From Bacteroidales bacterium (GTDB lineage: Bacteria; Bacteroidota; Bacteroidia; Bacteroidales; Marinifilaceae): a stretch of DNA of 64,000 nucleotides. The notes below the pieces were generated by a model, which was not told the DNA's origin, did no database searches, and saw only the letters and a list, made by a program, of their open reading frames with translations. The stretch is from positions 1-64,000 of the forward strand of contig SUWY01000012.1 in the NCBI GenBank assembly GCA_015061245.1. The letters are read 5' to 3'. Made by a program: the position numbers and the translations under genes. Of this stretch, positions 1 to 64,000 are shown one piece after another. The first letter of the stretch is position 1. Every line of letters starts with the position of its first letter.

Positions 1-62
1 CAACCCCCAAACCCCCTTCGCTCAGCGCGCTAACGCTTGCTTTCGCTAATAAGGGGGCTTTA
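1..62 (-). repeat. Intergenic hairpin-type repeat (same family as the 49.0-49.9 kb array, opposite orientation)
   Basis: Reverse complement reads ...aaagcccccttattagcgaaagcaagcgttagcgcgctgagcgaagggggtttgggggttg, matching the core of the repeats at 49.0-49.9 kb. Confidence 0.75.
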
Positions 63-150
63 CTCACTTCGCTCGTTAACTCCTCACTCCTCACTCTTCA
101 CTCCTAACTATAAATTCCTAATTCCTCATTCCTAATTCCTAATTAATAAC

Positions 151-158
151 TATCTTTG
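151..158 (+). promoter_or_regulatory. Bacteroidales -7 box (TATCTTTG)
   Basis: Matches TAnnTTTG, 22 bp before the likely ATG at 180. Confidence 0.5.
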
Positions 159-179
159 TCAAAACTTAATTCAATAGTT

Positions 180-1262
180 ATGAATAAATCACAGTTATTA
201 TCAACATTATTTGCCTTGTTGCTATTATTCTCATGTAGTAGTGAATCTAAAATTAGTGTTTTGAGCGAGGATTTTCCTGAGACTATCAATATTACCGGTG
301 AGGTTTTAAATATCCCTTCGGACTCGTTGGATGATTGTCTTGATCTGAAAATAGTAGATGATTTTCTTATGATTTTTGGACAAACCGGTAGTAAATTTAT
401 TACTGCTGTTGATTTGTCTTCAATGGAAATTCAGAGATTTATAAACAAAGGACGTGGAGCTAATGAGTTTATCTTTCCTGAATTATTATTGATGGATTCT
501 ACCTTGTATTTAATGCAATACAACAATCATAATTATGATTGTGTTCTCTTTTCTGTCAACTCTGATACTTTGGCGTTGAATATTCAGAAATTTATATCGC
601 ATAATAATTTGTTTGCATTGCCTAAGGTTATCTTATCTAATAGAAAAGTCATCTATCCTCATTCTGCATATTCTAGTTATGAGGCATCGCCAATGCGTTT
701 TATGGCGTTTAATGAGTTTAATGACTCTATTTCTAGTTTTGGTAATGTTGTTGGAGTATTTAATAATGTAGAGTTACCATCGCTATATCCTAACTTAGGT
801 AAGAATGATGGTTATTGTGCAAAAATCTTTGGTGAGGATAAATTTGCTTTTGCTAGTTATTTAGGCGATTATGTAGAGTTTTATGATTGCACTTCATTGG
901 ATAATCCAAGTATGAAGCGTTTTCTATATAATTACTCGGATCTAATTATCAAAGAGATTGAGGGAGGTGTTATGGCAGAGGTTAGTCCTGATTGTGTCTA
1001 TGGATTCTCAAGTATATGTGCATCAATGAATAACTATTTCCTTTTGCATGTGGGAGTTAAATACGACATTATTGAGAAGAGTGATGATATTTTAAGTAAC
1101 AATGTATATGTTTATTCTTCCAATGGAGAACCTGTAATCCATTTATTGCTTAATCGTAGAGTTAGACACATTGCGGTAACCCCCAATGGTAAATATTTAT
1201 ATGCGTGGAGTCCCAATCCCCAGACTCTTGAACCCGAGATTGTAAGATATACACTACCTTGA
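180..1262 (+). CDS. 6-bladed beta-propeller lipoprotein (BF3164-like)
   Basis: ORF 156..1262; ATG at 180 gives an SPII signal peptide (LLLLFSCSS); propeller-like sequence. Confidence 0.65.
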   Translation: MNKSQLLSTLFALLLLFSCSSESKISVLSEDFPETINITGEVLNIPSDSLDDCLDLKIVDDFLMIFGQTGSKFITAVDLSSMEIQRFINKGRGANEFIFPELLLMDSTLYLMQYNNHNYDCVLFSVNSDTLALNIQKFISHNNLFALPKVILSNRKVIYPHSAYSSYEASPMRFMAFNEFNDSISSFGNVVGVFNNVELPSLYPNLGKNDGYCAKIFGEDKFAFASYLGDYVEFYDCTSLDNPSMKRFLYNYSDLIIKEIEGGVMAEVSPDCVYGFSSICASMNNYFLLHVGVKYDIIEKSDDILSNNVYVYSSNGEPVIHLLLNRRVRHIAVTPNGKYLYAWSPNPQTLEPEIVRYTLP

Positions 1263-1267
1263 ATTAC

Positions 1268-2434
1268 CTAATAAATCAGGTATTTTTGGCGGATAGTTTT
1301 AAAGTTATTGAGGGAGGTTTGCCATGATTGGCGAATCTCCTCTTCATTTAGCCCATCCTCAATCTGTTTTCGTAGTTCTGTGGTTCCAGCAAGATTGGTA
1401 AAGAAGTTATTGAAAAATGGTGCAGAACCGGTGTAGTTTTTATATGCTGTGATAAGCCATTTTAATTGTAACCTCGCCCCACTGAATACCTCATTGTAAC
1501 ATGTATCAAGAAGCATACCATGACACTCTTGATTCTTGCATTTTGGAGATGTACTCATACCTTTAATGGATATTGGGGTGAAGGTGTATGGCATATTCTT
1601 AAGTTCGGGGTGTCCAAAGCATTGAAATGGGATATATGTACCTCTTCCCTCGCTAATAACGGTTCCCTCGAACAAGCACATTGATGGGTAGAGCATTACC
1701 GATACACTGTCGGGTAGGTTTGGCGAGGGCTTACATTGAAGTGGAATTGACTTCTCTCTTTGCCAATCTCCGGTGATTGGAATCACTTTTAGGTTGCATT
1801 TTGCGCCATCTTTAAGCCACCCCTCTCCATTTATCATTTGGGCATACTCGCCTATCGTCATGCCATAGACAATAGGAACCGGGTGCAGACCTACAAATGA
1901 TGTGTGGGCGGTGTCCAAAACAGGTCCATCAATGTAGTATGTATGTGGATTTGTTCTGTCCATGACCACCACCTGTATGTCCTGCTCGGCTGCAGCCTCC
2001 ATAATGTAGTGAAGAGTTGATAGGTAGGTGTAGAATCGCACTCCTACATCTTGTATATCAAATACTATTGCCTCTATGCCTTTGAGATTTTCGGGCGAGG
2101 GCTTTTTGTTGTTGCCATAGAGTGATATAATTGGGATGCCGGTTTTGGTATCAATTTCATCATTTACCGTTGCTCCGGCATCTTCAGTACCTCGGAATCC
2201 ATGTTCGGGAGCGAAGATTTTTTGAACGTTAATGCCGTTATCTCGCAATATATCAATACTATGCTTACCTTGCCAATATGAGGTGTGGTTACCTACAAAT
2301 GCCACCTGTTTCCCTGATAATATAGGTAGATATTGCTCTATTTGCGCAATACCTGGTTCAATGCTCTTTGTGGGGTGTGCAGAGCATTGAAATATAGTAA
2401 GAATCAGAGCTGTTATGATACTAATCAGTTGCAC
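1268..2434 (-). CDS. DUF1343 / NamZ-like exo-beta-N-acetylmuramidase
   Basis: Motifs FVGNHTS, APEHGFRG, FDIQDVGVRFYTY, MDRTNP. Confidence 0.85.
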   Translation of the reverse strand: MQLISIITALILTIFQCSAHPTKSIEPGIAQIEQYLPILSGKQVAFVGNHTSYWQGKHSIDILRDNGINVQKIFAPEHGFRGTEDAGATVNDEIDTKTGIPIISLYGNNKKPSPENLKGIEAIVFDIQDVGVRFYTYLSTLHYIMEAAAEQDIQVVVMDRTNPHTYYIDGPVLDTAHTSFVGLHPVPIVYGMTIGEYAQMINGEGWLKDGAKCNLKVIPITGDWQREKSIPLQCKPSPNLPDSVSVMLYPSMCLFEGTVISEGRGTYIPFQCFGHPELKNMPYTFTPISIKGMSTSPKCKNQECHGMLLDTCYNEVFSGARLQLKWLITAYKNYTGSAPFFNNFFTNLAGTTELRKQIEDGLNEEEIRQSWQTSLNNFKTIRQKYLIY

Positions 2435-3428
2435 CCTTTGGTTTTTCAGTCTTTATAGAGTTAATGATTGCTTCTAGTCGTCTAACCATATTGCGTTTTG
2501 CCTCGATAGGGTAGTAAACATATCCCATTGCGTAGATGATACGTTTGTTAGGTTTATCAAGGATAGCGTTAATTACGTATGGTCCTGCCATGAAATCATT
2601 TTCAACATACCATAATCCGCGCATTTGAATAGCGTAGTTTTCATGCAGAATGGTTTGATTTGCAGAGTATGGTGAAATCATATCCAAGGCCATCCATGAA
2701 CTGTCTATAGGGCCAGGTACGTTCTCTTTTAATACTTCATTAAAGCGGTCAACAATGATTTGCGTATTGAATTGAGCAATATCTTCCAGTGAATCCTGGA
2801 AGAAAATCAGGCCTTGACTATACTTTTGTGTCTCTAATGAGCTCCATATAAAATTTTCGCTCTCTTTGTTTAAATGAAAACCTTCCGGAATTTTAATCTC
2901 AATTCCATATTTATCTTTGAAAAGAGCTACAACTTTTTTTGCAGGGAAACGAGTATATCCTTCAAGTAGTCTTTTCTCTTCTGCTTGAAGAATCATATTC
3001 TCAATAAGAGATTGTTTTTCTCCAAAAAGTTTGATTAACTCCGCTGAATCCTTTGCCTGCAAAAGGAAGTATTGCTGGTCACGAGCCTTCAATCCATTTT
3101 GATATAGAAGTTGTGCAGAGTCAATATAGCTTCCTACTTGTACTTGAATTACATTTCTATGTTTTCCTAAGTGGCGCTCGAAGTTTGAAGGTTGAATGTG
3201 AAGCACTTTGAATGTTGCTTCATCTTGTGGAAGTCCAAACAAAGGATTTGAAAAGTAGTTCTTTATGGTATCGCCCATTGAACTGTTCCATATTTTATCT
3301 GATGAAACAACCAATATCTCATTTGGTGCTCCTACAATTCCCGGTAAAACTTTTTCGCCCTCTTTACATGAGAAGAGAGAGACAATGATCATTACACTAG
3401 CTAAAATCTTTGATGAAATGTATTTCAT
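2421..3428 (-). CDS. DUF4837 family lipoprotein
   Basis: Lipobox (SLFSCKEG); typical DUF4837 sequence. Confidence 0.75.
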   Translation of the reverse strand: MKYISSKILASVMIIVSLFSCKEGEKVLPGIVGAPNEILVVSSDKIWNSSMGDTIKNYFSNPLFGLPQDEATFKVLHIQPSNFERHLGKHRNVIQVQVGSYIDSAQLLYQNGLKARDQQYFLLQAKDSAELIKLFGEKQSLIENMILQAEEKRLLEGYTRFPAKKVVALFKDKYGIEIKIPEGFHLNKESENFIWSSLETQKYSQGLIFFQDSLEDIAQFNTQIIVDRFNEVLKENVPGPIDSSWMALDMISPYSANQTILHENYAIQMRGLWYVENDFMAGPYVINAILDKPNKRIIYAMGYVYYPIEAKRNMVRRLEAIINSIKTEKPKGATD

Positions 3429-3446
3429 TTTCAGTTATTTATTTTG

Positions 3447-4220
3447 TTAATATATACTCTCTTGAGGAACCAATATTCCCTTAACCGATCCCACGATGAT
3501 CTTTGATTCAACCAATAGCGGGATTCTCTTCTCGTCAGCAGTAACCCAAACCTTCATGTTCTCGCCCCCTTTAAATACCTCTCCAGCAACAAGAAGCGGA
3601 GCAAAAACATAGCATTCATGTTTTGTTCCTGCCAATTTGAATTTATCTTTTCCTAAATATCTAATGTACAAATCGCACACTTCGCTATCGAGGAATATTT
3701 TGATTGGAATTTTATCGCCCTCTTTATAGTTCGAATAGTCTAAACCTCTGGCATACCACGCAATTGATAACATATCATATAGGTTGGCTTCCATTTTTGT
3801 AGTGTCATTCTTTTGCCATCGCCCAATGCGATTTATATCTCCATATATGACGGAGTCAGCATAGTCGAAGGTGTAATCAAATGTTTTGTGATATTTTCCC
3901 TCGTGAGCCTTTCGTGAGAATTCGTATGGCTTAAATGTCGTATTGTCAAAATGTGAGTAGAGAGTATCTCTAAGCATAAATATTTCATCCCATGTTGAAG
4001 TTGTATGACCTACGGCTTGTAGGAATTGTGCATCAGGGTATTTATCTGATGGTTGTTGTGTAAATTCAACTCTGCCGGCCTTAATCCAAATAAAACCCCA
4101 ATTGTAATATCCCATATAGACCAATTTCTCTATGGGAGGAACAGGGGTATGCTGAGCCCTCGCCACACTCGGTAAGAGTATGGCCAGCAACATTAGTATA
4201 GTTATAATAGACCGTCTCAT
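3447..4220 (-). CDS. DUF3108 domain-containing secreted protein
   Basis: Signal peptide and DUF3108-like sequence. Confidence 0.7.
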   Translation of the reverse strand: MRRSIITILMLLAILLPSVARAQHTPVPPIEKLVYMGYYNWGFIWIKAGRVEFTQQPSDKYPDAQFLQAVGHTTSTWDEIFMLRDTLYSHFDNTTFKPYEFSRKAHEGKYHKTFDYTFDYADSVIYGDINRIGRWQKNDTTKMEANLYDMLSIAWYARGLDYSNYKEGDKIPIKIFLDSEVCDLYIRYLGKDKFKLAGTKHECYVFAPLLVAGEVFKGGENMKVWVTADEKRIPLLVESKIIVGSVKGILVPQESIY

Positions 4221-4242
4221 ATTGTTGTGTGCTTGTTCTATT

Positions 4243-6159
4243 TTACTTTTTCTCCTTTTCCTTCTCCTCTACAGGTGGCGGTGAATATTGAAAATCTAAA
4301 TCAAAATCCTGTTCAACATCGAAATTACTCTTTATTGGGATTTCAATGTATTGGTAGTATACCTCTTCAGGTTGTATGTGTTTTAAATATCGCCCGGTAT
4401 CCCACTTGCCGTTTCCGTTAGAGTCAATAACAGCGCGTAACATATATGAGCCCTCGTTTACAAGTTCAAATACTACAACGCCATCTTGATTTGTTGATAT
4501 AGATTTTACAACATTAAACGAGTTTTGACCCGCTCCGGTTGCAACTTTCTTCGATGTAGAGGCCTTCTTGGCGCTATACATTTGAATTAGTACAGGTCTG
4601 TTATGGCTATTTATTACATTAACCTTAAGATTTGAATACTCTGTACTCTTTTTAACGCTGAAACTGTTCTCTATGCCTGCTATAGGTTTACCGTATATAG
4701 TTGCTACAACGCCGGTATCGAGACTCATTTTATACTCTTTACCACTCTTATAATCTGCCTTAAACCAGAACTTTCTTAGGTTAACGGAGTCTTGTTCCAC
4801 AGAGAATGAGATTGGAATAAATGTTGAATCTTGTTTCTCCTCTATGCGTATGCTGTCCAAGCCTGCAGGATTAATAGGAGTTTCAAATAGCAGATATGCG
4901 TTGTCTCCAATCTCTATGCTCTTTTTGTTTACCATTGCTGAAGCATAGAGCATTGCAATAGAGTCTTGAGCTGTCAACTCTTTCTTTTTCTTTCCCTTAC
5001 CGGTATCCTCTTTTGGTTTATAGTTTAAGCGAATAGTATCTTTTGTTGGTACTAACTGTTTTAATGAGTCACTCTTTAAATAGTTGAATTCAATAAGAAG
5101 CGTGTCTCGTTTTACAACAAGAGAATCGGTTAACCAAATAGTTAGAGAGTCATAAGTTAGATTACGCTCAATAGAGTACCACTCTTTATCTCCGACGGAA
5201 TCTCGTAAAAGCGAGTCGGTAAGCTGCAAGGTTAATTCACGACCACCTTGAGGCATTGCAAATATTGTTGTTATATTCTCGCGCTCTGTACGTTTAGGTG
5301 ATTCCATATAATTCTGGGTCTTCTCCTCTGTAAATAGGCGTACAGATAGATCAGCAGGGCCATAAGCATAGTACGAAATCTCTTTTATTGAGTCAACAAC
5401 TGTTGTATCTACAATCACTCCCTCTTTGATTGTATCTTTGATGATTTTGAATGTGGAGTCTATACGTATAGCGGGATATACTACAGGTTTTATTAGAGTG
5501 TCTATAAAACCTACGTTCTCAGACTCAGGAAGATATATGTAGTCTGAGCTGGCATCTTCAAATGCAACCAAACGATACAGAGTGTCTTGAATGTTTGTAA
5601 ATCTGAAGTGTCCGGAGCTATCGGTAAGTGCTACGTATGAAGGCAATTCGTTAACGGCTGCGGAGTCTGCATGATTTTTGTAAAGCGCTACCAAAACTTT
5701 CAGTAAAGGTTCTCCGCTTTCTGCATCAATAACCTGACCACCCATCTCCATAGTATCAATCTCCGGACCTGTTGAGAATACATACCTGTAGAAACCTAAT
5801 GGGTTACTCTCGTTGTTATCTACAATAGATGTACCGAAATCTACGTTGTATGTGGTATTCTCTTTTAGGGTATCTCTTGAAAAGTCAACAACAATGTATT
5901 TACCTCTGTTACTTACTGTTGGCTTCTTTTTTAAAGGTGGCGATACCATAAGATTCGAGTTTGCATCCTTAACTTGAATGTACTCATTGAAATATATTCT
6001 TAGCTTATTCTGCTTGAAATCAGTAGAATAGCTATACGGCTCCTCTTTAACGATCTGTGGAGCAGTTTCATCTTTAGGACCGCCTTCCGGATATCCTCGG
6101 TTTGCACACGAGCAGATAAGTGCGACTATAGTCAGTGTATATATTAATCTTTTAATCAT
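4243..6159 (-). CDS. Ig-like domain-containing lipoprotein
   Basis: Lipobox ICSCANRGYPEGGPKDETAPQI; N-terminal SbsA-type Ig-like pattern. Confidence 0.75.
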   Translation of the reverse strand: MIKRLIYTLTIVALICSCANRGYPEGGPKDETAPQIVKEEPYSYSTDFKQNKLRIYFNEYIQVKDANSNLMVSPPLKKKPTVSNRGKYIVVDFSRDTLKENTTYNVDFGTSIVDNNESNPLGFYRYVFSTGPEIDTMEMGGQVIDAESGEPLLKVLVALYKNHADSAAVNELPSYVALTDSSGHFRFTNIQDTLYRLVAFEDASSDYIYLPESENVGFIDTLIKPVVYPAIRIDSTFKIIKDTIKEGVIVDTTVVDSIKEISYYAYGPADLSVRLFTEEKTQNYMESPKRTERENITTIFAMPQGGRELTLQLTDSLLRDSVGDKEWYSIERNLTYDSLTIWLTDSLVVKRDTLLIEFNYLKSDSLKQLVPTKDTIRLNYKPKEDTGKGKKKKELTAQDSIAMLYASAMVNKKSIEIGDNAYLLFETPINPAGLDSIRIEEKQDSTFIPISFSVEQDSVNLRKFWFKADYKSGKEYKMSLDTGVVATIYGKPIAGIENSFSVKKSTEYSNLKVNVINSHNRPVLIQMYSAKKASTSKKVATGAGQNSFNVVKSISTNQDGVVVFELVNEGSYMLRAVIDSNGNGKWDTGRYLKHIQPEEVYYQYIEIPIKSNFDVEQDFDLDFQYSPPPVEEKEKEKK

Positions 6160-6187
6160 TCAACAAAAGTAACTATTTATATTTATA

Positions 6188-6868
6188 TTACAATGAAGTT
6201 CTTGCAATACATGCGAGGGTGATTTTTTTAACATTTGCTCCATGCATAGTTTCGAGACAGGCACCTATTGTGGCTCCTGTTGTTATAACGTCATCGATTA
6301 GTATTATGTTCTTATCTTTAATGAGCGAGGGCTCCCGAAGTTTAAAAGCTCTACTAATCTTTTCAATTCGATTGGCTTTATTACTATCGGTGAGAGTTGC
6401 TGTATTTACAATGCGTTCCAATACATTGTGAGCTACAGGAATCCCCGTTATTTGAGACACTCCATTTGCTATTTGCTCGGCCTGGTTGTATCCTCTGAGG
6501 CGCCTTCTTTGTGGATGCAAGGGAACGGGAATTATCAAGTCACCGCTTAAATGTTGTTTTAGGTGTTCCCCCAGCATCAATCCAATCCGGAATGCCAATT
6601 TGGGTTTGTTATGATATTTTATGGCAAATAACAGATTCTTTGTGTCTGCCCCCTTTGTATAGTGAAATAGTGAGTATAGCTTTTCCGGACGTACATCGTT
6701 GGGAAGTTTTGTAAATAACTCTCCCATTGATTGGAATTCAGGGTCTGCCCATGGAAAGTTGAATAGGCACTCTGTGCAAAAGAGGTTCTCTCCCGCAACC
6801 AGAATCTTGCTGCACATAGGGCACTCTGTTGGAAAGAGTAGGGAAGATAGTGAAGAGAATAATTTCAT
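6188..6868 (-). CDS. comF: ComF family phosphoribosyltransferase
   Basis: CPMC..C..C zinc-finger-like N-terminus; PRTase motif IILIDDVITTGAT. Confidence 0.85.
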   Translation of the reverse strand: MKLFSSLSSLLFPTECPMCSKILVAGENLFCTECLFNFPWADPEFQSMGELFTKLPNDVRPEKLYSLFHYTKGADTKNLLFAIKYHNKPKLAFRIGLMLGEHLKQHLSGDLIIPVPLHPQRRRLRGYNQAEQIANGVSQITGIPVAHNVLERIVNTATLTDSNKANRIEKISRAFKLREPSLIKDKNIILIDDVITTGATIGACLETMHGANVKKITLACIARTSL

Positions 6869-6870
6869 AA

Positions 6871-7626
6871 CTACTGTTTTACAAAGTTATAGGTTATTGT
6901 TCCATGTTCGATTGCCGGTGCGTCGCTTTTAGTGTTGAATATTGCGCGTAATGCGGCATCAACGGCAGTCTCTTGTAGTTGTTCATCCGGATCGGACTGT
7001 GCATTTACCGTTGCCTTGACAACTCGTCCGGATGGATTAACCTGAATATCAATGATCACTTTTCCTCCGTTTTCACATTTGAAGACCGGAATAGGTAATC
7101 TTCTGGCATAGCGTTTGCCTAATTTGTAACTTACACTGCTGCCGGCTTGATAGAAAGTTGATTTTAAAGAATCTAACTCATTCTCAAGGCGATCGCTGAT
7201 GTGTTGCAGGCTGTCTCTTTTAAAGTTCTGGTCACGTTGAGCTTTGTATAAATCAGAGCCACGGTGTCCGTTAATTTCATTAAGTGTCTCTTCTATATAT
7301 TGTTCTAAATCACTACTCTCTGCTGTTCTTTGATTTGTTGGGTCTGCATTTTCGTTTGAAACTAAACTTCGCAACATTTGTGCAACCTCCTCATCTGCGC
7401 TTTTGGCTCTAATTTCCTCTCGTCTTTGCTCCTCCTCTATAAGTTCTTGCAACTCCTCTTGCGTAGATTGCATATATTCCAATTCCAACTCAATAATCTG
7501 CTGAATACTATTCAATTTCATTGACAGAATAATTACCAGCAGAATGAGGTGTACTAATATCGTTCCGTACAGTCCGCTATGTTTTCCTTCTGTTATATGT
7601 TTAATGAAACTCTTCATTTTATTCAA
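6871..7626 (-). CDS. TonB-like energy transducer
   Basis: Single N-terminal TM helix, Glu-rich linker, TonB_C-like end (GGKVIIDIQVNPSGRVVKATV). Confidence 0.65.
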   Translation of the reverse strand: MNKMKSFIKHITEGKHSGLYGTILVHLILLVIILSMKLNSIQQIIELELEYMQSTQEELQELIEEEQRREEIRAKSADEEVAQMLRSLVSNENADPTNQRTAESSDLEQYIEETLNEINGHRGSDLYKAQRDQNFKRDSLQHISDRLENELDSLKSTFYQAGSSVSYKLGKRYARRLPIPVFKCENGGKVIIDIQVNPSGRVVKATVNAQSDPDEQLQETAVDAALRAIFNTKSDAPAIEHGTITYNFVKQ

Positions 7627-8854
7627 ATCTGATAACTTTGATAGGTTCTATTTTTGATATAATCATTGTGGGTACAATCATCATAAATAGAGTGACAGCC
7701 AAGACTCCTATGTTTAGTAGAATTAATGAATCAAACTCTATGTTGATTGGAACATAATTCATGTAGTAAACCGTAGCATCTAACTTGATGATGTGAAGAT
7801 AGTGTTGGATTGTCGCAATTATAAGAGCTACAATATTGCCCCATAACATTCCTCGCCCAATCAATCCTGCCGATATCCACAAAAATACCCTTCTCATATC
7901 CACATTGGTCATGCCCACAGACTTCATTATACCGACAAAGGTAGTGCGTTCAAGTATTAAAATCAAGAGTGATGAGACCATATTAAATCCAGCTACAAAT
8001 GAGAGTAGTATAAGTATTACCCATACATTCATGTCCAGCAGTTCCAGCCAATCCAGAATTTCCGGCTGTTTATCTTCAATGGTACTGATATACCAACCGT
8101 TACCGCTGATACCATTGTCGGTAATAAAGTCAAGTTCATAAGCGTAATCAATGGCATTCACCCCGCTCTTAAATGTGATATTATATGTATCATACTGGAT
8201 AGAATCCCAGTTGTTTACTCTTTGAAGCGTGCGCAGATCGCATATTGCAAGAGATTCATCAATCTCTGCGATATTTGTCTGAATTATGCCACAGACTGTT
8301 AACGGTCTGACTCGAGGAGGTTCCTGAATAAAATAGGCGTTTAATCGATCTCCTACAGCAACATTTAACCTTTGTGCAATAGTTCTGGATATTACAATTT
8401 GCGATGATGGTTGTGTCGTGTTGAAATTTGGAAGAGCCCCTTCTATAATTTTGCTCTGATAAAAATTAAGAGGAGCGGTTGAGTCAAGTCCGGTAATTAT
8501 AACTCCGTTTAATTCGGTCTCCTTTTTCAATATAGCTCCTTTTGTAATGGAAGGAAATATGTTCTGAATGGATTCATTGGCACGCAATTTATCAATTACG
8601 TTTTGTGGAAGCGCCTTGCCCTTCGTACTTTGTCCCTGAGCAATGGCTGTATGATGTATGGTGACGGGTGTCGATATTCCGGATAGCGTTTCAATGATTT
8701 GTGCTTTAAATCCCGATGTTATGAATATTGATAGAAGCATTACGCATATACCTGCAGCGATACCAATTTGGGCAATTCTGGTAATTGCACCTGTGGTTGA
8801 GTAAGAGTTTTTACTCCCCAATATTCTGCGTGCTATGTATAGTTCAATATTCAT
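7619..8854 (-). CDS. FtsX-like ABC transporter permease (LolC/E type)
   Basis: N-terminal YIARR, four TM segments with large periplasmic domain, C-terminal EPIKVIRFE. Confidence 0.8.
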   Translation of the reverse strand: MNIELYIARRILGSKNSYSTTGAITRIAQIGIAAGICVMLLSIFITSGFKAQIIETLSGISTPVTIHHTAIAQGQSTKGKALPQNVIDKLRANESIQNIFPSITKGAILKKETELNGVIITGLDSTAPLNFYQSKIIEGALPNFNTTQPSSQIVISRTIAQRLNVAVGDRLNAYFIQEPPRVRPLTVCGIIQTNIAEIDESLAICDLRTLQRVNNWDSIQYDTYNITFKSGVNAIDYAYELDFITDNGISGNGWYISTIEDKQPEILDWLELLDMNVWVILILLSFVAGFNMVSSLLILILERTTFVGIMKSVGMTNVDMRRVFLWISAGLIGRGMLWGNIVALIIATIQHYLHIIKLDATVYYMNYVPINIEFDSLILLNIGVLAVTLFMMIVPTMIISKIEPIKVIRFE

Positions 8855-9069
8855 CTTTTACCATTTTATATATCTTGCAAAGATACTCAACTTTTGCACA
8901 TAGTTTAAACTTGGTGTGCAATAATTTCAATCTACTTTTTTCGCACCATTTTACGAGTTGTGCAAAAACGAGATTTAGACTGTTAAAAAGTGAAAAGTTA
9001 TCCGAAAACTTTTGGAAAGCTCTTTTTTTGTCTCTAACTTTACAAAATCAAATAATCAAAGTTGGAGTT

Positions 9070-9297
9070 ATGGCTAAGTTTGTGGGAACAGTTGTAGTGG
9101 ATAAAGATCGATGCAAAGGGTGTAACCTTTGCGTAGTAGCTTGTCCTTTAAAGGTTCTTGAATTGAGTGTTGGGGTGAATGTAAAGGGTTATCACTATGC
9201 AGAGATGAAGACCCCCGATGCTTGTATCGGTTGCGGTAGTTGTGGCGTAGTATGTCCCGATGCCGTATTGTCAGTTTACAAAGTAAAAGTAGATTAA
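9070..9297 (+). CDS. korD: 4Fe-4S ferredoxin, delta subunit of 2-oxoacid:ferredoxin oxidoreductase
   Basis: Two CxxCxxxC motifs; first gene of the operon; internal ATG of ORF 8785..9297. Confidence 0.85.
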   Translation: MAKFVGTVVVDKDRCKGCNLCVVACPLKVLELSVGVNVKGYHYAEMKTPDACIGCGSCGVVCPDAVLSVYKVKVD

Positions 9298-9311
9298 AAG
9301 ATAATAATATC

Positions 9312-10379
9312 ATGGCAGAGATTGCATTAATGAAGGGTAATGAGGTTGTGGCCGAAGCTGCAATACGTTACGGTTGCGATGGCTATTTTGGTTATCCTAT
9401 TACCCCTCAATCCGAGATTATGGAGACACTTATGCTTCGTAAACCTTGGGAGGAGACCGGCATGGTCGTATTGCAGGCCGAGAGTGAGTTGGCCTCTATT
9501 AATATGGTATATGGAGGCGCTTCAAGTGGAAAACGAGTAATGACATCGTCGTCAAGTCCGGGTATCAGTTTGATGCAGGAGGGATTGACATATATGGCTG
9601 CAGCGGAGTTGCCCTGTTTGGTTGTCAATGTAATGCGCGGAGGTCCCGGTTTGGGAACCATCGGACCGTCGCAGGGTGATTATTTCCAGGCTGTAAAGGG
9701 TGGAGGTCACGGTGATTATAATATGATAGTCTTGGCTCCGGCTTCTGTCCAAGAGATGAATGATTTCGTTGGCTTAGGTTTCGATTTGGCCTTTAAGTAC
9801 AGAACTCCGGTGATGATGCTCGTTGATGGAATTGTTGGCCAGATGATGGAGAAGGTTACTTTGGGCGATTTTAAACCTCGTTGGACTAACGAGCAGATAG
9901 AGCAGAATGCTCCTTGGGCGCTACGCGGTAAAAAGAGCGGTGAGCCTGCTAAATATATCACTTCGTGCTTCTTGGATTTGTCGCAATTAGAGGGCGTAAA
10001 TGAGCGCTTACAGGCAAAATATAAGGTGATGAAGGAGCAAGAGGTTAGATTCGTGAATAATAGTTGCGATGATGCAGACATTGTTATTGTGGCGTACGGA
10101 TCTGTTGCACGAATCTGTCGAAAGGTTGCTCAGTTGGCACGTGAAGAGGGAATTAAAGTGGGAGTTCTTAGGCCGATAACTCTTTTCCCATTCCCGACAG
10201 TCGAGTTGCAAAGATTGGCTGCAATGGGTAAGAAGTTTATCTCTGTAGAGTTGAGTGCAGGTCAGATGGTTGAAGATGTTCGACTCGCTGTTGGTAATGA
10301 TGTTCAGTTCTATGGAAGAACAGGAGGTATAGTTCCAACTCCGGAAGAGATATTGGAGCAGATAAAAAAAATGGTGTAA
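9312..10379 (+). CDS. korA: 2-oxoacid:ferredoxin oxidoreductase alpha subunit
   Basis: GYPITPQSEIMETL, GPSQGDYFQ motifs. Confidence 0.9.
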   Translation: MAEIALMKGNEVVAEAAIRYGCDGYFGYPITPQSEIMETLMLRKPWEETGMVVLQAESELASINMVYGGASSGKRVMTSSSSPGISLMQEGLTYMAAAELPCLVVNVMRGGPGLGTIGPSQGDYFQAVKGGGHGDYNMIVLAPASVQEMNDFVGLGFDLAFKYRTPVMMLVDGIVGQMMEKVTLGDFKPRWTNEQIEQNAPWALRGKKSGEPAKYITSCFLDLSQLEGVNERLQAKYKVMKEQEVRFVNNSCDDADIVIVAYGSVARICRKVAQLAREEGIKVGVLRPITLFPFPTVELQRLAAMGKKFISVELSAGQMVEDVRLAVGNDVQFYGRTGGIVPTPEEILEQIKKMV

Positions 10380-10381
10380 TT

Positions 10382-11143
10382 ATGGAGACAAATGAGATAA
10401 TAAAACCTGAAAACCTTGTGGTTGGTCGTACTTCTGTATTGAAGGAGTGTCCAATGCACTATTGTCCCGGTTGTACTCATGGAGTTGTTCATAAACTTAT
10501 AGCCGAGGTTGTTGAGGAGCTGGGTATTCAGGATGCAACAATAGGAGTTTGTCCCGTTGGTTGCTCTGTTTTCATGTATAACTATATGGATGTTGATATG
10601 GTCGAGGCTGCACATGGGCGAGCTCCTGCGGTTGCAACTGCAATCAGTCGATTAAACCCAGATAAGTATGTATTTACATATCAAGGTGATGGTGATATGG
10701 CGTCGATTGGTTGTGCTGAGATTATGCACGCTTGTAACCGAGGAGAGAATATAGTTGTAGTCTTTATTAATAATGCCATCTATGGAATGACCGGAGGGCA
10801 AATGGCTCCGACAACACTATTAGGGCAAATTACAGCAACAACACCATACGGTCGTGAGCCTAAGTTGCACGGCTATCCATTGCAAATAACCGAGTTGATA
10901 GCTCAGTTGCCGGGAACTTGTTATGTGACAAGACAATCAGCAGATACCCCTGCTGCTATACGTAAGACAAAGGCCGCTCTTAAAAAGGCATTCCAAAATA
11001 CCAGAAGAGGAGCAGGAACATCGTATGTAGAGGTGGTTGGAACATGTGCATCAGGTTGGAAGTTGTCGCCCGAGGAGGCGAATAACTGGATGCGTACAAA
11101 TATGTTTGATAAGTATCCATTAGGAGATTTGAAAGATATTTAA
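10382..11143 (+). CDS. korB: 2-oxoacid:ferredoxin oxidoreductase beta subunit (TPP-binding)
   Basis: CPGCTHG, GDGDMASIG, NNAIYGMTGGQMAPTT. Confidence 0.9.
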   Translation: METNEIIKPENLVVGRTSVLKECPMHYCPGCTHGVVHKLIAEVVEELGIQDATIGVCPVGCSVFMYNYMDVDMVEAAHGRAPAVATAISRLNPDKYVFTYQGDGDMASIGCAEIMHACNRGENIVVVFINNAIYGMTGGQMAPTTLLGQITATTPYGREPKLHGYPLQITELIAQLPGTCYVTRQSADTPAAIRKTKAALKKAFQNTRRGAGTSYVEVVGTCASGWKLSPEEANNWMRTNMFDKYPLGDLKDI

Positions 11144-11145
11144 TT

Positions 11146-11697
11146 ATGACTGAAGAGATATTGATAGCCGGTTTTGGGGGCCAGGGAGTTTTATCGATGG
11201 GTAAGATTTTGGCTTATGCAGGAATAATGAAGGATAAAGAGGTCTCTTGGATGCCATCGTATGGTCCTGAGATGCGTGGCGGTACAGCCAATGTTACTGT
11301 TATTCTTAGCGATGAGAAGATTAGTTCTCCAATTTTGAACAAATTCGATACTGTTATTGTGTTGAATCAGCAGTCAATGGATAAGTTTGAGAGCTCGGTA
11401 AAGTCTGGTGGATGCTTGTTGTATGATCCTAATGGAATCACTATCTTCCCGACAAGAAGAGATATAAATATCTACCGTATAGAGGCTACTCGTTTAGCAG
11501 CAGAGTCTGGAAATCCTAAGGTGTTTAATATGATAGTGTTGGGAGCCTATGTTAAGGCAAAGCAGGTTGTAGATTCCGAGAATGTTCAGTTGGCATTAGA
11601 GAAATCTTTGCCTGAGCGTTATCACAAATTGATTCCTCTTAATATGCAGGCATTTTCTAATGGGATGGAGTATTTAGAGGGAGAATTTGTTCTTTGA
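11146..11697 (+). CDS. korC: 2-oxoacid:ferredoxin oxidoreductase gamma subunit
   Basis: GFGGQGVLSMGKILA, GPEMRGGTAN. Confidence 0.9.
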   Translation: MTEEILIAGFGGQGVLSMGKILAYAGIMKDKEVSWMPSYGPEMRGGTANVTVILSDEKISSPILNKFDTVIVLNQQSMDKFESSVKSGGCLLYDPNGITIFPTRRDINIYRIEATRLAAESGNPKVFNMIVLGAYVKAKQVVDSENVQLALEKSLPERYHKLIPLNMQAFSNGMEYLEGEFVL

Positions 11698-11720
11698 TTG
11701 AAAAAAATATTGAAGAAAGT

Positions 11721-11751
11721 TTTGCAGATTCAGAATTAATTCATAATTTTG
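11721..11751 (+). promoter_or_regulatory. Bacteroidales promoter for the tRNA-Asn pair (TTTG-N19-TAATTTTG)
   Basis: TTTG 11721-11724; TAATTTTG 11744-11751. Confidence 0.6.
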
Positions 11752-11770
11752 CATCGCTTTTGAAAAACAC

Positions 11771-11844
11771 GCCTCAATAGCTCAGTTGGTTAGAGCGGCG
11801 GACTGTTAATCCGTAGGTCCTAGGTTCAAGTCCTCGTTGAGGCG
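11771..11844 (+). tRNA. tRNA-Asn (GTT), copy 1
   Basis: 7-bp acceptor GCCTCAA/TTGAGGC, D arm, anticodon loop CTGTTAA, TTCAAGT T-loop. Confidence 0.93.
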
Positions 11845-11884
11845 CACAAAGAAGGAGAATGCGCCTTTATTTTCAAAAGCATTT

Positions 11885-11958
11885 GCCTCAATAGCTCAGT
11901 TGGTTAGAGCGGCGGACTGTTAATCCGTAGGTCCTAGGTTCAAGTCCTCGTTGAGGCG
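11885..11958 (+). tRNA. tRNA-Asn (GTT), copy 2
   Basis: Identical to copy 1. Confidence 0.93.
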
Positions 11959-11963
11959 CAGAA

Positions 11964-11989
11964 GCGGTATCGAAAGATACCGCTTTTTT
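11964..11989 (+). terminator. Rho-independent terminator after the tRNA pair
   Basis: GCGGTATC-GAAA-GATACCGC followed by TTTTTT. Confidence 0.9.
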
Positions 11990-12072
11990 GTTTTGTGTAT
12001 GTTTGGTTACAACGGCTTATTTTTTTAAATTTGCAGGGTTGTTGCACGATTAGCGATTTTTTTCAATCAATT

Positions 12073-13242
12073 ATGAGAAAAGACGAAAGATATAACAAAA
12101 GAGGCGTTTCTGCATCGAAGGAGGATGTTCATAACGCAATTAAAAACATTGACAAGGGGCTCTTCCCTACAGCGTTTTGTAAGGTAATTCCTGATTATTT
12201 GGGAGGAGATGAGGAGTATTGCAATATAATGCATGCCGATGGAGCAGGAACAAAATCCTCTTTGGCATATTTGTATTGGAAAGAGACCGGAGATTTGAGT
12301 GTTTGGAAGGGTATTGCTCAAGATGCCTTGATTATGAACATCGATGACCTTTTGTGTGTTGGTGCCGTTGATAATATTTTGCTTTCATCAACAATTGGTA
12401 GAAATAAGAATTTAGTGCCCGGTGAGGTTATCTCTGCCATTATCAATGGAACACAAGAGTTGCTTGATGAGTACAAAAAGTTAGGTGTAAATATCTATGC
12501 AACAGGAGGAGAGACTGCCGATGTAGGTGATTTGGTTAGAACTATTATTGTTGACTCTACAGTAACTTGTAGAATGAAACGTTCCGATGTGATTACCAAT
12601 GAGAAGATTCAGGCAGGCGATGTGATTGTTGCTCTTGCATCGTATGGTCAGGCAACATACGAGACTGAGTATAATGGTGGAATGGGTTCAAATGGTTTGA
12701 CCTCTGCCCGTCACGATGTATTTGCCAAATATTTGGCAGAGAAGTATCCTGAGAGCTATGATCCATCGGTTCCGGAGGAGTTGGTTTATGCCGGAGGTTG
12801 TAAATTGACCGATGCAGTTGAGGGAACTACTCTTGATGCCGGTAAGTTGGTGCTTTCACCAACAAGAACATACGCTCCTGTGATGAAGAAGATTATCGAT
12901 AAGTACAGATATGATATCCACGGTTTGATTCACTGTTCAGGAGGAGCTCAGACAAAGGTTATGAATTTTGTTGAGAATCTACATGTCATTAAGGATAATA
13001 TGTTCCCTGTACCTCCTCTATTTAAGCTGATAAAGGAGCAGAGTGGAACTGCGTGGGATGAGATGTATAAGGTTTTCAATATGGGACATAGAATGGAGAT
13101 CTATGTGGCTCCAGAGTTGGCCCAGGATATTATTGATATTGCTGCAGAGTTTAATATTGATGCTCGAATTATTGGTCGTTGTGAGGCTTACGAGGGTAAG
13201 AAGTTGACTATTGAGAGCGAGTACGGTCAGTTTGAATATTAA
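12073..13242 (+). CDS. purM: Phosphoribosylformylglycinamidine cyclo-ligase
   Basis: AIR synthase pattern (HADGAGTK, GGETADVGD, ALASYGQATYE); ATG internal to ORF 11995. Confidence 0.8.
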   Translation: MRKDERYNKRGVSASKEDVHNAIKNIDKGLFPTAFCKVIPDYLGGDEEYCNIMHADGAGTKSSLAYLYWKETGDLSVWKGIAQDALIMNIDDLLCVGAVDNILLSSTIGRNKNLVPGEVISAIINGTQELLDEYKKLGVNIYATGGETADVGDLVRTIIVDSTVTCRMKRSDVITNEKIQAGDVIVALASYGQATYETEYNGGMGSNGLTSARHDVFAKYLAEKYPESYDPSVPEELVYAGGCKLTDAVEGTTLDAGKLVLSPTRTYAPVMKKIIDKYRYDIHGLIHCSGGAQTKVMNFVENLHVIKDNMFPVPPLFKLIKEQSGTAWDEMYKVFNMGHRMEIYVAPELAQDIIDIAAEFNIDARIIGRCEAYEGKKLTIESEYGQFEY

Positions 13243-13252
13243 AAGTTAAGTT

Positions 13253-14539
13253 ATGAAGGTACTTTTATTAGGAAGTGGTGGTCGTGAGCATGCTATTGCT
13301 TGGAAGTTGGCTCAAAGCCCTAAGTTGGAAAAGTTATATATCGCTCCGGGTAATGCAGGAATGGCTGCTGTGGGTCAGATTGTAAATATTTCAGTTAATG
13401 ATTTCCCTGCGATTGCAGATTTTGTTGCTGAGAATGGTATTGAGTTGGTTGTTGTAGGTCCTGAGGATCCTCTTGTAAATGGAGTAAGAAACTATCTTGA
13501 AGCTGATGCTCGTTTGCAAGGTTTGATGATTGTCGGCCCCGGAAAGGATGGAGCTATTCTTGAGGGAAGTAAGGATTTTGCAAAGGAGTTTATGGTTAGA
13601 CATGGAATTCCTACAGCAAAGTATGTGACCGTTACTCCCGATAATATTGCAGAGGGTGTTGAGTTCTTGAAGAGTGTGCAGCCTCCATATGTTCTAAAGG
13701 CCGATGGTTTGGCAGCAGGTAAGGGTGTGCTTATCTTGAATGATTTAGACGAGGCTATTTCTGAGTTGAACAGCATGCTTGGAGGTAAGTTTGGTAAGGC
13801 CAGCGCTCGTGTTGTTATTGAGGAGTGTTTGAAGGGTATTGAGATTTCAGTATTCGCTATTACCGATGGAACTCACTATAGAATTTTGGGATCTGCGAAG
13901 GATTACAAGAGAATTGGTGAGAATGATGAGGGATTGAATACCGGAGGAATGGGAGCTGTATCGCCGGTTCCTTTTGCCGATGCCGAGTTCAATAAGCGAG
14001 TTGAGGATAGAGTTGTTCGTCCTACAATCGAGGGTTTTGTAAAGGATGGAATTGACTATAAGGGTTTTGTATTCTTTGGTTTGATGAATGACAATGGAGA
14101 TCCTCAGGTTATTGAGTATAACGTTCGTATGGGTGATCCCGAGACTGAGGTTGTAATGCCAAGATTGAAGAGCGACTTGCTTGATATTATGGTTGCAACA
14201 GCAAAGGGAGAGTTGGATAAGGTGCCATTCGAGATGGATGCAAGAACTTGTACTACCGTTATGATGGTTTCCGGAGGTTACCCCGGAGATTATGAGAAGG
14301 GTAAGGTGATTACCGGTTGTGATGAGGTTGAGGGAAGTATTGTCTTTCATGCAGGTACCAAGTTCAATGACGTGGGTCAGGTTGTAACAAATGGTGGCCG
14401 TGTTATAGCTGTAAGTTCTTACGGAGACTCTATCGATGAGGCTTTGACTATGAGTTATAAGAATGTTGCCAAGATTAAGTTTGATGGAGCATATTTCCGT
14501 AGAGATATTGGTCAGGATTTAAAGAGATATTGCAAGTAG
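13253..14539 (+). CDS. purD: Phosphoribosylamine--glycine ligase
   Basis: VLLLGSGGREHAIAWKL, ATP-grasp, NVRMGDPETEVVMPRL. Confidence 0.95.
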   Translation: MKVLLLGSGGREHAIAWKLAQSPKLEKLYIAPGNAGMAAVGQIVNISVNDFPAIADFVAENGIELVVVGPEDPLVNGVRNYLEADARLQGLMIVGPGKDGAILEGSKDFAKEFMVRHGIPTAKYVTVTPDNIAEGVEFLKSVQPPYVLKADGLAAGKGVLILNDLDEAISELNSMLGGKFGKASARVVIEECLKGIEISVFAITDGTHYRILGSAKDYKRIGENDEGLNTGGMGAVSPVPFADAEFNKRVEDRVVRPTIEGFVKDGIDYKGFVFFGLMNDNGDPQVIEYNVRMGDPETEVVMPRLKSDLLDIMVATAKGELDKVPFEMDARTCTTVMMVSGGYPGDYEKGKVITGCDEVEGSIVFHAGTKFNDVGQVVTNGGRVIAVSSYGDSIDEALTMSYKNVAKIKFDGAYFRRDIGQDLKRYCK

Positions 14540-14546
14540 TATTGCA

Positions 14547-15347
14547 ATGGAGAATATATTGTGGGGAGCATTGGCTGTGCTGCTAGTAATGGCAGTAATG
14601 GTGTTTCAAGCCATGCGAGGGGTATTGATTCGCAAAAACTATTTTTTGCCGGCGGTTGTATATCTGTTAGCCGTTGTCAGATTACTCCCTTTGTATGGTT
14701 TGAGTAACACCCTGATAGCAGCTATATGCTTCTCTTTTTTATTCTATTTTGTTGAACAGGCTGTAATAAGGCAGCATAGTAATGCTCCGGTTTTTGGAAT
14801 AGGAGTATCTTCGTTGCTTGTGGCTGCGCTTGTGCCGAAATTGGTTCTGTTTATCCCATTTGGTCTGTTGGCATTGGCTCTGATAGCAAGATTTTCCGTT
14901 AAAGATATCTCAGCACTCTTTGTGGGGTGGATTACAGCAGCTCTCTTCCTATTTACATGGCTGTTTTGTACCGATCAATTTATGGCGGCCTGGGGTAATT
15001 GGATAGAGGAGCTTATGTTTATGTCACAGACCGGAATTGGTAGTGCCGGAGAGTGGATTCGTCTGGCAATCCTGTTTGTTTTGATTTTGTGGATGATTGT
15101 GGCAGGTGTTACAAAGTTTATGCCTGCTCTATATACTGAGCGTAGATTTATCAGTGTCGTTATTGCGACTCCTGTGGCTATAGGAGTCTCTGCAATTCTG
15201 TTTAGTGGTATTAATCATGATATGATTTACGTCTCGTCACTTCCTATTGCGTGGATTGCCTCTTATTTTTACCAATCGGGTAAAAGTATAGGCGCAAAAG
15301 TAATCTTTTACGCCTATCTGATTCTATCGTTAATACCAATCTCTTAG
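14547..15347 (+). CDS. Uncharacterised polytopic membrane protein (possibly DUF6427-like)
   Basis: 266 aa, multiple TM segments, immediately downstream of purD. Confidence 0.5.
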   Translation: MENILWGALAVLLVMAVMVFQAMRGVLIRKNYFLPAVVYLLAVVRLLPLYGLSNTLIAAICFSFLFYFVEQAVIRQHSNAPVFGIGVSSLLVAALVPKLVLFIPFGLLALALIARFSVKDISALFVGWITAALFLFTWLFCTDQFMAAWGNWIEELMFMSQTGIGSAGEWIRLAILFVLILWMIVAGVTKFMPALYTERRFISVVIATPVAIGVSAILFSGINHDMIYVSSLPIAWIASYFYQSGKSIGAKVIFYAYLILSLIPIS

Positions 15348-16676
15348 TTATCTGTTAAAACGAAGCAGTTCGCCTCGAACCTCTTCGTTAATCTTGCCAT
15401 CTTTATATACGGTTTGACCATTAACAATGGTCTGTTTTACCTTGTAGTTGAATGTTTTGCCATTTACAGGGGACCAACCGCATTGATACATGATGTTGTC
15501 TGCGCTGACTTTCCATGGCTCTTTCTTAAAGATACATATATCAGCTTTATACCCCTCGCGTATGAATCCTCGCTTATCAATATTGAAACGTAATGCAGGA
15601 GCGTGGCACATTCCCTCAACAACCTTCTGCATAATGGTTTCTCCCTTCTCGACAAGCTCAAGCATCATTACAAGGGAGTGTTGTACCAATGGGCCTCCAC
15701 CGGCTGCTTTGGTGTAGCTGCCTTGTTTGTCTTGAATAGTGTGAGGTGCATGGTCGGTGGCAATGACATCGATTATTCCATTGTTTATAGCCTTTACCAA
15801 AGCTTTGCGATCTGACTCCTTTTTAATTGCAGGATTCCAACGTACAAAGTTTCCAAGCTCCTTGTAGGCTTCATCGTTGAAGAATAGGTGGTGAACGCAA
15901 ACCTCGCCTGTTATGGATTTGTCTTTTATGCAACCGCTTTGAAGTAGTTCTACCTCTTCGGCAGTGCTAAGGTGAAGCAGGTGTAGTTGTGCGTTATATT
16001 GCTTTGCCATTGAGACAGCCAGTGAACTGCTCTTATAACATGCCTCGCGACTTCTGATTTCAGGGTGTAGAGTGATAGGAATATCCTCGCCATATTGCTC
16101 TTTGTATTTTGCAATATTGGCCTCGATTGTCGGGGTATCTTCGCAGTGTGTTGCAATAAGCACCGGTGAATTCTCAAAAATCTCCTTAAGAGTCTCCGGA
16201 TTATCTACCAACATGTTTCCTGTCGATGAGCCCATGAAGAGTTTTAATCCGCATACTGTCGATGGATCGATCTTTTTAATCTCTTCAATGTTGTCTTTGG
16301 TTGCGCCAAGATAGAACGAGTAGTTGACCGATGAATCTTTCGCTGCAATTTGTTGTTTCTCTTTAAGTAGCTCAATGGTGGTAGTGGCCGGTTTTACATT
16401 CGGCATATCCATAAAACTGGTAACGCCTCCTGCTGCTGCTGCACGGCTACCCTCTTTAATGTTACCCTTGTGCGTTAAACCCGGCTCACGGAAGTGAACC
16501 TGATCGTCAATAACACCGGGAATTACAAAGCAATCTGTTGCGTCAATAATTTCGCACTCATTGTCTTTCTCAATGTTTTTGCCAATCTTTATGATGGTAT
16601 CATCTTGAAGCAATATGTCCGCTTTGTATATTGCCCCCTGGTTGATGATGGTTCCGTTTTGAATTAACCTCTTCAT
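15348..16676 (-). CDS. pyrC: Dihydroorotase
   Basis: DDQVHFREPG, DMPNVKPATT, HLLHLSTAEE, ATDHAPH. Confidence 0.9.
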   Translation of the reverse strand: MKRLIQNGTIINQGAIYKADILLQDDTIIKIGKNIEKDNECEIIDATDCFVIPGVIDDQVHFREPGLTHKGNIKEGSRAAAAGGVTSFMDMPNVKPATTTIELLKEKQQIAAKDSSVNYSFYLGATKDNIEEIKKIDPSTVCGLKLFMGSSTGNMLVDNPETLKEIFENSPVLIATHCEDTPTIEANIAKYKEQYGEDIPITLHPEIRSREACYKSSSLAVSMAKQYNAQLHLLHLSTAEEVELLQSGCIKDKSITGEVCVHHLFFNDEAYKELGNFVRWNPAIKKESDRKALVKAINNGIIDVIATDHAPHTIQDKQGSYTKAAGGGPLVQHSLVMMLELVEKGETIMQKVVEGMCHAPALRFNIDKRGFIREGYKADICIFKKEPWKVSADNIMYQCGWSPVNGKTFNYKVKQTIVNGQTVYKDGKINEEVRGELLRFNR

Positions 16677-17419
16677 GCTTTGATTTTGTGTTGCTTTGGT
16701 TTGATTTTACCAGTCATAGCTCTTAGACGTAGTTGTACCACTCCCCATAGAGCCTCTGAAATAATACCTCCGCTCATCTTAGATGTTCCTAATGTTCTAT
16801 CAGTAAAGATGATTGGAACCTCTTTGATGTTGAATTTGAGGGTCCATGAAGTGAATTTCATCTCAATCTGGAAAGCGTATCCCTTGAATTTAACAGCATC
16901 CAAGTCAATTGTTTCAAGCACCTTTCGGGTGTAGCATACGAATCCGGCAGTAGAGTCGTGGATGGGCATATTGGTTACAAATTTTACATATTTCGATGCA
17001 AAATATGATAGCAATACTCTTGACATAGGCCAATTCACAACATTTACACCTGTAACATATCTTGAACCAACCGAAACGTCGGCTCCGTTTTTACACGCCT
17101 CATATAGGCGAACCAAGTCATCGGGATTGTGTGAAAAATCGGCATCCATCTCGAAAATGTAGTTGTATCCATTTTCAAGCGCCCACTTGAATCCTGTAAT
17201 GTAGGCAGTTCCAAGACCTAATTTGCCGGAACGCTCAATAAGGTGAAGTTGTGAAAACTCCTTTTGCAGCCCCTTCACAATTGCTCCTGTGCCGTCGGGT
17301 GATCCATCGTCAATGATGACAATGTCAAACTCCGGCTTTAAATTGAAAACATATCTAATGATGTTCTCAATATTCTCCTTCTCATTATAAGTAGGAATTA
17401 TTACAACTCTCTCACTCAC
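16673..17419 (-). CDS. Polyprenol monophosphomannose synthase-like GT2
   Basis: VVIIPTYNEKENIENII, DDGSPDGT, EMDADFSHNPDDL, GSRYV. Confidence 0.9.
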   Translation of the reverse strand: MSERVVIIPTYNEKENIENIIRYVFNLKPEFDIVIIDDGSPDGTGAIVKGLQKEFSQLHLIERSGKLGLGTAYITGFKWALENGYNYIFEMDADFSHNPDDLVRLYEACKNGADVSVGSRYVTGVNVVNWPMSRVLLSYFASKYVKFVTNMPIHDSTAGFVCYTRKVLETIDLDAVKFKGYAFQIEMKFTSWTLKFNIKEVPIIFTDRTLGTSKMSGGIISEALWGVVQLRLRAMTGKIKPKQHKIKA

Positions 17420-17430
17420 GGCTCTATGTT

Positions 17431-18717
17431 TTATAGGTGTTCAACAATTCTTTCCAATCGGTTACCTCGGGAACCTTTGACAAATATAATTGAATTTTCG
17501 GGTTTTTCCTCTTTTAATAACTCAATTAATCCTTCGGTGTTTTGAGTCCATATAATATTAGTGGCTCTATCTTTGTGATTTTCAAAGGGTTTACCTACAA
17601 AATATATTTTGCTGAAATTTTGCTCCAAAACTAAATTAACCAACTCAGCGTGGGCTTCTGCCTCTCTGTGGCCCAATTCTCGCATCTCGCCCAATATTAC
17701 AATCTTGTTTGGATGTTGCATGTTGGCAAAGTTTGTAACTGCGACTGTCATGCTTGTAGGATTTGCATTATATGCGTCAAGAATAATTGTGTTGCTTTTA
17801 CTCTTAATTAACTGTGAGCGCATATTTCCGGGGGTGTACTCCTCAATAGCTTGGGCAATTGTCTCGTCATTGATATCAAGGAATTTGCCAAGTGCTACAG
17901 CAGCCATGGCATTATGGTAGTTATATCCGCCAATTAGTTTGGTTTTAATGTAGCGGTGGCCATGTGGGGTGTGAAGATCAAGAACCATATTTGGAATGCT
18001 TTGCACCAGTTCGCCTTTTGCAATAGTGCCGGTATCTCCGTATGTTTCACGCTCAATCTGTGCCGATTTCCTCATCAATAGCTCATCGGAACTGTTTACA
18101 AATAGCTTTCCCTGTTTTGCCGCTACGTGTCTGTATAGTGCGGTTTTGGTTTCGATAATCATCTCTTTGCTGCCAAATCCCTCAATGTGCGCCTCGCCAA
18201 TATTTGTTATCAAACCGTAGTCGGGATTGGCAATGTTGCACAAGAACTCAATCTCTCCCGGATGGTTTGCCCCCATCTCAACTATTCCGAATTGGGTGGT
18301 CTCGTTCATTGAGAGCAAGGTTAGGGGAACTCCTATATGGTTGTTTAAATTTCCCTTTGTGGCAACGCAATTCATTTTCTTGCTAATCACTGCATGGCAC
18401 AACTCCTTTGTGGTGGTTTTACCATTTGTGCCTGTAATACCCAGAATGGGAATGCCCAATTTGTGCCGGTGATAGGCTGCAACCTGTTGCAGAGTATGTA
18501 AAACATTCTCTACTAGTAGGGTACGTGGTAATGATGCATATTTCGGATTGTCGATAATTGCCATATATGCTCCACTCTCAATTGCTTGTTCTGCAAAAGA
18601 GTTACCATCGAAATTCTCTCCTTTTAGTGCAAAAAAGACATCGCCCTCAACCACATTTCTGGTGTCGGTTGTTACTCGGTGTCCCTTTAATAGCGAATAA
18701 ATGTCACTGATTTCCAT
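17431..18717 (-). CDS. murF: UDP-N-acetylmuramoyl-tripeptide--D-alanyl-D-alanine ligase
   Basis: GITGTNGKTTTKEL, EMGANHPGEI, DAYNANPTSM. Confidence 0.92.
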   Translation of the reverse strand: MEISDIYSLLKGHRVTTDTRNVVEGDVFFALKGENFDGNSFAEQAIESGAYMAIIDNPKYASLPRTLLVENVLHTLQQVAAYHRHKLGIPILGITGTNGKTTTKELCHAVISKKMNCVATKGNLNNHIGVPLTLLSMNETTQFGIVEMGANHPGEIEFLCNIANPDYGLITNIGEAHIEGFGSKEMIIETKTALYRHVAAKQGKLFVNSSDELLMRKSAQIERETYGDTGTIAKGELVQSIPNMVLDLHTPHGHRYIKTKLIGGYNYHNAMAAVALGKFLDINDETIAQAIEEYTPGNMRSQLIKSKSNTIILDAYNANPTSMTVAVTNFANMQHPNKIVILGEMRELGHREAEAHAELVNLVLEQNFSKIYFVGKPFENHKDRATNIIWTQNTEGLIELLKEEKPENSIIFVKGSRGNRLERIVEHL

Positions 18718-18758
18718 AAACTATTTTCATGTATGTAGCAAAGATACGCTATTTTTCT

Positions 18759-18766
18759 TACTTTTG
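18759..18766 (+). promoter_or_regulatory. Bacteroidales -7 box (TACTTTTG) for ispF
   Basis: TAnnTTTG match 27 bp before the ATG. Confidence 0.5.
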
Positions 18767-18792
18767 TATGCGTATGAGTAATTATAATAGTT

Positions 18793-19272
18793 ATGAAGAT
18801 AAGAACAGGTATTGGTTTCGATGTACACAGGCTTGAAGAGGGGCTCCCTTTGTGGTTGGGAGGCATAAAAGTTGAGCATGTTAAGGGGTGTGTTGCTCAC
18901 TCTGATGGTGATGTGTTGATTCATGCAATATGCGATGCCATTTTGGGAGCAGCTGCAATGCGTGATATTGGTTATCACTTTCCGGATAATGATAACACCT
19001 ACAAGGCAATAGATAGTAAAATTCTCTTAAAGCGAACTGTTGATTTGGTTGCAGAGCGAGGTTTCAAGATTGGTAATATTGACTCTATTTTATGTATGCA
19101 GCAACCGAAACTTAAACCTCATATCCCCGAGATGCAGAGGGTACTTGCCGAGGTTATGGGAATCGATATTGACGATGTCTCTGTAAAGGCAACTACTACG
19201 GAAAAACTTGGATTTGAGGGGCGTGAAGAGGGCGTTTCAGCATACGCGTCAGTTCTGCTCTACAAAGATTAA
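18793..19272 (+). CDS. ispF: 2-C-methyl-D-erythritol 2,4-cyclodiphosphate synthase
   Basis: GFDVHRLEEGLPLWLGG, HSDGDVLIHA, TTTEKLGFEGREEG. Confidence 0.95.
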   Translation: MKIRTGIGFDVHRLEEGLPLWLGGIKVEHVKGCVAHSDGDVLIHAICDAILGAAAMRDIGYHFPDNDNTYKAIDSKILLKRTVDLVAERGFKIGNIDSILCMQQPKLKPHIPEMQRVLAEVMGIDIDDVSVKATTTEKLGFEGREEGVSAYASVLLYKD

Positions 19273-19279
19273 AAATAAA

Positions 19280-19311
19280 CGGGCGAGGTTTCATAACTGA
19301 TTCCTCGCCCG
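19280..19311. terminator. Hairpin between convergent ispF and pepC
   Basis: CGGGCGAGG / CCTCGCCCG 9-bp inverted repeat, 14-nt loop. Confidence 0.75.
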
Positions 19312-19339
19312 ATATTTGTTTGGTGCAAAGTGGTTCTGT

Positions 19340-20722
19340 TTAGAACATGTAGTCCCAAGCAGGGAGAAGTTCCGGCTTTTGAGTTGCAGCCTTTTGTGCC
19401 TTCTCGCTAAGGAACTGCTTGTTGATAACAATACGGAACATATACTCGTCAAACCAACCATCGGTGAATGTCAAGTAACCGTTGTGTCCCTTTGGTCCCC
19501 AGCTGTTCTCGAACTGCCACTTAACAGGTTTGTCGTTCTCGTCGGTATCGCAAGCCATAAGAAGCATTGCGTGCGATGAACCGCTTTGGCGTGTAAGGAT
19601 TCTTGCCTTTTTATCCATGCTTGTCAAATCAATACCAAGCAAACCTTGATAGTCATACTGACCAAGAGCCAAAACTCCGTCGGTAATGTTCATCTGTTTT
19701 GCAACATCGCACGATGCGTACATTGCCTGGTTGGCTTTGATTGATGCAAGAGCCGATGCCTTAATCTCGTCGTTAGGAAGATTCAAGTAGATCCAGTTGA
19801 TTCCCTCGATAGAGTTTCTATAGTTGCCAATCTCGTAAACCTTGTAGTATTCGCGGGTAGGATCGTTCATAATCATAATATATTGCTGAGGGTTGTAGTT
19901 CTCAGGAATAATTGATTTGTAGAACTCCATAGGAGTAGTGGTCAATGTTTTGTCCTCGCCGGCATTGTTGGTATATCTCCATGTGAATTGGGTTGGAGGC
20001 TCTCCCAAACAGAATGCCAACAAGCGATATACTTGAGACATTGTTTCAAGCTTCTGCTCACGTAGAGCGCTCTCTTTGGCTTTTGCATCGGCCATTGTAC
20101 GAATCTTATATGCTCCACCACGCAACAACTCTTTCAAAAGTGCTGATAGTTGGTCTGTGTTGTTTGAGTGGATTGTCTCGGGCATTACATCGGCAGGGAC
20201 AACTCCATACTTCTCTGCAAGGTTGTAGAACAAGTTCCAAACACCACCATCGTCAACAGGGTTCTTCAAATAGAAAACAACCTCTTCATCGGTAATTGAT
20301 TTGCCTGTTGTGGCAATGATATTCTCAAGGAATAGGTTTGCTTTTTCAAGCATATCGAAGAAGTACAGATAGTTCTTTGAGAAGTGGAAGTTTCCGTTAA
20401 CATTGAACTTTTTGATTGCTGCCGGGCGCAACATGTTGTATGAGGTGAACATCCAACAACGTCCTGAACTTTGCTGATTTGTAATACCCTTTACATCAAC
20501 TCTGTATTTGAAGTTGTGGTCAATACTGTTTGTTACACTGTGGTCGTGTACCAACTCTTTCAATGTAGCGTTACTCATTACAACATTCTGAATTGCCTTG
20601 GCATTCTGATAGTTGTTGTAATCATTCTTAAAAGAGCTTATCTCTTTCTCGGTTAATGTTTGTGCCATGGCTGCCGATGCCGAAAGGATCAGGAACATGG
20701 CTGTAAACTGTAGTTTTTTCAT
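19340..20722 (-). CDS. pepC: C1-family aminopeptidase C / bleomycin hydrolase-like, with signal peptide
   Basis: QQSSGRCWMFTSYNMLRP, SSHAMLLMACD, FENSWG; N-terminal MKKLQFTAMFLILSASAAMAQ. Confidence 0.9.
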   Translation of the reverse strand: MKKLQFTAMFLILSASAAMAQTLTEKEISSFKNDYNNYQNAKAIQNVVMSNATLKELVHDHSVTNSIDHNFKYRVDVKGITNQQSSGRCWMFTSYNMLRPAAIKKFNVNGNFHFSKNYLYFFDMLEKANLFLENIIATTGKSITDEEVVFYLKNPVDDGGVWNLFYNLAEKYGVVPADVMPETIHSNNTDQLSALLKELLRGGAYKIRTMADAKAKESALREQKLETMSQVYRLLAFCLGEPPTQFTWRYTNNAGEDKTLTTTPMEFYKSIIPENYNPQQYIMIMNDPTREYYKVYEIGNYRNSIEGINWIYLNLPNDEIKASALASIKANQAMYASCDVAKQMNITDGVLALGQYDYQGLLGIDLTSMDKKARILTRQSGSSHAMLLMACDTDENDKPVKWQFENSWGPKGHNGYLTFTDGWFDEYMFRIVINKQFLSEKAQKAATQKPELLPAWDYMF

Positions 20723-20741
20723 TGTGTTATTGTTATTTAGT

Positions 20742-21548
20742 TTATCTATTTCTTATCTTTTTGTAGCTCCAGCATAGGGCAAGGATAATCAGGAAGCATA
20801 TAACAATTGTTGCTCCGCTTGGAGTGTTCAACAGAGCAGATGCCCACAATCCGATTATCGACCCAAAGATACTGATTAGTGTTGAGAGAATCAGCAACTT
20901 TTTGAAATCTTTTGTCATTAAGCTTCCAATGGCTTGAGGAATTGTCAGGTATGAGATGACAAGAATGATTCCTGCCAGCTTCATGCACAAGACAATTGTC
21001 AATGCAATGATTATCATGCTGCCATACTCAAGCAGTACAATGTTTCTGTTGTTGGTTTTGCAGTACTCCTTATCGAATGCAAAGTAGAATAACGGGCGAT
21101 AGAGCAGGGCAAAGAAGAGCACAATTATTGCTGTAAGAATTGCAGCAAATGTTAGTAACTCTGGTGTTACTGTAAGTATGTTTCCAAAAAGGAATGAGAC
21201 CAAATTGGGAACATAGCCGGGAGTCATGTTCATAAAGAGAATACCGATAGCCATGCCTACCGACCAGAAGATTCCTATCAGTGAGTCTTCGCGAATCTTC
21301 TTGTCTTTTGAGAGCCATGTAAGGGCGATTGATGAGATCAGAGCGCCGACAGTTGCTCCCAATAGTGGTGTTACCCCTAAATAGTATGCAACACCCAAGC
21401 CTCCGAACGAGGCGTGAGTTATTCCTCCTCCGATAAATACCATTCTTCTTGCCACAATGTATGTGCCGACAACTCCGCAGCTGATGCTGATTAGCAGAGT
21501 GGCTATTATTGCATTTTGAAAGAAGCTATATTCAAGTAGTGACTCCAT
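20742..21548 (-). CDS. znuB: Metal (zinc) ABC transporter permease
   Basis: ABC-3 family sequence; likely start MESLLEYSFFQ at 21548. Confidence 0.85.
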   Translation of the reverse strand: MESLLEYSFFQNAIIATLLISISCGVVGTYIVARRMVFIGGGITHASFGGLGVAYYLGVTPLLGATVGALISSIALTWLSKDKKIREDSLIGIFWSVGMAIGILFMNMTPGYVPNLVSFLFGNILTVTPELLTFAAILTAIIVLFFALLYRPLFYFAFDKEYCKTNNRNIVLLEYGSMIIIALTIVLCMKLAGIILVISYLTIPQAIGSLMTKDFKKLLILSTLISIFGSIIGLWASALLNTPSGATIVICFLIILALCWSYKKIRNR

Positions 21549-21552
21549 AGTT

Positions 21553-22341
21553 CTATTTGTGATTGTCTGTTTCGCATCCGCAGTTATGGCTGTGTGGAGC
21601 ATTGTGGTTATGCAGAACACGATGAGGTATATTTCCGTGACTAACTAACTCTATGGGGCAGTTGTATGCCTGTAAATCCTGGTTTGTAATGATATTCGAG
21701 TTGTGGTAGTGTAATCCTCGGTTTACACATGCAATACTCTTTACATAGCTGCATATAGTACCAATGTCGTGCGATACCATAACAATAGCCATGTCTTGAT
21801 TTAATTTATTTAATAGAGAGTAAAACTCTTTCTCGAAATTGGCATCAATATATGTTGTAGGCTCGTCAAGAACTAATATTTGGGGATTAGATATAATGGC
21901 TCTACAAAGCAAAACCCTTTGAACCTGACCTCCGGACAGGTCGCCTATGGCACTATTGCGATATTCGCTTAAACCGTACTGTTCCAACAGTCTGTTCGCT
22001 CTGTTTTTCTCCTCTTTGGTGTATTTCGCAAATAGAGATTTCCCAGGCATTAATCCCGACAGGACAACTTCGGTTACTGTTATGGGAAATCGTTTGTCAA
22101 ACTTTTGGTTTTGTGGCAGATAGCCAAAAAGATTCTCACTTTCTGTGCTATATTTAATTGTTCCGTTATAGGGTTTTATTATGCCAAGCAGTACCTTTAG
22201 AAGAGTGGTTTTTCCTCCTCCGTTCGGGCCGATTATTCCAAGAAAATCGCCCTTGCGAATTGTCAGATTTACGTTATTGAGAATTGTTTTTCCCTCGTAA
22301 CCTGCATCAATGTTTTCAAGTCTTATCAGCTCCTCCATCAC
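21553..22341 (-). CDS. znuC: Metal (zinc) ABC transporter ATP-binding protein
   Basis: GPNGGGKTTLLK, LSGGQVQRV, ILVLDEPT. Confidence 0.9.
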   Translation of the reverse strand: MMEELIRLENIDAGYEGKTILNNVNLTIRKGDFLGIIGPNGGGKTTLLKVLLGIIKPYNGTIKYSTESENLFGYLPQNQKFDKRFPITVTEVVLSGLMPGKSLFAKYTKEEKNRANRLLEQYGLSEYRNSAIGDLSGGQVQRVLLCRAIISNPQILVLDEPTTYIDANFEKEFYSLLNKLNQDMAIVMVSHDIGTICSYVKSIACVNRGLHYHNSNIITNQDLQAYNCPIELVSHGNIPHRVLHNHNAPHSHNCGCETDNHK

Positions 22342-23195
22342 TACATGTATTTTTCAAAGTTGTCGGCAAGTTGCTCCATCTCTGCAATATAGTTCTCGGC
22401 CAATGGGTTGAAGATAACTATTGTTGCCCCGCACTCATCGGCAATCTGTCGGCATTGGGTTTTATCACTCTCCTCTTGCATAAGAAGCAACTTGACATTT
22501 CCACTCTTTGCCTGTTCAATGATACTTTGCAGGTGTCCGGGCGAGGGCTCCTTTCCGTGCTCCTCTATGGATAGTTGTTCCAAGCCGTAATCTGCTGCAA
22601 AGGCGGTTAGAGCAGGGTGGAAGATAATAAAACTCTTTGCCTCTTTTTGACTGAATAGTGCGGAAAATCGTTGGTCAAGAGAATCTAATTTTTGGGAGAG
22701 TTGTATGTAACTATTAGTAATCTCTTCACTCTTTTCCGGGTAGAGTTTGATTAGCTCGTTGGCAATAGCAAGGCTCATCTTTTTCATGCTCCGAACTGAT
22801 AACCATACGTGCGGGTCGCAGTGGTGCTCGTGCGTGCACTGCTCCGAGTGCTGATGTGTATGGTTTTCGGCAGCAAGGGCAACCCCTTTTATACTTTTGT
22901 CATTTTGCAATGCCGGTAAAAGTTGCGCCTCTTCGAAAGGAAGAGTGCCAAAGTATATGCAAGCTTTACTGTCATGCAGTTTTTTTAGTGTCTCGATGGA
23001 AAAATCGCCACTCTCAGGGCTCATTCCTTTGGGAATAAGGGTGTTGACCTTAATGGAGGAGTCGGTCAAGCTGTTTACAATGTATTGCAGCGGAGCTATG
23101 GTTACACTGATATACTCCTCGGAGTTTTGTCGTGGCGTACAACTTAACAAAGTGCTGATTACTACTATAATTAAAAGTATTGTTTTGTTCATCAA
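22341..23195 (-). CDS. znuA: Metal (zinc) ABC transporter substrate-binding lipoprotein
   Basis: Lipobox LLSCTPR; His-rich HTHQHSEQCTHEHHCDPHVW. Confidence 0.88.
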   Translation of the reverse strand: MMNKTILLIIVVISTLLSCTPRQNSEEYISVTIAPLQYIVNSLTDSSIKVNTLIPKGMSPESGDFSIETLKKLHDSKACIYFGTLPFEEAQLLPALQNDKSIKGVALAAENHTHQHSEQCTHEHHCDPHVWLSVRSMKKMSLAIANELIKLYPEKSEEITNSYIQLSQKLDSLDQRFSALFSQKEAKSFIIFHPALTAFAADYGLEQLSIEEHGKEPSPGHLQSIIEQAKSGNVKLLLMQEESDKTQCRQIADECGATIVIFNPLAENYIAEMEQLADNFEKYM

Positions 23196-23353
23196 GTTGA
23201 TTTTCTGTGTTTTACGTGTAATGTAAATTTATTGTTTATTCATTTGAATCCTCGCCCCAAAATTAGTAAAAAAAGGCTATTTTTGTCTTTTGAACGGAGC
23301 TTAATATCAATATGGAGTTTCCGTCTATATTGTTTGACAAATTTGAGAAGGAT

Positions 23354-23866
23354 ATGCAGTTTATATTGGCAAGACATGGCGAGACCGAGGAGAATCTGCG
23401 CGATGAGTTGCAGGGACAACTTCCCGGAGTTTTGACTGAATTGGGTTGGCAACAGGCACGCGATTTGGCCAAGGCAATGCAGGAGTTTGAGTTCGATGTA
23501 GTAGTGAGCAGTGATTTGGCTCGCAGTTACAATACAGCTAAATGTGTGGCTGATTTGAAAGGGATGGAGGTAGAGCCAACTCCGCTTCTTCGCGAAATGG
23601 ATTGGGGAATCTATACAGGACAGGCATTGAAAGAGGTGAGTTGGTATAATTTGCCCGAGAGTGTCGAGAGTATTCAGGCTCTGTACGATCGTGCCAAGGC
23701 TTTTGTTGAGTATCTTCGCGAAAAGTATCAGGGAAAGCGAGTATTTGCTGTTGGTCATGGTGCTGTGAATCGTGCCATTGAGACTGTAATTACCGGTGCC
23801 GAGCCTATAAGTATGGTTGAGTTACCGATTATGACCAATACAAGCTGGAAGATTTTTGAAATATAG
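23354..23866 (+). CDS. Histidine phosphatase (CobC / alpha-ribazole phosphatase-like)
   Basis: LARHGETEEN motif, VGHGAVNRA; next to ATR and CobD-like genes; ORF opens at 23312. Confidence 0.75.
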   Translation: MQFILARHGETEENLRDELQGQLPGVLTELGWQQARDLAKAMQEFEFDVVVSSDLARSYNTAKCVADLKGMEVEPTPLLREMDWGIYTGQALKEVSWYNLPESVESIQALYDRAKAFVEYLREKYQGKRVFAVGHGAVNRAIETVITGAEPISMVELPIMTNTSWKIFEI

Positions 23867-23869
23867 GGT

Positions 23870-24439
23870 ATGAAGATCTATACAAAAACAGGTGATGCGG
23901 GAATGACCGGAATCTACCGTAATGAGCGAGTTGCAAAGGACTCGCCCAGAATAGAGGCTAATGGCGAGCTTGATGAGTTGGATTCATGTATAGGTGTGGT
24001 TCGTTCGCAGTTGCCGGCAAGTCATGAGTTTCAACCGATACTTAGAGATGTGCAGTTGGCGTTGATGGAGATTATGGCGCAGGTTGCAACACCAAGTTCT
24101 GAGCGTGAGGCTGTAAAGCCTCTGCCTGAAAATTTGGTGGAGTGCTGTGAAAAGCATATCGATGAGCTTCAGGAGCGTTGCGATACAATGGGACTTGATT
24201 GCGGATGTTTTATCTTGCCGGGAGGAACTGCGGTATCGGCCTATTGTCACCTGGCAAGAAGTGTGGCTCGCAGAGCCGAACGCCGTTTGTGGACTCTTCA
24301 CAAGATAGATCCTCTTCCCGAGGAGGCGCTTGTCTTTGTGAACAGATTGTCGGACATGTTATACTCAATGGCCCGTTTGGAGCAGTGCGCAAGCGGAATG
24401 GATGAGGAGCGCTGGCGCTCTTTTGCATGTAAATTTTAA
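23870..24439 (+). CDS. Cob(I)yrinic acid a,c-diamide adenosyltransferase (PduO type)
   Basis: KIYTKTGDAGMTGIY, RRAERRLWTL. Confidence 0.9.
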   Translation: MKIYTKTGDAGMTGIYRNERVAKDSPRIEANGELDELDSCIGVVRSQLPASHEFQPILRDVQLALMEIMAQVATPSSEREAVKPLPENLVECCEKHIDELQERCDTMGLDCGCFILPGGTAVSAYCHLARSVARRAERRLWTLHKIDPLPEEALVFVNRLSDMLYSMARLEQCASGMDEERWRSFACKF

Positions 24440-24457
24440 TTTGTTTAGCGTAGAGTT

Positions 24458-25498
24458 ATGATATACGGACACGGTGATGATGGTTACTGTACCGATGTGA
24501 ATATTGTGGCCGATTTTTCGACCAATGTCTGGTATGGCGCAGAGAGTGAGCCATTGGTGCGTTTTTTGCAGAAACGTATCCCAATGATTCTGCACTATCC
24601 TGAACCCAATGCAGACTCTTTTGCATTTGCAGTGTCGGAGTTTCATGGGGTGGGCGAGGATTCAGTTTTTGTAGGTAATGGCGAAACCGAACTTATATAC
24701 CTGATAGCCCAGGCGTTTCGCGGTGCCGATACTGTTATATTTATCCCCTCGTACTCGGAGTATGCAGATGCTTGTGAGATGCATGGCCATAAGGTGAGTT
24801 ATCAGCACTACGGAACTGAGATAAAACCAAGCGATGGCAAGTTGGTGATAATCGGGAATCCCAATAATCCCAACGGAAAGTTGATGCGTCGTGAGCAGAT
24901 TGTTTCAATATTGGAAACCTCGCCCGAAAGAGTTTTGGTTGTCGATGAGGCTTTTATCGATTTTACCATTGGCAATAACAGCGTTGTGGATTTGGTTGAA
25001 AAGTACAACAATCTGATAGTGGTGCGCTCAATGACCAATAAATTTGCAATTCCAGGTTTACGTTTGGGTTATATGGTTGCAAATCCTGAATTGGTAAATC
25101 GCGTTAAACGTTTTGCATATCCATGGAGAGTGAATGTCCTGGCTGTGGAGGCTGGAAAATTCCTGTTGCAGCGCAAGGAGTCATTGAGTGGTTCTTTGTT
25201 GACAATGTTTCAGCGTAAGGAGAATCTGCAATCGGCAATATTGAGAATCAAGGGGTATGAGCCGAAATCGTCCGATACCACATTCTTTTTGGTAAAGTGT
25301 GCTTTCGATGTTGACCATTTGAAGGAGTGGCTGTTGGAGAGGCATGGAATATTGATTCGCAGTTGCTCAAATTTCAAGGGGTTAAGTAGTCACTATTTCC
25401 GATTGAATACGTTAAACGAGAAGCGTAACGCAATGCTGGTCGAGGCATTGGAGCTGTATGCGCAAGAGAATAGAGAGAGCAATGGGGTTAAAGAGTAA
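24458..25498 (+). CDS. cobD: PLP-dependent L-threonine-O-3-phosphate decarboxylase (CobD-like)
   Basis: HGDDGYCTDVNIVADFSTNVW start, NPNNPNG, DEAFIDF, fold-I aminotransferase. Confidence 0.75.
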   Translation: MIYGHGDDGYCTDVNIVADFSTNVWYGAESEPLVRFLQKRIPMILHYPEPNADSFAFAVSEFHGVGEDSVFVGNGETELIYLIAQAFRGADTVIFIPSYSEYADACEMHGHKVSYQHYGTEIKPSDGKLVIIGNPNNPNGKLMRREQIVSILETSPERVLVVDEAFIDFTIGNNSVVDLVEKYNNLIVVRSMTNKFAIPGLRLGYMVANPELVNRVKRFAYPWRVNVLAVEAGKFLLQRKESLSGSLLTMFQRKENLQSAILRIKGYEPKSSDTTFFLVKCAFDVDHLKEWLLERHGILIRSCSNFKGLSSHYFRLNTLNEKRNAMLVEALELYAQENRESNGVKE

Positions 25499-26036
25499 AC
25501 TGTTCGTATCCTTTTTTAAAATAGGAGGTTTTACAATCGGAGGTGGTTTTGCCATGATTCCGCTTATGCAGCGCGAGGTTGTGGAGAAGCATGGTTGGTT
25601 GGATGAGAAGGAGTTTATCGATATTTTAGCGGTGGCTCAATCCTCGCCCGGAATATTCGCTGTAAATATGGCGACGTATGTCGGTAAGAAGATTGGAGGA
25701 GCCGGTGGTGCATTTATGGCGGTGTTGGGAAACATTATGCCCTCGCTCGTATCAATCCTGGCAATTGCTATGTTCTTCAGGAGTTTTCGTGAAAATCAGG
25801 TAATTGAACATATCTTTATGGGGGTACGTCCTGCGGTTGTAGCCTTGATTGCTGCTCCGGCATTTAAGATGGCAAAGAGCCTTGATATAGGGTGGAATAA
25901 CTTCTGGATACCGATAGTCGGTGCGGTGCTTATCAGTTTTATGGGGGTTTCGCCAATCTATGTGATATTGGGAGCCGGATTGGGAGGTTTTATTTATGGG
26001 TGGATAAAACGCAGAATGAAAGGGGGTGAGAAATGA
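25482..26036 (+). CDS. chrA: Chromate transporter, half 1
   Basis: FFKIGGFTIGGGFAMIPLMQREVV; start overlaps the end of the CobD-like gene. Confidence 0.88.
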   Translation: MGLKSKLFVSFFKIGGFTIGGGFAMIPLMQREVVEKHGWLDEKEFIDILAVAQSSPGIFAVNMATYVGKKIGGAGGAFMAVLGNIMPSLVSILAIAMFFRSFRENQVIEHIFMGVRPAVVALIAAPAFKMAKSLDIGWNNFWIPIVGAVLISFMGVSPIYVILGAGLGGFIYGWIKRRMKGGEK

Positions 26037-26668
26037 CAATCCTCTTTAAGTTGTGGTACGTATTCACAAAGATTGGAATTTTTAATTTTGGTGGCGGCTA
26101 TGCTGTTATGTCGCTCATCCAGAATGAGATGGTAGAGAAAAACGGTTGGATGAGTGCCGCTGAATTTACCGATATTGTGGCAATCAGCCAAATGACTCCA
26201 GGTCCGATAGGAATTAACTGTGCAACGTATGCAGGTTATACCGCAGCAATGAACAGTGTTGAGGGTGGTTCGGTTCTGTTGGGAATTATTGGCTCGATAG
26301 TGGCAACATTCTCGCTTATCTCATTGCCATTTCTTTTGATGCTTTTAGTGAGCAACTTTTTGACTAAACATCGGGAGCATCCGATTGTTAAGGATATATT
26401 TTCTGCTTTGCGTCCTGCAATTGTCGGATTGATTCTGGCTGCCTCGGTGTTGCTTTTAAGTAAAGAGAATTTTGGCGATTATCCACATTGGAGTAATATT
26501 GTGGGCAATAGCCTTGCTCAATTGTGGGCTGAGTATAAACAGTTTTTTGTCAGTGTTGTGATATTTGTAGGGGCATTTATTGCATCAAAGTGGTATAAGG
26601 TAAATCCAATCCTGTTGATGTGTATAGGCGGAGTTATCGGCTATGTAGTTTATGATTTGTTAGGATAA
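26033..26668 (+). CDS. chrA: Chromate transporter, half 2
   Basis: FTKIGIFNFGGGYAVMSLIQNEMV; 4-bp overlap with half 1. Confidence 0.88.
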   Translation: MTILFKLWYVFTKIGIFNFGGGYAVMSLIQNEMVEKNGWMSAAEFTDIVAISQMTPGPIGINCATYAGYTAAMNSVEGGSVLLGIIGSIVATFSLISLPFLLMLLVSNFLTKHREHPIVKDIFSALRPAIVGLILAASVLLLSKENFGDYPHWSNIVGNSLAQLWAEYKQFFVSVVIFVGAFIASKWYKVNPILLMCIGGVIGYVVYDLLG

Positions 26669-26681
26669 TCAAATAATAGTT

Positions 26682-26689
26682 TATCTTTG
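26682..26689 (+). promoter_or_regulatory. Bacteroidales -7 box (TATCTTTG)
   Basis: TAnnTTTG 27 bp before the ATG at 26716. Confidence 0.5.
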
Positions 26690-26715
26690 TATTCAAAATT
26701 TACAACAAAGAAAAT

Positions 26716-29511
26716 ATGAGGAAATGTTTAAAAATATCATTGATGGTGAGACGATTAGTGTTGTTTAGTATTTGTTTTTTATGTAATATAATGATTCTGA
26801 AATCTCAGAATCAAGAGACAATAATGCAACAACACATATCATCATTGATAGATTATTTAAATTCAACAAAAGAGGAGAAACTATATATTCATACGGATAA
26901 AGAGAGTTGTTTTGTTGGCGATACAATTTGGTTCAAAGGTTACTTAATCGGTGCAGCTACGCACACTATAGCGGATCTTAGCAGGTATATATATGTAGAA
27001 CTCACAGATAGGAATAATACAGTCTATTGGCGAGAGAAAGTTGCTTTATCGGGGCATGATTCTGTTTTTCAAGGATATTTTCCGGTAAGCGAGGATATTG
27101 CACAGGGAGAATATTTTCTGCGCGGATATACCTATTGGATGCAAAATAGTGATGAAGATTTTTTATGCGTAAAACGTATTAGAGTTGTAAATAGATTTGA
27201 CCATAGAATTGTTCCGCATGTAGAGGTAGAGCACCAAGGTAGAAACGAAAGAGTAATAAAATTAAGTTTTCTAAATAATAAAGGTGAGAGGTACGAAAAT
27301 GTACCCCTCTTTTATTCGATTCCCGGAGATACAACAAGAGAGTTACGAACTGCAAATACCGGATACAATGGTTTAATCAGAATACCTATACATCATAATG
27401 TAAATAGAATTTGGGTTCGTTTCTCTAATGATGCTAAGTGGGACTATGAGGGATTTATTACTATTCCTAATGAAGAGATGGATTTCTCAGTTGATTTCTT
27501 TCCTGAGGGAGGAGATTTAATTTCCGGATTTAAACAACGCATAGCTTTTAAGTGTTTAGGTGTTGACGGATTAGGAGTGGCTACTAAAGGTGTTGTTAAA
27601 AGAGGAGATGGTTCAATTGTCTTTCATGTTAGTAGCAATCATTTAGGAATGGGAAGTTTTATTGTAGATACAGACTCTTGTAAGGAATATTTTGCAGAAT
27701 TTACTTCTAGCGATAACATAAAAAGGGTACTACAATTACCACTCCCAACTGACAATGATAATAGACTTGCGCTGACTCTTCAGACTGAAAATGCTAATGT
27801 TGTATGTTCCGTTTTGGGAATGGAAAGTGCCTATGAGAATAAGTACATTGTTATTCATAGTCGAGGAATTCCTATAGGAATTTATCCCGTGGTGAGCATT
27901 AGGGATAAGGTATTGGATTTAAGTGGTGCTCCCGAGGGGATAATAACATTCGCCTTGGTTGATGAATTGGGTAATACTTGTTCCGAACGTTTATGGTTTC
28001 ATAGGAAAGAGCATCGTGCGGCAATTGATATAGCGCCGTTGGATAATAGAGTAAAGTTACGTTCTGATGCTAAGATTAAGCTGAATTTATTATCAGATTC
28101 AGAATGGAATTCTGTAAAAGGAAATTTTTCTATCAGTGTTATTAATAATGGTCAAAGTTCCAATGATATAAATAATGCAGGGATAGAGAGTTATATTTTG
28201 TTAAAAAGCGATATAAAGGGCTATATAGAAAATCCCGATTATTATTTTGAGAGTTACAATAAAGAGCGTTTAAAGGCTTTAGATGATTTATTGTTGACTC
28301 AAGGATGGAAAAGGTTTGACTTATCTACTATCTTGACAGGAGATGCAGAATTCGTTCCTCTGTTTTATATGGAGAGAGGTTTGTTTTTAAGCGGCCATGT
28401 AAATAATTATCGAGGGAAGAGTATTTACAATAGTAATATAATTCTTATTGGTACTAATGGAATTGCTAGGAAACTTTTAACCGATTCTTTAGGTAATTTT
28501 ATAGAGAATGATATATGGTATAATAGTTCAACGCGTTTTATAGTTCAAGCTTTGACAGAAAAGGGCAGTGATCGATTGGAATTGCAATTGGATGAACCAC
28601 AGTACCGCAACTTTAATAATTTTATCCCTTTGGGAGCCTGTTTAGGGGATGTTGATTTTTATAAGAAGTATAGCCGTGATTATATATTTGATGATAATGG
28701 AGAAAGAATCAGTACAATAGGCGTGGTAACGGTAGGAGGAAGTCCTAAAACGGCAATGCAGGATATATTGGATCGTTATGTAGAGGAGCAATCAAGGAAA
28801 CACTTTTTAATGGGAATGACAGGTGTTAGTACATTCGGTCAAGCTCCTGGTAGTCAAATGATACATATCGATGGGCGAGCGCAAGCAATGAGATATTATG
28901 ATAATCTTTTGCGAGGTATTGCCAACAATGACCGTTCATTATTGCCGGATTATTATGGCAATTGGACTGGTTCAGGTATAGACGGACTTATAGATATTGA
29001 TGAGCAGAGTGTAGCGGCATATAATGAATTGATTGATAAACAAAGAGTTTCTCAAGGAGAGCGCGCTACAACTTTGGTTCATAACGATGCGGTAGCAAAG
29101 CCCAGAATTTTAGGAATGAAAGCTCATGCATTTAGAAATGATATAATGGATTTACGTGGAAAGAATGCAGAATATTGGGGCGGATATTATTTTACTCCAG
29201 TATATGATGAGGTTGTGGTAAACAATATAGATATGCAATTTAATATGCAAACAATAGTGCCTTTTGCCCCCCAAGAACCTAAAGAGTTTTATGTGCCTAG
29301 TTATGATGTTAAATCAGAATCATTAAAGCAGCCAGTAGATGAAATTATAACACGATATTGGAATCCTTCTGTAAACCTGATGAGTGGCGAGAGTTATATA
29401 TTTGAATTTCCAACAGCAGATGGGGTAGGAAATCAAGTATATACTGTTCTTGTAGAGGGTCTCACTGATTCAGGATTACCCATCCGTCAAGTTTATACGT
29501 ATCAGTTATAG
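26716..29511 (+). CDS. Secreted MG2-like / TonB-receptor-plug-like protein without a barrel
   Basis: 931 aa; Bacteroidales-type IHTDKESCFVGDTIWFKGYL N-terminal domain. Confidence 0.6.
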   Translation: MRKCLKISLMVRRLVLFSICFLCNIMILKSQNQETIMQQHISSLIDYLNSTKEEKLYIHTDKESCFVGDTIWFKGYLIGAATHTIADLSRYIYVELTDRNNTVYWREKVALSGHDSVFQGYFPVSEDIAQGEYFLRGYTYWMQNSDEDFLCVKRIRVVNRFDHRIVPHVEVEHQGRNERVIKLSFLNNKGERYENVPLFYSIPGDTTRELRTANTGYNGLIRIPIHHNVNRIWVRFSNDAKWDYEGFITIPNEEMDFSVDFFPEGGDLISGFKQRIAFKCLGVDGLGVATKGVVKRGDGSIVFHVSSNHLGMGSFIVDTDSCKEYFAEFTSSDNIKRVLQLPLPTDNDNRLALTLQTENANVVCSVLGMESAYENKYIVIHSRGIPIGIYPVVSIRDKVLDLSGAPEGIITFALVDELGNTCSERLWFHRKEHRAAIDIAPLDNRVKLRSDAKIKLNLLSDSEWNSVKGNFSISVINNGQSSNDINNAGIESYILLKSDIKGYIENPDYYFESYNKERLKALDDLLLTQGWKRFDLSTILTGDAEFVPLFYMERGLFLSGHVNNYRGKSIYNSNIILIGTNGIARKLLTDSLGNFIENDIWYNSSTRFIVQALTEKGSDRLELQLDEPQYRNFNNFIPLGACLGDVDFYKKYSRDYIFDDNGERISTIGVVTVGGSPKTAMQDILDRYVEEQSRKHFLMGMTGVSTFGQAPGSQMIHIDGRAQAMRYYDNLLRGIANNDRSLLPDYYGNWTGSGIDGLIDIDEQSVAAYNELIDKQRVSQGERATTLVHNDAVAKPRILGMKAHAFRNDIMDLRGKNAEYWGGYYFTPVYDEVVVNNIDMQFNMQTIVPFAPQEPKEFYVPSYDVKSESLKQPVDEIITRYWNPSVNLMSGESYIFEFPTADGVGNQVYTVLVEGLTDSGLPIRQVYTYQL

Positions 29512-29540
29512 GTGGGTTTATACTATTTTAATATCTCTCA

Positions 29541-31340
29541 ATGGATAGGTTTATAAGAATTGTAAATAATATAGTATTTATAAGTACTATTCTTATATTG
29601 GTTAGAGTTTTGTTTGTTTCATCTTTCCCGGTAAACGATGGCTACAACATGGCAGCGACGCTCTATTTGGGTAAGGTGACATGGGTGGTAGTTGCAGCCT
29701 CGCTTATAGTGGCAATTATCAATCGCCGATTTTTTGCAGTTGGGTGGAGCGATATCATGATAGTTGCATTTGCGCTGTTACTCTATCTGAATAGTTCATC
29801 TTTAGGTTTATACAAAGAGCAGGTGCTGTTACTGCTCTCAATATACTACTCAATTCGTTTGCTCTGTACATTGGTTGATTGGAGTAGATATATCTTTCCT
29901 CTTATTATGTGCGGTGTACTTGCTGCACAACTCTATATTGCCTATTCTCAGCTCTTTTTAGGCGAGGCCTCAAACCATGCACTTTTTGCATTTACCGGCT
30001 CGTTTGAAAATCCGGGGCCTCTGTGCGGATTTGTTGCAATGCTTTTGCCAATCCCGATATATTATGCATTTAAAGATGAAGCACTTGTTGAGTCCGAAAA
30101 GAAGTCGTTGAATATCACAAACACGCTCGTAAAGTATTGTGCTGCGGTTGTGGCTATGGCAGGGGTAGCGTTGGTAGTTGCAGGGGGTAGCAGAACCGCT
30201 CTCATCGCTTTAGTCGTGGGGTGTTTGATGCTCTTCGTAAATCGAGCAATGTTCAATAAGTTGCGTGGATGGTATAGAGACAATCGGAAATTGGCAATAG
30301 CGGTTATTTCAGTTGTGGTGGTGTTGGCTGTCGTGGCACTATATCTTCTGTTTATAGCAAAAGCCGACTCAGCATTCGGCCGTCTGTTGTTATGGCGAAC
30401 CTCCTTTGCTGCGATTATTGAGAATCCGTTTTGGGGTGTAGGGTTGGGCAGATTTACCTCTTGCTATGGTGAGGTTCAGGCAGAGTTGTTGTTAGGTTTG
30501 GAGCCTACCGATATGTGGGTACGTGTTGCCGATGTGCCCCAATATGCCTTTAATGAGTATCTCCATTTCGGTGTTGAGGGTGGTGTTGTTGCAATGTTGC
30601 TTTTGGTTGGGATATTGGCCTACACAATCTATAGATCATTTAAATGTGGTTCTGTTCAGGGCAGAGTGTATGGGGCTTGTTTGGTGGTTCTGGCAATATT
30701 TGCATTCGCATCATATCCTTTCCACGTTTTACCGTTTATGGTTGTGGTAACTGTTGTCGTTGCCACTGCTGTGTCGAACTTTGAGAGGGGGTTTGGACGA
30801 TACTACGATAGAGCTCTATTTGGGTTAGCGCTTCTCTGTTGCTCGTTTTTGGTTTGGCGAACCCCTCACTATTCCGATGAGAAGTTGACACAGTGGAGCA
30901 GTGAGAGGCGTTACTATAACATGGATATCTTTGAAACAACGGTTGATAATTATGGTAAGTTGCTCCCGGATTTTGGTGACAATTATGCCTTCCTTTTTGA
31001 ATATGGACGAGCTTTGGCCCAGACCGAACAGTATGAGTTGAGTGATTCTATTCTGTTAATGGGGAGTGCTTTGAGCAAGGATCCCATGTTCTTGAATCTT
31101 TTGGGTAAGAATGCCGTTGCTCGCGGCGACTATAATAGTGCCGAGCAATATTTTAAGCAGTCGGTAAGATTGCTCCCAAACCGTCACTACCCTTTATATC
31201 TGCTTTTTGATATGTACCTTCAGAAAGGTGATACCCTTAATGCCAGCATTTGGGGCGAAAGGGTGCTGAATCAACCTCCAAAAGTCAACTCCAAATTCAT
31301 CCAGGAGAAACAATCTGAAGTCAGCACCCGACTGAAATAG
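29541..31340 (+). CDS. O-antigen ligase / polymerase family (Wzy_C) membrane protein with TPR tail
   Basis: Multiple TM segments, FTGSFENPGPLCGFVAMLLP, GLGRFTSCYGEVQ, C-terminal TPR-like repeats. Confidence 0.8.
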   Translation: MDRFIRIVNNIVFISTILILVRVLFVSSFPVNDGYNMAATLYLGKVTWVVVAASLIVAIINRRFFAVGWSDIMIVAFALLLYLNSSSLGLYKEQVLLLLSIYYSIRLLCTLVDWSRYIFPLIMCGVLAAQLYIAYSQLFLGEASNHALFAFTGSFENPGPLCGFVAMLLPIPIYYAFKDEALVESEKKSLNITNTLVKYCAAVVAMAGVALVVAGGSRTALIALVVGCLMLFVNRAMFNKLRGWYRDNRKLAIAVISVVVVLAVVALYLLFIAKADSAFGRLLLWRTSFAAIIENPFWGVGLGRFTSCYGEVQAELLLGLEPTDMWVRVADVPQYAFNEYLHFGVEGGVVAMLLLVGILAYTIYRSFKCGSVQGRVYGACLVVLAIFAFASYPFHVLPFMVVVTVVVATAVSNFERGFGRYYDRALFGLALLCCSFLVWRTPHYSDEKLTQWSSERRYYNMDIFETTVDNYGKLLPDFGDNYAFLFEYGRALAQTEQYELSDSILLMGSALSKDPMFLNLLGKNAVARGDYNSAEQYFKQSVRLLPNRHYPLYLLFDMYLQKGDTLNASIWGERVLNQPPKVNSKFIQEKQSEVSTRLK

Positions 31341-31347
31341 GTATCTA

Positions 31348-32115
31348 TTATCCCATCTTACCGGTAAGGTAGGCCTTGGTGCGTTCATCCGATGGATTTG
31401 TGAACATCGTGTCGGTGTCATCGTACTCAACCAATTCACCGAGATACATGAACATTGATTTCGATGATATACGCATCGCTTGACCCATATTATGGGTAAC
31501 TATAAGAATAGTAACCTCTTTTTGAAGCTCCTGCATCAGCTCCTCAATATGTGCTGTTGCGATTGGGTCGAGCGCAGAGGTTGGTTCGTCCATAAGTAGT
31601 ACATCGGGTTTCATTGCTAACGCGCGAGCGATACACAATCTTTGTTGCTGACCACCGGAAAGGAATGTTCCCTTTTTATTCAGTACATCTTTAACCTCGT
31701 CCCATAGTGCTACGCTTTTTAAGCAGCGTTCAACGGTTTCGTCTTTTTCTTTTTTCGATAAACGAATCCCATTGAGTGCGTAGCCTGAAAGTACATTATC
31801 GTAGATACTCATTGTTGGGAATGGTGCCGGACGCTGAAAGACCATTCCCACTCGGCGACGCACATCAATAGGTTCCATAGAGAGAATATTCTCGCCATTC
31901 AATAAAATCTCTCCCTCTACACGTATGTTGGGGTATAGATTGTGCATAAGATTAACTGCACGTAAAAGTGTGGATTTTCCACATCCTGAGGGTCCCATAA
32001 TTGCGGTGATAGTGTTACGCTCAATTGCCGCAGAAACATATTTTACCGCCATGGTCTGTCTTGTATATGAGACACAGGTCTTTTTAAATTCAAGTATAGG
32101 TTTTACTGATTCCAT
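31348..32115 (-). CDS. pstB: Phosphate ABC transporter ATP-binding protein
   Basis: [36 protein letters not shown]. Confidence 0.95.
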
Positions 32116-32969
32116 TTTTTTGCAAGGTATTTAGCCGTAATATTTAATGTAAGAACAAATAGTAGCAAGAAGAGTGAGGCGCCCCAAATCAGTTCTTGAA
32201 GATTGGGATCGTTGAAGAACTCCCAGATAAGCAGAGGTACTGCTGATATAGGTTTGTCAATCGCAAAGCGGATGAATGAGCAACCTAATGCTGTAAACAT
32301 GAGAGGGGCTGTTTCGCCTATTACACGAGAGATGGCTAACAGAACGCCTGTAAAGATACCTCCAAAGGCTGCGGGAAGCTGTACTCTCAACATTACGCTA
32401 GCACGATTACATCCAAGAGCCAATCCGGCCTCCTTAAGCGATGCAGGCAGGATTTTCAATGTCTCCTCGGTTGAGCGAATGATAAGTGGTAACATCATGA
32501 TAAAGAGTGCCACGCTACCGGCAATGGCCGAATAGCCTTTCATTGGAACAACGACCCAGATATAGACTACAATACCAATGATAACCGATGGAGTTCCTTG
32601 TAAAAGGTCGGTAAGGTAGCTTACAGTTTGAGCAAATCTGCTTTTGGGATTCTCTGCCAGGAATGCACCGCATAAAATTCCTAATGGAACTGCAAAGAGT
32701 GTTGCCATTGTAAGCATCAACATTGTTCCTATAATTCCATTGGCAATTCCGCTGGGTATTGGCTCACCGGATTCAATAGCCTTCATTGCTTTATATGCAG
32801 TTGGAGTAGGTTCGGTGAAGAATGACCACGAAAGTTGATCATAACCACGTAGAAACACCTCTCCTAAAATGGCGAACAGGGGAACTGCAGTTAGTGCTGC
32901 TAATAAACATACAAGCCATAACATTGCTTTATCCTGTGCCAAACGATTTTTAATTTTCAACTTATCCAT
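32103..32969 (-). CDS. pstA: Phosphate ABC transporter permease
   Basis: Family sequence and pst operon context. Confidence 0.92.
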
Positions 32970-32971
32970 AG

Positions 32972-33829
32972 TTATGCTATTCTTGCACGTTTAATCATTA
33001 TTTTGCCAATCAAATTGATAAATGCAGTAATCAGGAATAGTATTAAGCCTATTGCAATTAGCGAGGAGAGTCTTAAATCATCAGCCTCACCGAATTGGTT
33101 GGCTATAATAGAGGCCATAGAGTTTCCTGTTGAGGTGATTGAATCAGGAATATTGTTGGTGTTACCAATAAGCATGGTTACTGTCATTGTTTCGCCTAAT
33201 GCACGACCAATTGCTAAAATATAAGAAGAGAAGATTCCTGAACCGGCAACAGGGAAAACCACTTTGCGAATAACTTCGGCGCGGGTTGCTCCCAGGCTGT
33301 ATGCTCCCTCTTTCAAATCATTGGGAACCATTTTGATGAACTCGGCACTTAATGAAGCCGCATAGGGTACAATCATAATAGCCAATACAAGAGAGGCTGT
33401 CAATATACCGGAGCCTTGTGGTGAGATATTCAAACCCATAATCAATGGTCGCAATGTATAGAAACCCCATAAACCATATATGATAGAGGGGATTCCTGCT
33501 AAAAGATCGGTTACTGTACTTAATACCGATGCAACCTTTGTTCCTTTGAAGTACTCTCCGACAAAAAGTGCTACGGGTAGTGAAAAAGGAATGCAAAAAA
33601 TAAGAGCTAACAGCGTTGTCATCAATGTGCCGGTAATAAACGGTAGTGCGCCATACTGCTCTGCACCCTCGGTATAGCTCCACTCTTTTGAGGTTAGAAA
33701 TTTAAAGAATCCGAAATGTTCGAAAGCCTCGTAAGCATCAGTGACGAGGGCGTATATTACACCCCCGCACACAATAGGCATTATCAATGCAGCTACGAAC
33801 AATAGGATTTTATATAATTTATCGTTCAT
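32972..33829 (-). CDS. pstC: Phosphate ABC transporter permease
   Basis: Family sequence and pst operon context. Confidence 0.92.
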   Translation of the reverse strand: MNDKLYKILLFVAALIMPIVCGGVIYALVTDAYEAFEHFGFFKFLTSKEWSYTEGAEQYGALPFITGTLMTTLLALIFCIPFSLPVALFVGEYFKGTKVASVLSTVTDLLAGIPSIIYGLWGFYTLRPLIMGLNISPQGSGILTASLVLAIMIVPYAASLSAEFIKMVPNDLKEGAYSLGATRAEVIRKVVFPVAGSGIFSSYILAIGRALGETMTVTMLIGNTNNIPDSITSTGNSMASIIANQFGEADDLRLSSLIAIGLILFLITAFINLIGKIMIKRARIA

Positions 33830-33839
33830 TGCATTTTAG

Positions 33840-34952
33840 TTATTGCAGAATAGTTACCCCATTATATGTTACACTATTTAAATTTTTAATACTCAACTCC
33901 TTGGCTTTGGTTGGTAGTGGAGCATAATGCACCTCAGAGGTAATTTTTTGTGCCTCGTCAGAAAGAATGTATTGTATTAAATCGAGAGTTGCCTGAGCCT
34001 GCTCTTTGCTGCGGTCAGAGTAATTCTGCTCCTTGTAGATAATCATCCAGGTGAAGGTTGAGATAGGGTATGCTCCCGAAGCATTAGAATTTGTAATAGA
34101 GCAACGTGTATCGCCTGGAATTTCGCCCGATGCAGCTGCAGAGATTGTTGTTGCTGATGGCAAAACGAATTCTCCTTGCTGATTTTCGATTAACGCAAAA
34201 GGTATTTTCTGAGCAAAGGCATACTCCGAGCCTACATATCCGATACTATTCTTTGTCTGTTTAATAACACCTGCAACTCCAGGATTACCCTTTGCAGCCT
34301 GTCCCGATGGGAAATTTACAGATTTGCCGGCGCCATATTTTGAAGCCCACATACTGCTTACTTTTGTAAGGTAATCGGTGAATACAAAGGTTGTTCCTGA
34401 GCCGTCTGAACGGAATACCGGAATAATTGCCTCTGCGGGGAGTTGTACGTTAGGGTTAAGCGCTACTATGCGCTCATCGTTCCACATCTTAATCTCACCT
34501 GCGAATATGCTTGCAATAACCTGACCCGAAAGTTTAAGCTCACTTACTCCATCAAGATTATAGGCAAGAACTACTGCTCCCATACATGTTGGAATGTGAA
34601 TGACTGCCGGCATATCAGCCATCTCTTTATCGGTAAGGAAAGCATCGCTACCGGCAAAGTCAACAATTTTATCACGCAGATTACGTACACCTCCGCCAGA
34701 TCCGATGCCTCCGTATGCTACCTGGTCTCCATTTACTTCTCCAAACTGCTCAAATACAACATTGTAGAATGGTAGAGGGAATGTAGCTCCTGCTCCTGAA
34801 AGCTCCTGAGCTTTACGTACATTGCTATTACCATTGCATGAAACAAGAGCCAGAAGGAGCATTATCATAAGAATCAATATTGATAGAATTACTCCGCTGT
34901 TTGTTTTGCAGAAAAAATTCTTGAATCTTGTATTAATCTGTGTCATAGTCAA
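33840..34952 (-). CDS. pstS: Phosphate-binding lipoprotein
   Basis: GAGATFPLPFY, RSDGSGTTFVFTDYL, lipobox LVSCNGN. Confidence 0.93.
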   Translation of the reverse strand: MTMTQINTRFKNFFCKTNSGVILSILILMIMLLLALVSCNGNSNVRKAQELSGAGATFPLPFYNVVFEQFGEVNGDQVAYGGIGSGGGVRNLRDKIVDFAGSDAFLTDKEMADMPAVIHIPTCMGAVVLAYNLDGVSELKLSGQVIASIFAGEIKMWNDERIVALNPNVQLPAEAIIPVFRSDGSGTTFVFTDYLTKVSSMWASKYGAGKSVNFPSGQAAKGNPGVAGVIKQTKNSIGYVGSEYAFAQKIPFALIENQQGEFVLPSATTISAAASGEIPGDTRCSITNSNASGAYPISTFTWMIIYKEQNYSDRSKEQAQATLDLIQYILSDEAQKITSEVHYAPLPTKAKELSIKNLNSVTYNGVTILQ

Positions 34953-34968
34953 TATTTTTAAATTTAGG

Positions 34969-35949
34969 TTAGAAACCGAAATAGCAGTTTATGTAGGCTG
35001 AATATCCGTTGTCGCTACCACCTGCTTTTGGAATATTTACTCTGAAGTTTGGAGCAAGCTTTACATATTTACATACCTTGAATTGGGCTCCAATAATAGC
35101 CTTTTGACTCTCTTTTGCTTTGTTCCAGTCATCTTTTGAACATAGGTCATCGAATCGAGCATATATATCTGCACATTTTGATGCCTTGACCGATGCAAAT
35201 AGTGAGTATCCATACTGATCAGCATCATCGTTGTTCTTTGTGTTCCACATATAGTTGTACTCTGCTCCAACGGTGAACTTATCGTGTTTATATCCTGCAA
35301 ATGTGGCAAGGTTACCTACATCTTTCTTACCCTTTTCGTCACTCTCGTTCAAACCTCCGTATAGGCGAATCTGAAATCCCTTTGCAGGAGTAAGAGTAAC
35401 ACCTAATCCGTAGTTTAAGCCATCGTTTATTTGAACTTTTTTGTATCCCTCACCATTTACAATAATAGCATCGGCAGATACCCAATCGGCAAATTTGTAT
35501 GCAACCGAGATACCAAGATCCGCGCTATTACCGAATTTATTCTCATCCTGGAATGATTTCATTATATAACGGTATCCCCAAAACTTCTCTTGAAAATTGA
35601 ATTGGATGGTTGAGATAAGACCTCCGTTTAATGTGAAGTTGTTTTTCTTCCATGTTATCATCGCATTCTTAATATATGCAATACGATGATAGTCGGAAAC
35701 ATCGCTTGATTTACCAATATCCATTACCGCCTTTGCAGATAATCCGTTACCGAAGTTGTATTCGTAACCGAAATAACTACGGTCCAGTTCAAAGCCGCGA
35801 TCGTCATTCTCCGCTCCAAAACCGGTGTGAAAATTTCCAAACACTTGTACGATTGCTTTGCCCTTAGGCTCATCTGGTTTGACATCTTGCGCCTTTGCGC
35901 TGATGCCGATGCAGGCTAAAAGACCTGCCAAGATTACTTTTGTTTTCAT
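34969..35949 (-). CDS. Outer-membrane porin in the phosphate operon
   Basis: Signal peptide, beta-rich sequence, C-terminal aromatic F; upstream of pstS. Confidence 0.75.
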   Translation of the reverse strand: MKTKVILAGLLACIGISAKAQDVKPDEPKGKAIVQVFGNFHTGFGAENDDRGFELDRSYFGYEYNFGNGLSAKAVMDIGKSSDVSDYHRIAYIKNAMITWKKNNFTLNGGLISTIQFNFQEKFWGYRYIMKSFQDENKFGNSADLGISVAYKFADWVSADAIIVNGEGYKKVQINDGLNYGLGVTLTPAKGFQIRLYGGLNESDEKGKKDVGNLATFAGYKHDKFTVGAEYNYMWNTKNNDDADQYGYSLFASVKASKCADIYARFDDLCSKDDWNKAKESQKAIIGAQFKVCKYVKLAPNFRVNIPKAGGSDNGYSAYINCYFGF

Positions 35950-36085
35950 TTTTTTATGTCTTTAAAATTTGACATCGCAAAAGTATGGGGATTACATTTC
36001 ATAAATGTTTCAAAAAAATTAGCCTTTTGTGAAATGTTATCGATAGACAAAATGTTACATTTTTATTAAATCTTAATTTGGGGGT

Positions 36086-36115
36086 TTTGTCAATCGCTAA
36101 ATCTCTGTACTTTTG
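36086..36115 (+). promoter_or_regulatory. Bacteroidales promoter upstream of the response regulator
   Basis: TTTG 36086-36089, TACTTTTG 36108-36115. Confidence 0.5.
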
Positions 36116-36139
36116 CGGAGTAACAATCAGTTAAGGCGT

Positions 36140-36838
36140 ATGACGGCAAATAGAATATTGATAGTGGACGATGAGGAGACCTTGTGCGATGTACTGAAAC
36201 TAAATCTTGAAAACGAGGGGTATGATGTAGATACTGCTTATAGTGCAGAACAGGCTCTTGGTTATAATCTAAAGGAGTATTCGCTAATTCTGCTTGATAT
36301 TATGATGGGCGAAATAAGTGGTATAAAGATGGCAAAGATGCTGAAGGCAGATTTGTCAACGGCAGATATTCCGATTATCTTTTGTACTGCACGCGATACG
36401 GAAGATGATATGATTATGGGACTCAATCTTGGAGCTGATGACTATATTATAAAGCCCTATACCGTTCGTAATGTAATTGCACGAGTTAAGAGTGTACTAC
36501 GGCGCACTTCAAAACATAAACCAGGCAATATAGTGAGTGAAAAACAAAACAGATTAATTGTTGATGGTTTATCTCTTGATCTTGAATTTAAGAGATGTGT
36601 TGTTGATGGCGAAGAGGTTAAATTGGCACGCAAAGAGTTTGAACTCTTGGCCTACTTAATACAACATAGAGGTAAGATATGTTCACGTGAGCAGATTCTA
36701 AGTCGTGTTTGGAGTGATGAGGTTGTAGTGCTTGATAGAACAATTGATGTGAATATTACCCGTTTACGCTCAAAGTTAGGGGTATATGGCTCTTATATAG
36801 TAACCCGTTCAGGATTTGGTTATGGCTTCCGCGACTAA
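36140..36838 (+). CDS. OmpR/PhoB-family response regulator
   Basis: ILIVDDEETLCDVL, LLDIMMGEISG, KPYTVRNV, winged helix; ORF opens upstream at 36113. Confidence 0.9.
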   Translation: MTANRILIVDDEETLCDVLKLNLENEGYDVDTAYSAEQALGYNLKEYSLILLDIMMGEISGIKMAKMLKADLSTADIPIIFCTARDTEDDMIMGLNLGADDYIIKPYTVRNVIARVKSVLRRTSKHKPGNIVSEKQNRLIVDGLSLDLEFKRCVVDGEEVKLARKEFELLAYLIQHRGKICSREQILSRVWSDEVVVLDRTIDVNITRLRSKLGVYGSYIVTRSGFGYGFRD

Positions 36839-38108
36839 ATTGTCTTTTCATAAGCGACTCTTTTTGCAGCTTATAGCATTTTCTTGGGTAATGGTATTCT
36901 GCTTTCTTGAATATCAATATATGCGCGAGAAGGAGTATAAATCAGAGTTTTTAAGTGCACAATTGCAGCAGTATAATAGCCATCTTCTTACAACTGTAGA
37001 GGAGGGTGAACCATACGAGGATTATATTGTGTCACATGATAAACCATTTGATGATTTACGCATAACACTTATCACGCTTTCGGGAGCTGTGATTTATGAC
37101 AACATTATTCCTGTCGATTCTCTTGATAATCATCGGAACCGACCGGAAATTGCCGATGCCTTGCACAATGGTTCGGGGTATCATATCGGGCGACAATCCG
37201 CAAGTGATGGACGCGAATATTTCTATTCGGCAACACGAGGTGAGCGGGTAATTGTCCGTACGGCAATTCCATATTCAAATACTCTTCAGGATTTACTTGA
37301 GGCAGATTGGTCGTTTCTTGTGGTAATGATTTCAATCGCCCTTGTAATGAGTGTGTTAGCATATTTTACAACTCGGAAGCTTGGCAATGATATTGAGCGT
37401 GTTAACCGCTTTGAGGCGGAGCAGGAGAAAAATCGTCTTAAAAGAGAGCTCACAAACAATATTAATCATGAACTGAAAACTCCTGTTGCCTCAATTCAGG
37501 TGTGCCTTGAAACTTTGCTTTCCGGTATTAGTTTGAGCGATGAGAAACGGCAAGAGTTACTAGGACGATGTTATACTCATACTGAGCGTCTTCGTCGGTT
37601 GCTCAACGATGTATCGCTTATTACACGAATGGAGGATGGAAGTGTCCTTATTAATCGGGACAAAGTTACAATTAATGAAATAATAGACGAGGTTGCCGAG
37701 GAGTTGGAGCTAATGCCCGATGATGAACGTTTAACACTTCATACATGTTTCAGCGATGAGGTTATTGTTGATGGTAATTCCTCTTTGATAGGTTCAATAT
37801 TCCGAAATCTAACCGAAAATGCAATAGCATACTCCGAAGGAGAGAATATCTATATTTCGTTGCTTGAAAATAACAATCAGGAGTGTCGTATTCGCTTTGA
37901 GGATGATGGCAGAGGGGTACAGCCTGAGCAGTTGCCTTATCTTTTCGAGCGCTTCTATCGTGTTGATAAGGGACGCTCACGTAAGAGGGGTGGGACAGGG
38001 CTTGGTCTTGCCATTGTAAAACATGCAGTTCAATTCCATGGTGGAACGATTACGGTGACTAATCGCCCCAATGGTGGATTAAGATTTGATTTCACATTAA
38101 AAAAGTAG
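36822..38108 (+). CDS. PhoR-like sensor histidine kinase
   Basis: NNINHELKTPVASIQ, DDGRGVQ, RKRGGTGLGLAIVKH. Confidence 0.9.
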   Translation: MASATKLSFHKRLFLQLIAFSWVMVFCFLEYQYMREKEYKSEFLSAQLQQYNSHLLTTVEEGEPYEDYIVSHDKPFDDLRITLITLSGAVIYDNIIPVDSLDNHRNRPEIADALHNGSGYHIGRQSASDGREYFYSATRGERVIVRTAIPYSNTLQDLLEADWSFLVVMISIALVMSVLAYFTTRKLGNDIERVNRFEAEQEKNRLKRELTNNINHELKTPVASIQVCLETLLSGISLSDEKRQELLGRCYTHTERLRRLLNDVSLITRMEDGSVLINRDKVTINEIIDEVAEELELMPDDERLTLHTCFSDEVIVDGNSSLIGSIFRNLTENAIAYSEGENIYISLLENNNQECRIRFEDDGRGVQPEQLPYLFERFYRVDKGRSRKRGGTGLGLAIVKHAVQFHGGTITVTNRPNGGLRFDFTLKK

Positions 38109-38129
38109 TTTAAGCTCTATGTTAAAATC

Positions 38130-38198
38130 GAGGTCGCAACTTTGTAGATGGTTGCGACCTCGTGGTGTGTTGGGGCTGTTGCCGGGGGCAATAGCCCG
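38130..38198 (+). terminator. Double hairpin downstream of the histidine kinase
   Basis: CGAGGTCGCAAC/GTTGCGACCTCG (38130-38163), then GGGCTGTTGCC/GGCAATAGCCC (38174-38198). Confidence 0.65.
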
Positions 38199-38283
38199 AA
38201 GTCCGCACAGGGCTGAAATGAAAAGTAAGTGAAATGGTCGTATTAAATGTAGAGGTATTTATTGATTAATAAAAAAAGTGTGT

Positions 38284-38291
38284 TATATTTG
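38284..38291 (+). promoter_or_regulatory. Bacteroidales -7 box (TATATTTG)
   Basis: TAnnTTTG match upstream of the DUF4143 ATPase gene. Confidence 0.45.
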
Positions 38292-38378
38292 CATGTCATT
38301 CCCGATATTGAATGAAAATCGGAAGTAGCGGTTCCGATTTTAGCGGAAAATGTGTATTAGATATTGTAATGATTGGTT

Positions 38379-39518
38379 ATGTATAGAAGAATTCTTGAAC
38401 TTGATAGAAAATTGGATGATGCAACCTTCTTATTAGGCGCACGTCAAACCGGTAAATCCACTCTTCTGAAAGAGTTATTCCCGGAGACAATATATTTTGA
38501 CCTACTAAATACAGAGGTTAGGAGAAGATTCCAGAGGAATCCGGAATTGTTTAGGGAGTTGCTTCATGATAAGCAAGAGGGGACTTTGGTTATAATAGAT
38601 GAGATAGCCAAGGTTCCTGAATTGCTGGATGAGGTACATTGGCTTATGACAAATAGGAGTCTTAGATTCATTCTTTGTGGTTCAAGTGCAAGAAAACTAA
38701 AGAAGCAATCTTCGAATACTCTTGGGGGACGAGCTATCCCTATGTATTTCTTCCCTTTGGTTAGTGCTGAAATTCCTGATTTTGATATTTACAGGGCAAT
38801 TCAGAATGGAATGATACCACGTCATTATATGGTAGATGATGCTGTAAGACGTTTAAGAGCATACGTGGATGTTTATCTTAAGGAGGAGATAAAGGAGGAG
38901 GCTCTTGTGAGGGATGTTGTTTTATTTGAGCGTTTTCTTGAAGTTGCAGCAATTAGCAGTGGTGAGATTTTAAACTATGGTAATATTGCGTCGGATTGTG
39001 GGGTCTCAGCAAAAACAGTGGCAGCTTATTTCCAAATCTTATATGATACTTTGGTAGGATATGAGGTGCCCGCATACACCAAGCATATTAAGAGAAAATT
39101 GGTACAGGCACCGCGATTCTACTATTTTGATGTAGGTATTGTTAATTATTTGTTGGGTAGAACAAACTTAAAACGTGGTACGGATGAGTTTGGGCATGCT
39201 TTTGAACACCTTGTTATTCAGGAGATAGTAGCTTATTTAGGTTATACTGAATCTAATGAAAAGTTATCTTATTGGAGAACATATTCAGGAATTGAGGTTG
39301 ATTTAATTGTAGGAGATGCTCGTATAGCTATAGAGATTAAATCTACTGATGAGGTTAAAACTAAACATAAGAAGAATCTAAATATATTTGCAGAGGAGCA
39401 TCCTAATGCCAGAAAGATTTTAGTGTCTCTTGACAAAATGAGTAGAGTTTCAGGTGACATAGAGTTATTTTATGTGTTAGACTTCTTTAAACTGCTTTGG
39501 GAGGGAGCAGTTATATAA
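38379..39518 (+). CDS. AAA ATPase with C-terminal DUF4143
   Basis: LLGARQTGKSTLLKELFP Walker A, IIDEIAKVPELLDEVH, C-terminal YWRTYSGIEVDLIV. Confidence 0.9.
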   Translation: MYRRILELDRKLDDATFLLGARQTGKSTLLKELFPETIYFDLLNTEVRRRFQRNPELFRELLHDKQEGTLVIIDEIAKVPELLDEVHWLMTNRSLRFILCGSSARKLKKQSSNTLGGRAIPMYFFPLVSAEIPDFDIYRAIQNGMIPRHYMVDDAVRRLRAYVDVYLKEEIKEEALVRDVVLFERFLEVAAISSGEILNYGNIASDCGVSAKTVAAYFQILYDTLVGYEVPAYTKHIKRKLVQAPRFYYFDVGIVNYLLGRTNLKRGTDEFGHAFEHLVIQEIVAYLGYTESNEKLSYWRTYSGIEVDLIVGDARIAIEIKSTDEVKTKHKKNLNIFAEEHPNARKILVSLDKMSRVSGDIELFYVLDFFKLLWEGAVI

Positions 39519-39523
39519 GAAAT

Positions 39524-39555
39524 CGAGGTCGCTTCAACTCACTGAAGCGACCTCG
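39524..39555. terminator. Hairpin between convergent DUF4143 and GH51 genes
   Basis: CGAGGTCGCTTCA / TGAAGCGACCTCG 13-bp perfect stem, 6-nt loop. Confidence 0.7.
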
Positions 39556-39604
39556 TGGTGAGTTATAGGCTGTGCTGGTGGCAGCAGCTGTTTAGTTCCT
39601 TGTT

Positions 39605-41554
39605 TTATTTCAAGGCAATGCGGTAGATTGCGAAGGTCATGGCAGGGATTTGTACTGTTTGACCGTTTGCAATTGCTACAGTTGTTTTGTGAGGCACAAC
39701 GTTATGTGGATTGTCAAGAGTGTTCTCGATCAACATATCGTCGGCGTGAAGGGTTGTAAGTGTGGCCTCGCCCGCAATTTTACTCTTCTTTGGAAGTTTG
39801 ATGTCCAATGTGTAGTTGGTTGGTTGCTCGGTTCCGTTTACAATCTTTACAATTACCTCATTAGTGTTTGCATCGTAGCAGGCTGTCGCAAATTGGCGGT
39901 TCTCGCCTTTAAGCACTTTGCCGTTGCTTGTTGTGCTCAATACGTGTGTTCCTGAGTTGTGGCTGTATAGCTGCTGAACGTAGTAGTTGATAGAGCGTAC
40001 AACGCGTAGATTGTCGAACCAGATCAGGTCCGGACGCCACTGCCAACCGTCAACGTGAGCAAATAGAGGAGCGTAGGTTGCAAGTCGAACAATGTCGGCA
40101 TTGCGCTCCAAGCCGGTCATAAATGCAGCCTCTGATAGAGCAGCCTCGAAGTTGTTGCCACGATTTGGGTGGTGTGCAGCATACTCTCCTGCGAATACCT
40201 TTGGTCCCTCGCGGTCGTAGTCGTCATAACGGCCGGCATTGTTCCAGAACCAGGTAGGAGCCATGTAGTAGTGCTCGTCAACCAAATCAACTTTCAAACG
40301 CTTCATCTCCGGCCATAGGTGCTTAAGCATGTCGCCTGATGCGTATGGGCCGGCACCTCCAATAATCTGGATTTCAGGGTGCTTCTCGCGAAGAACCTTT
40401 ACAAATGCCTCTAAGCGCTCAACGTATAGGTCATCCCACTGCTCGTTTCCGACTGCCAAATATTTCAAGTTGAATGGGGCAGGGTGTCCCATCTCGGCGC
40501 GAAGTTTTCCCCATTTTGTGTCGGTAGCTCCGTTTGCAAATTCAATAAGGTCAATTGCATCCTGAATGTACTCGTCTAAGTTGTCAACAGGAGCGTGTGC
40601 ACTCTCGTGCCAGTTTTGGAATTGACATGCCAATCCGCAACTGATTACAGGAAGTGGCTCTGCACCAAAGTCCTCGCACAATTGGAAGAACTCGAAGAAT
40701 CCTAAACCATAGCTTTGGAAGTAGTCAGGGTACAAACGGTAATCGAATGTGTAGTGCCAACGGTTCTCGTTAAGTTTACGGTTCTCAACAGGACCTACGC
40801 TGTTTTTCCATGCATATCTTGTAGCGAGGTCGGTTCCCTCAACGATACAACCTCCAGGGAAACGGAATACTTTTGGTTGTAAATCATATAGGGCCTGTGC
40901 CAAATCTTTACGCATTCCATTCTCGCGTCCTTTCCATGTGTCGGTTGGGAACAACGAGATGTGATCCATATCTACAGAACCACGAGAGTTTAAGAAGATT
41001 CTAACTTTTGCGTGGCTGTCAGTTACATTTGATTCAATGATTGACTGGTACTTTTTCCACTCGGTTCCTGCAATGGTGATTGTGTCGCGCACAATAATGT
41101 CGTTACGAGAATCAACCAAATCAACGTAGATTCTTTGCTCTTTTCCGTCAACACTGCGTGCCCATACAGAGAAACGGTAGTCCGCACCCTTTTTCAATCC
41201 GATACCGCGATAGCCCTCGTTCTCGATACCTGTGAATTTTGCGTGGTGTGGAGCAGGGTTCAAGCGAATGTAGTTTGGATTGTTGGGGAATGGAGCATTC
41301 TCATTCAATAGCTCAACCTTTCCGAATGGAACCCAACCGGTGAATGGATAGGTGAATTCGAATGAACGGTTTTTAATAAGCTCTGCATATAGTCCGCCAT
41401 CGGCTCCGAAGTTGATGTCCTCGAAGAATATTCCATACATATCGGGCGATATTGCAGCGCCTTTTTTTGCTGCATCAATGGTAAGTGTCTCTTGTGCAAA
41501 TGCCGATGTTATTGCCATAAGAGCTACCATTAGAGTTGAAATAACTTTTTTCAT
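39605..41554 (-). CDS. GH51 alpha-L-arabinofuranosidase, secreted
   Basis: GIFFEDINFGADGGLYAELIKNRSFE, AVGNEQW, VDEHYYM, signal peptide. Confidence 0.92.
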   Translation of the reverse strand: MKKVISTLMVALMAITSAFAQETLTIDAAKKGAAISPDMYGIFFEDINFGADGGLYAELIKNRSFEFTYPFTGWVPFGKVELLNENAPFPNNPNYIRLNPAPHHAKFTGIENEGYRGIGLKKGADYRFSVWARSVDGKEQRIYVDLVDSRNDIIVRDTITIAGTEWKKYQSIIESNVTDSHAKVRIFLNSRGSVDMDHISLFPTDTWKGRENGMRKDLAQALYDLQPKVFRFPGGCIVEGTDLATRYAWKNSVGPVENRKLNENRWHYTFDYRLYPDYFQSYGLGFFEFFQLCEDFGAEPLPVISCGLACQFQNWHESAHAPVDNLDEYIQDAIDLIEFANGATDTKWGKLRAEMGHPAPFNLKYLAVGNEQWDDLYVERLEAFVKVLREKHPEIQIIGGAGPYASGDMLKHLWPEMKRLKVDLVDEHYYMAPTWFWNNAGRYDDYDREGPKVFAGEYAAHHPNRGNNFEAALSEAAFMTGLERNADIVRLATYAPLFAHVDGWQWRPDLIWFDNLRVVRSINYYVQQLYSHNSGTHVLSTTSNGKVLKGENRQFATACYDANTNEVIVKIVNGTEQPTNYTLDIKLPKKSKIAGEATLTTLHADDMLIENTLDNPHNVVPHKTTVAIANGQTVQIPAMTFAIYRIALK

Positions 41555-41583
41555 TGCTGTGTAGAGTTTTAGGTTTTGAAAAA

Positions 41584-41611
41584 AGGGCTCTCTGTTTTGG
41601 CAGAGAGCCCT
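41584..41611 (-). terminator. Rho-independent terminator for ppdK
   Basis: AGGGCTCTCT / AGAGAGCCCT stem; minus-strand reading ends in a T tract. Confidence 0.85.
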
Positions 41612-41638
41612 CGCTTATAATTGATTATCTATTTTCAA

Positions 41639-44365
41639 TTACTTAGAGTGCATGATAGCAGCCTGCGCAGCAGCTACGCGTGCGATAGGTACACGGAATG
41701 GAGAACATGATACATAGTTCATTCCAACCTTGTCGCAGAAGATAACTGATGATGGCTCACCTCCGTGCTCACCACAGATACCAACCTTCAAGTTGCTTCT
41801 TGTTGCACGACCCTTCTGAACTCCGGTCTCAACCAACTGTCCAACACCCTCCTGGTCAAGTACAGCGAATGGATCGGTCTTCAAGATACCCTTCTTGATG
41901 TAGTCTGGCAAGAACTTACCGGCGTCGTCACGAGAGTATCCGTATGTCATTTGAGTCAAGTCGTTAGTTCCGAATGAGAAGTACTCAGCAACCTCTGCAA
42001 TCTGATCAGCTGTCAAAGCTGCACGTGGAATCTCGATCATTGTACCAAGCTGGTAGTCAACCTTAATTCCCTTCTCAGACATTACAGTAGCAGCTACAGT
42101 GCGGATAATGTTAGCCTGGTGAGCCAACTCCTTAACAGTACCTACAAGTGGAACCATAATCTCTGGTTTTGGATTCAATCCCTTTGCCTTCAAGTTACAA
42201 GCAGCCTCGATAATAGCGCGTGCCTGCATCTCTGTGATCTCTGGGTAAACAACTCCCAAACGGCAACCACGGTGTCCAAGCATTGGGTTGAACTCGTGAA
42301 GAGCATCAACTTTCTCCTTGATCTTCTCAACAGGCATATTCAATAGAGCTGCCATGTGCTTCTGGCTCTCCTCATCGTTTGGAGTGAACTCGTGCAATGG
42401 TGGGTCAAGCAAACGGATATTAACTCCGTATCCGTCCATAGCCTCAAGGATTCCCTCGAAGTCTGCACGCTGCATTGGAAGGATCTTAGAAAGAGCGGTT
42501 CTTCTTCCGTCAACAGTCTCAGAAAGAATCATCTCACGCATAGCGTCAATTCTGTTACCCTCGAAGAACATGTGCTCTGTACGGCACAAACCAACTCCCT
42601 TAGCTCCGAAGTTACGAGCAGTTGTAGCATCGTGTGGAGTATCAGCATTGGTTCTAACATCCATTCTTGTATATTTAGCAGCAAGGTCCATGATAGCCTT
42701 GAAGTCTCCGCTCAACTGAGCAGCCTCGGTAGCAACCTTTCCAAGGTAAACCTCTCCGGTAGATCCGTTCAATGAGATCCAATCACCCTCGTTGATTGTT
42801 ACATCCTTGATAGTGAAGCAACGCTTGTGGTAGTCAACAACCATATCTCCACAACCTGATACGCAGCACTTACCCATACCACGAGCAACTACGGCAGCGT
42901 GTGAAGTCATACCTCCGCGAGCTGTCAAGATACCCTCTGATACGTTCATTCCTCTCAAATCCTCTGGCGATGTCTCCAAACGAACCAAGATAACCTTCTC
43001 ACCGTTGTTCTTCCACTCCTCAGCCTCGTCAGCGAAGAATACTACGCGACCGCAAGCAGCACCCGGAGATGCAGGAAGACCCTTTGTAAGAACCTTAGCT
43101 GTAGCCTGAGCAGCCTTGTTGAATACAGGGTGAAGAAGCTCATCAAGCTTTCCTGGCTCCTGACGAAGAAGAGCAGTCTTCTCATCAATCATACCTTGCT
43201 TCAACATATCGATAGCCATCTTAACCATAGCAGCACCAGTACGCTTACCGCTACGTGTCTGAAGCATCCACAATCTACCATCCTGGATTGTGAACTCCAT
43301 ATCCTGCATATCGTGGAAGTGATCCTCCAACTTCTCCTGAACAGCGTTCAAAGATGCGTATGCCTCTGGCATAGCCTCCTCCAAAGATGGATACTGGCTC
43401 TTACGAACCTCCTCAGTAATGCCCTGAAGTTTAGCCCATCTTCTTGAACCCTCGATTGTAATCTCTTGTGGTGTACGGATTCCGGCAACAACATCCTCTC
43501 CCTGTGCGTTGATCAAATACTCACCATTGAAGATATCCTCACCTGTAGCTGCGTCACGAGTGAAAGCAACTCCGGTAGCAGAGTTGTTACCCATGTTACC
43601 ATATACCATTGACTGAACGTTAACAGCAGTTCCCCACTCCTCTGGGATCTGGTTCAACTGACGGTAAAGAACAGCGCGCTCTGTCATCCAAGAATCGAAT
43701 ACTGCGCAGATAGCTCCCCACAACTGCTCCCATGGATCTGTTGGGAAGTCCTTACCTGTACGATCCTTAACAACTGCCTTGAACTTGCCAACCAAAACCT
43801 GCAAATCCTCTACAGTGAAATCTGTATCGTTGGTGATATTCTTTTGAGCTTTCAACTTGTCAATCTCAACCTCGAATGGATTGTGCTCTCCCTTTCCGGC
43901 AGCAACACCCATTACAACATCGCCATACATCTGAATGAAACGACGGTATGAGTCCCATGCGAAACGCATGTTTCCAGACTTCTCACCCAACAATTGAACA
44001 GCGTCGTCGTTCAATCCAAGGTTCAATACTGTATCCATCATACCAGGCATAGATACTCTTGCTCCTGAACGTACAGATACCATCAATGGGAATGCCTCGC
44101 CCTTAGAACCGAACTTAGCGTTCATGATCTCCTCAACGTGAGCGATTCCGGCCTTAACCTCGTCGCTAATCAACTTAACCACTGCATCCTTACCCTCGTT
44201 TGTGTACAATGTACAAACCTCGGTAGTGATGGTAAATCCTGCTGGTACAGGAAGACCGATAAGGTTCATCTCGGCAAGGTTAGCACCTTTACCTCCAAGC
44301 AGATTCTTCATATCTGCCTTTCCCTCAGCCTTTCCGTTTCCAAATGTGTAAACGTGTTTGCTCAT
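41639..44365 (-). CDS. ppdK: Pyruvate, phosphate dikinase
   Basis: LGGKGANLAEM, TARGGMTSHAAVVARGMGKCCVSGC, GFGTNDLTQ-like SFGTNDLTQMTYG. Confidence 0.97.
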   Translation of the reverse strand: MSKHVYTFGNGKAEGKADMKNLLGGKGANLAEMNLIGLPVPAGFTITTEVCTLYTNEGKDAVVKLISDEVKAGIAHVEEIMNAKFGSKGEAFPLMVSVRSGARVSMPGMMDTVLNLGLNDDAVQLLGEKSGNMRFAWDSYRRFIQMYGDVVMGVAAGKGEHNPFEVEIDKLKAQKNITNDTDFTVEDLQVLVGKFKAVVKDRTGKDFPTDPWEQLWGAICAVFDSWMTERAVLYRQLNQIPEEWGTAVNVQSMVYGNMGNNSATGVAFTRDAATGEDIFNGEYLINAQGEDVVAGIRTPQEITIEGSRRWAKLQGITEEVRKSQYPSLEEAMPEAYASLNAVQEKLEDHFHDMQDMEFTIQDGRLWMLQTRSGKRTGAAMVKMAIDMLKQGMIDEKTALLRQEPGKLDELLHPVFNKAAQATAKVLTKGLPASPGAACGRVVFFADEAEEWKNNGEKVILVRLETSPEDLRGMNVSEGILTARGGMTSHAAVVARGMGKCCVSGCGDMVVDYHKRCFTIKDVTINEGDWISLNGSTGEVYLGKVATEAAQLSGDFKAIMDLAAKYTRMDVRTNADTPHDATTARNFGAKGVGLCRTEHMFFEGNRIDAMREMILSETVDGRRTALSKILPMQRADFEGILEAMDGYGVNIRLLDPPLHEFTPNDEESQKHMAALLNMPVEKIKEKVDALHEFNPMLGHRGCRLGVVYPEITEMQARAIIEAACNLKAKGLNPKPEIMVPLVGTVKELAHQANIIRTVAATVMSEKGIKVDYQLGTMIEIPRAALTADQIAEVAEYFSFGTNDLTQMTYGYSRDDAGKFLPDYIKKGILKTDPFAVLDQEGVGQLVETGVQKGRATRSNLKVGICGEHGGEPSSVIFCDKVGMNYVSCSPFRVPIARVAAAQAAIMHSK

Positions 44366-44601
44366 ACAATTAATAATAATTTATGTGTTAAAATATTTGT
44401 TTCTAAAGTAGGCACACTTCGTGCATCCTCGCAAAGTTAATATATTTTTCCGTTTTTCCACTAAGCGAGGGCAAAAATATTGCACTATAAATCTGCACAA
44501 ACGTTGTAGCAGTGGGAGAATTGCTTGGTATTATTTGGGGAAACATAATAGTGAATAAACGTTAAATCCGGAAAATAAAGTTGCTTTTGTATTTTTTTTT
44601 C

Positions 44602-44609
44602 TAATTTTG
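44602..44609 (+). promoter_or_regulatory. Bacteroidales -7 box (TAATTTTG)
   Basis: TAnnTTTG 22 bp before the likely ATG at 44631. Confidence 0.45.
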
Positions 44610-44630
44610 ATCGACATAAATGCCTGTTCT

Positions 44631-45812
44631 ATGTGGAAGATTAACTCAATATTATCCCTTTTGTTTGTGATAGCGATGGTCGCTTGTCATTCAAATATCC
44701 CATGTAGTGATAATTGTATTGATTATGGGGCTATTCAATATCGAGGTGCAAAATTATTGAAAAATGATGGGGTGGAATATGACACAATTTACATTAACTC
44801 AATTGAGGGAGATGCACTGAGTTCCATGATTGGAAATTTCTTTGTTCATAGAGATAAAATATGTTTTGCTGATAATGAACTATCTACAATTCTTACATAC
44901 GATACTTTAGGCAGGCATATTAAAAATTATTTATCATTTGGTCGTGGTCCGAAAGAGATTTTGGGATTATATTATGCGACAAACTATGATAATGATTCAA
45001 TAATGATAATGGATGGGATGTGGGGATTGTATTATCTCGATTCGGCTTTTAATATTGTTGATACAAAACGTGTTAGTTGGCATTTGCCAGGAGAGGTTGT
45101 AGATTGGGATAGTTTGTTAAAGAATCCGGATCCGAATGTGGTGGCTATGTATGAGTATGAATGGACCAGTGAACATTTTGATTACTATAAAGGAGATATT
45201 ATTTTTCCGGTTGTTACAGAGCATATTAACTATAATGGATTCTTTGGTAAGAATTGCCGACATTTTTATAGGAATGCAAGTACGTTTGGTGTGGTTAGGA
45301 ATTATTCTCTGCAACAAATAATGATTCAGCGTTCGCCAATTTATGAGAACTATAAATATGCGCCAACGTTTTATCATCAAATATTTGATGTATTGGATAA
45401 TATTTTGTACTTCTCTTTTGAGGCGGATTCTTTGATATATTGTATGGATTTGGATTCGCGAGAGGTTGTGAAATCTTTTGGATGTGAAGCAATGGGAATT
45501 GATAAAGACTATCCGGAGTACACTTCATTTGAACGTTGTGATGAAAATTGGAAGAGTGATAGAGGACAGTATGGGTATTATCAAAATATTTTTGCTTACA
45601 GATTGGATAATAATAACTATCTGTTCCGTTCATTTAAAAAGGATTCCAAGGGATATGGAGTGCAACTTTACAAAAATGATACTTTGATATCCGAGATAGC
45701 AACACCTAAAGATTTTAAAGTTTTTGGATACATCGCACCATATTTTTATGCTTCATCAGCATATAAATCAGGAGTTGATAGTATGTATATTCACAGAATA
45801 AAAATACCATAG
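44631..45812 (+). CDS. 6-bladed beta-propeller lipoprotein (BF3164-like)
   Basis: SPII signal (FVIAMVACHS); same architecture as 180..1262. Confidence 0.6.
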   Translation: MWKINSILSLLFVIAMVACHSNIPCSDNCIDYGAIQYRGAKLLKNDGVEYDTIYINSIEGDALSSMIGNFFVHRDKICFADNELSTILTYDTLGRHIKNYLSFGRGPKEILGLYYATNYDNDSIMIMDGMWGLYYLDSAFNIVDTKRVSWHLPGEVVDWDSLLKNPDPNVVAMYEYEWTSEHFDYYKGDIIFPVVTEHINYNGFFGKNCRHFYRNASTFGVVRNYSLQQIMIQRSPIYENYKYAPTFYHQIFDVLDNILYFSFEADSLIYCMDLDSREVVKSFGCEAMGIDKDYPEYTSFERCDENWKSDRGQYGYYQNIFAYRLDNNNYLFRSFKKDSKGYGVQLYKNDTLISEIATPKDFKVFGYIAPYFYASSAYKSGVDSMYIHRIKIP

Positions 45813-45814
45813 AG

Positions 45815-46999
45815 ATGAAATTCTTAAAGAGGATATTGGTAACAACTCTACTTTTAGTCGGAGCAATGACTTCTGTTGCTCAGGTAGTTGTTAATGAAGT
45901 GGTAGTGAAGGGATTTAACTATTTTTCAATTCTGAAAGAACTTAATTCAAAATGCCCGAAATTTCCGGTCTCACAAAAATTCACTCACAATTATCTATAT
46001 GATGTTATATGTGAAAAGGCCGTAGAGTATAATGACACCTGCGTTATGCTTAATTTTGATAAGGGCTCTCTTTTTACATCGCGTGGAATAAGGATGAGTG
46101 ATGTTTTTGATGCCTGTTATATATCTCGTTTTATCCCCGTCTCTTCGGGCAGAAGTATGAATATAACTATTGATGGTGCTGATACCATTGCTAAAACGTT
46201 TATGCCTAATGTAGAAAATCGACAGGAATTAGAATACAATACTACTTCGCATCCCTGTTTTGAGTTGTTGAGGGTTTTGCAACTTTATTCACCTCCCTAT
46301 GCAAAGCTTAAGGAGTTTGATTTCGGATTAGAGGATATTAATGGAGATACAATAATTGTTAATTATTCCTATAAGGGAAAGAAACTTATAGAATGTAGAG
46401 GAAGATTGTTTTTAAGTGCTAAACAGCGCATGATTATTAAAAATGAGATAGATAGTTTTGATTTTTACTCTGTATATGGGCAGAATCCGAGATTGCCACA
46501 AAAGTATGACTGTTTTGATTTAAAAGTGACGGTAAAATATGGCTTGGACTCAGAGGGGTTGCTCTGTATTTCATATATCAATTCTGAAAAAATGTGGAAT
46601 AGACTGCCTGATAAATCATTTATTTACAGAAATCATCCTCCTTTGAGACAACAATTAAGGGGTAAAACGTTAACAGAATACGAGGTGTTGCAATTAGCTT
46701 GTCCGAAGATTATAAATGTAGAAGAGTCGAAAGAACTGCCTGAATATATACTAAAAACATTGATTTCTGTTCCGGATTGGATTGTTGCACCTTATAATCC
46801 AACTGATAATATGAATTTGGAACTTGCTACCAATAAACGAATCTTCTTTATGGAGCGATATATGCCATTAAAACAACAGTATGTTGCGAACAGCAATAAG
46901 ATAATCGAAACCCCGATACAGTTACATTTAACTCCATCAAGAATTGACGATTGCAATAAGGCACTGATATTAGTTAAAGAGGTTTTTGGAATAGAGTAG
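45815..46999 (+). CDS. Uncharacterised secreted protein
   Basis: 394 aa with signal peptide (LLLVGAMTSVAQ); 2-bp gap after the propeller gene. Confidence 0.6.
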   Translation: MKFLKRILVTTLLLVGAMTSVAQVVVNEVVVKGFNYFSILKELNSKCPKFPVSQKFTHNYLYDVICEKAVEYNDTCVMLNFDKGSLFTSRGIRMSDVFDACYISRFIPVSSGRSMNITIDGADTIAKTFMPNVENRQELEYNTTSHPCFELLRVLQLYSPPYAKLKEFDFGLEDINGDTIIVNYSYKGKKLIECRGRLFLSAKQRMIIKNEIDSFDFYSVYGQNPRLPQKYDCFDLKVTVKYGLDSEGLLCISYINSEKMWNRLPDKSFIYRNHPPLRQQLRGKTLTEYEVLQLACPKIINVEESKELPEYILKTLISVPDWIVAPYNPTDNMNLELATNKRIFFMERYMPLKQQYVANSNKIIETPIQLHLTPSRIDDCNKALILVKEVFGIE

Positions 47000-47066
47000 T
47001 CTATACTGCGGTGTGTCTGTAGCAAAAATTCATTAATTTTGTGCGCGGAAATATTAAGGGTGCAAA

Positions 47067-48002
47067 ATGGAGTTGAAGCGCAGATATACAAACTTTTCCG
47101 ATAAGTTAAAGGAGCTTTTTGGGGCGAGGGTTCAGAAACTCTCGATCGATGCCGGCTTTACCTGTCCTAATCGTGATGGACGCGTAGGTGTGGGCGGGTG
47201 TACCTTTTGCGATAATTCAAGTTTTAGCCCTGATTATTGTAGAACTGCCGGAGGGATAACCGAGCAGATTGATGCAGGAATCACCTTTTTTGGCAGTAAA
47301 TATCCCAATCAGAAATATTTAGCCTATTTTCAGAACTATAGTGCTACATACGCCTCAATGAGTGTCATAAAGGCCAGAGTGGAGGAGGCTTTGTCGCACC
47401 CAAAAATCAGCGGTATAGTTTTGGGAACACGTCCGGATATCTGTCCCGATGAGGTTTTGGATTATTTAGAGGAGTTGGCTAAAGGGTGTTATGTGGGTGT
47501 CGAGTTTGGGGTTGAGAGTACCAATAATGCAGTTCTTAAAAGTGTAAATCGTGGACATGATTATGAGGTGAGCGAGGATGCAATATTGCGTGCTTCAGGC
47601 AGAGGGATCTATATTGGTGCACATTTGATTATCGGCCTGCCAGGCGAGAGTCAGGAGGAGGCTTTGCAAGGGGCAATCAAAGTGGCGAATTTGCCGATAG
47701 ATGTTCTGAAATTACATCAGTTACAGATAATTAAAAATACCCGTATGTGTGATGAATTTAAGGCCTCGCCCGAAAATTTTGAGCTCTTTACAATGGAGGG
47801 GTATTTGGAGTTTTTGGCAAAACTGATACCGATGATTCCTGCAAATGTCGGCTTTGAACGTTTTGTGAATCAGGTGCCTCCCGGCTATCTTGTTGCTCCA
47901 AAATGGGGGATAAAGAATCACGAATTTACAGCCAAGTTGGATAAGATTCTGGAAAAATATGATTTGTGGCAGGGAAAATTCACAAATATGCCACAGAAAT
48001 GA
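47067..48002 (+). CDS. TIGR01212-like radical SAM protein (YhcC family)
   Basis: CPNRDGRVGVGGCTFC radical SAM cluster motif, GLPGESQEE. Confidence 0.85.
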   Translation: MELKRRYTNFSDKLKELFGARVQKLSIDAGFTCPNRDGRVGVGGCTFCDNSSFSPDYCRTAGGITEQIDAGITFFGSKYPNQKYLAYFQNYSATYASMSVIKARVEEALSHPKISGIVLGTRPDICPDEVLDYLEELAKGCYVGVEFGVESTNNAVLKSVNRGHDYEVSEDAILRASGRGIYIGAHLIIGLPGESQEEALQGAIKVANLPIDVLKLHQLQIIKNTRMCDEFKASPENFELFTMEGYLEFLAKLIPMIPANVGFERFVNQVPPGYLVAPKWGIKNHEFTAKLDKILEKYDLWQGKFTNMPQK

Positions 48003-48013
48003 CAAAAAATCAG

Positions 48014-48021
48014 TACTTTTG
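48014..48021 (+). promoter_or_regulatory. Bacteroidales -7 box (TACTTTTG)
   Basis: TAnnTTTG 23 bp before the ATG at 48045. Confidence 0.5.
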
Positions 48022-48044
48022 TTCAAAATTAAACAGAGGTCTAT

Positions 48045-48704
48045 ATGGTAAGTATTTCACATGTAGTTGAGAGTATTGTTAAGCACAGACCATACCTGTC
48101 CGAGTCGTTGGCTGCGGGCATTATTAATGTTTCGTCGTTGGCACGTCAGTTGCAACCCGATGTCGAGGCTGCGATGCATAAGGAGGTTAATACCGGGGCT
48201 ATTGTTATGGCTTTGAACAGGTTGGCTCCATATTTGCAAGTCAGGGAGCAGGTACAGTTGAATAAACTGCTTGCCAATATGGGCGACATTGTGCTAAGAA
48301 GCGGCTTGTGTGATTATACATTCAAAAATTCCCAGAGTTTGGTGGATTGCCATATTGAGGTTTTGAAGAAGTTGTCGAAAACAGAGGGGATTTTCTACAC
48401 AATGGTGCAGGGAGTTTTTGAAACGAATATTGTAATCAGCGATGTTGCATCGGAGTTGATAGATGACTATTTCAGGAATGAGCAGTGTCTGTTTAAAAAG
48501 CGAGGTCTTTCGTCGGTTACATTGAAGTTGCCCCAGGAGAACAGCATGCAACCGGGATTTTACTATACAATTATGAAGGAGTTGAGTTGGGAGGGAATCA
48601 ACTTGACCGAGGTTATCTCGTCAACCAATGAGTTTACTGTGGTGGTTGAGAATGACCTTATTGATAAAACCTTTATAGTGTTGAAAAATATTGGGAAGAG
48701 TTAG
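48045..48704 (+). CDS. Uncharacterised protein, possible C-terminal ACT-like domain
   Basis: 219 aa; FYYTIMKELSWEGINLTEVISSTNEFTVVVENDLIDKTF resembles an ACT fold. Confidence 0.5.
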   Translation: MVSISHVVESIVKHRPYLSESLAAGIINVSSLARQLQPDVEAAMHKEVNTGAIVMALNRLAPYLQVREQVQLNKLLANMGDIVLRSGLCDYTFKNSQSLVDCHIEVLKKLSKTEGIFYTMVQGVFETNIVISDVASELIDDYFRNEQCLFKKRGLSSVTLKLPQENSMQPGFYYTIMKELSWEGINLTEVISSTNEFTVVVENDLIDKTFIVLKNIGKS

Positions 48705-48740
48705 ATAATTAGGAATTAGGAATTAGGAATTAGGAAAAAT

Positions 48741-49000
48741 CGTGCAAGGTGAGAGCAGAAGCCAAATTTATTTGGATTATGCCGAGCCGCCGCCGATTTT
48801 GCGGCATTGCGAAGCAATGGCGAACACTCGTGCAAGGTGAGAGCAGAAGCCAAATTTATTTGGATTATGCCGAGCCGCCGCCGATTTTGCGTCATTGCGC
48901 AGCAATGGCGAACACTAGTGCAAGGTGAGCGCAGAAGCCAAGTTTACTTGGATTATGCCGAACCGCCGCCGATTTTGCGGAAACACGAAGTGTTTGCGAA
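48741..49000 (+). repeat. Tandem repeat R88, three copies (88, 88, ~84 bp)
   Basis: cgtgcaaggtgag.gcagaagccaa.ttta.ttggattatgccga.ccgccgccgattttgcg starting at 48741, 48829 and 48917. Confidence 0.95.
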
Positions 49001-49622
49001 TTAGGAGTTAGACTGAATTAGATATATACCGCTTTCAAGTCCCCCTTATAAGTGAAAGCAAGCGCAGCGCGCTGAACGAAGGGGGATTTAGGGGGTTGGT
49101 AAAACAATCAAATTCAAGCAAATCCACAAGTTGTCATTAAAGTGATAGTTTGCTTTACAGATAATGAGTGGTAAGCGCGATAAGATTTGCGCAGATTAGT
49201 TAGGAGTGAAGAGTTAGGAGTTAGACTGAATTAGATATATACCGCTTTCAAGTCCCCCTTATTAGTGAAAGCAAGCGCAGCGCGCTGAACGAAGGGGGAT
49301 TTGGGGGGTTGGTAAAACAATCAAATTCAAGCAAATCCACAAGTTGTCATTAAAGTGATAGTTTGCTTTACAGATAATGAGTGGTAAGCGCGATAAGATT
49401 TGCGCAGATTAGTTAGGAGTGAAGAGTTAGGAGTTAGACTGAATTAGATATATACCGCTTTCAAGTCCCCCTTATTAGTGAAAGCAAGCGCAGCGCGCTG
49501 AACGAAGGGGGATTTAGGGGGTTGGTAAAACAATCAAATCAAAGCAAATCTACAAGCTTTCAAATAGAGAAAGCGTTGCTTTACAGATAATGAGTGGTAA
49601 GCGCGATAAGATTTGCGCAGAT
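49000..49622 (+). repeat. Tandem repeat A, three copies, period 213 bp
   Basis: actgaattagatatataccgctttcaagtccccctta... at 49012, 49225 and 49438. Confidence 0.95.
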
Positions 49623-49627
49623 TTGCT

Positions 49628-50010
49628 TGGTAGATGGCGAAGCCGAACATATCTAATTCAATCAGATAAGAATACAAGAAGTAATAACATTAAATTGAAT
49701 TGAATTAGATAAATACCACTTAAAAGCCCCCTTATTAGCCGTAATGAGCGCAGCGAATAAGGCGAAGGGGGTTTGGGGGTTGGTAGATGGCGAAGCCGAA
49801 CATATCTAATTCAATCAGATAAGAATACAAGAAGTAATAACATTAAATTGAATTGAATTAGATAAATACCACTTAAAAGCCCCCTTATTAGCCGTAATGA
49901 GCGTAGCGAATAAGGCGAAGGGGGTTGGGGGTTGGTAGATGGCGAAGCCGAACATATCTAATTCAATTAGATAAGAATACAAGAAGTAATAACATTAAAT
50001 TGAATTAGAT
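49628..50010 (+). repeat. Tandem repeat B, two full copies and a third ending at the ffh ATG, period 152-153 bp
   Basis: tagatggcgaagccgaacatatctaattcaat... at 49631, 49784 and 49936. Confidence 0.95.
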
Positions 50011-51354
50011 ATGTTCGATAATTTATCGGAAAAACTTGAAAGATCGTTTAAACTTTTAAAGGGAGAGGGAAAAATTACCGAGTTGAATGTTGCGGAAACA
50101 CTCAAAGAGGTAAGACGTGCATTGCTTGATGCCGATGTTAACTATAAAGTAGCAAAGGACTTTACCAATCGTGTAAAGGAGAAGGCTTTGGGGCAGAATG
50201 TATTGACTGCGGTGAAGCCGGGCCAGATGATGGTTAAGATTGTGCACGATGAGTTGCGTGATTTGATGGGAGGTCAGAGCGTAGAGGTTAATCTTCAGGG
50301 CTCGCCTGCAATTATATTGATGTCAGGTTTGCAGGGTTCAGGAAAGACTACTTTCACAGGTAAGTTTGCAAATTTGTTGAAGACCAAGAAGGGCAAGATG
50401 CCTATGCTTGTTGCTTGTGACGTGTATCGTCCTGCAGCTATTGAGCAGTTGAAGGTTCTTGGTGAGCAGATTGGCGTGCCTGTTTATAGTGAGCCTGAGA
50501 ATAACAATCCTGTTCAGATTGCTCAAAATGCTATCAAGTCGGCTAAGTTGAAGGGTTACGATGTTGTAATTGTCGATACTGCAGGTCGTTTGGCTATTGA
50601 TGAGCAGATGATGAACGAGATCTCTGCTATCAAGGAGGCTATCAATCCTACCGAGACTCTTTTCGTGGTCGATTCAATGACCGGACAGGATGCGGTGAAT
50701 ACTGCTCGTGAGTTCAATGAGCGTTTGGATTTCGACGGAGTTGTACTTACAAAGCTTGATGGTGATACCCGAGGAGGAGCTGCTTTGTCTATCAGAGCTG
50801 TAGTAAACAAGCCAATTAAGTTTGTTGGAACAGGTGAGAAACCCGATGCTTTGGATGTGTTCTATCCTGAGCGTATGGCCGATAGAATTTTGGGAATGGG
50901 TGACGTTGTATCGTTGGTAGAGCGTGCCCAGGAGCAGTTCGATGAGAAGCAGGCTAAGGAGTTGCAACGTAAGTTGGCTAAGAATCAGTTCAACTTCAAC
51001 GACTTTATGGATCAAATCCGTCAAATCAAGAAGATGGGTAACATTAAGGAGTTGGCCGGAATGATTCCGGGGCTTGGTAAGGCTATCAAGGATGTGGATA
51101 TTGACGATGATGCCTTTAAGGGTATTGAGGCAATCATCAACTCAATGACTCCTGCCGAGCGTGAGCGTCCTGAGATTCTTAATGCCTCTCGAAGAAAGAG
51201 AATTGCAGCAGGAAGTGGAACTACTGTTCAAGATGTTAACCGTTTGATTAAGCAGTTCGATGACTCTCGTAAAATGATGAAGATGTTTACAGGAGGCGGT
51301 GCTGCAAATATGATGAAGCGTATGAAGGGAATGCCCGGTATGCGCAGAAGATAA
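50011..51354 (+). CDS. ffh: Signal recognition particle protein
   Basis: [22 protein letters not shown]-terminal M domain. Confidence 0.97.
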
Positions 51355-51385
51355 TCCGATTAGAAACTTTATAATTCTCAAAGAT

Positions 51386-52261
51386 ATGCAAGTAATTGAC
51401 GGAAAATTGACCTCGGCAACCATTAAGCAAGAGATTGCTGCAGAGGTAGATAAGATTAAAGCTAATGGAGGTCGTGCACCACACTTGGCTGCTGTTTTGG
51501 TGGGTAATGATCCTGCAAGTGAGACATACGTGTCAAGTAAGGTTAAGTCATGTAAGGAGGTAGGTTTTACAAGTACAGAGCTTCGTTTTCCTGCTGATAT
51601 GAGCGAGGAGGAGTTGTTGCAGCTTGTAGATAAGTTGAACAATCAGGAGGATCTTGATGGTTATATTGTTCAGCTTCCGTTGCCAAAGCATATCGATGAG
51701 ACAAAGGTGCTTATGGCTATCAATCCGGATAAGGATGTAGATGGTTTCCACCCATGTAACTTGGGAAAGATGATGACAGGACTTCCAACATTTATCCCTG
51801 CAACCCCTGCCGGAATTATGGAGTTGTTGACTCGCTACGGAGTTGAGACCAGTGGAAAGCAGTGTGTTGTTATTGGTAGAAGCAATATTGTTGGAACTCC
51901 AATGTCTGTCTTGATGTCAAGAAAGGGTGCCGATAGTACCGTTACCATTTGTCATAGTCGCACAAAAAACCTTAAGGAGATTACTTTGCAGGCAGATATT
52001 CTGATTGTGGCATTGGGTAAACCTAAATTTGTCACAGCAGATATGGTTAAGCCTGGGGCTACTGTAATTGATGTGGGTATTCACCGTGTGCCCTCGTCTG
52101 AAACAAAATCAGGTTTCCGTTTAGTGGGCGATGTTGATTATGCCGAGGTTGCACCAAAGTGTTCATTCATCACTCCGGTTCCGGGAGGTGTAGGACCAAT
52201 GACAATTGTTTCGTTGTTGCAGAATACTTTGAAGGCATACCGTTTCAGAACAGAGGGATAA
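51386..52261 (+). CDS. folD: Methylenetetrahydrofolate dehydrogenase/cyclohydrolase
   Basis: [46 protein letters not shown]. Confidence 0.96.
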
Positions 52262-52282
52262 TCCCCTTTTAATAGGTGAGAT

Positions 52283-53515
52283 ATGGTTTTAAACTATATT
52301 TGGATAACATTTTTTGTGGTGGCCTTTGCGGTTGCCCTTGTTAAGTTGATTTTCTGTGGAGACACCCAAGTCTTCACAGAGATTGTCAACTCTACATTCT
52401 CATCGGCTAAAAATGGTTTTGAAATCTCGTTGGGTTTAACCGGAGTTTTGGCGTTGTGGATGGGAATTATGCGAGTGGGTGAGTGCGGGGGTGCCGTTAA
52501 TCTACTATCCAAAGCCATGTCTCCGCTCTTTGCCAAACTCTTTCCCGGATTAAAGAAGGATTCGCCTGCGTATGGCCCTATTATGCTCAATATTGCAGCA
52601 AACATGTTGGGACTTGATAATGCGGCAACTCCGATGGGATTGAAGGCAATGAATGCAATGCAACAGGAGAATAGTGACAAGAGCCGGGCGAGCGATGCTC
52701 AGATAATGTTCCTGGTTATCAATACCTCGGGTTTGACTATTATTCCTGTCTCTATTTTAGTCTATAGAACGCAGTTAGGTGCTGCCAATCCAACAGATGT
52801 CTTTATTCCGATACTTATAGCAACCTTTGTATCTACATTGGTCGGAATTATATCGGTTGCTTTGATTCAGAAGATTAAACTCTTTCAAAAAACAATACTT
52901 GCCTACCTTGGTGGTGCTACTCTGTTTGTGGCTGCCGTTGTTTGGTACTTCTCAACCCTTTCTCAGAGTGAGATGGTTGTGGTTTCAAATGTTGCAAGCG
53001 GATTGATATTGTTTTCGATAATAGTGCTCTTTATAGGTATGGCGGCATGGCGTAAAGAGAATGTCTATAATGCCTTTATTGAGGGAGCGAAGTCGGGATT
53101 CGGAGTTGCAATTAAAATTATACCCTATTTGATAGCTGTCCTTGTGGCTATTGGAGTATTCAGAGCTTCGGGGGCAATGGATATGTTGATGGATGGTTTT
53201 GCGTGGTGTGTCAACAGCTTGGGATTCAATGCAGATTGGGTTCCTGCAATGCCGACAGCATTGATGAAACCATTGAGTGGTAGCGGAGCACGTGGAATGA
53301 TGGTCGATGCCATGACTACATACGGAGCTGACTCCTTTGTCGGCAGACTTGCGTGTCTTTTCCAGGGGGCCACCGATACTACCTTTTATATTATTGCAGT
53401 CTATTTTGGAGCGGTTGGTATTAAAAATACCAGATATGCTGTTCCATGTGGTCTGCTTGCCGACCTTGCCGGTATTATAACCGCAATTTTTATGGGCTAC
53501 CTCTTTTTCAGTTAA
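52283..53515 (+). CDS. Nucleoside-recognition domain protein (SpmA/SpmB-like fusion)
   Basis: GLTGVLALWMGIMRVGE, NIAANMLGLDNAATPMGLKAM, PLSGSGARGMM. Confidence 0.88.
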   Translation: MVLNYIWITFFVVAFAVALVKLIFCGDTQVFTEIVNSTFSSAKNGFEISLGLTGVLALWMGIMRVGECGGAVNLLSKAMSPLFAKLFPGLKKDSPAYGPIMLNIAANMLGLDNAATPMGLKAMNAMQQENSDKSRASDAQIMFLVINTSGLTIIPVSILVYRTQLGAANPTDVFIPILIATFVSTLVGIISVALIQKIKLFQKTILAYLGGATLFVAAVVWYFSTLSQSEMVVVSNVASGLILFSIIVLFIGMAAWRKENVYNAFIEGAKSGFGVAIKIIPYLIAVLVAIGVFRASGAMDMLMDGFAWCVNSLGFNADWVPAMPTALMKPLSGSGARGMMVDAMTTYGADSFVGRLACLFQGATDTTFYIIAVYFGAVGIKNTRYAVPCGLLADLAGIITAIFMGYLFFS

Positions 53516-53532
53516 AGAAGTGAAATCCTGTT

Positions 53533-54930
53533 ATGAGATTCGATGAACTTGATTTAAGCTATGGCGTGCTTGATGGCATTGATGCCATGAACTTTGTAGA
53601 GATGACTCCGGTTCAGGAGCAGACAATGCCTGTCATTATGGATGGATATGACCTTATTGCTTGTGCCCAGACAGGTACAGGTAAGACTGCTGCATATACA
53701 TTGCCACTGCTTAGCAGGTTGGAGGATGAGGGTAATCCCGACAATGTCGTTAAAGCTGTGATAATTGTTCCGACTCGAGAGTTGGCGCAGCAGATTGATG
53801 TGCAGTTCGAGGGCTTTTCATACTTCTTGCCAATCTCTACAACGGTTGTCTATGGTGGAGGCGATGGCTCAACCTGGGAACAACAGAAACAGGGTATGTT
53901 GCAAGGTTCTGATGTTGTAATCGCAACTCCCGGACGTTTGATAAGTCACATTGCAAATAGCGGTGTCGATTTGAGCCATGTCGAGTATCTGATTCTGGAC
54001 GAGGCTGACCGAATGTTGGATATGGGTTTCTTTGACGATATTATGAAGATTGTAAACAAGATGCCAAAAGAGCGTCAAACTTTACTCTTTTCAGCAACCC
54101 TTCCTCCCAAAATCAGACAGCTTGCTCAGCAGATTTTAAGAAATCCGGTAGAGGTAAATATTGCTATATCAAAGCCCAACGAGGCAATCAAGCAGAGTAT
54201 ATATGTTTGTCATGAGCACCAGAAGTTGAAACTGGTTCAGCAGATATATGGTTCTGATTTTAGCGGTAAGAGCATAATTTTTGCTTCAAGTAAGCAGAAG
54301 GTTAAAGAGTTGGCATATACATTGAAACGCAAAAAGCTGAATGTTGCTGCAATGCACAGTGATTTGGAGCAAGAGGAGCGCGATAAAGTTATGCTTGACT
54401 TTAAAAATGGTAAGATTAATATTCTTGTCGCCACCGATATTGTCTCGCGCGGTATTGATATCGAGGATATTGAGTTGGTTTTGAATTACGATGTGCCGGG
54501 CGATCCCGAGGATTATATTCACCGTATAGGTAGAACAGCAAGAGCCTCGGCCGAGGGCTCTGCAATTACATTGGTAAACGAAGAGGATCAGGGACGTTTC
54601 TATCGCATTGAGAAGCTTATGGAGCGTCAGGTTGAGCAACTGCCAATTCCTGAAGAGTTGGGCGAGAGTCCGATATACAACCGTGAAGCGTTTGCTCATC
54701 GCAAGGGACGCAGGGGCTCTGACAGAAACAGAGGAAACAATAGGAGATTTGCAAGCCGTAAAAATCATAATGGAACATCCGGACATACAAAGAGGGCGAA
54801 AACCGAAGTAGGCTCAAGCGAACAGAAACAAATTGAGCCTTCTGAGCGCAAGGCTTCAAATGGCGGTTTCCACAGAAAGCGTAGAAACTTCAAACCTCGC
54901 CCGAAAAATCAAAAACAGAGTGAAAATTAA
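53533..54930 (+). CDS. DEAD-box RNA helicase
   Basis: AQTGTGKTAAYTLPLL, PTRELAQQI, DEADRMLDMGF, HRIGRTAR, basic C-terminal tail. Confidence 0.95.
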   Translation: MRFDELDLSYGVLDGIDAMNFVEMTPVQEQTMPVIMDGYDLIACAQTGTGKTAAYTLPLLSRLEDEGNPDNVVKAVIIVPTRELAQQIDVQFEGFSYFLPISTTVVYGGGDGSTWEQQKQGMLQGSDVVIATPGRLISHIANSGVDLSHVEYLILDEADRMLDMGFFDDIMKIVNKMPKERQTLLFSATLPPKIRQLAQQILRNPVEVNIAISKPNEAIKQSIYVCHEHQKLKLVQQIYGSDFSGKSIIFASSKQKVKELAYTLKRKKLNVAAMHSDLEQEERDKVMLDFKNGKINILVATDIVSRGIDIEDIELVLNYDVPGDPEDYIHRIGRTARASAEGSAITLVNEEDQGRFYRIEKLMERQVEQLPIPEELGESPIYNREAFAHRKGRRGSDRNRGNNRRFASRKNHNGTSGHTKRAKTEVGSSEQKQIEPSERKASNGGFHRKRRNFKPRPKNQKQSEN

Positions 54931-54978
54931 TATCTCTCCAAAATCTAAGCAAATCTCTAGTTTTGATATAATGAAAAA

Positions 54979-54996
54979 GGGGACCTGGCGGTCCCC
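54979..54996 (-). terminator. Hairpin followed by T tract on the minus strand
   Basis: GGGGACC-tggc-GGTCCCC; minus-strand reading continues TTTTTC. Confidence 0.55.
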
Positions 54997-55182
54997 CTCG
55001 AAAGACATTTACAGAATGCAAATCAGCTTGTGTTAAAAGCTATCGCCTTTCCGGTTGGTGTGTGTGCTAAAATGAAATAAACCTAAACTAAATAACAGCT
55101 AAAACAAATCATTTCTCGCCTATTATTACGCTAAGTTCTGTTTCAAGGTTACAACCGGAGTGATTTTTTTGCTCTCTGTATG

Positions 55183-56250
55183 TTACATATACAACTCCTT
55201 GTGAACCGGAATCTTTATCTCGGTGGTTTGGGTTGATTTTACATTCAATGTGTTTTCACGAAGCCAGGGGTTAAAACGTTTCAATGTTTTATAGCTGATA
55301 CCCTGTTTTTTTGCCCAATCGGTCAGATTGCTGATTTTGCCTTTAACCTTTACAATTGTATATGGTTCAGCAGGATAAGGCTTCTCTATTTGGAAATTAT
55401 ATTTCTCGGCATTATTCAGTATCTGCTTGAATGCCAATATCCTGAATACGTAGCGATTAGTCTCTTCAGCTAAAAGCAGGTCGTAGTAATTGTTGGTCTG
55501 CTGTCTGGTCCTGAAGCGCTCAAAGCCATTTGTACCACAGTTGTATGATGCAGCTGCGGCTGTCCAGCTTCCAAATTTCTCTTTTGCCTTTTTCAGATAT
55601 TTACAAGCAGCTCGGGTTGATTTCTCAATGTGGTATCGCTCATCAATATTACCATTTACAACCAGGTTATACTCTTTAGCGGTTCCCTGCATAAATTGCC
55701 ATAGACCTGCTGCTTTTGCAGGTGAAACTGCCAATACGTTCAATGCACTCTCGCATACTGCCAAATAGACAAAATCCTCGGGTACTCCCTCCTCTTTAAG
55801 AATGGGGATAATTTGAGCGGACATTCTTGGAAATATTCTAAGAATCTGTAATGTAGAGGCGTGAAGATATGTGTTTGCTGCAAGCTCGCGAGTAAAGGCT
55901 TCACGAATATCGGTTCTGTGCAGAGGAACCTTTTCACCTGCAAATTCAAACTCTGTCGGAACGTAAACGTCGGTAGTAAGTGCCTTTGCAAAGATAAGCA
56001 TCTGTTCGCCCTCGTTCTTGACCTCTATATTTCCTCCGTTAAGAATGTTTTGGAGCATGGCCTCGGTGGAATCGCCGGAAATGTTTTCAACACTCTCGGG
56101 ATGGGTAAAGTGAGTGATTGTTGCAGGATAGAACCCAAGCGACTCTGCCGATGGTTTCTCTTGACTCTTTACGTAGATATAGCCTATGGCTCCTGTCATC
56201 AAGGCACTCCAAATTGTCAAGATAATGATTAGTGCATTATTTTTTCTCAT
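55183..56250 (-). CDS. Lytic transglycosylase with LysM-like C-terminus (MltD type)
   Basis: ESALNVLAVSPAKAAGLWQFMQGTAKEY, AAASYNCGTNGF. Confidence 0.88.
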   Translation of the reverse strand: MRKNNALIIILTIWSALMTGAIGYIYVKSQEKPSAESLGFYPATITHFTHPESVENISGDSTEAMLQNILNGGNIEVKNEGEQMLIFAKALTTDVYVPTEFEFAGEKVPLHRTDIREAFTRELAANTYLHASTLQILRIFPRMSAQIIPILKEEGVPEDFVYLAVCESALNVLAVSPAKAAGLWQFMQGTAKEYNLVVNGNIDERYHIEKSTRAACKYLKKAKEKFGSWTAAAASYNCGTNGFERFRTRQQTNNYYDLLLAEETNRYVFRILAFKQILNNAEKYNFQIEKPYPAEPYTIVKVKGKISNLTDWAKKQGISYKTLKRFNPWLRENTLNVKSTQTTEIKIPVHKELYM

Positions 56251-56433
56251 TGTTGTTTATTGTACTCTTTTAAATTACTAAATTCGCATACAAAAATATA
56301 AAAAAAAGTGAATAGTTAGAAGTGAACAGTTAGGAGTTAATTATCAACTCCTAACTTCTAACTCCTAATTTGACAGTAGATAAAGTGTAGAGATGAATTT
56401 GTATTAAAATGATAACTCGAAGTAACTAAAAAT

Positions 56434-57597
56434 ATGAAAAGTAGATTTGATGAGATTGTTGAGCGCAGAGGGACAGCCAGCGTGAAACATGATAATATGG
56501 AGGCACATTTCGGACAGACCGATTTGTTGCCAATGTGGGTTGCCGATATGGATTTTAAGTCGCCACAGGTAGTGCTCGATGCAGCAATGGAGCGTTGTAA
56601 GCACGGAGTATTTGGATACTCATTCAGAACCGACGATGCTAAGCAGGCCTTTGTTGAATGGGTTGCAAAGCGTGATAATTGGCAGATTAGCAAGGAGTGC
56701 GTAACAATTAGTCCGGGAATTTGTACCGCACTTTCAATAGCAGTTCGTTGTTACTCAAAGCCAGGTGATAGAGTGGTGATTATGACTCCGGTATATCATC
56801 CGTTCCATGAGGTGGTTTTGCGTAATGAACGTGAGTTGAGTCGTTCTCCGCTACACTTTAACGGCAGTGGTTACGAAATTGATTGGGTAGATTTGGAGAG
56901 TCGTTTGAATGGGGCTGCCATGTTAATTCTTTGTAATCCTCACAATCCTCTTGGACGAGCTTGGAGTGTTGAGGAGTTGAAGAGAATGGGGGATTTATGC
57001 GTGAAATATGGAGTAATTATCATATCCGATGAGATTCACTCCGACTTGATGCTCTTTAAAAAGCAACACCATGTTATGGCTCAAACCTCGCCCGAAATTG
57101 CGGATATTACGCTCACCTGCATGGCTCCCAGCAAGACCTTTAATATTGCCGGTATGTTGAACTCGTTGGTGGTGGCAACAAACCCGGAATTGTTGCGTAA
57201 ATTCAATGAGGAGATTACGACTCTCCATCTGGATTTGGGAAATCTGTTTGGACATATCACCCTCGAGGCTGCCTATCGTCATGGTGCGGAGTGGCTTGAT
57301 GAGTTGATGGAGTATCTCTCAGAGAGCGTTTTGATTGCGGAGAAGTTTGTAGCCGAGGAGATTCCAGGAGTTACCTTTGTTCGCCCTGAGGCCTCGTTCC
57401 TGATATGGTTGGATTTCCGAGGAACCGGCTATTCTCATGCCGAGGTTAAGGAGAGGTTGATTAGCAAGGGTAGAGTGGCATTGAATGATGGTTTGGAGTT
57501 TGGCGCTGATGGCGAGGGCTTTATGCGCTTGAATATTGGATGTCCTCACTCTGTGCTTATGGATGGATTGAATAGAATTAAATTGGCAATGCAATAA
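56434..57597 (+). CDS. PatB/MalY-type C-S lyase (PLP)
   Basis: LPMWVADMDFKSP, CNPHNPLGRAWS, SDEIHSDLM, APSKTFNIAG. Confidence 0.92.
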   Translation: MKSRFDEIVERRGTASVKHDNMEAHFGQTDLLPMWVADMDFKSPQVVLDAAMERCKHGVFGYSFRTDDAKQAFVEWVAKRDNWQISKECVTISPGICTALSIAVRCYSKPGDRVVIMTPVYHPFHEVVLRNERELSRSPLHFNGSGYEIDWVDLESRLNGAAMLILCNPHNPLGRAWSVEELKRMGDLCVKYGVIIISDEIHSDLMLFKKQHHVMAQTSPEIADITLTCMAPSKTFNIAGMLNSLVVATNPELLRKFNEEITTLHLDLGNLFGHITLEAAYRHGAEWLDELMEYLSESVLIAEKFVAEEIPGVTFVRPEASFLIWLDFRGTGYSHAEVKERLISKGRVALNDGLEFGADGEGFMRLNIGCPHSVLMDGLNRIKLAMQ

Positions 57598-57606
57598 ATT
57601 TTAATT

Positions 57607-59277
57607 ATGGAGAGCATAAATGTATATTGCGTAAATACTCAGCAGAGTTATAGCGTTCCATTGGGTTCAACTTTTAATGAGTTGGCAACAATTATTTTGG
57701 GCGAGGATTCAGCAATGAAGCCTGTTGCGGCTTTGTTGGATAATAATTTGCAGTCGTTGCGTTATCGCCTGTTCCGTGATGGGATGGTTGAGTTTGTCGA
57801 TGGCTCGACTCAGGATGGTTACAGTGTTGTAGTCCGTTCGCTGATATTTTTGCTCTATACTGCATTCCGGGAGTTATATCCGACAGGCACTATGAATACC
57901 GAATTTTATATCTCAAACGGAGTATATTGCTCGCTTGAAGCTGACGGATATATAGATAGTGAGGAGCAGATTGCCCAAATATGTGACAAGATGCGCCAGA
58001 TTGTGGCAGAGAACTGCTCGATTACCCGTGAATTGACTCTCACAGAAAAGGCTTGTGAGCTGTTCGTTGCCAATGGATTACACGATAAGGCGAATTTGTT
58101 GATTGCGCGTGGAACTCTCTATAGTTCAGTATATAGGTTAAAGGATAGTTGCGACTACTATTTTGGAGTTTTGGCACACAAAACATCGGCATTGAGTGTT
58201 TTCGATTTGAAGAAGTATGGCGAGGGCGTTTTGTTGGTTCTTCCCGATGCCAAGGACCCTTCTCGTTTGGCTGAGCCAATCAGTCAGCCTAAGTTGTTGC
58301 AGACATTTGAAGAGAATAGACGGTGGAATAAAATTTTAGGAGTTACCAATATAGGAGATTTGAATCAATCTATTGCGGCAGGCGAGGGTAATGCTCTATT
58401 GAATGTTTGCGAGGCTATGCAAGAGAAGAAAATATCTCAGATTGCTGATATGATTGCCTCTCGTCGTGATAAAGTAAAAGTTGTTTTGATAGCAGGACCA
58501 TCAAGTTCCGGAAAGACAACATTCTGCAAAAGGTTGAGCATCCAGTTGATGTTAAACGGTTTGCATCCTATACCTTTGTCAATGGATGATTACTTTGTGG
58601 AGCGAGAGTTTACCCCTCGTGATGAAAATGGTAAGTATGATTTTGAGAATGTCGATGCCGTTGATATCCCATATTTTACCGATAGTGTAAAGAGAATCCT
58701 GGCAGGCGAGGAGGTTGAGATTCCTAAATTCTCATTTATTGAGGGTAGAAAGATTTTTGAGGGTAGAAAGGTTAAGTTTGGCAAGAACTCAATTTTGATA
58801 ATCGAGGGTATTCATGGTTTGAACCCTAAGGTTACATCGTTGCTGGATAGTGAAACAATTTTTAAAGTATTTATCTCGGCACTGACTGCAATTTCAATTG
58901 ATGAGCACAATCCGATTAATCCTACCGATAATCGTTTGATTAGAAGAATGGTTCGTGATCACAAATATCGTGGACGTTCGGCTCAGGCTACATTGGAAGG
59001 ATGGGAGGATGTTTTGGCAGGTGAGAAGAAGTACATTATTCCATATCAAGAGGAGGCCGATGTGATGTTTAATACGGCAATGATATATGAGTTGGCAGTA
59101 TTAAAGAGTCAGGCAGAACCGTTGTTGCGTGAAGTTCCTGAAACCTCGCCAGTACACTCAAAGGCTTTGAAGTTGTTGAAGTTCTTGTCCTATGTGAAGA
59201 TTTTAGAGCCTATCAGCGTTCCGCATGTTTCTCTATTGCGTGAATTCCTCGGTGGCTCAACGTTTAAATATGATTGA
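57607..59277 (+). CDS. Nucleoside (uridine) kinase-like protein with TGS/ThrRS-like N-terminus
   Basis: IAGPSSSGKTTFCKRL, SMDDYFVERE, IEGIHGLNP. Confidence 0.88.
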   Translation: MESINVYCVNTQQSYSVPLGSTFNELATIILGEDSAMKPVAALLDNNLQSLRYRLFRDGMVEFVDGSTQDGYSVVVRSLIFLLYTAFRELYPTGTMNTEFYISNGVYCSLEADGYIDSEEQIAQICDKMRQIVAENCSITRELTLTEKACELFVANGLHDKANLLIARGTLYSSVYRLKDSCDYYFGVLAHKTSALSVFDLKKYGEGVLLVLPDAKDPSRLAEPISQPKLLQTFEENRRWNKILGVTNIGDLNQSIAAGEGNALLNVCEAMQEKKISQIADMIASRRDKVKVVLIAGPSSSGKTTFCKRLSIQLMLNGLHPIPLSMDDYFVEREFTPRDENGKYDFENVDAVDIPYFTDSVKRILAGEEVEIPKFSFIEGRKIFEGRKVKFGKNSILIIEGIHGLNPKVTSLLDSETIFKVFISALTAISIDEHNPINPTDNRLIRRMVRDHKYRGRSAQATLEGWEDVLAGEKKYIIPYQEEADVMFNTAMIYELAVLKSQAEPLLREVPETSPVHSKALKLLKFLSYVKILEPISVPHVSLLREFLGGSTFKYD

Positions 59278-59345
59278 TTGAAAAGGGGAAAGGTGGAGGG
59301 GAAAAGGTGAGAGGAGAGAGGTGAAAGGGAAAAGGTGAAAGGTGA

Positions 59346-59383
59346 AAAAATGGTTGAATTTGCGAGCAAATTCAACCATTTTT
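59346..59383. terminator. Bidirectional terminator, left copy
   Basis: AAAAATGGTTGAATTTG-cgag-CAAATTCAACCATTTTT, 17-bp perfect stem. Confidence 0.9.
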
Positions 59384-59445
59384 AACTCCTCACTGTTCAC
59401 TCCTCACTGTTCACTCCTCACTCTTCATTGTTCACTCCTAATTCT

Positions 59446-59500
59446 TTATTGTAACAACTCTTTAACCTTTGCTGAGATTGCTTTATTGTAAGGTTTGTTG
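59446..59500 (-). pseudogene. yqeY 3'-end remnant 1
   Basis: Minus strand encodes ...NKPYNKAISAKVKELLQ*, matching the C-terminus of the intact GatB/YqeY protein. Confidence 0.75.
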
Positions 59501-59541
59501 GTGAATAGTTAAGAAATATTAAAGTTAAAAAACAGCAAACG

Positions 59542-59573
59542 TTTGCACTAACGTTTCTTTTGTTTTATATTTG
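59542..59573 (+). promoter_or_regulatory. Bacteroidales promoter of lipoprotein 1 with palindrome GCAAACGTTTGC (59535-59546)
   Basis: TTTG 59542-59545, 20-bp spacer, TATATTTG 59566-59573. Confidence 0.65.
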
Positions 59574-59596
59574 TAGCAAACTAAAATTTTAGCGTC

Positions 59597-60115
59597 ATGA
59601 AAAGCAAATATTTATTTCTAGTAGTCCTAATTTGGGGCGTTTTGTTAGGCGTTTGTTCATGTAGTGAGGATGATGATACCGGGTCCATATTTAATCCAAC
59701 GCCTAGTGATACCGTAACAATTTATCCTCAAAAAATACCATATACCAGTATAGAAGAAAAGCTAAAGTGGAAAACTCAAAAACAGGAAACACCTAGTCCG
59801 GTAGTTGTAAATAGCAAAAAGCAATTACTTCAATATGTTGAAGGAGAATCTGATTTTTATTCAGGAATTGATTTCTCAAAGCATTCGGTTTTGTTAATTC
59901 ACGGAGTTATTGATTATGGGGTATCAAATATAGTTGTGCAGGATTTTCAAATAGGTTATAATGCAGAATATTTTTTAAGAGTTTTATTGGTACTAACATT
60001 GCAAGATATAGAAAGTCATTGGGTAACTGCAATTATTACTGAAAAATTAGACGAAAATGTTGCAGTACAAGTATATGTTAGTAATGTAATAGAGTTATTT
60101 GGTGATGATATATGA
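59597..60115 (+). CDS. Small lipoprotein of unknown function, paralog 1
   Basis: SPII signal (GVLLGVCSCSEDDDTG); paralog of 60381..60884. Confidence 0.8.
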   Translation: MKSKYLFLVVLIWGVLLGVCSCSEDDDTGSIFNPTPSDTVTIYPQKIPYTSIEEKLKWKTQKQETPSPVVVNSKKQLLQYVEGESDFYSGIDFSKHSVLLIHGVIDYGVSNIVVQDFQIGYNAEYFLRVLLVLTLQDIESHWVTAIITEKLDENVAVQVYVSNVIELFGDDI

Positions 60116-60183
60116 TTAGAGACAATTTTCCTCTTAGTTTTTAATATGAATTGATAAAAATATTTAGGGTATAATTGACAAAG

Positions 60184-60225
60184 AGCGGTATGATTTTATA
60201 ACTCAAAATCATACCGCTTTCTTTT
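60184..60225 (+). terminator. Terminator after lipoprotein 1
   Basis: AGCGGTATGATTTT / AAAATCATACCGCT then TTCTTTT. Confidence 0.88.
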
Positions 60226-60227
60226 AA

Positions 60228-60282
60228 TTATTGTAGTAGCTCTTTAACCTTTGCTGAGATTGCTTTATTGTAAGGTTTGCAG
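60228..60282 (-). pseudogene. yqeY 3'-end remnant 2
   Basis: Minus strand encodes ...CKPYNKAISAKVKELLQ*. Confidence 0.75.
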
Positions 60283-60325
60283 GTGAATAGTTAAGAAATG
60301 TTAAAATTAAAAAACATAGCAAACG

Positions 60326-60357
60326 TTTGCACTAACGTTTCTTTTGTTTTATATTTG
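60326..60357 (+). promoter_or_regulatory. Bacteroidales promoter of lipoprotein 2 with palindrome GCAAACGTTTGC (60319-60330)
   Basis: Same TTTG / TATATTTG (60350-60357) arrangement as lipoprotein 1. Confidence 0.65.
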
Positions 60358-60380
60358 TAGCAAACTAAAATTTTAGCGTC

Positions 60381-60884
60381 ATGAAAAGCAAATATTTATT
60401 TCTAGTAGTCCTAATTTGGGGCGTTTTGTTAGGCGTTTGTTCATGTAGTGAGGATGATGATACCGGGTCCATATTTAATCCAACGCCTAGTGATACCGTA
60501 ACAATTTATCCTCAAAAAATACCATATACCAGTATAGAAGAAAGAATCAGATTGAATTCAAACAACGAAGAAGCACATAGTCCAATAATTGTTAATAGCA
60601 AAGAGGAATTACTTCAATATGTTCATGGACAATCCGATTTTTATTCAGGAATTGATTTTTCAAAGAATTCAGTTTTGTTGCTACATGGTTGGGCTGGTAA
60701 TGGAGTTTCCGATGTTATAGTACGGAATTTTCAGGTATTATCCAAAACTGAATATTTTTTGAAAGTATTAGTGATATTAACTGCTTCGGATGTAGAAATT
60801 CATTGGGTGACAGCAATTATAACTGAAAAAATAGATGAAGATATCGATATACAAGTGTACGTTACTGAAGCAATGCCTAGATAG
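60381..60884 (+). CDS. Small lipoprotein of unknown function, paralog 2
   Basis: N-terminal ~54 aa identical to paralog 1, C-terminal part diverged. Confidence 0.8.
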   Translation: MKSKYLFLVVLIWGVLLGVCSCSEDDDTGSIFNPTPSDTVTIYPQKIPYTSIEERIRLNSNNEEAHSPIIVNSKEELLQYVHGQSDFYSGIDFSKNSVLLLHGWAGNGVSDVIVRNFQVLSKTEYFLKVLVILTASDVEIHWVTAIITEKIDEDIDIQVYVTEAMPR

Positions 60885-60990
60885 GTGGAGTTGTTCCTAT
60901 TGTTGTTGATAATGGAATGGAAAATCTTTAATCAATTTTATTAAGTCATATTATGAAGCGTTTTTGTGTTGATTTTGTTAATGATAATAT

Positions 60991-61240
60991 TCTCTGTTGC
61001 GTGAATTCCTCGGTGGCTCAACGTTTAAATATGATTGATTGAAAAGGGGAAAGGGAAAAGGTGAGAGGTGAAAAAATGGTTGAATTTGCGAGCAAATTCA
61101 ACCATTTTTAACTCCTCACTGTTAACTCCTCACTGTTAACTCCTCACTGTTAACTCCTCACTCTTCACTCTTCACTCCTCACTGTTCACTCCTAATTCTT
61201 TATTGTAGTAGCTCTTTAACCTTTGCAGAGATTGCTTTTC
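60991..61240 (+). repeat. Right direct repeat flanking the lipoprotein island
   Basis: tctctgttgcgtgaattcctcggtggctcaacgtttaaatatgattgattgaaaagg... matches 59230 onward. Confidence 0.9.
61072..61109. terminator. Bidirectional terminator, right copy
   Basis: Same 17-bp stem and cgag loop as 59346-59383. Confidence 0.9.
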
Positions 61241-61649
61241 CGTCGGCTTTGCCTGCAAGTTGTTTTGTGGCAGTTCCCATAACTTTGCCTAAATCTTTCA
61301 TTGATGAGGCTCCAACCTCAGCGATGATTGTTTTCAATGCCTCGGTAAGCTCCTCTTCGGTTAGCTGCTTTGGAAGGAATACTCTAAGAACCTCAACCTG
61401 AGCCATCTCTGCATCATATAGATCTGCTCTGTTCTGCTCCTTATAGATTGATGCTGAGTCCTCGCCCTGCTTAACTAACTTTTGGATTAGTTGAATGCAC
61501 TTCTCATCGGTAATAGTGTCGCCGGCTCCAGGTGCGGTTTTAGCCTCAAGGATTAGTTTCTTAACGTTTCTAAGTGCATCTAGTTTTGCCTTATCTTTTG
61601 CCTTCATGGCATCTTTAATGCCGCTATTAATTTGCTCTTCAATAGTCAT
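61200..61649 (-). CDS. GatB/YqeY domain-containing protein
   Basis: TIEEQINSGIKDAMKAKDKAKLDALRNVKKLI. Confidence 0.93.
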   Translation of the reverse strand: MTIEEQINSGIKDAMKAKDKAKLDALRNVKKLILEAKTAPGAGDTITDEKCIQLIQKLVKQGEDSASIYKEQNRADLYDAEMAQVEVLRVFLPKQLTEEELTEALKTIIAEVGASSMKDLGKVMGTATKQLAGKADGKAISAKVKELLQ

Positions 61650-61735
61650 AATGTATCTTTTTGTGGTTTAACTGTCGCAAAGTTAAGACAAATTAGAAAT
61701 AAAATTCCTAACTTTGAGAGTTAAAAAAATTAAAG

Positions 61736-62980
61736 ATGAGATTCATAAAATCATTTGTTGTTATTCTTCTGTTATCGTTTGTGGCATTTGGAGGTGTGGC
61801 ACAAACCGTTCGCATTGACAGTGCCAAGACAAATGATATGACAACTCGGGAGTACTCCCAATATATGAAAAAGTTGCGTAGAGATTCGATACGTGCCAAT
61901 AAGGCTGTTTGGCTCTCTATTTTGGGAGGACCATCGTATACCCCCGAGGCTTCGTTGGGAGTAGGCGGAGCTATTTTGGCCTCGTTTAGAATGAATCGTA
62001 ATGACTCTATCAGTCAGCGTTCATATATCCCTGCCGGTTTTAATGTCTCAATTAACGGAACATTTATTGTTGCCGGTGCGGGAGTGCTGTTCTTTAATGA
62101 GAACCGTTTTAAAATCTATGCTAACTATGGCTATCGAAATGAGCCGGCAAATTTCTACGGAGTAGGTTTCAATGAGATTGACAGAAATGGCGATTTGCTG
62201 AAGGATAAGTTGATAGATAAGGATCAAACCATATACAGACGCTCCTATCTTACTTTAACTCCGAGATTTATATGGAGTTTGGGTAAAAATATGTATGCGG
62301 GAGGAATAGTTGCTGTTAACTATAATAAAGTTGTTAAAACAGATTCCAATTCAATATTGCAACAACACTTAAGTGATCCTGATGATGATATTTTCCGCAA
62401 GAAGTATCACAATATGGGACTGGGTGCAGTGTTCCAATATGATACTCGCAATGATGTGGCAACTCCAACTTCAGGGTTGTTTGCAAGTGCGTCGGCATTG
62501 GTGTATGGGAAGTATTTCGGAGGTAAATATAATTACGAACTTTTTGAGTTGGAGTATCGACAATTCCAAAACGTATTTCGTGAGCGTAGTACATTGGCAT
62601 GGATTGCCAAAACTCAGATAGGAGTGGGCGATGTTCCATTTACAGAACTTCCGACATTTGGCTCTCCTAATGATTTGCGAGGGTTCCTTGTCGGTAAGTA
62701 TCGCGATAAGTCAATGGCTTTTGGAATTGTAGAGTATAGACATATGTTTGGAACTCAGGAGCAATATGATATGGGTAAATTGCTCAGTAAATTCGGCTTT
62801 GTTGCCTGGGTGGGAACCGGTACAATAGGAAAAGATCCGGCAGATTGGGATAAGTGGAAACTGAACTATGGTGTTGGATTAAGAATTCAGATACAGCCGG
62901 GTAAGAATTTCCGTTTGGATATTGGTGGCGGTCCCGGTCAAAAGTTGGGATTCTATATGAATATGACCGAAGCATTTTGA
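61736..62980 (+). CDS. BamA/TamA-family (Omp85 barrel) outer-membrane protein
   Basis: Signal peptide; LGVGGAI, YDTRND, LPTFGSPNDLRGF, C-terminal barrel. Confidence 0.8.
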   Translation: MRFIKSFVVILLLSFVAFGGVAQTVRIDSAKTNDMTTREYSQYMKKLRRDSIRANKAVWLSILGGPSYTPEASLGVGGAILASFRMNRNDSISQRSYIPAGFNVSINGTFIVAGAGVLFFNENRFKIYANYGYRNEPANFYGVGFNEIDRNGDLLKDKLIDKDQTIYRRSYLTLTPRFIWSLGKNMYAGGIVAVNYNKVVKTDSNSILQQHLSDPDDDIFRKKYHNMGLGAVFQYDTRNDVATPTSGLFASASALVYGKYFGGKYNYELFELEYRQFQNVFRERSTLAWIAKTQIGVGDVPFTELPTFGSPNDLRGFLVGKYRDKSMAFGIVEYRHMFGTQEQYDMGKLLSKFGFVAWVGTGTIGKDPADWDKWKLNYGVGLRIQIQPGKNFRLDIGGGPGQKLGFYMNMTEAF

Positions 62981-63048
62981 TAAAGGTAAAAAATAGTTAC
63001 CTTTGTGATTCAATATTAAGAATTAACAGTAAAACAAATTAAATAGAC

Positions 63049-64000
63049 ATGTATCAAGGAATTAAGACAGTTTCTTTTGCCGAGGCGGTAAAAGTTGTTA
63101 AGAGTGGTGACAGAATTCACTTGTCAAGTGTTGCCAGCACTCCGCAAGGATTGATTTTTGCTCTTTGCGATCGTGGTCGCAATGGCGAGTTGAAAGATGT
63201 GAAGATTCAGCACCTTCATACAGAGGGTCCTGCTCCATATTCAGCTCCTGAGTTTGAGGGAGTATTCCAGTTGGAGTCATTGTTCGTTGGAGCAAATGTT
63301 CGTAAGGATACTCAGGCAGGTTATGCTGACTATATCCCGGTTAATTTGAGTGAGACACAGAAACTTATCCGTTGTGGAGCAACTCCTGTTGATGTAGCAA
63401 TGATTCAGGTTTGTCCACCAGATAAACATGGTTTTGTATCTTTGGGAACATCTGTTGATGCAACATTGGCTGCTGTGCAGAATGCTAAGACAGTTATCGC
63501 AGTTATTAACCCTAACGTACCTCGTGCATTTGGAGATGCCTTGATCCGTGTTTCTGATATTGATATCTTCTGTGAGGACGATACTCCACTTATCGAGGCA
63601 CACCCTGCTGTAGCAAGCGAGTCTGATGAGAAGATTGCATCTTTCTGTGCTGAGCTTATCGAGGATGGAGCTACATTGCAGATGGGTATTGGTGCTTTGC
63701 CAAATGCAGTGTTGTCAAAGTTGACAAACCACAAGAATCTTGGAGTTCACACCGAGATGTTTGCTGATGGAGTATTGCCATTGTACTATAGCGGTGTTAT
63801 CAACAATATGAACAAGAAGTTTGATAAGGGTAAAATGGTATCAACTTTCTTGATGGGTTCTAAGGCTGTTTATGACTTTATCGATGATAACCCGGGTGTT
63901 TATATGATGGACGTTGGTTATACAAATGATCCTTTTATCGTTGCTCAGCAGCCTAAGATGACAGCTATTAACTCTGCAGTATCGGTTGATTTGACAGGTC
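63049..64000 (+). CDS. Acetyl-CoA hydrolase/transferase family protein (truncated by window end)
   Basis: Open frame MYQGIKTVSFAEAVKVVKSGDRIHLSSVASTPQGL... GIGALPNAVLSKL ... HTEMFADGV. Confidence 0.9.
   Translation, partial: MYQGIKTVSFAEAVKVVKSGDRIHLSSVASTPQGLIFALCDRGRNGELKDVKIQHLHTEGPAPYSAPEFEGVFQLESLFVGANVRKDTQAGYADYIPVNLSETQKLIRCGATPVDVAMIQVCPPDKHGFVSLGTSVDATLAAVQNAKTVIAVINPNVPRAFGDALIRVSDIDIFCEDDTPLIEAHPAVASESDEKIASFCAELIEDGATLQMGIGALPNAVLSKLTNHKNLGVHTEMFADGVLPLYYSGVINNMNKKFDKGKMVSTFLMGSKAVYDFIDDNPGVYMMDVGYTNDPFIVAQQPKMTAINSAVSVDLTG

Follow-up and report, generated by a model that had tools for sequence, protein, structure and literature searches.

A three-unit array of a probable, so far undescribed, palindromic and non-coding mobile repeat of Bacteroidales

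The window analysed in this work is a stretch of 64,000 nucleotides from the draft genome of a Bacteroidales bacterium, and at 48.7-49.0 kb it contains a tandem array of three hairpin-bearing units. We consider it probable that this array belongs to a non-coding, non-autonomous, palindromic mobile repeat of Bacteroidales, so far undescribed, whose + strand DNA would fold, be recognised by an enzyme and expand by unit lengths. Within this reading, the dispersal of the repeat, the preservation of its structure across loci, one empty site and the change in unit number between sister species were directly shown. A literature search, with most subscription journals outside its scope, returned no paper describing the repeat and none relevant for its core sequence.

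The 88-bp triplication claimed in the sequence-only reading was borne out both by TRF, which reported a tandem array at 48740-48980 (period 88, 2.7 copies, 94% match, score 433), and by base-for-base reading. The units, all read on the + strand, begin at 48742, 48830 and 48918, and the positions, stems and loops given in that reading for hairpin 1 (48762, 48850 and 48938) and hairpin 2 (48805, 48893 and 48981) were exact. The array is preceded by a left flank at 48707..48739 in which an AATTAGG heptad tract, detected by TRF, runs into AAAAA. This flank is also present at other copies in the same genome, where AATTAGGAAAAATC / AATTAGGAAAAATCG lies 5' of most array-first copies. The first unit shows a 7-bp outer stem that the earlier reading did not include, formed by the left arm AAAATCG (48736..48742) and the right arm CGATTTT (48794..48800), according to the sequence itself, a covariance-model match at 48735-48801 and the covariation of the arms across 62 genomes; the left arm is absent from copies 2 and 3, which lie within the array. 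Between the arms lies the core of unit 1 (48743..48793), in which the consensus fold and the pair counts define TGCAAG, a GG/CC stem with a tandem GA mismatch, GCA/TGC and a variable hairpin. Hairpin 1 of this unit (CCAAATTTATTTGG, 48762..48775), in which pairs at the base and at the tip covary, forms the end of a longer, imperfectly paired stem (GCAgAA..TTaTGC, GG/CC, and one G-C/A-T covarying pair). Hairpin 2 of unit 1 (48805..48819) is CATTGC-GAA-GCAATG, of the internal type with a GNA triloop. Unit 2 (48830..48917) is also internal, as supported by the sequence, TRF and BLAST, and its hairpin 2 reads CATTGC-GCA-GCAATG. Unit 3 (48918..49000) is of the terminal type, with hairpin 1 as CCAAGTTTACTTGG and hairpin 2 as AAACAC-GAA-GTGTTT; its tail is diverged and ends at about 49000, and the right end of the array (GCGAATTAGGAG, 48996..49007) is a linker tied to AAACAC-type hairpins.

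Its neighbours are a 219-aa ORF, with a sub-threshold match to DUF7523 only, on one side and ffh (SRP54) on the other. The same intergenic stretch contains two other tandem repeats (49001-50006; 213 bp x 2.9 and 153 bp x 2.5), with CCCCCTTAT...AAGGGGG palindromes, that extend up to ffh, and much of this sequence is also found in the sister species G001 (L098). Heptad-based tracts (AATTAGG, AGTGAAC, TAACTCC and variants) recur in the window, at 77-144, 48707-48736, 56306-56341, 59282-59452 and 61108-61200, often bordering hairpin units.

The unit is a dispersed repeat of a Bacteroidales-wide family and not a local curiosity. Its core has no further match in the 64-kb window, with 0 matches in shuffled sequence, and the 2.2 Mb draft genome to which the window belongs gave 47 BLAST matches and 52 matches to a covariance model built from 18 distinct units of that genome; G001 gave at least 127 model matches. 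A DNA pattern scan of GTDB recovered at least 116 stretches, nearly all of them titled as Bacteroidales groups. With a family covariance model (40 divergent copies, 66 positions, 21 pairs), matches were found in 26 of the 149 genomes of an order-level sample, 11 of which had at least nine, and in a phylum-wide sample of 297 only one of the 296 other genomes had a match. Carriage by phages or plasmids was also considered and rejected, as only one viral contig in 2.9 million matched, plasmids gave one partial match, and annotated phages gave no match to the repeat. The single viral contig and the lack of any annotated phage with the repeat indicate that it is chromosomal. In several genera, variants of the element are located just 5' of the start of a GCGGAAATAGCTCAG tRNA-like gene, with direct repeats of GCGGA on both sides (L034, L035 and L036, on contigs C33, C12 and C9 of the window's genome, and L108, L118 and L162).

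The family follows the pattern AA-N6-TGCAAGCCGARYGCA-[hairpin]-TGCYGAGGCGCAGC-N6'-T. A complete element is an imperfect palindrome in which a 7-bp outer stem, free in sequence but complementary, surrounds a fixed TGCAAGCC..GGCGCAGC core with the tandem GA mismatch and the variable hairpin, usually followed by a second, downstream hairpin with a GNA triloop. The earlier reading had suggested that secondary structure is maintained in this repeat, and collecting homologous units across Bacteroidales, measuring their covariation and building a covariance model upheld pairing with double changes. In the 18 units of the window's genome 98% of pair cells were paired, with a covariation score of 0.399 against 0.162 when shuffled and at most 0.073 when slid; in the 40 divergent copies 94.5% were paired, 15 of the 21 pairs had changed on both sides and the score was 0.447 against 0.152 when shuffled, these shuffle controls being themselves inflated by sequence relatedness. 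Among the matches listed, the outer arms comprised 52 distinct 7-mers in 78 genome-arm combinations from 62 genomes, and their Watson-Crick pairing was 69-96% per position, compared with 29-74% when shuffled, and dropped to 8% at position 8. As the search pattern set only the core and left arms and hairpin unconstrained, the complementarity of the arms is not a circular result, and, with arms that change from locus to locus and yet remain reverse complements for exactly 7 bp, the covariation that preserves the structure is genuine. Family-wide maintenance of secondary structure is therefore strongly supported.

Such stems could also stay perfect without any selection on the fold if the element were an old dispersed repeat in which one arm serves as template for the other when replication switches templates. 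This template switching has been described as generating, preserving and repairing the stems of hairpins, with multi-base changes that compensate each other (PMC8794818). Any arm sequence would suit it, and the scarcity of G-U or A-C intermediates agrees with it. However, it would not be expected to end the outer stem at a fixed length, whereas in many genomes pairing breaks off abruptly after 7 bp and position 8 is recurrently mismatched, nor to leave the conserved GA mismatch and an AA bulge uncorrected, and mobility is shown independently by the empty site described below. Both the abrupt end at 7 bp and the persistence of the GA mismatch are arguments against template switching as the sole cause, and we regard this quasipalindrome correction as a possible explanation, clearly less probable than a mobile element.

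The strongest example of structure maintenance put forward in the earlier reading was copy 3, in which nearly the whole stem of hairpin 2 is replaced and pairing is kept. The pairing is indeed present, but the replacement corresponds to a separate module type and not to stepwise mutation. Among 58 sequences of hairpin 2 collected from the window's genome and G001, the GCGAATTAGG end (TTAGG) followed AAACAC stems in 22 of 25 cases and the unit linker in none, whereas CAYTGC stems were followed by GCGAACAnTA-GTGCAAG, that is, by the next unit, in 19 of 27 cases and never by TTAGG (22:0 and 0:19, p about 4e-12). As the AAACAC stem is tied to the downstream linker, the replaced stem marks the end of the array; copy 3 is the array end, carrying an alternative terminal hairpin 2 module, and this linkage rules out the stem swap as compensatory evolution. 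True single-step compensation does occur at hairpin 2, with a change from CATTGC/GCAATG to CACTGC/GCAGTG in six copies, and stems broken without compensation, which had been named as evidence against a maintained fold, amount to 6 of the 58; the loop is a GNA triloop in 48 of all 58 sequences. Units have one of two heads (GGTGAG..CCGAACC or CCGAAYG..CTGAGGC) and one of two tails, and the four possible combinations all occur, indicating that the units are modular. A longer nested variant is present in a number of units of the window's genome.

Evidence of mobility comes from a genus related to that of the window, in which a copy is located 5' of a yraN-like gene (identified by eye) in G200 and is absent from G208 and G209. 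Where the copy is missing, the sequence is CTCTTC-TGCAAAGATAG-GGATTT, and in the occupied site the element lies between two copies of TGCAAAGATAG, so that this one empty/occupied comparison reveals a target-site duplication, a MITE trait, in the form of an 11-bp direct repeat. This repeat is the -7 promoter box TATCTTTGCA. Across genomes, GCAAAnnTA was found within 70 nt downstream of 17 of 91 copies, compared with 12 of 1301 nearby windows (p 5e-14). A second empty site was sought in the genus of G080, where the flank was not syntenic. Inside the duplicated ends, the 7-bp outer arms form inverted repeats whose sequence changes from locus to locus. Since arms include stop codons and promoter boxes, we considered that they might be inverted copies of the host target; this was ruled out because the genus of G200 shows hardly any change in the arm pair, in contrast to the variable host box on the right, which assigns the arms to the element and makes the host box the target. 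On the other strand, the left arm of the element in this genus (L217, L243 and relatives) reproduces a -7 promoter box, TATCTTTGC. Some 19 nt upstream of this box the hairpin has a TTTG-like stretch, so that copies may carry an outward promoter.

At sites orthologous between the window's genome and G001 the number of units differs by whole units. The site of the window is occupied in G001, and the array is therefore older than the split between the two species. An insertion-sequence-like segment interrupts the first unit there: the array (L280, on C52, and L098, on C13) is cut after GTGCAAGGTG by a segment that starts with TGTCTTGTCCTAAAATAGG and encodes a transposase-like ORF, as judged by eye.

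The earlier reading left the choice between RNA and single-stranded DNA open. A small RNA or an untranslated-region element selected for its fold would account for covariation of RNA type, for the better folding of the + strand as RNA (mean z -3.0, compared with -2.3 for the other strand) and for a slight excess of G-U pairs. This excess (G-U over A-C cells, 39:17), considered as a test between RNA and DNA, weakens to 26:17 (p=0.22) once one column in which a Prevotella subfamily predominates is left out. Orientation to the flanking genes, based on simple ORF calling, is even over the four contexts (16/16/10/9), which argues against a cis-acting RNA, and a search of Rfam with 2.2 kb around the array, at E up to 1, gave no match to a known RNA family, with only chance microRNA matches elsewhere. 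The free sequence of the outer stem, the tandem copies and the insertion at promoter boxes also speak against a structured RNA, which we consider unlikely. The mechanistic origin that the earlier reading allowed for keeps, in the form of template switching, the limited plausibility given above. Folding is better for the + strand than for the - strand under DNA parameters as well as under RNA parameters, which points to one strand as the folded one, whether as RNA or as DNA. Extra-stable DNA mini-hairpins have loops of the GNA class (PMC4686876), and the extraordinary stability in DNA of GNA triloops such as that of GCGAAGC favours folded single-stranded DNA, the form in which the element probably acts.

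Several known repeats resemble this one in part. Like REP elements and REPINs, it consists of short, dispersed, intergenic palindromes in many copies with a conserved folded form, and the single-stranded hairpin logic would fit a REP element moved by a RAYT, a Y1 tyrosine transposase of the IS200/IS605 type. However, it is longer (66-90 nt), has the 7-bp outer stem of free sequence and shows a negative association with Y1 transposases, which occur in 3 of the 11 copy-rich genomes and in 99 of the 138 others (p=0.004). PF01797 has no match in the genome of the window (G000, 83.5% complete), and no Y1_Tnp was found in it or in G087, G080, G127, G147, G167, G171 and G193. The end tag that defines REPs, GTAG or CGTC (PMC3733652), is absent from the consensus of 40 diverse copies, in which the base of the stem is TGCAAG/GCAGC. 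With no end tag and with Y1 transposases under-represented in copy-rich genomes, we have rejected RAYT-driven movement, to which we assign very little probability. The BrickBuilt MITE of Porphyromonas gingivalis, built from tandem repeats of 23 nt plus a leader and a tail subunit and reported to have promoter activity (PMC4596501), is likewise intergenic, belongs to Bacteroidales and has a variable number of repeated units, but it is found in one species, in contrast to the order-wide 83-88 bp double-hairpin palindrome described here, and the TRF period of 88 excludes their identity. PINSR, compared by description only, is a non-coding intergenic repeat of the same order, with 188 bp and about 180 copies in Prevotella intermedia/nigrescens, without terminal inverted repeats of the MITE type and reported as limited to one Prevotella group (PMC4755523). 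Its reported range is narrower than that of the Bacteroidales-wide family described here. Integron attC sites conserve structure over sequence, contain bulged bases, form arrays and are recombined by the integron integrase as a folded bottom strand. The repeat shares with them the structure conserved over sequence, the bulged bases, the arrays and, presumably, the folded single strand, although this is a resemblance only.

In the explanation that we prefer, the mobile element, the + strand would fold as single-stranded DNA and a putative trans-acting enzyme would recognise it by its shape, with insertion occurring where the flank matches, in several lineages at the GCAAAnnTA promoter box. In the genus of the window, unit-length recombination would then have multiplied the units into arrays, with a reassortment of the modules of hairpins 1 and 2 and with copy 3 as the array end. 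More tentatively, the family could be an order-wide class of gene-less mobile hairpins that move as folded single-stranded DNA through a putative non-Y1 recombinase, insert at -7 boxes (TAnnTTTGC), add a second -7 box with their copies and re-wire transcription, the array units being cassette-like without carrying genes.

The family model provides a searchable description of a seemingly common, unannotated repeat of gut and rumen Bacteroidales, and the repeat is a natural case for testing whether covarying stems result from selection on a DNA fold, from a function as RNA or from template switching. The putative recombinase would be a findable target. If the more tentative proposal is true, each copy could supply a second -7 box and re-wire transcription, and insertion at promoter boxes, if general, would make this repeat a source of promoter change.
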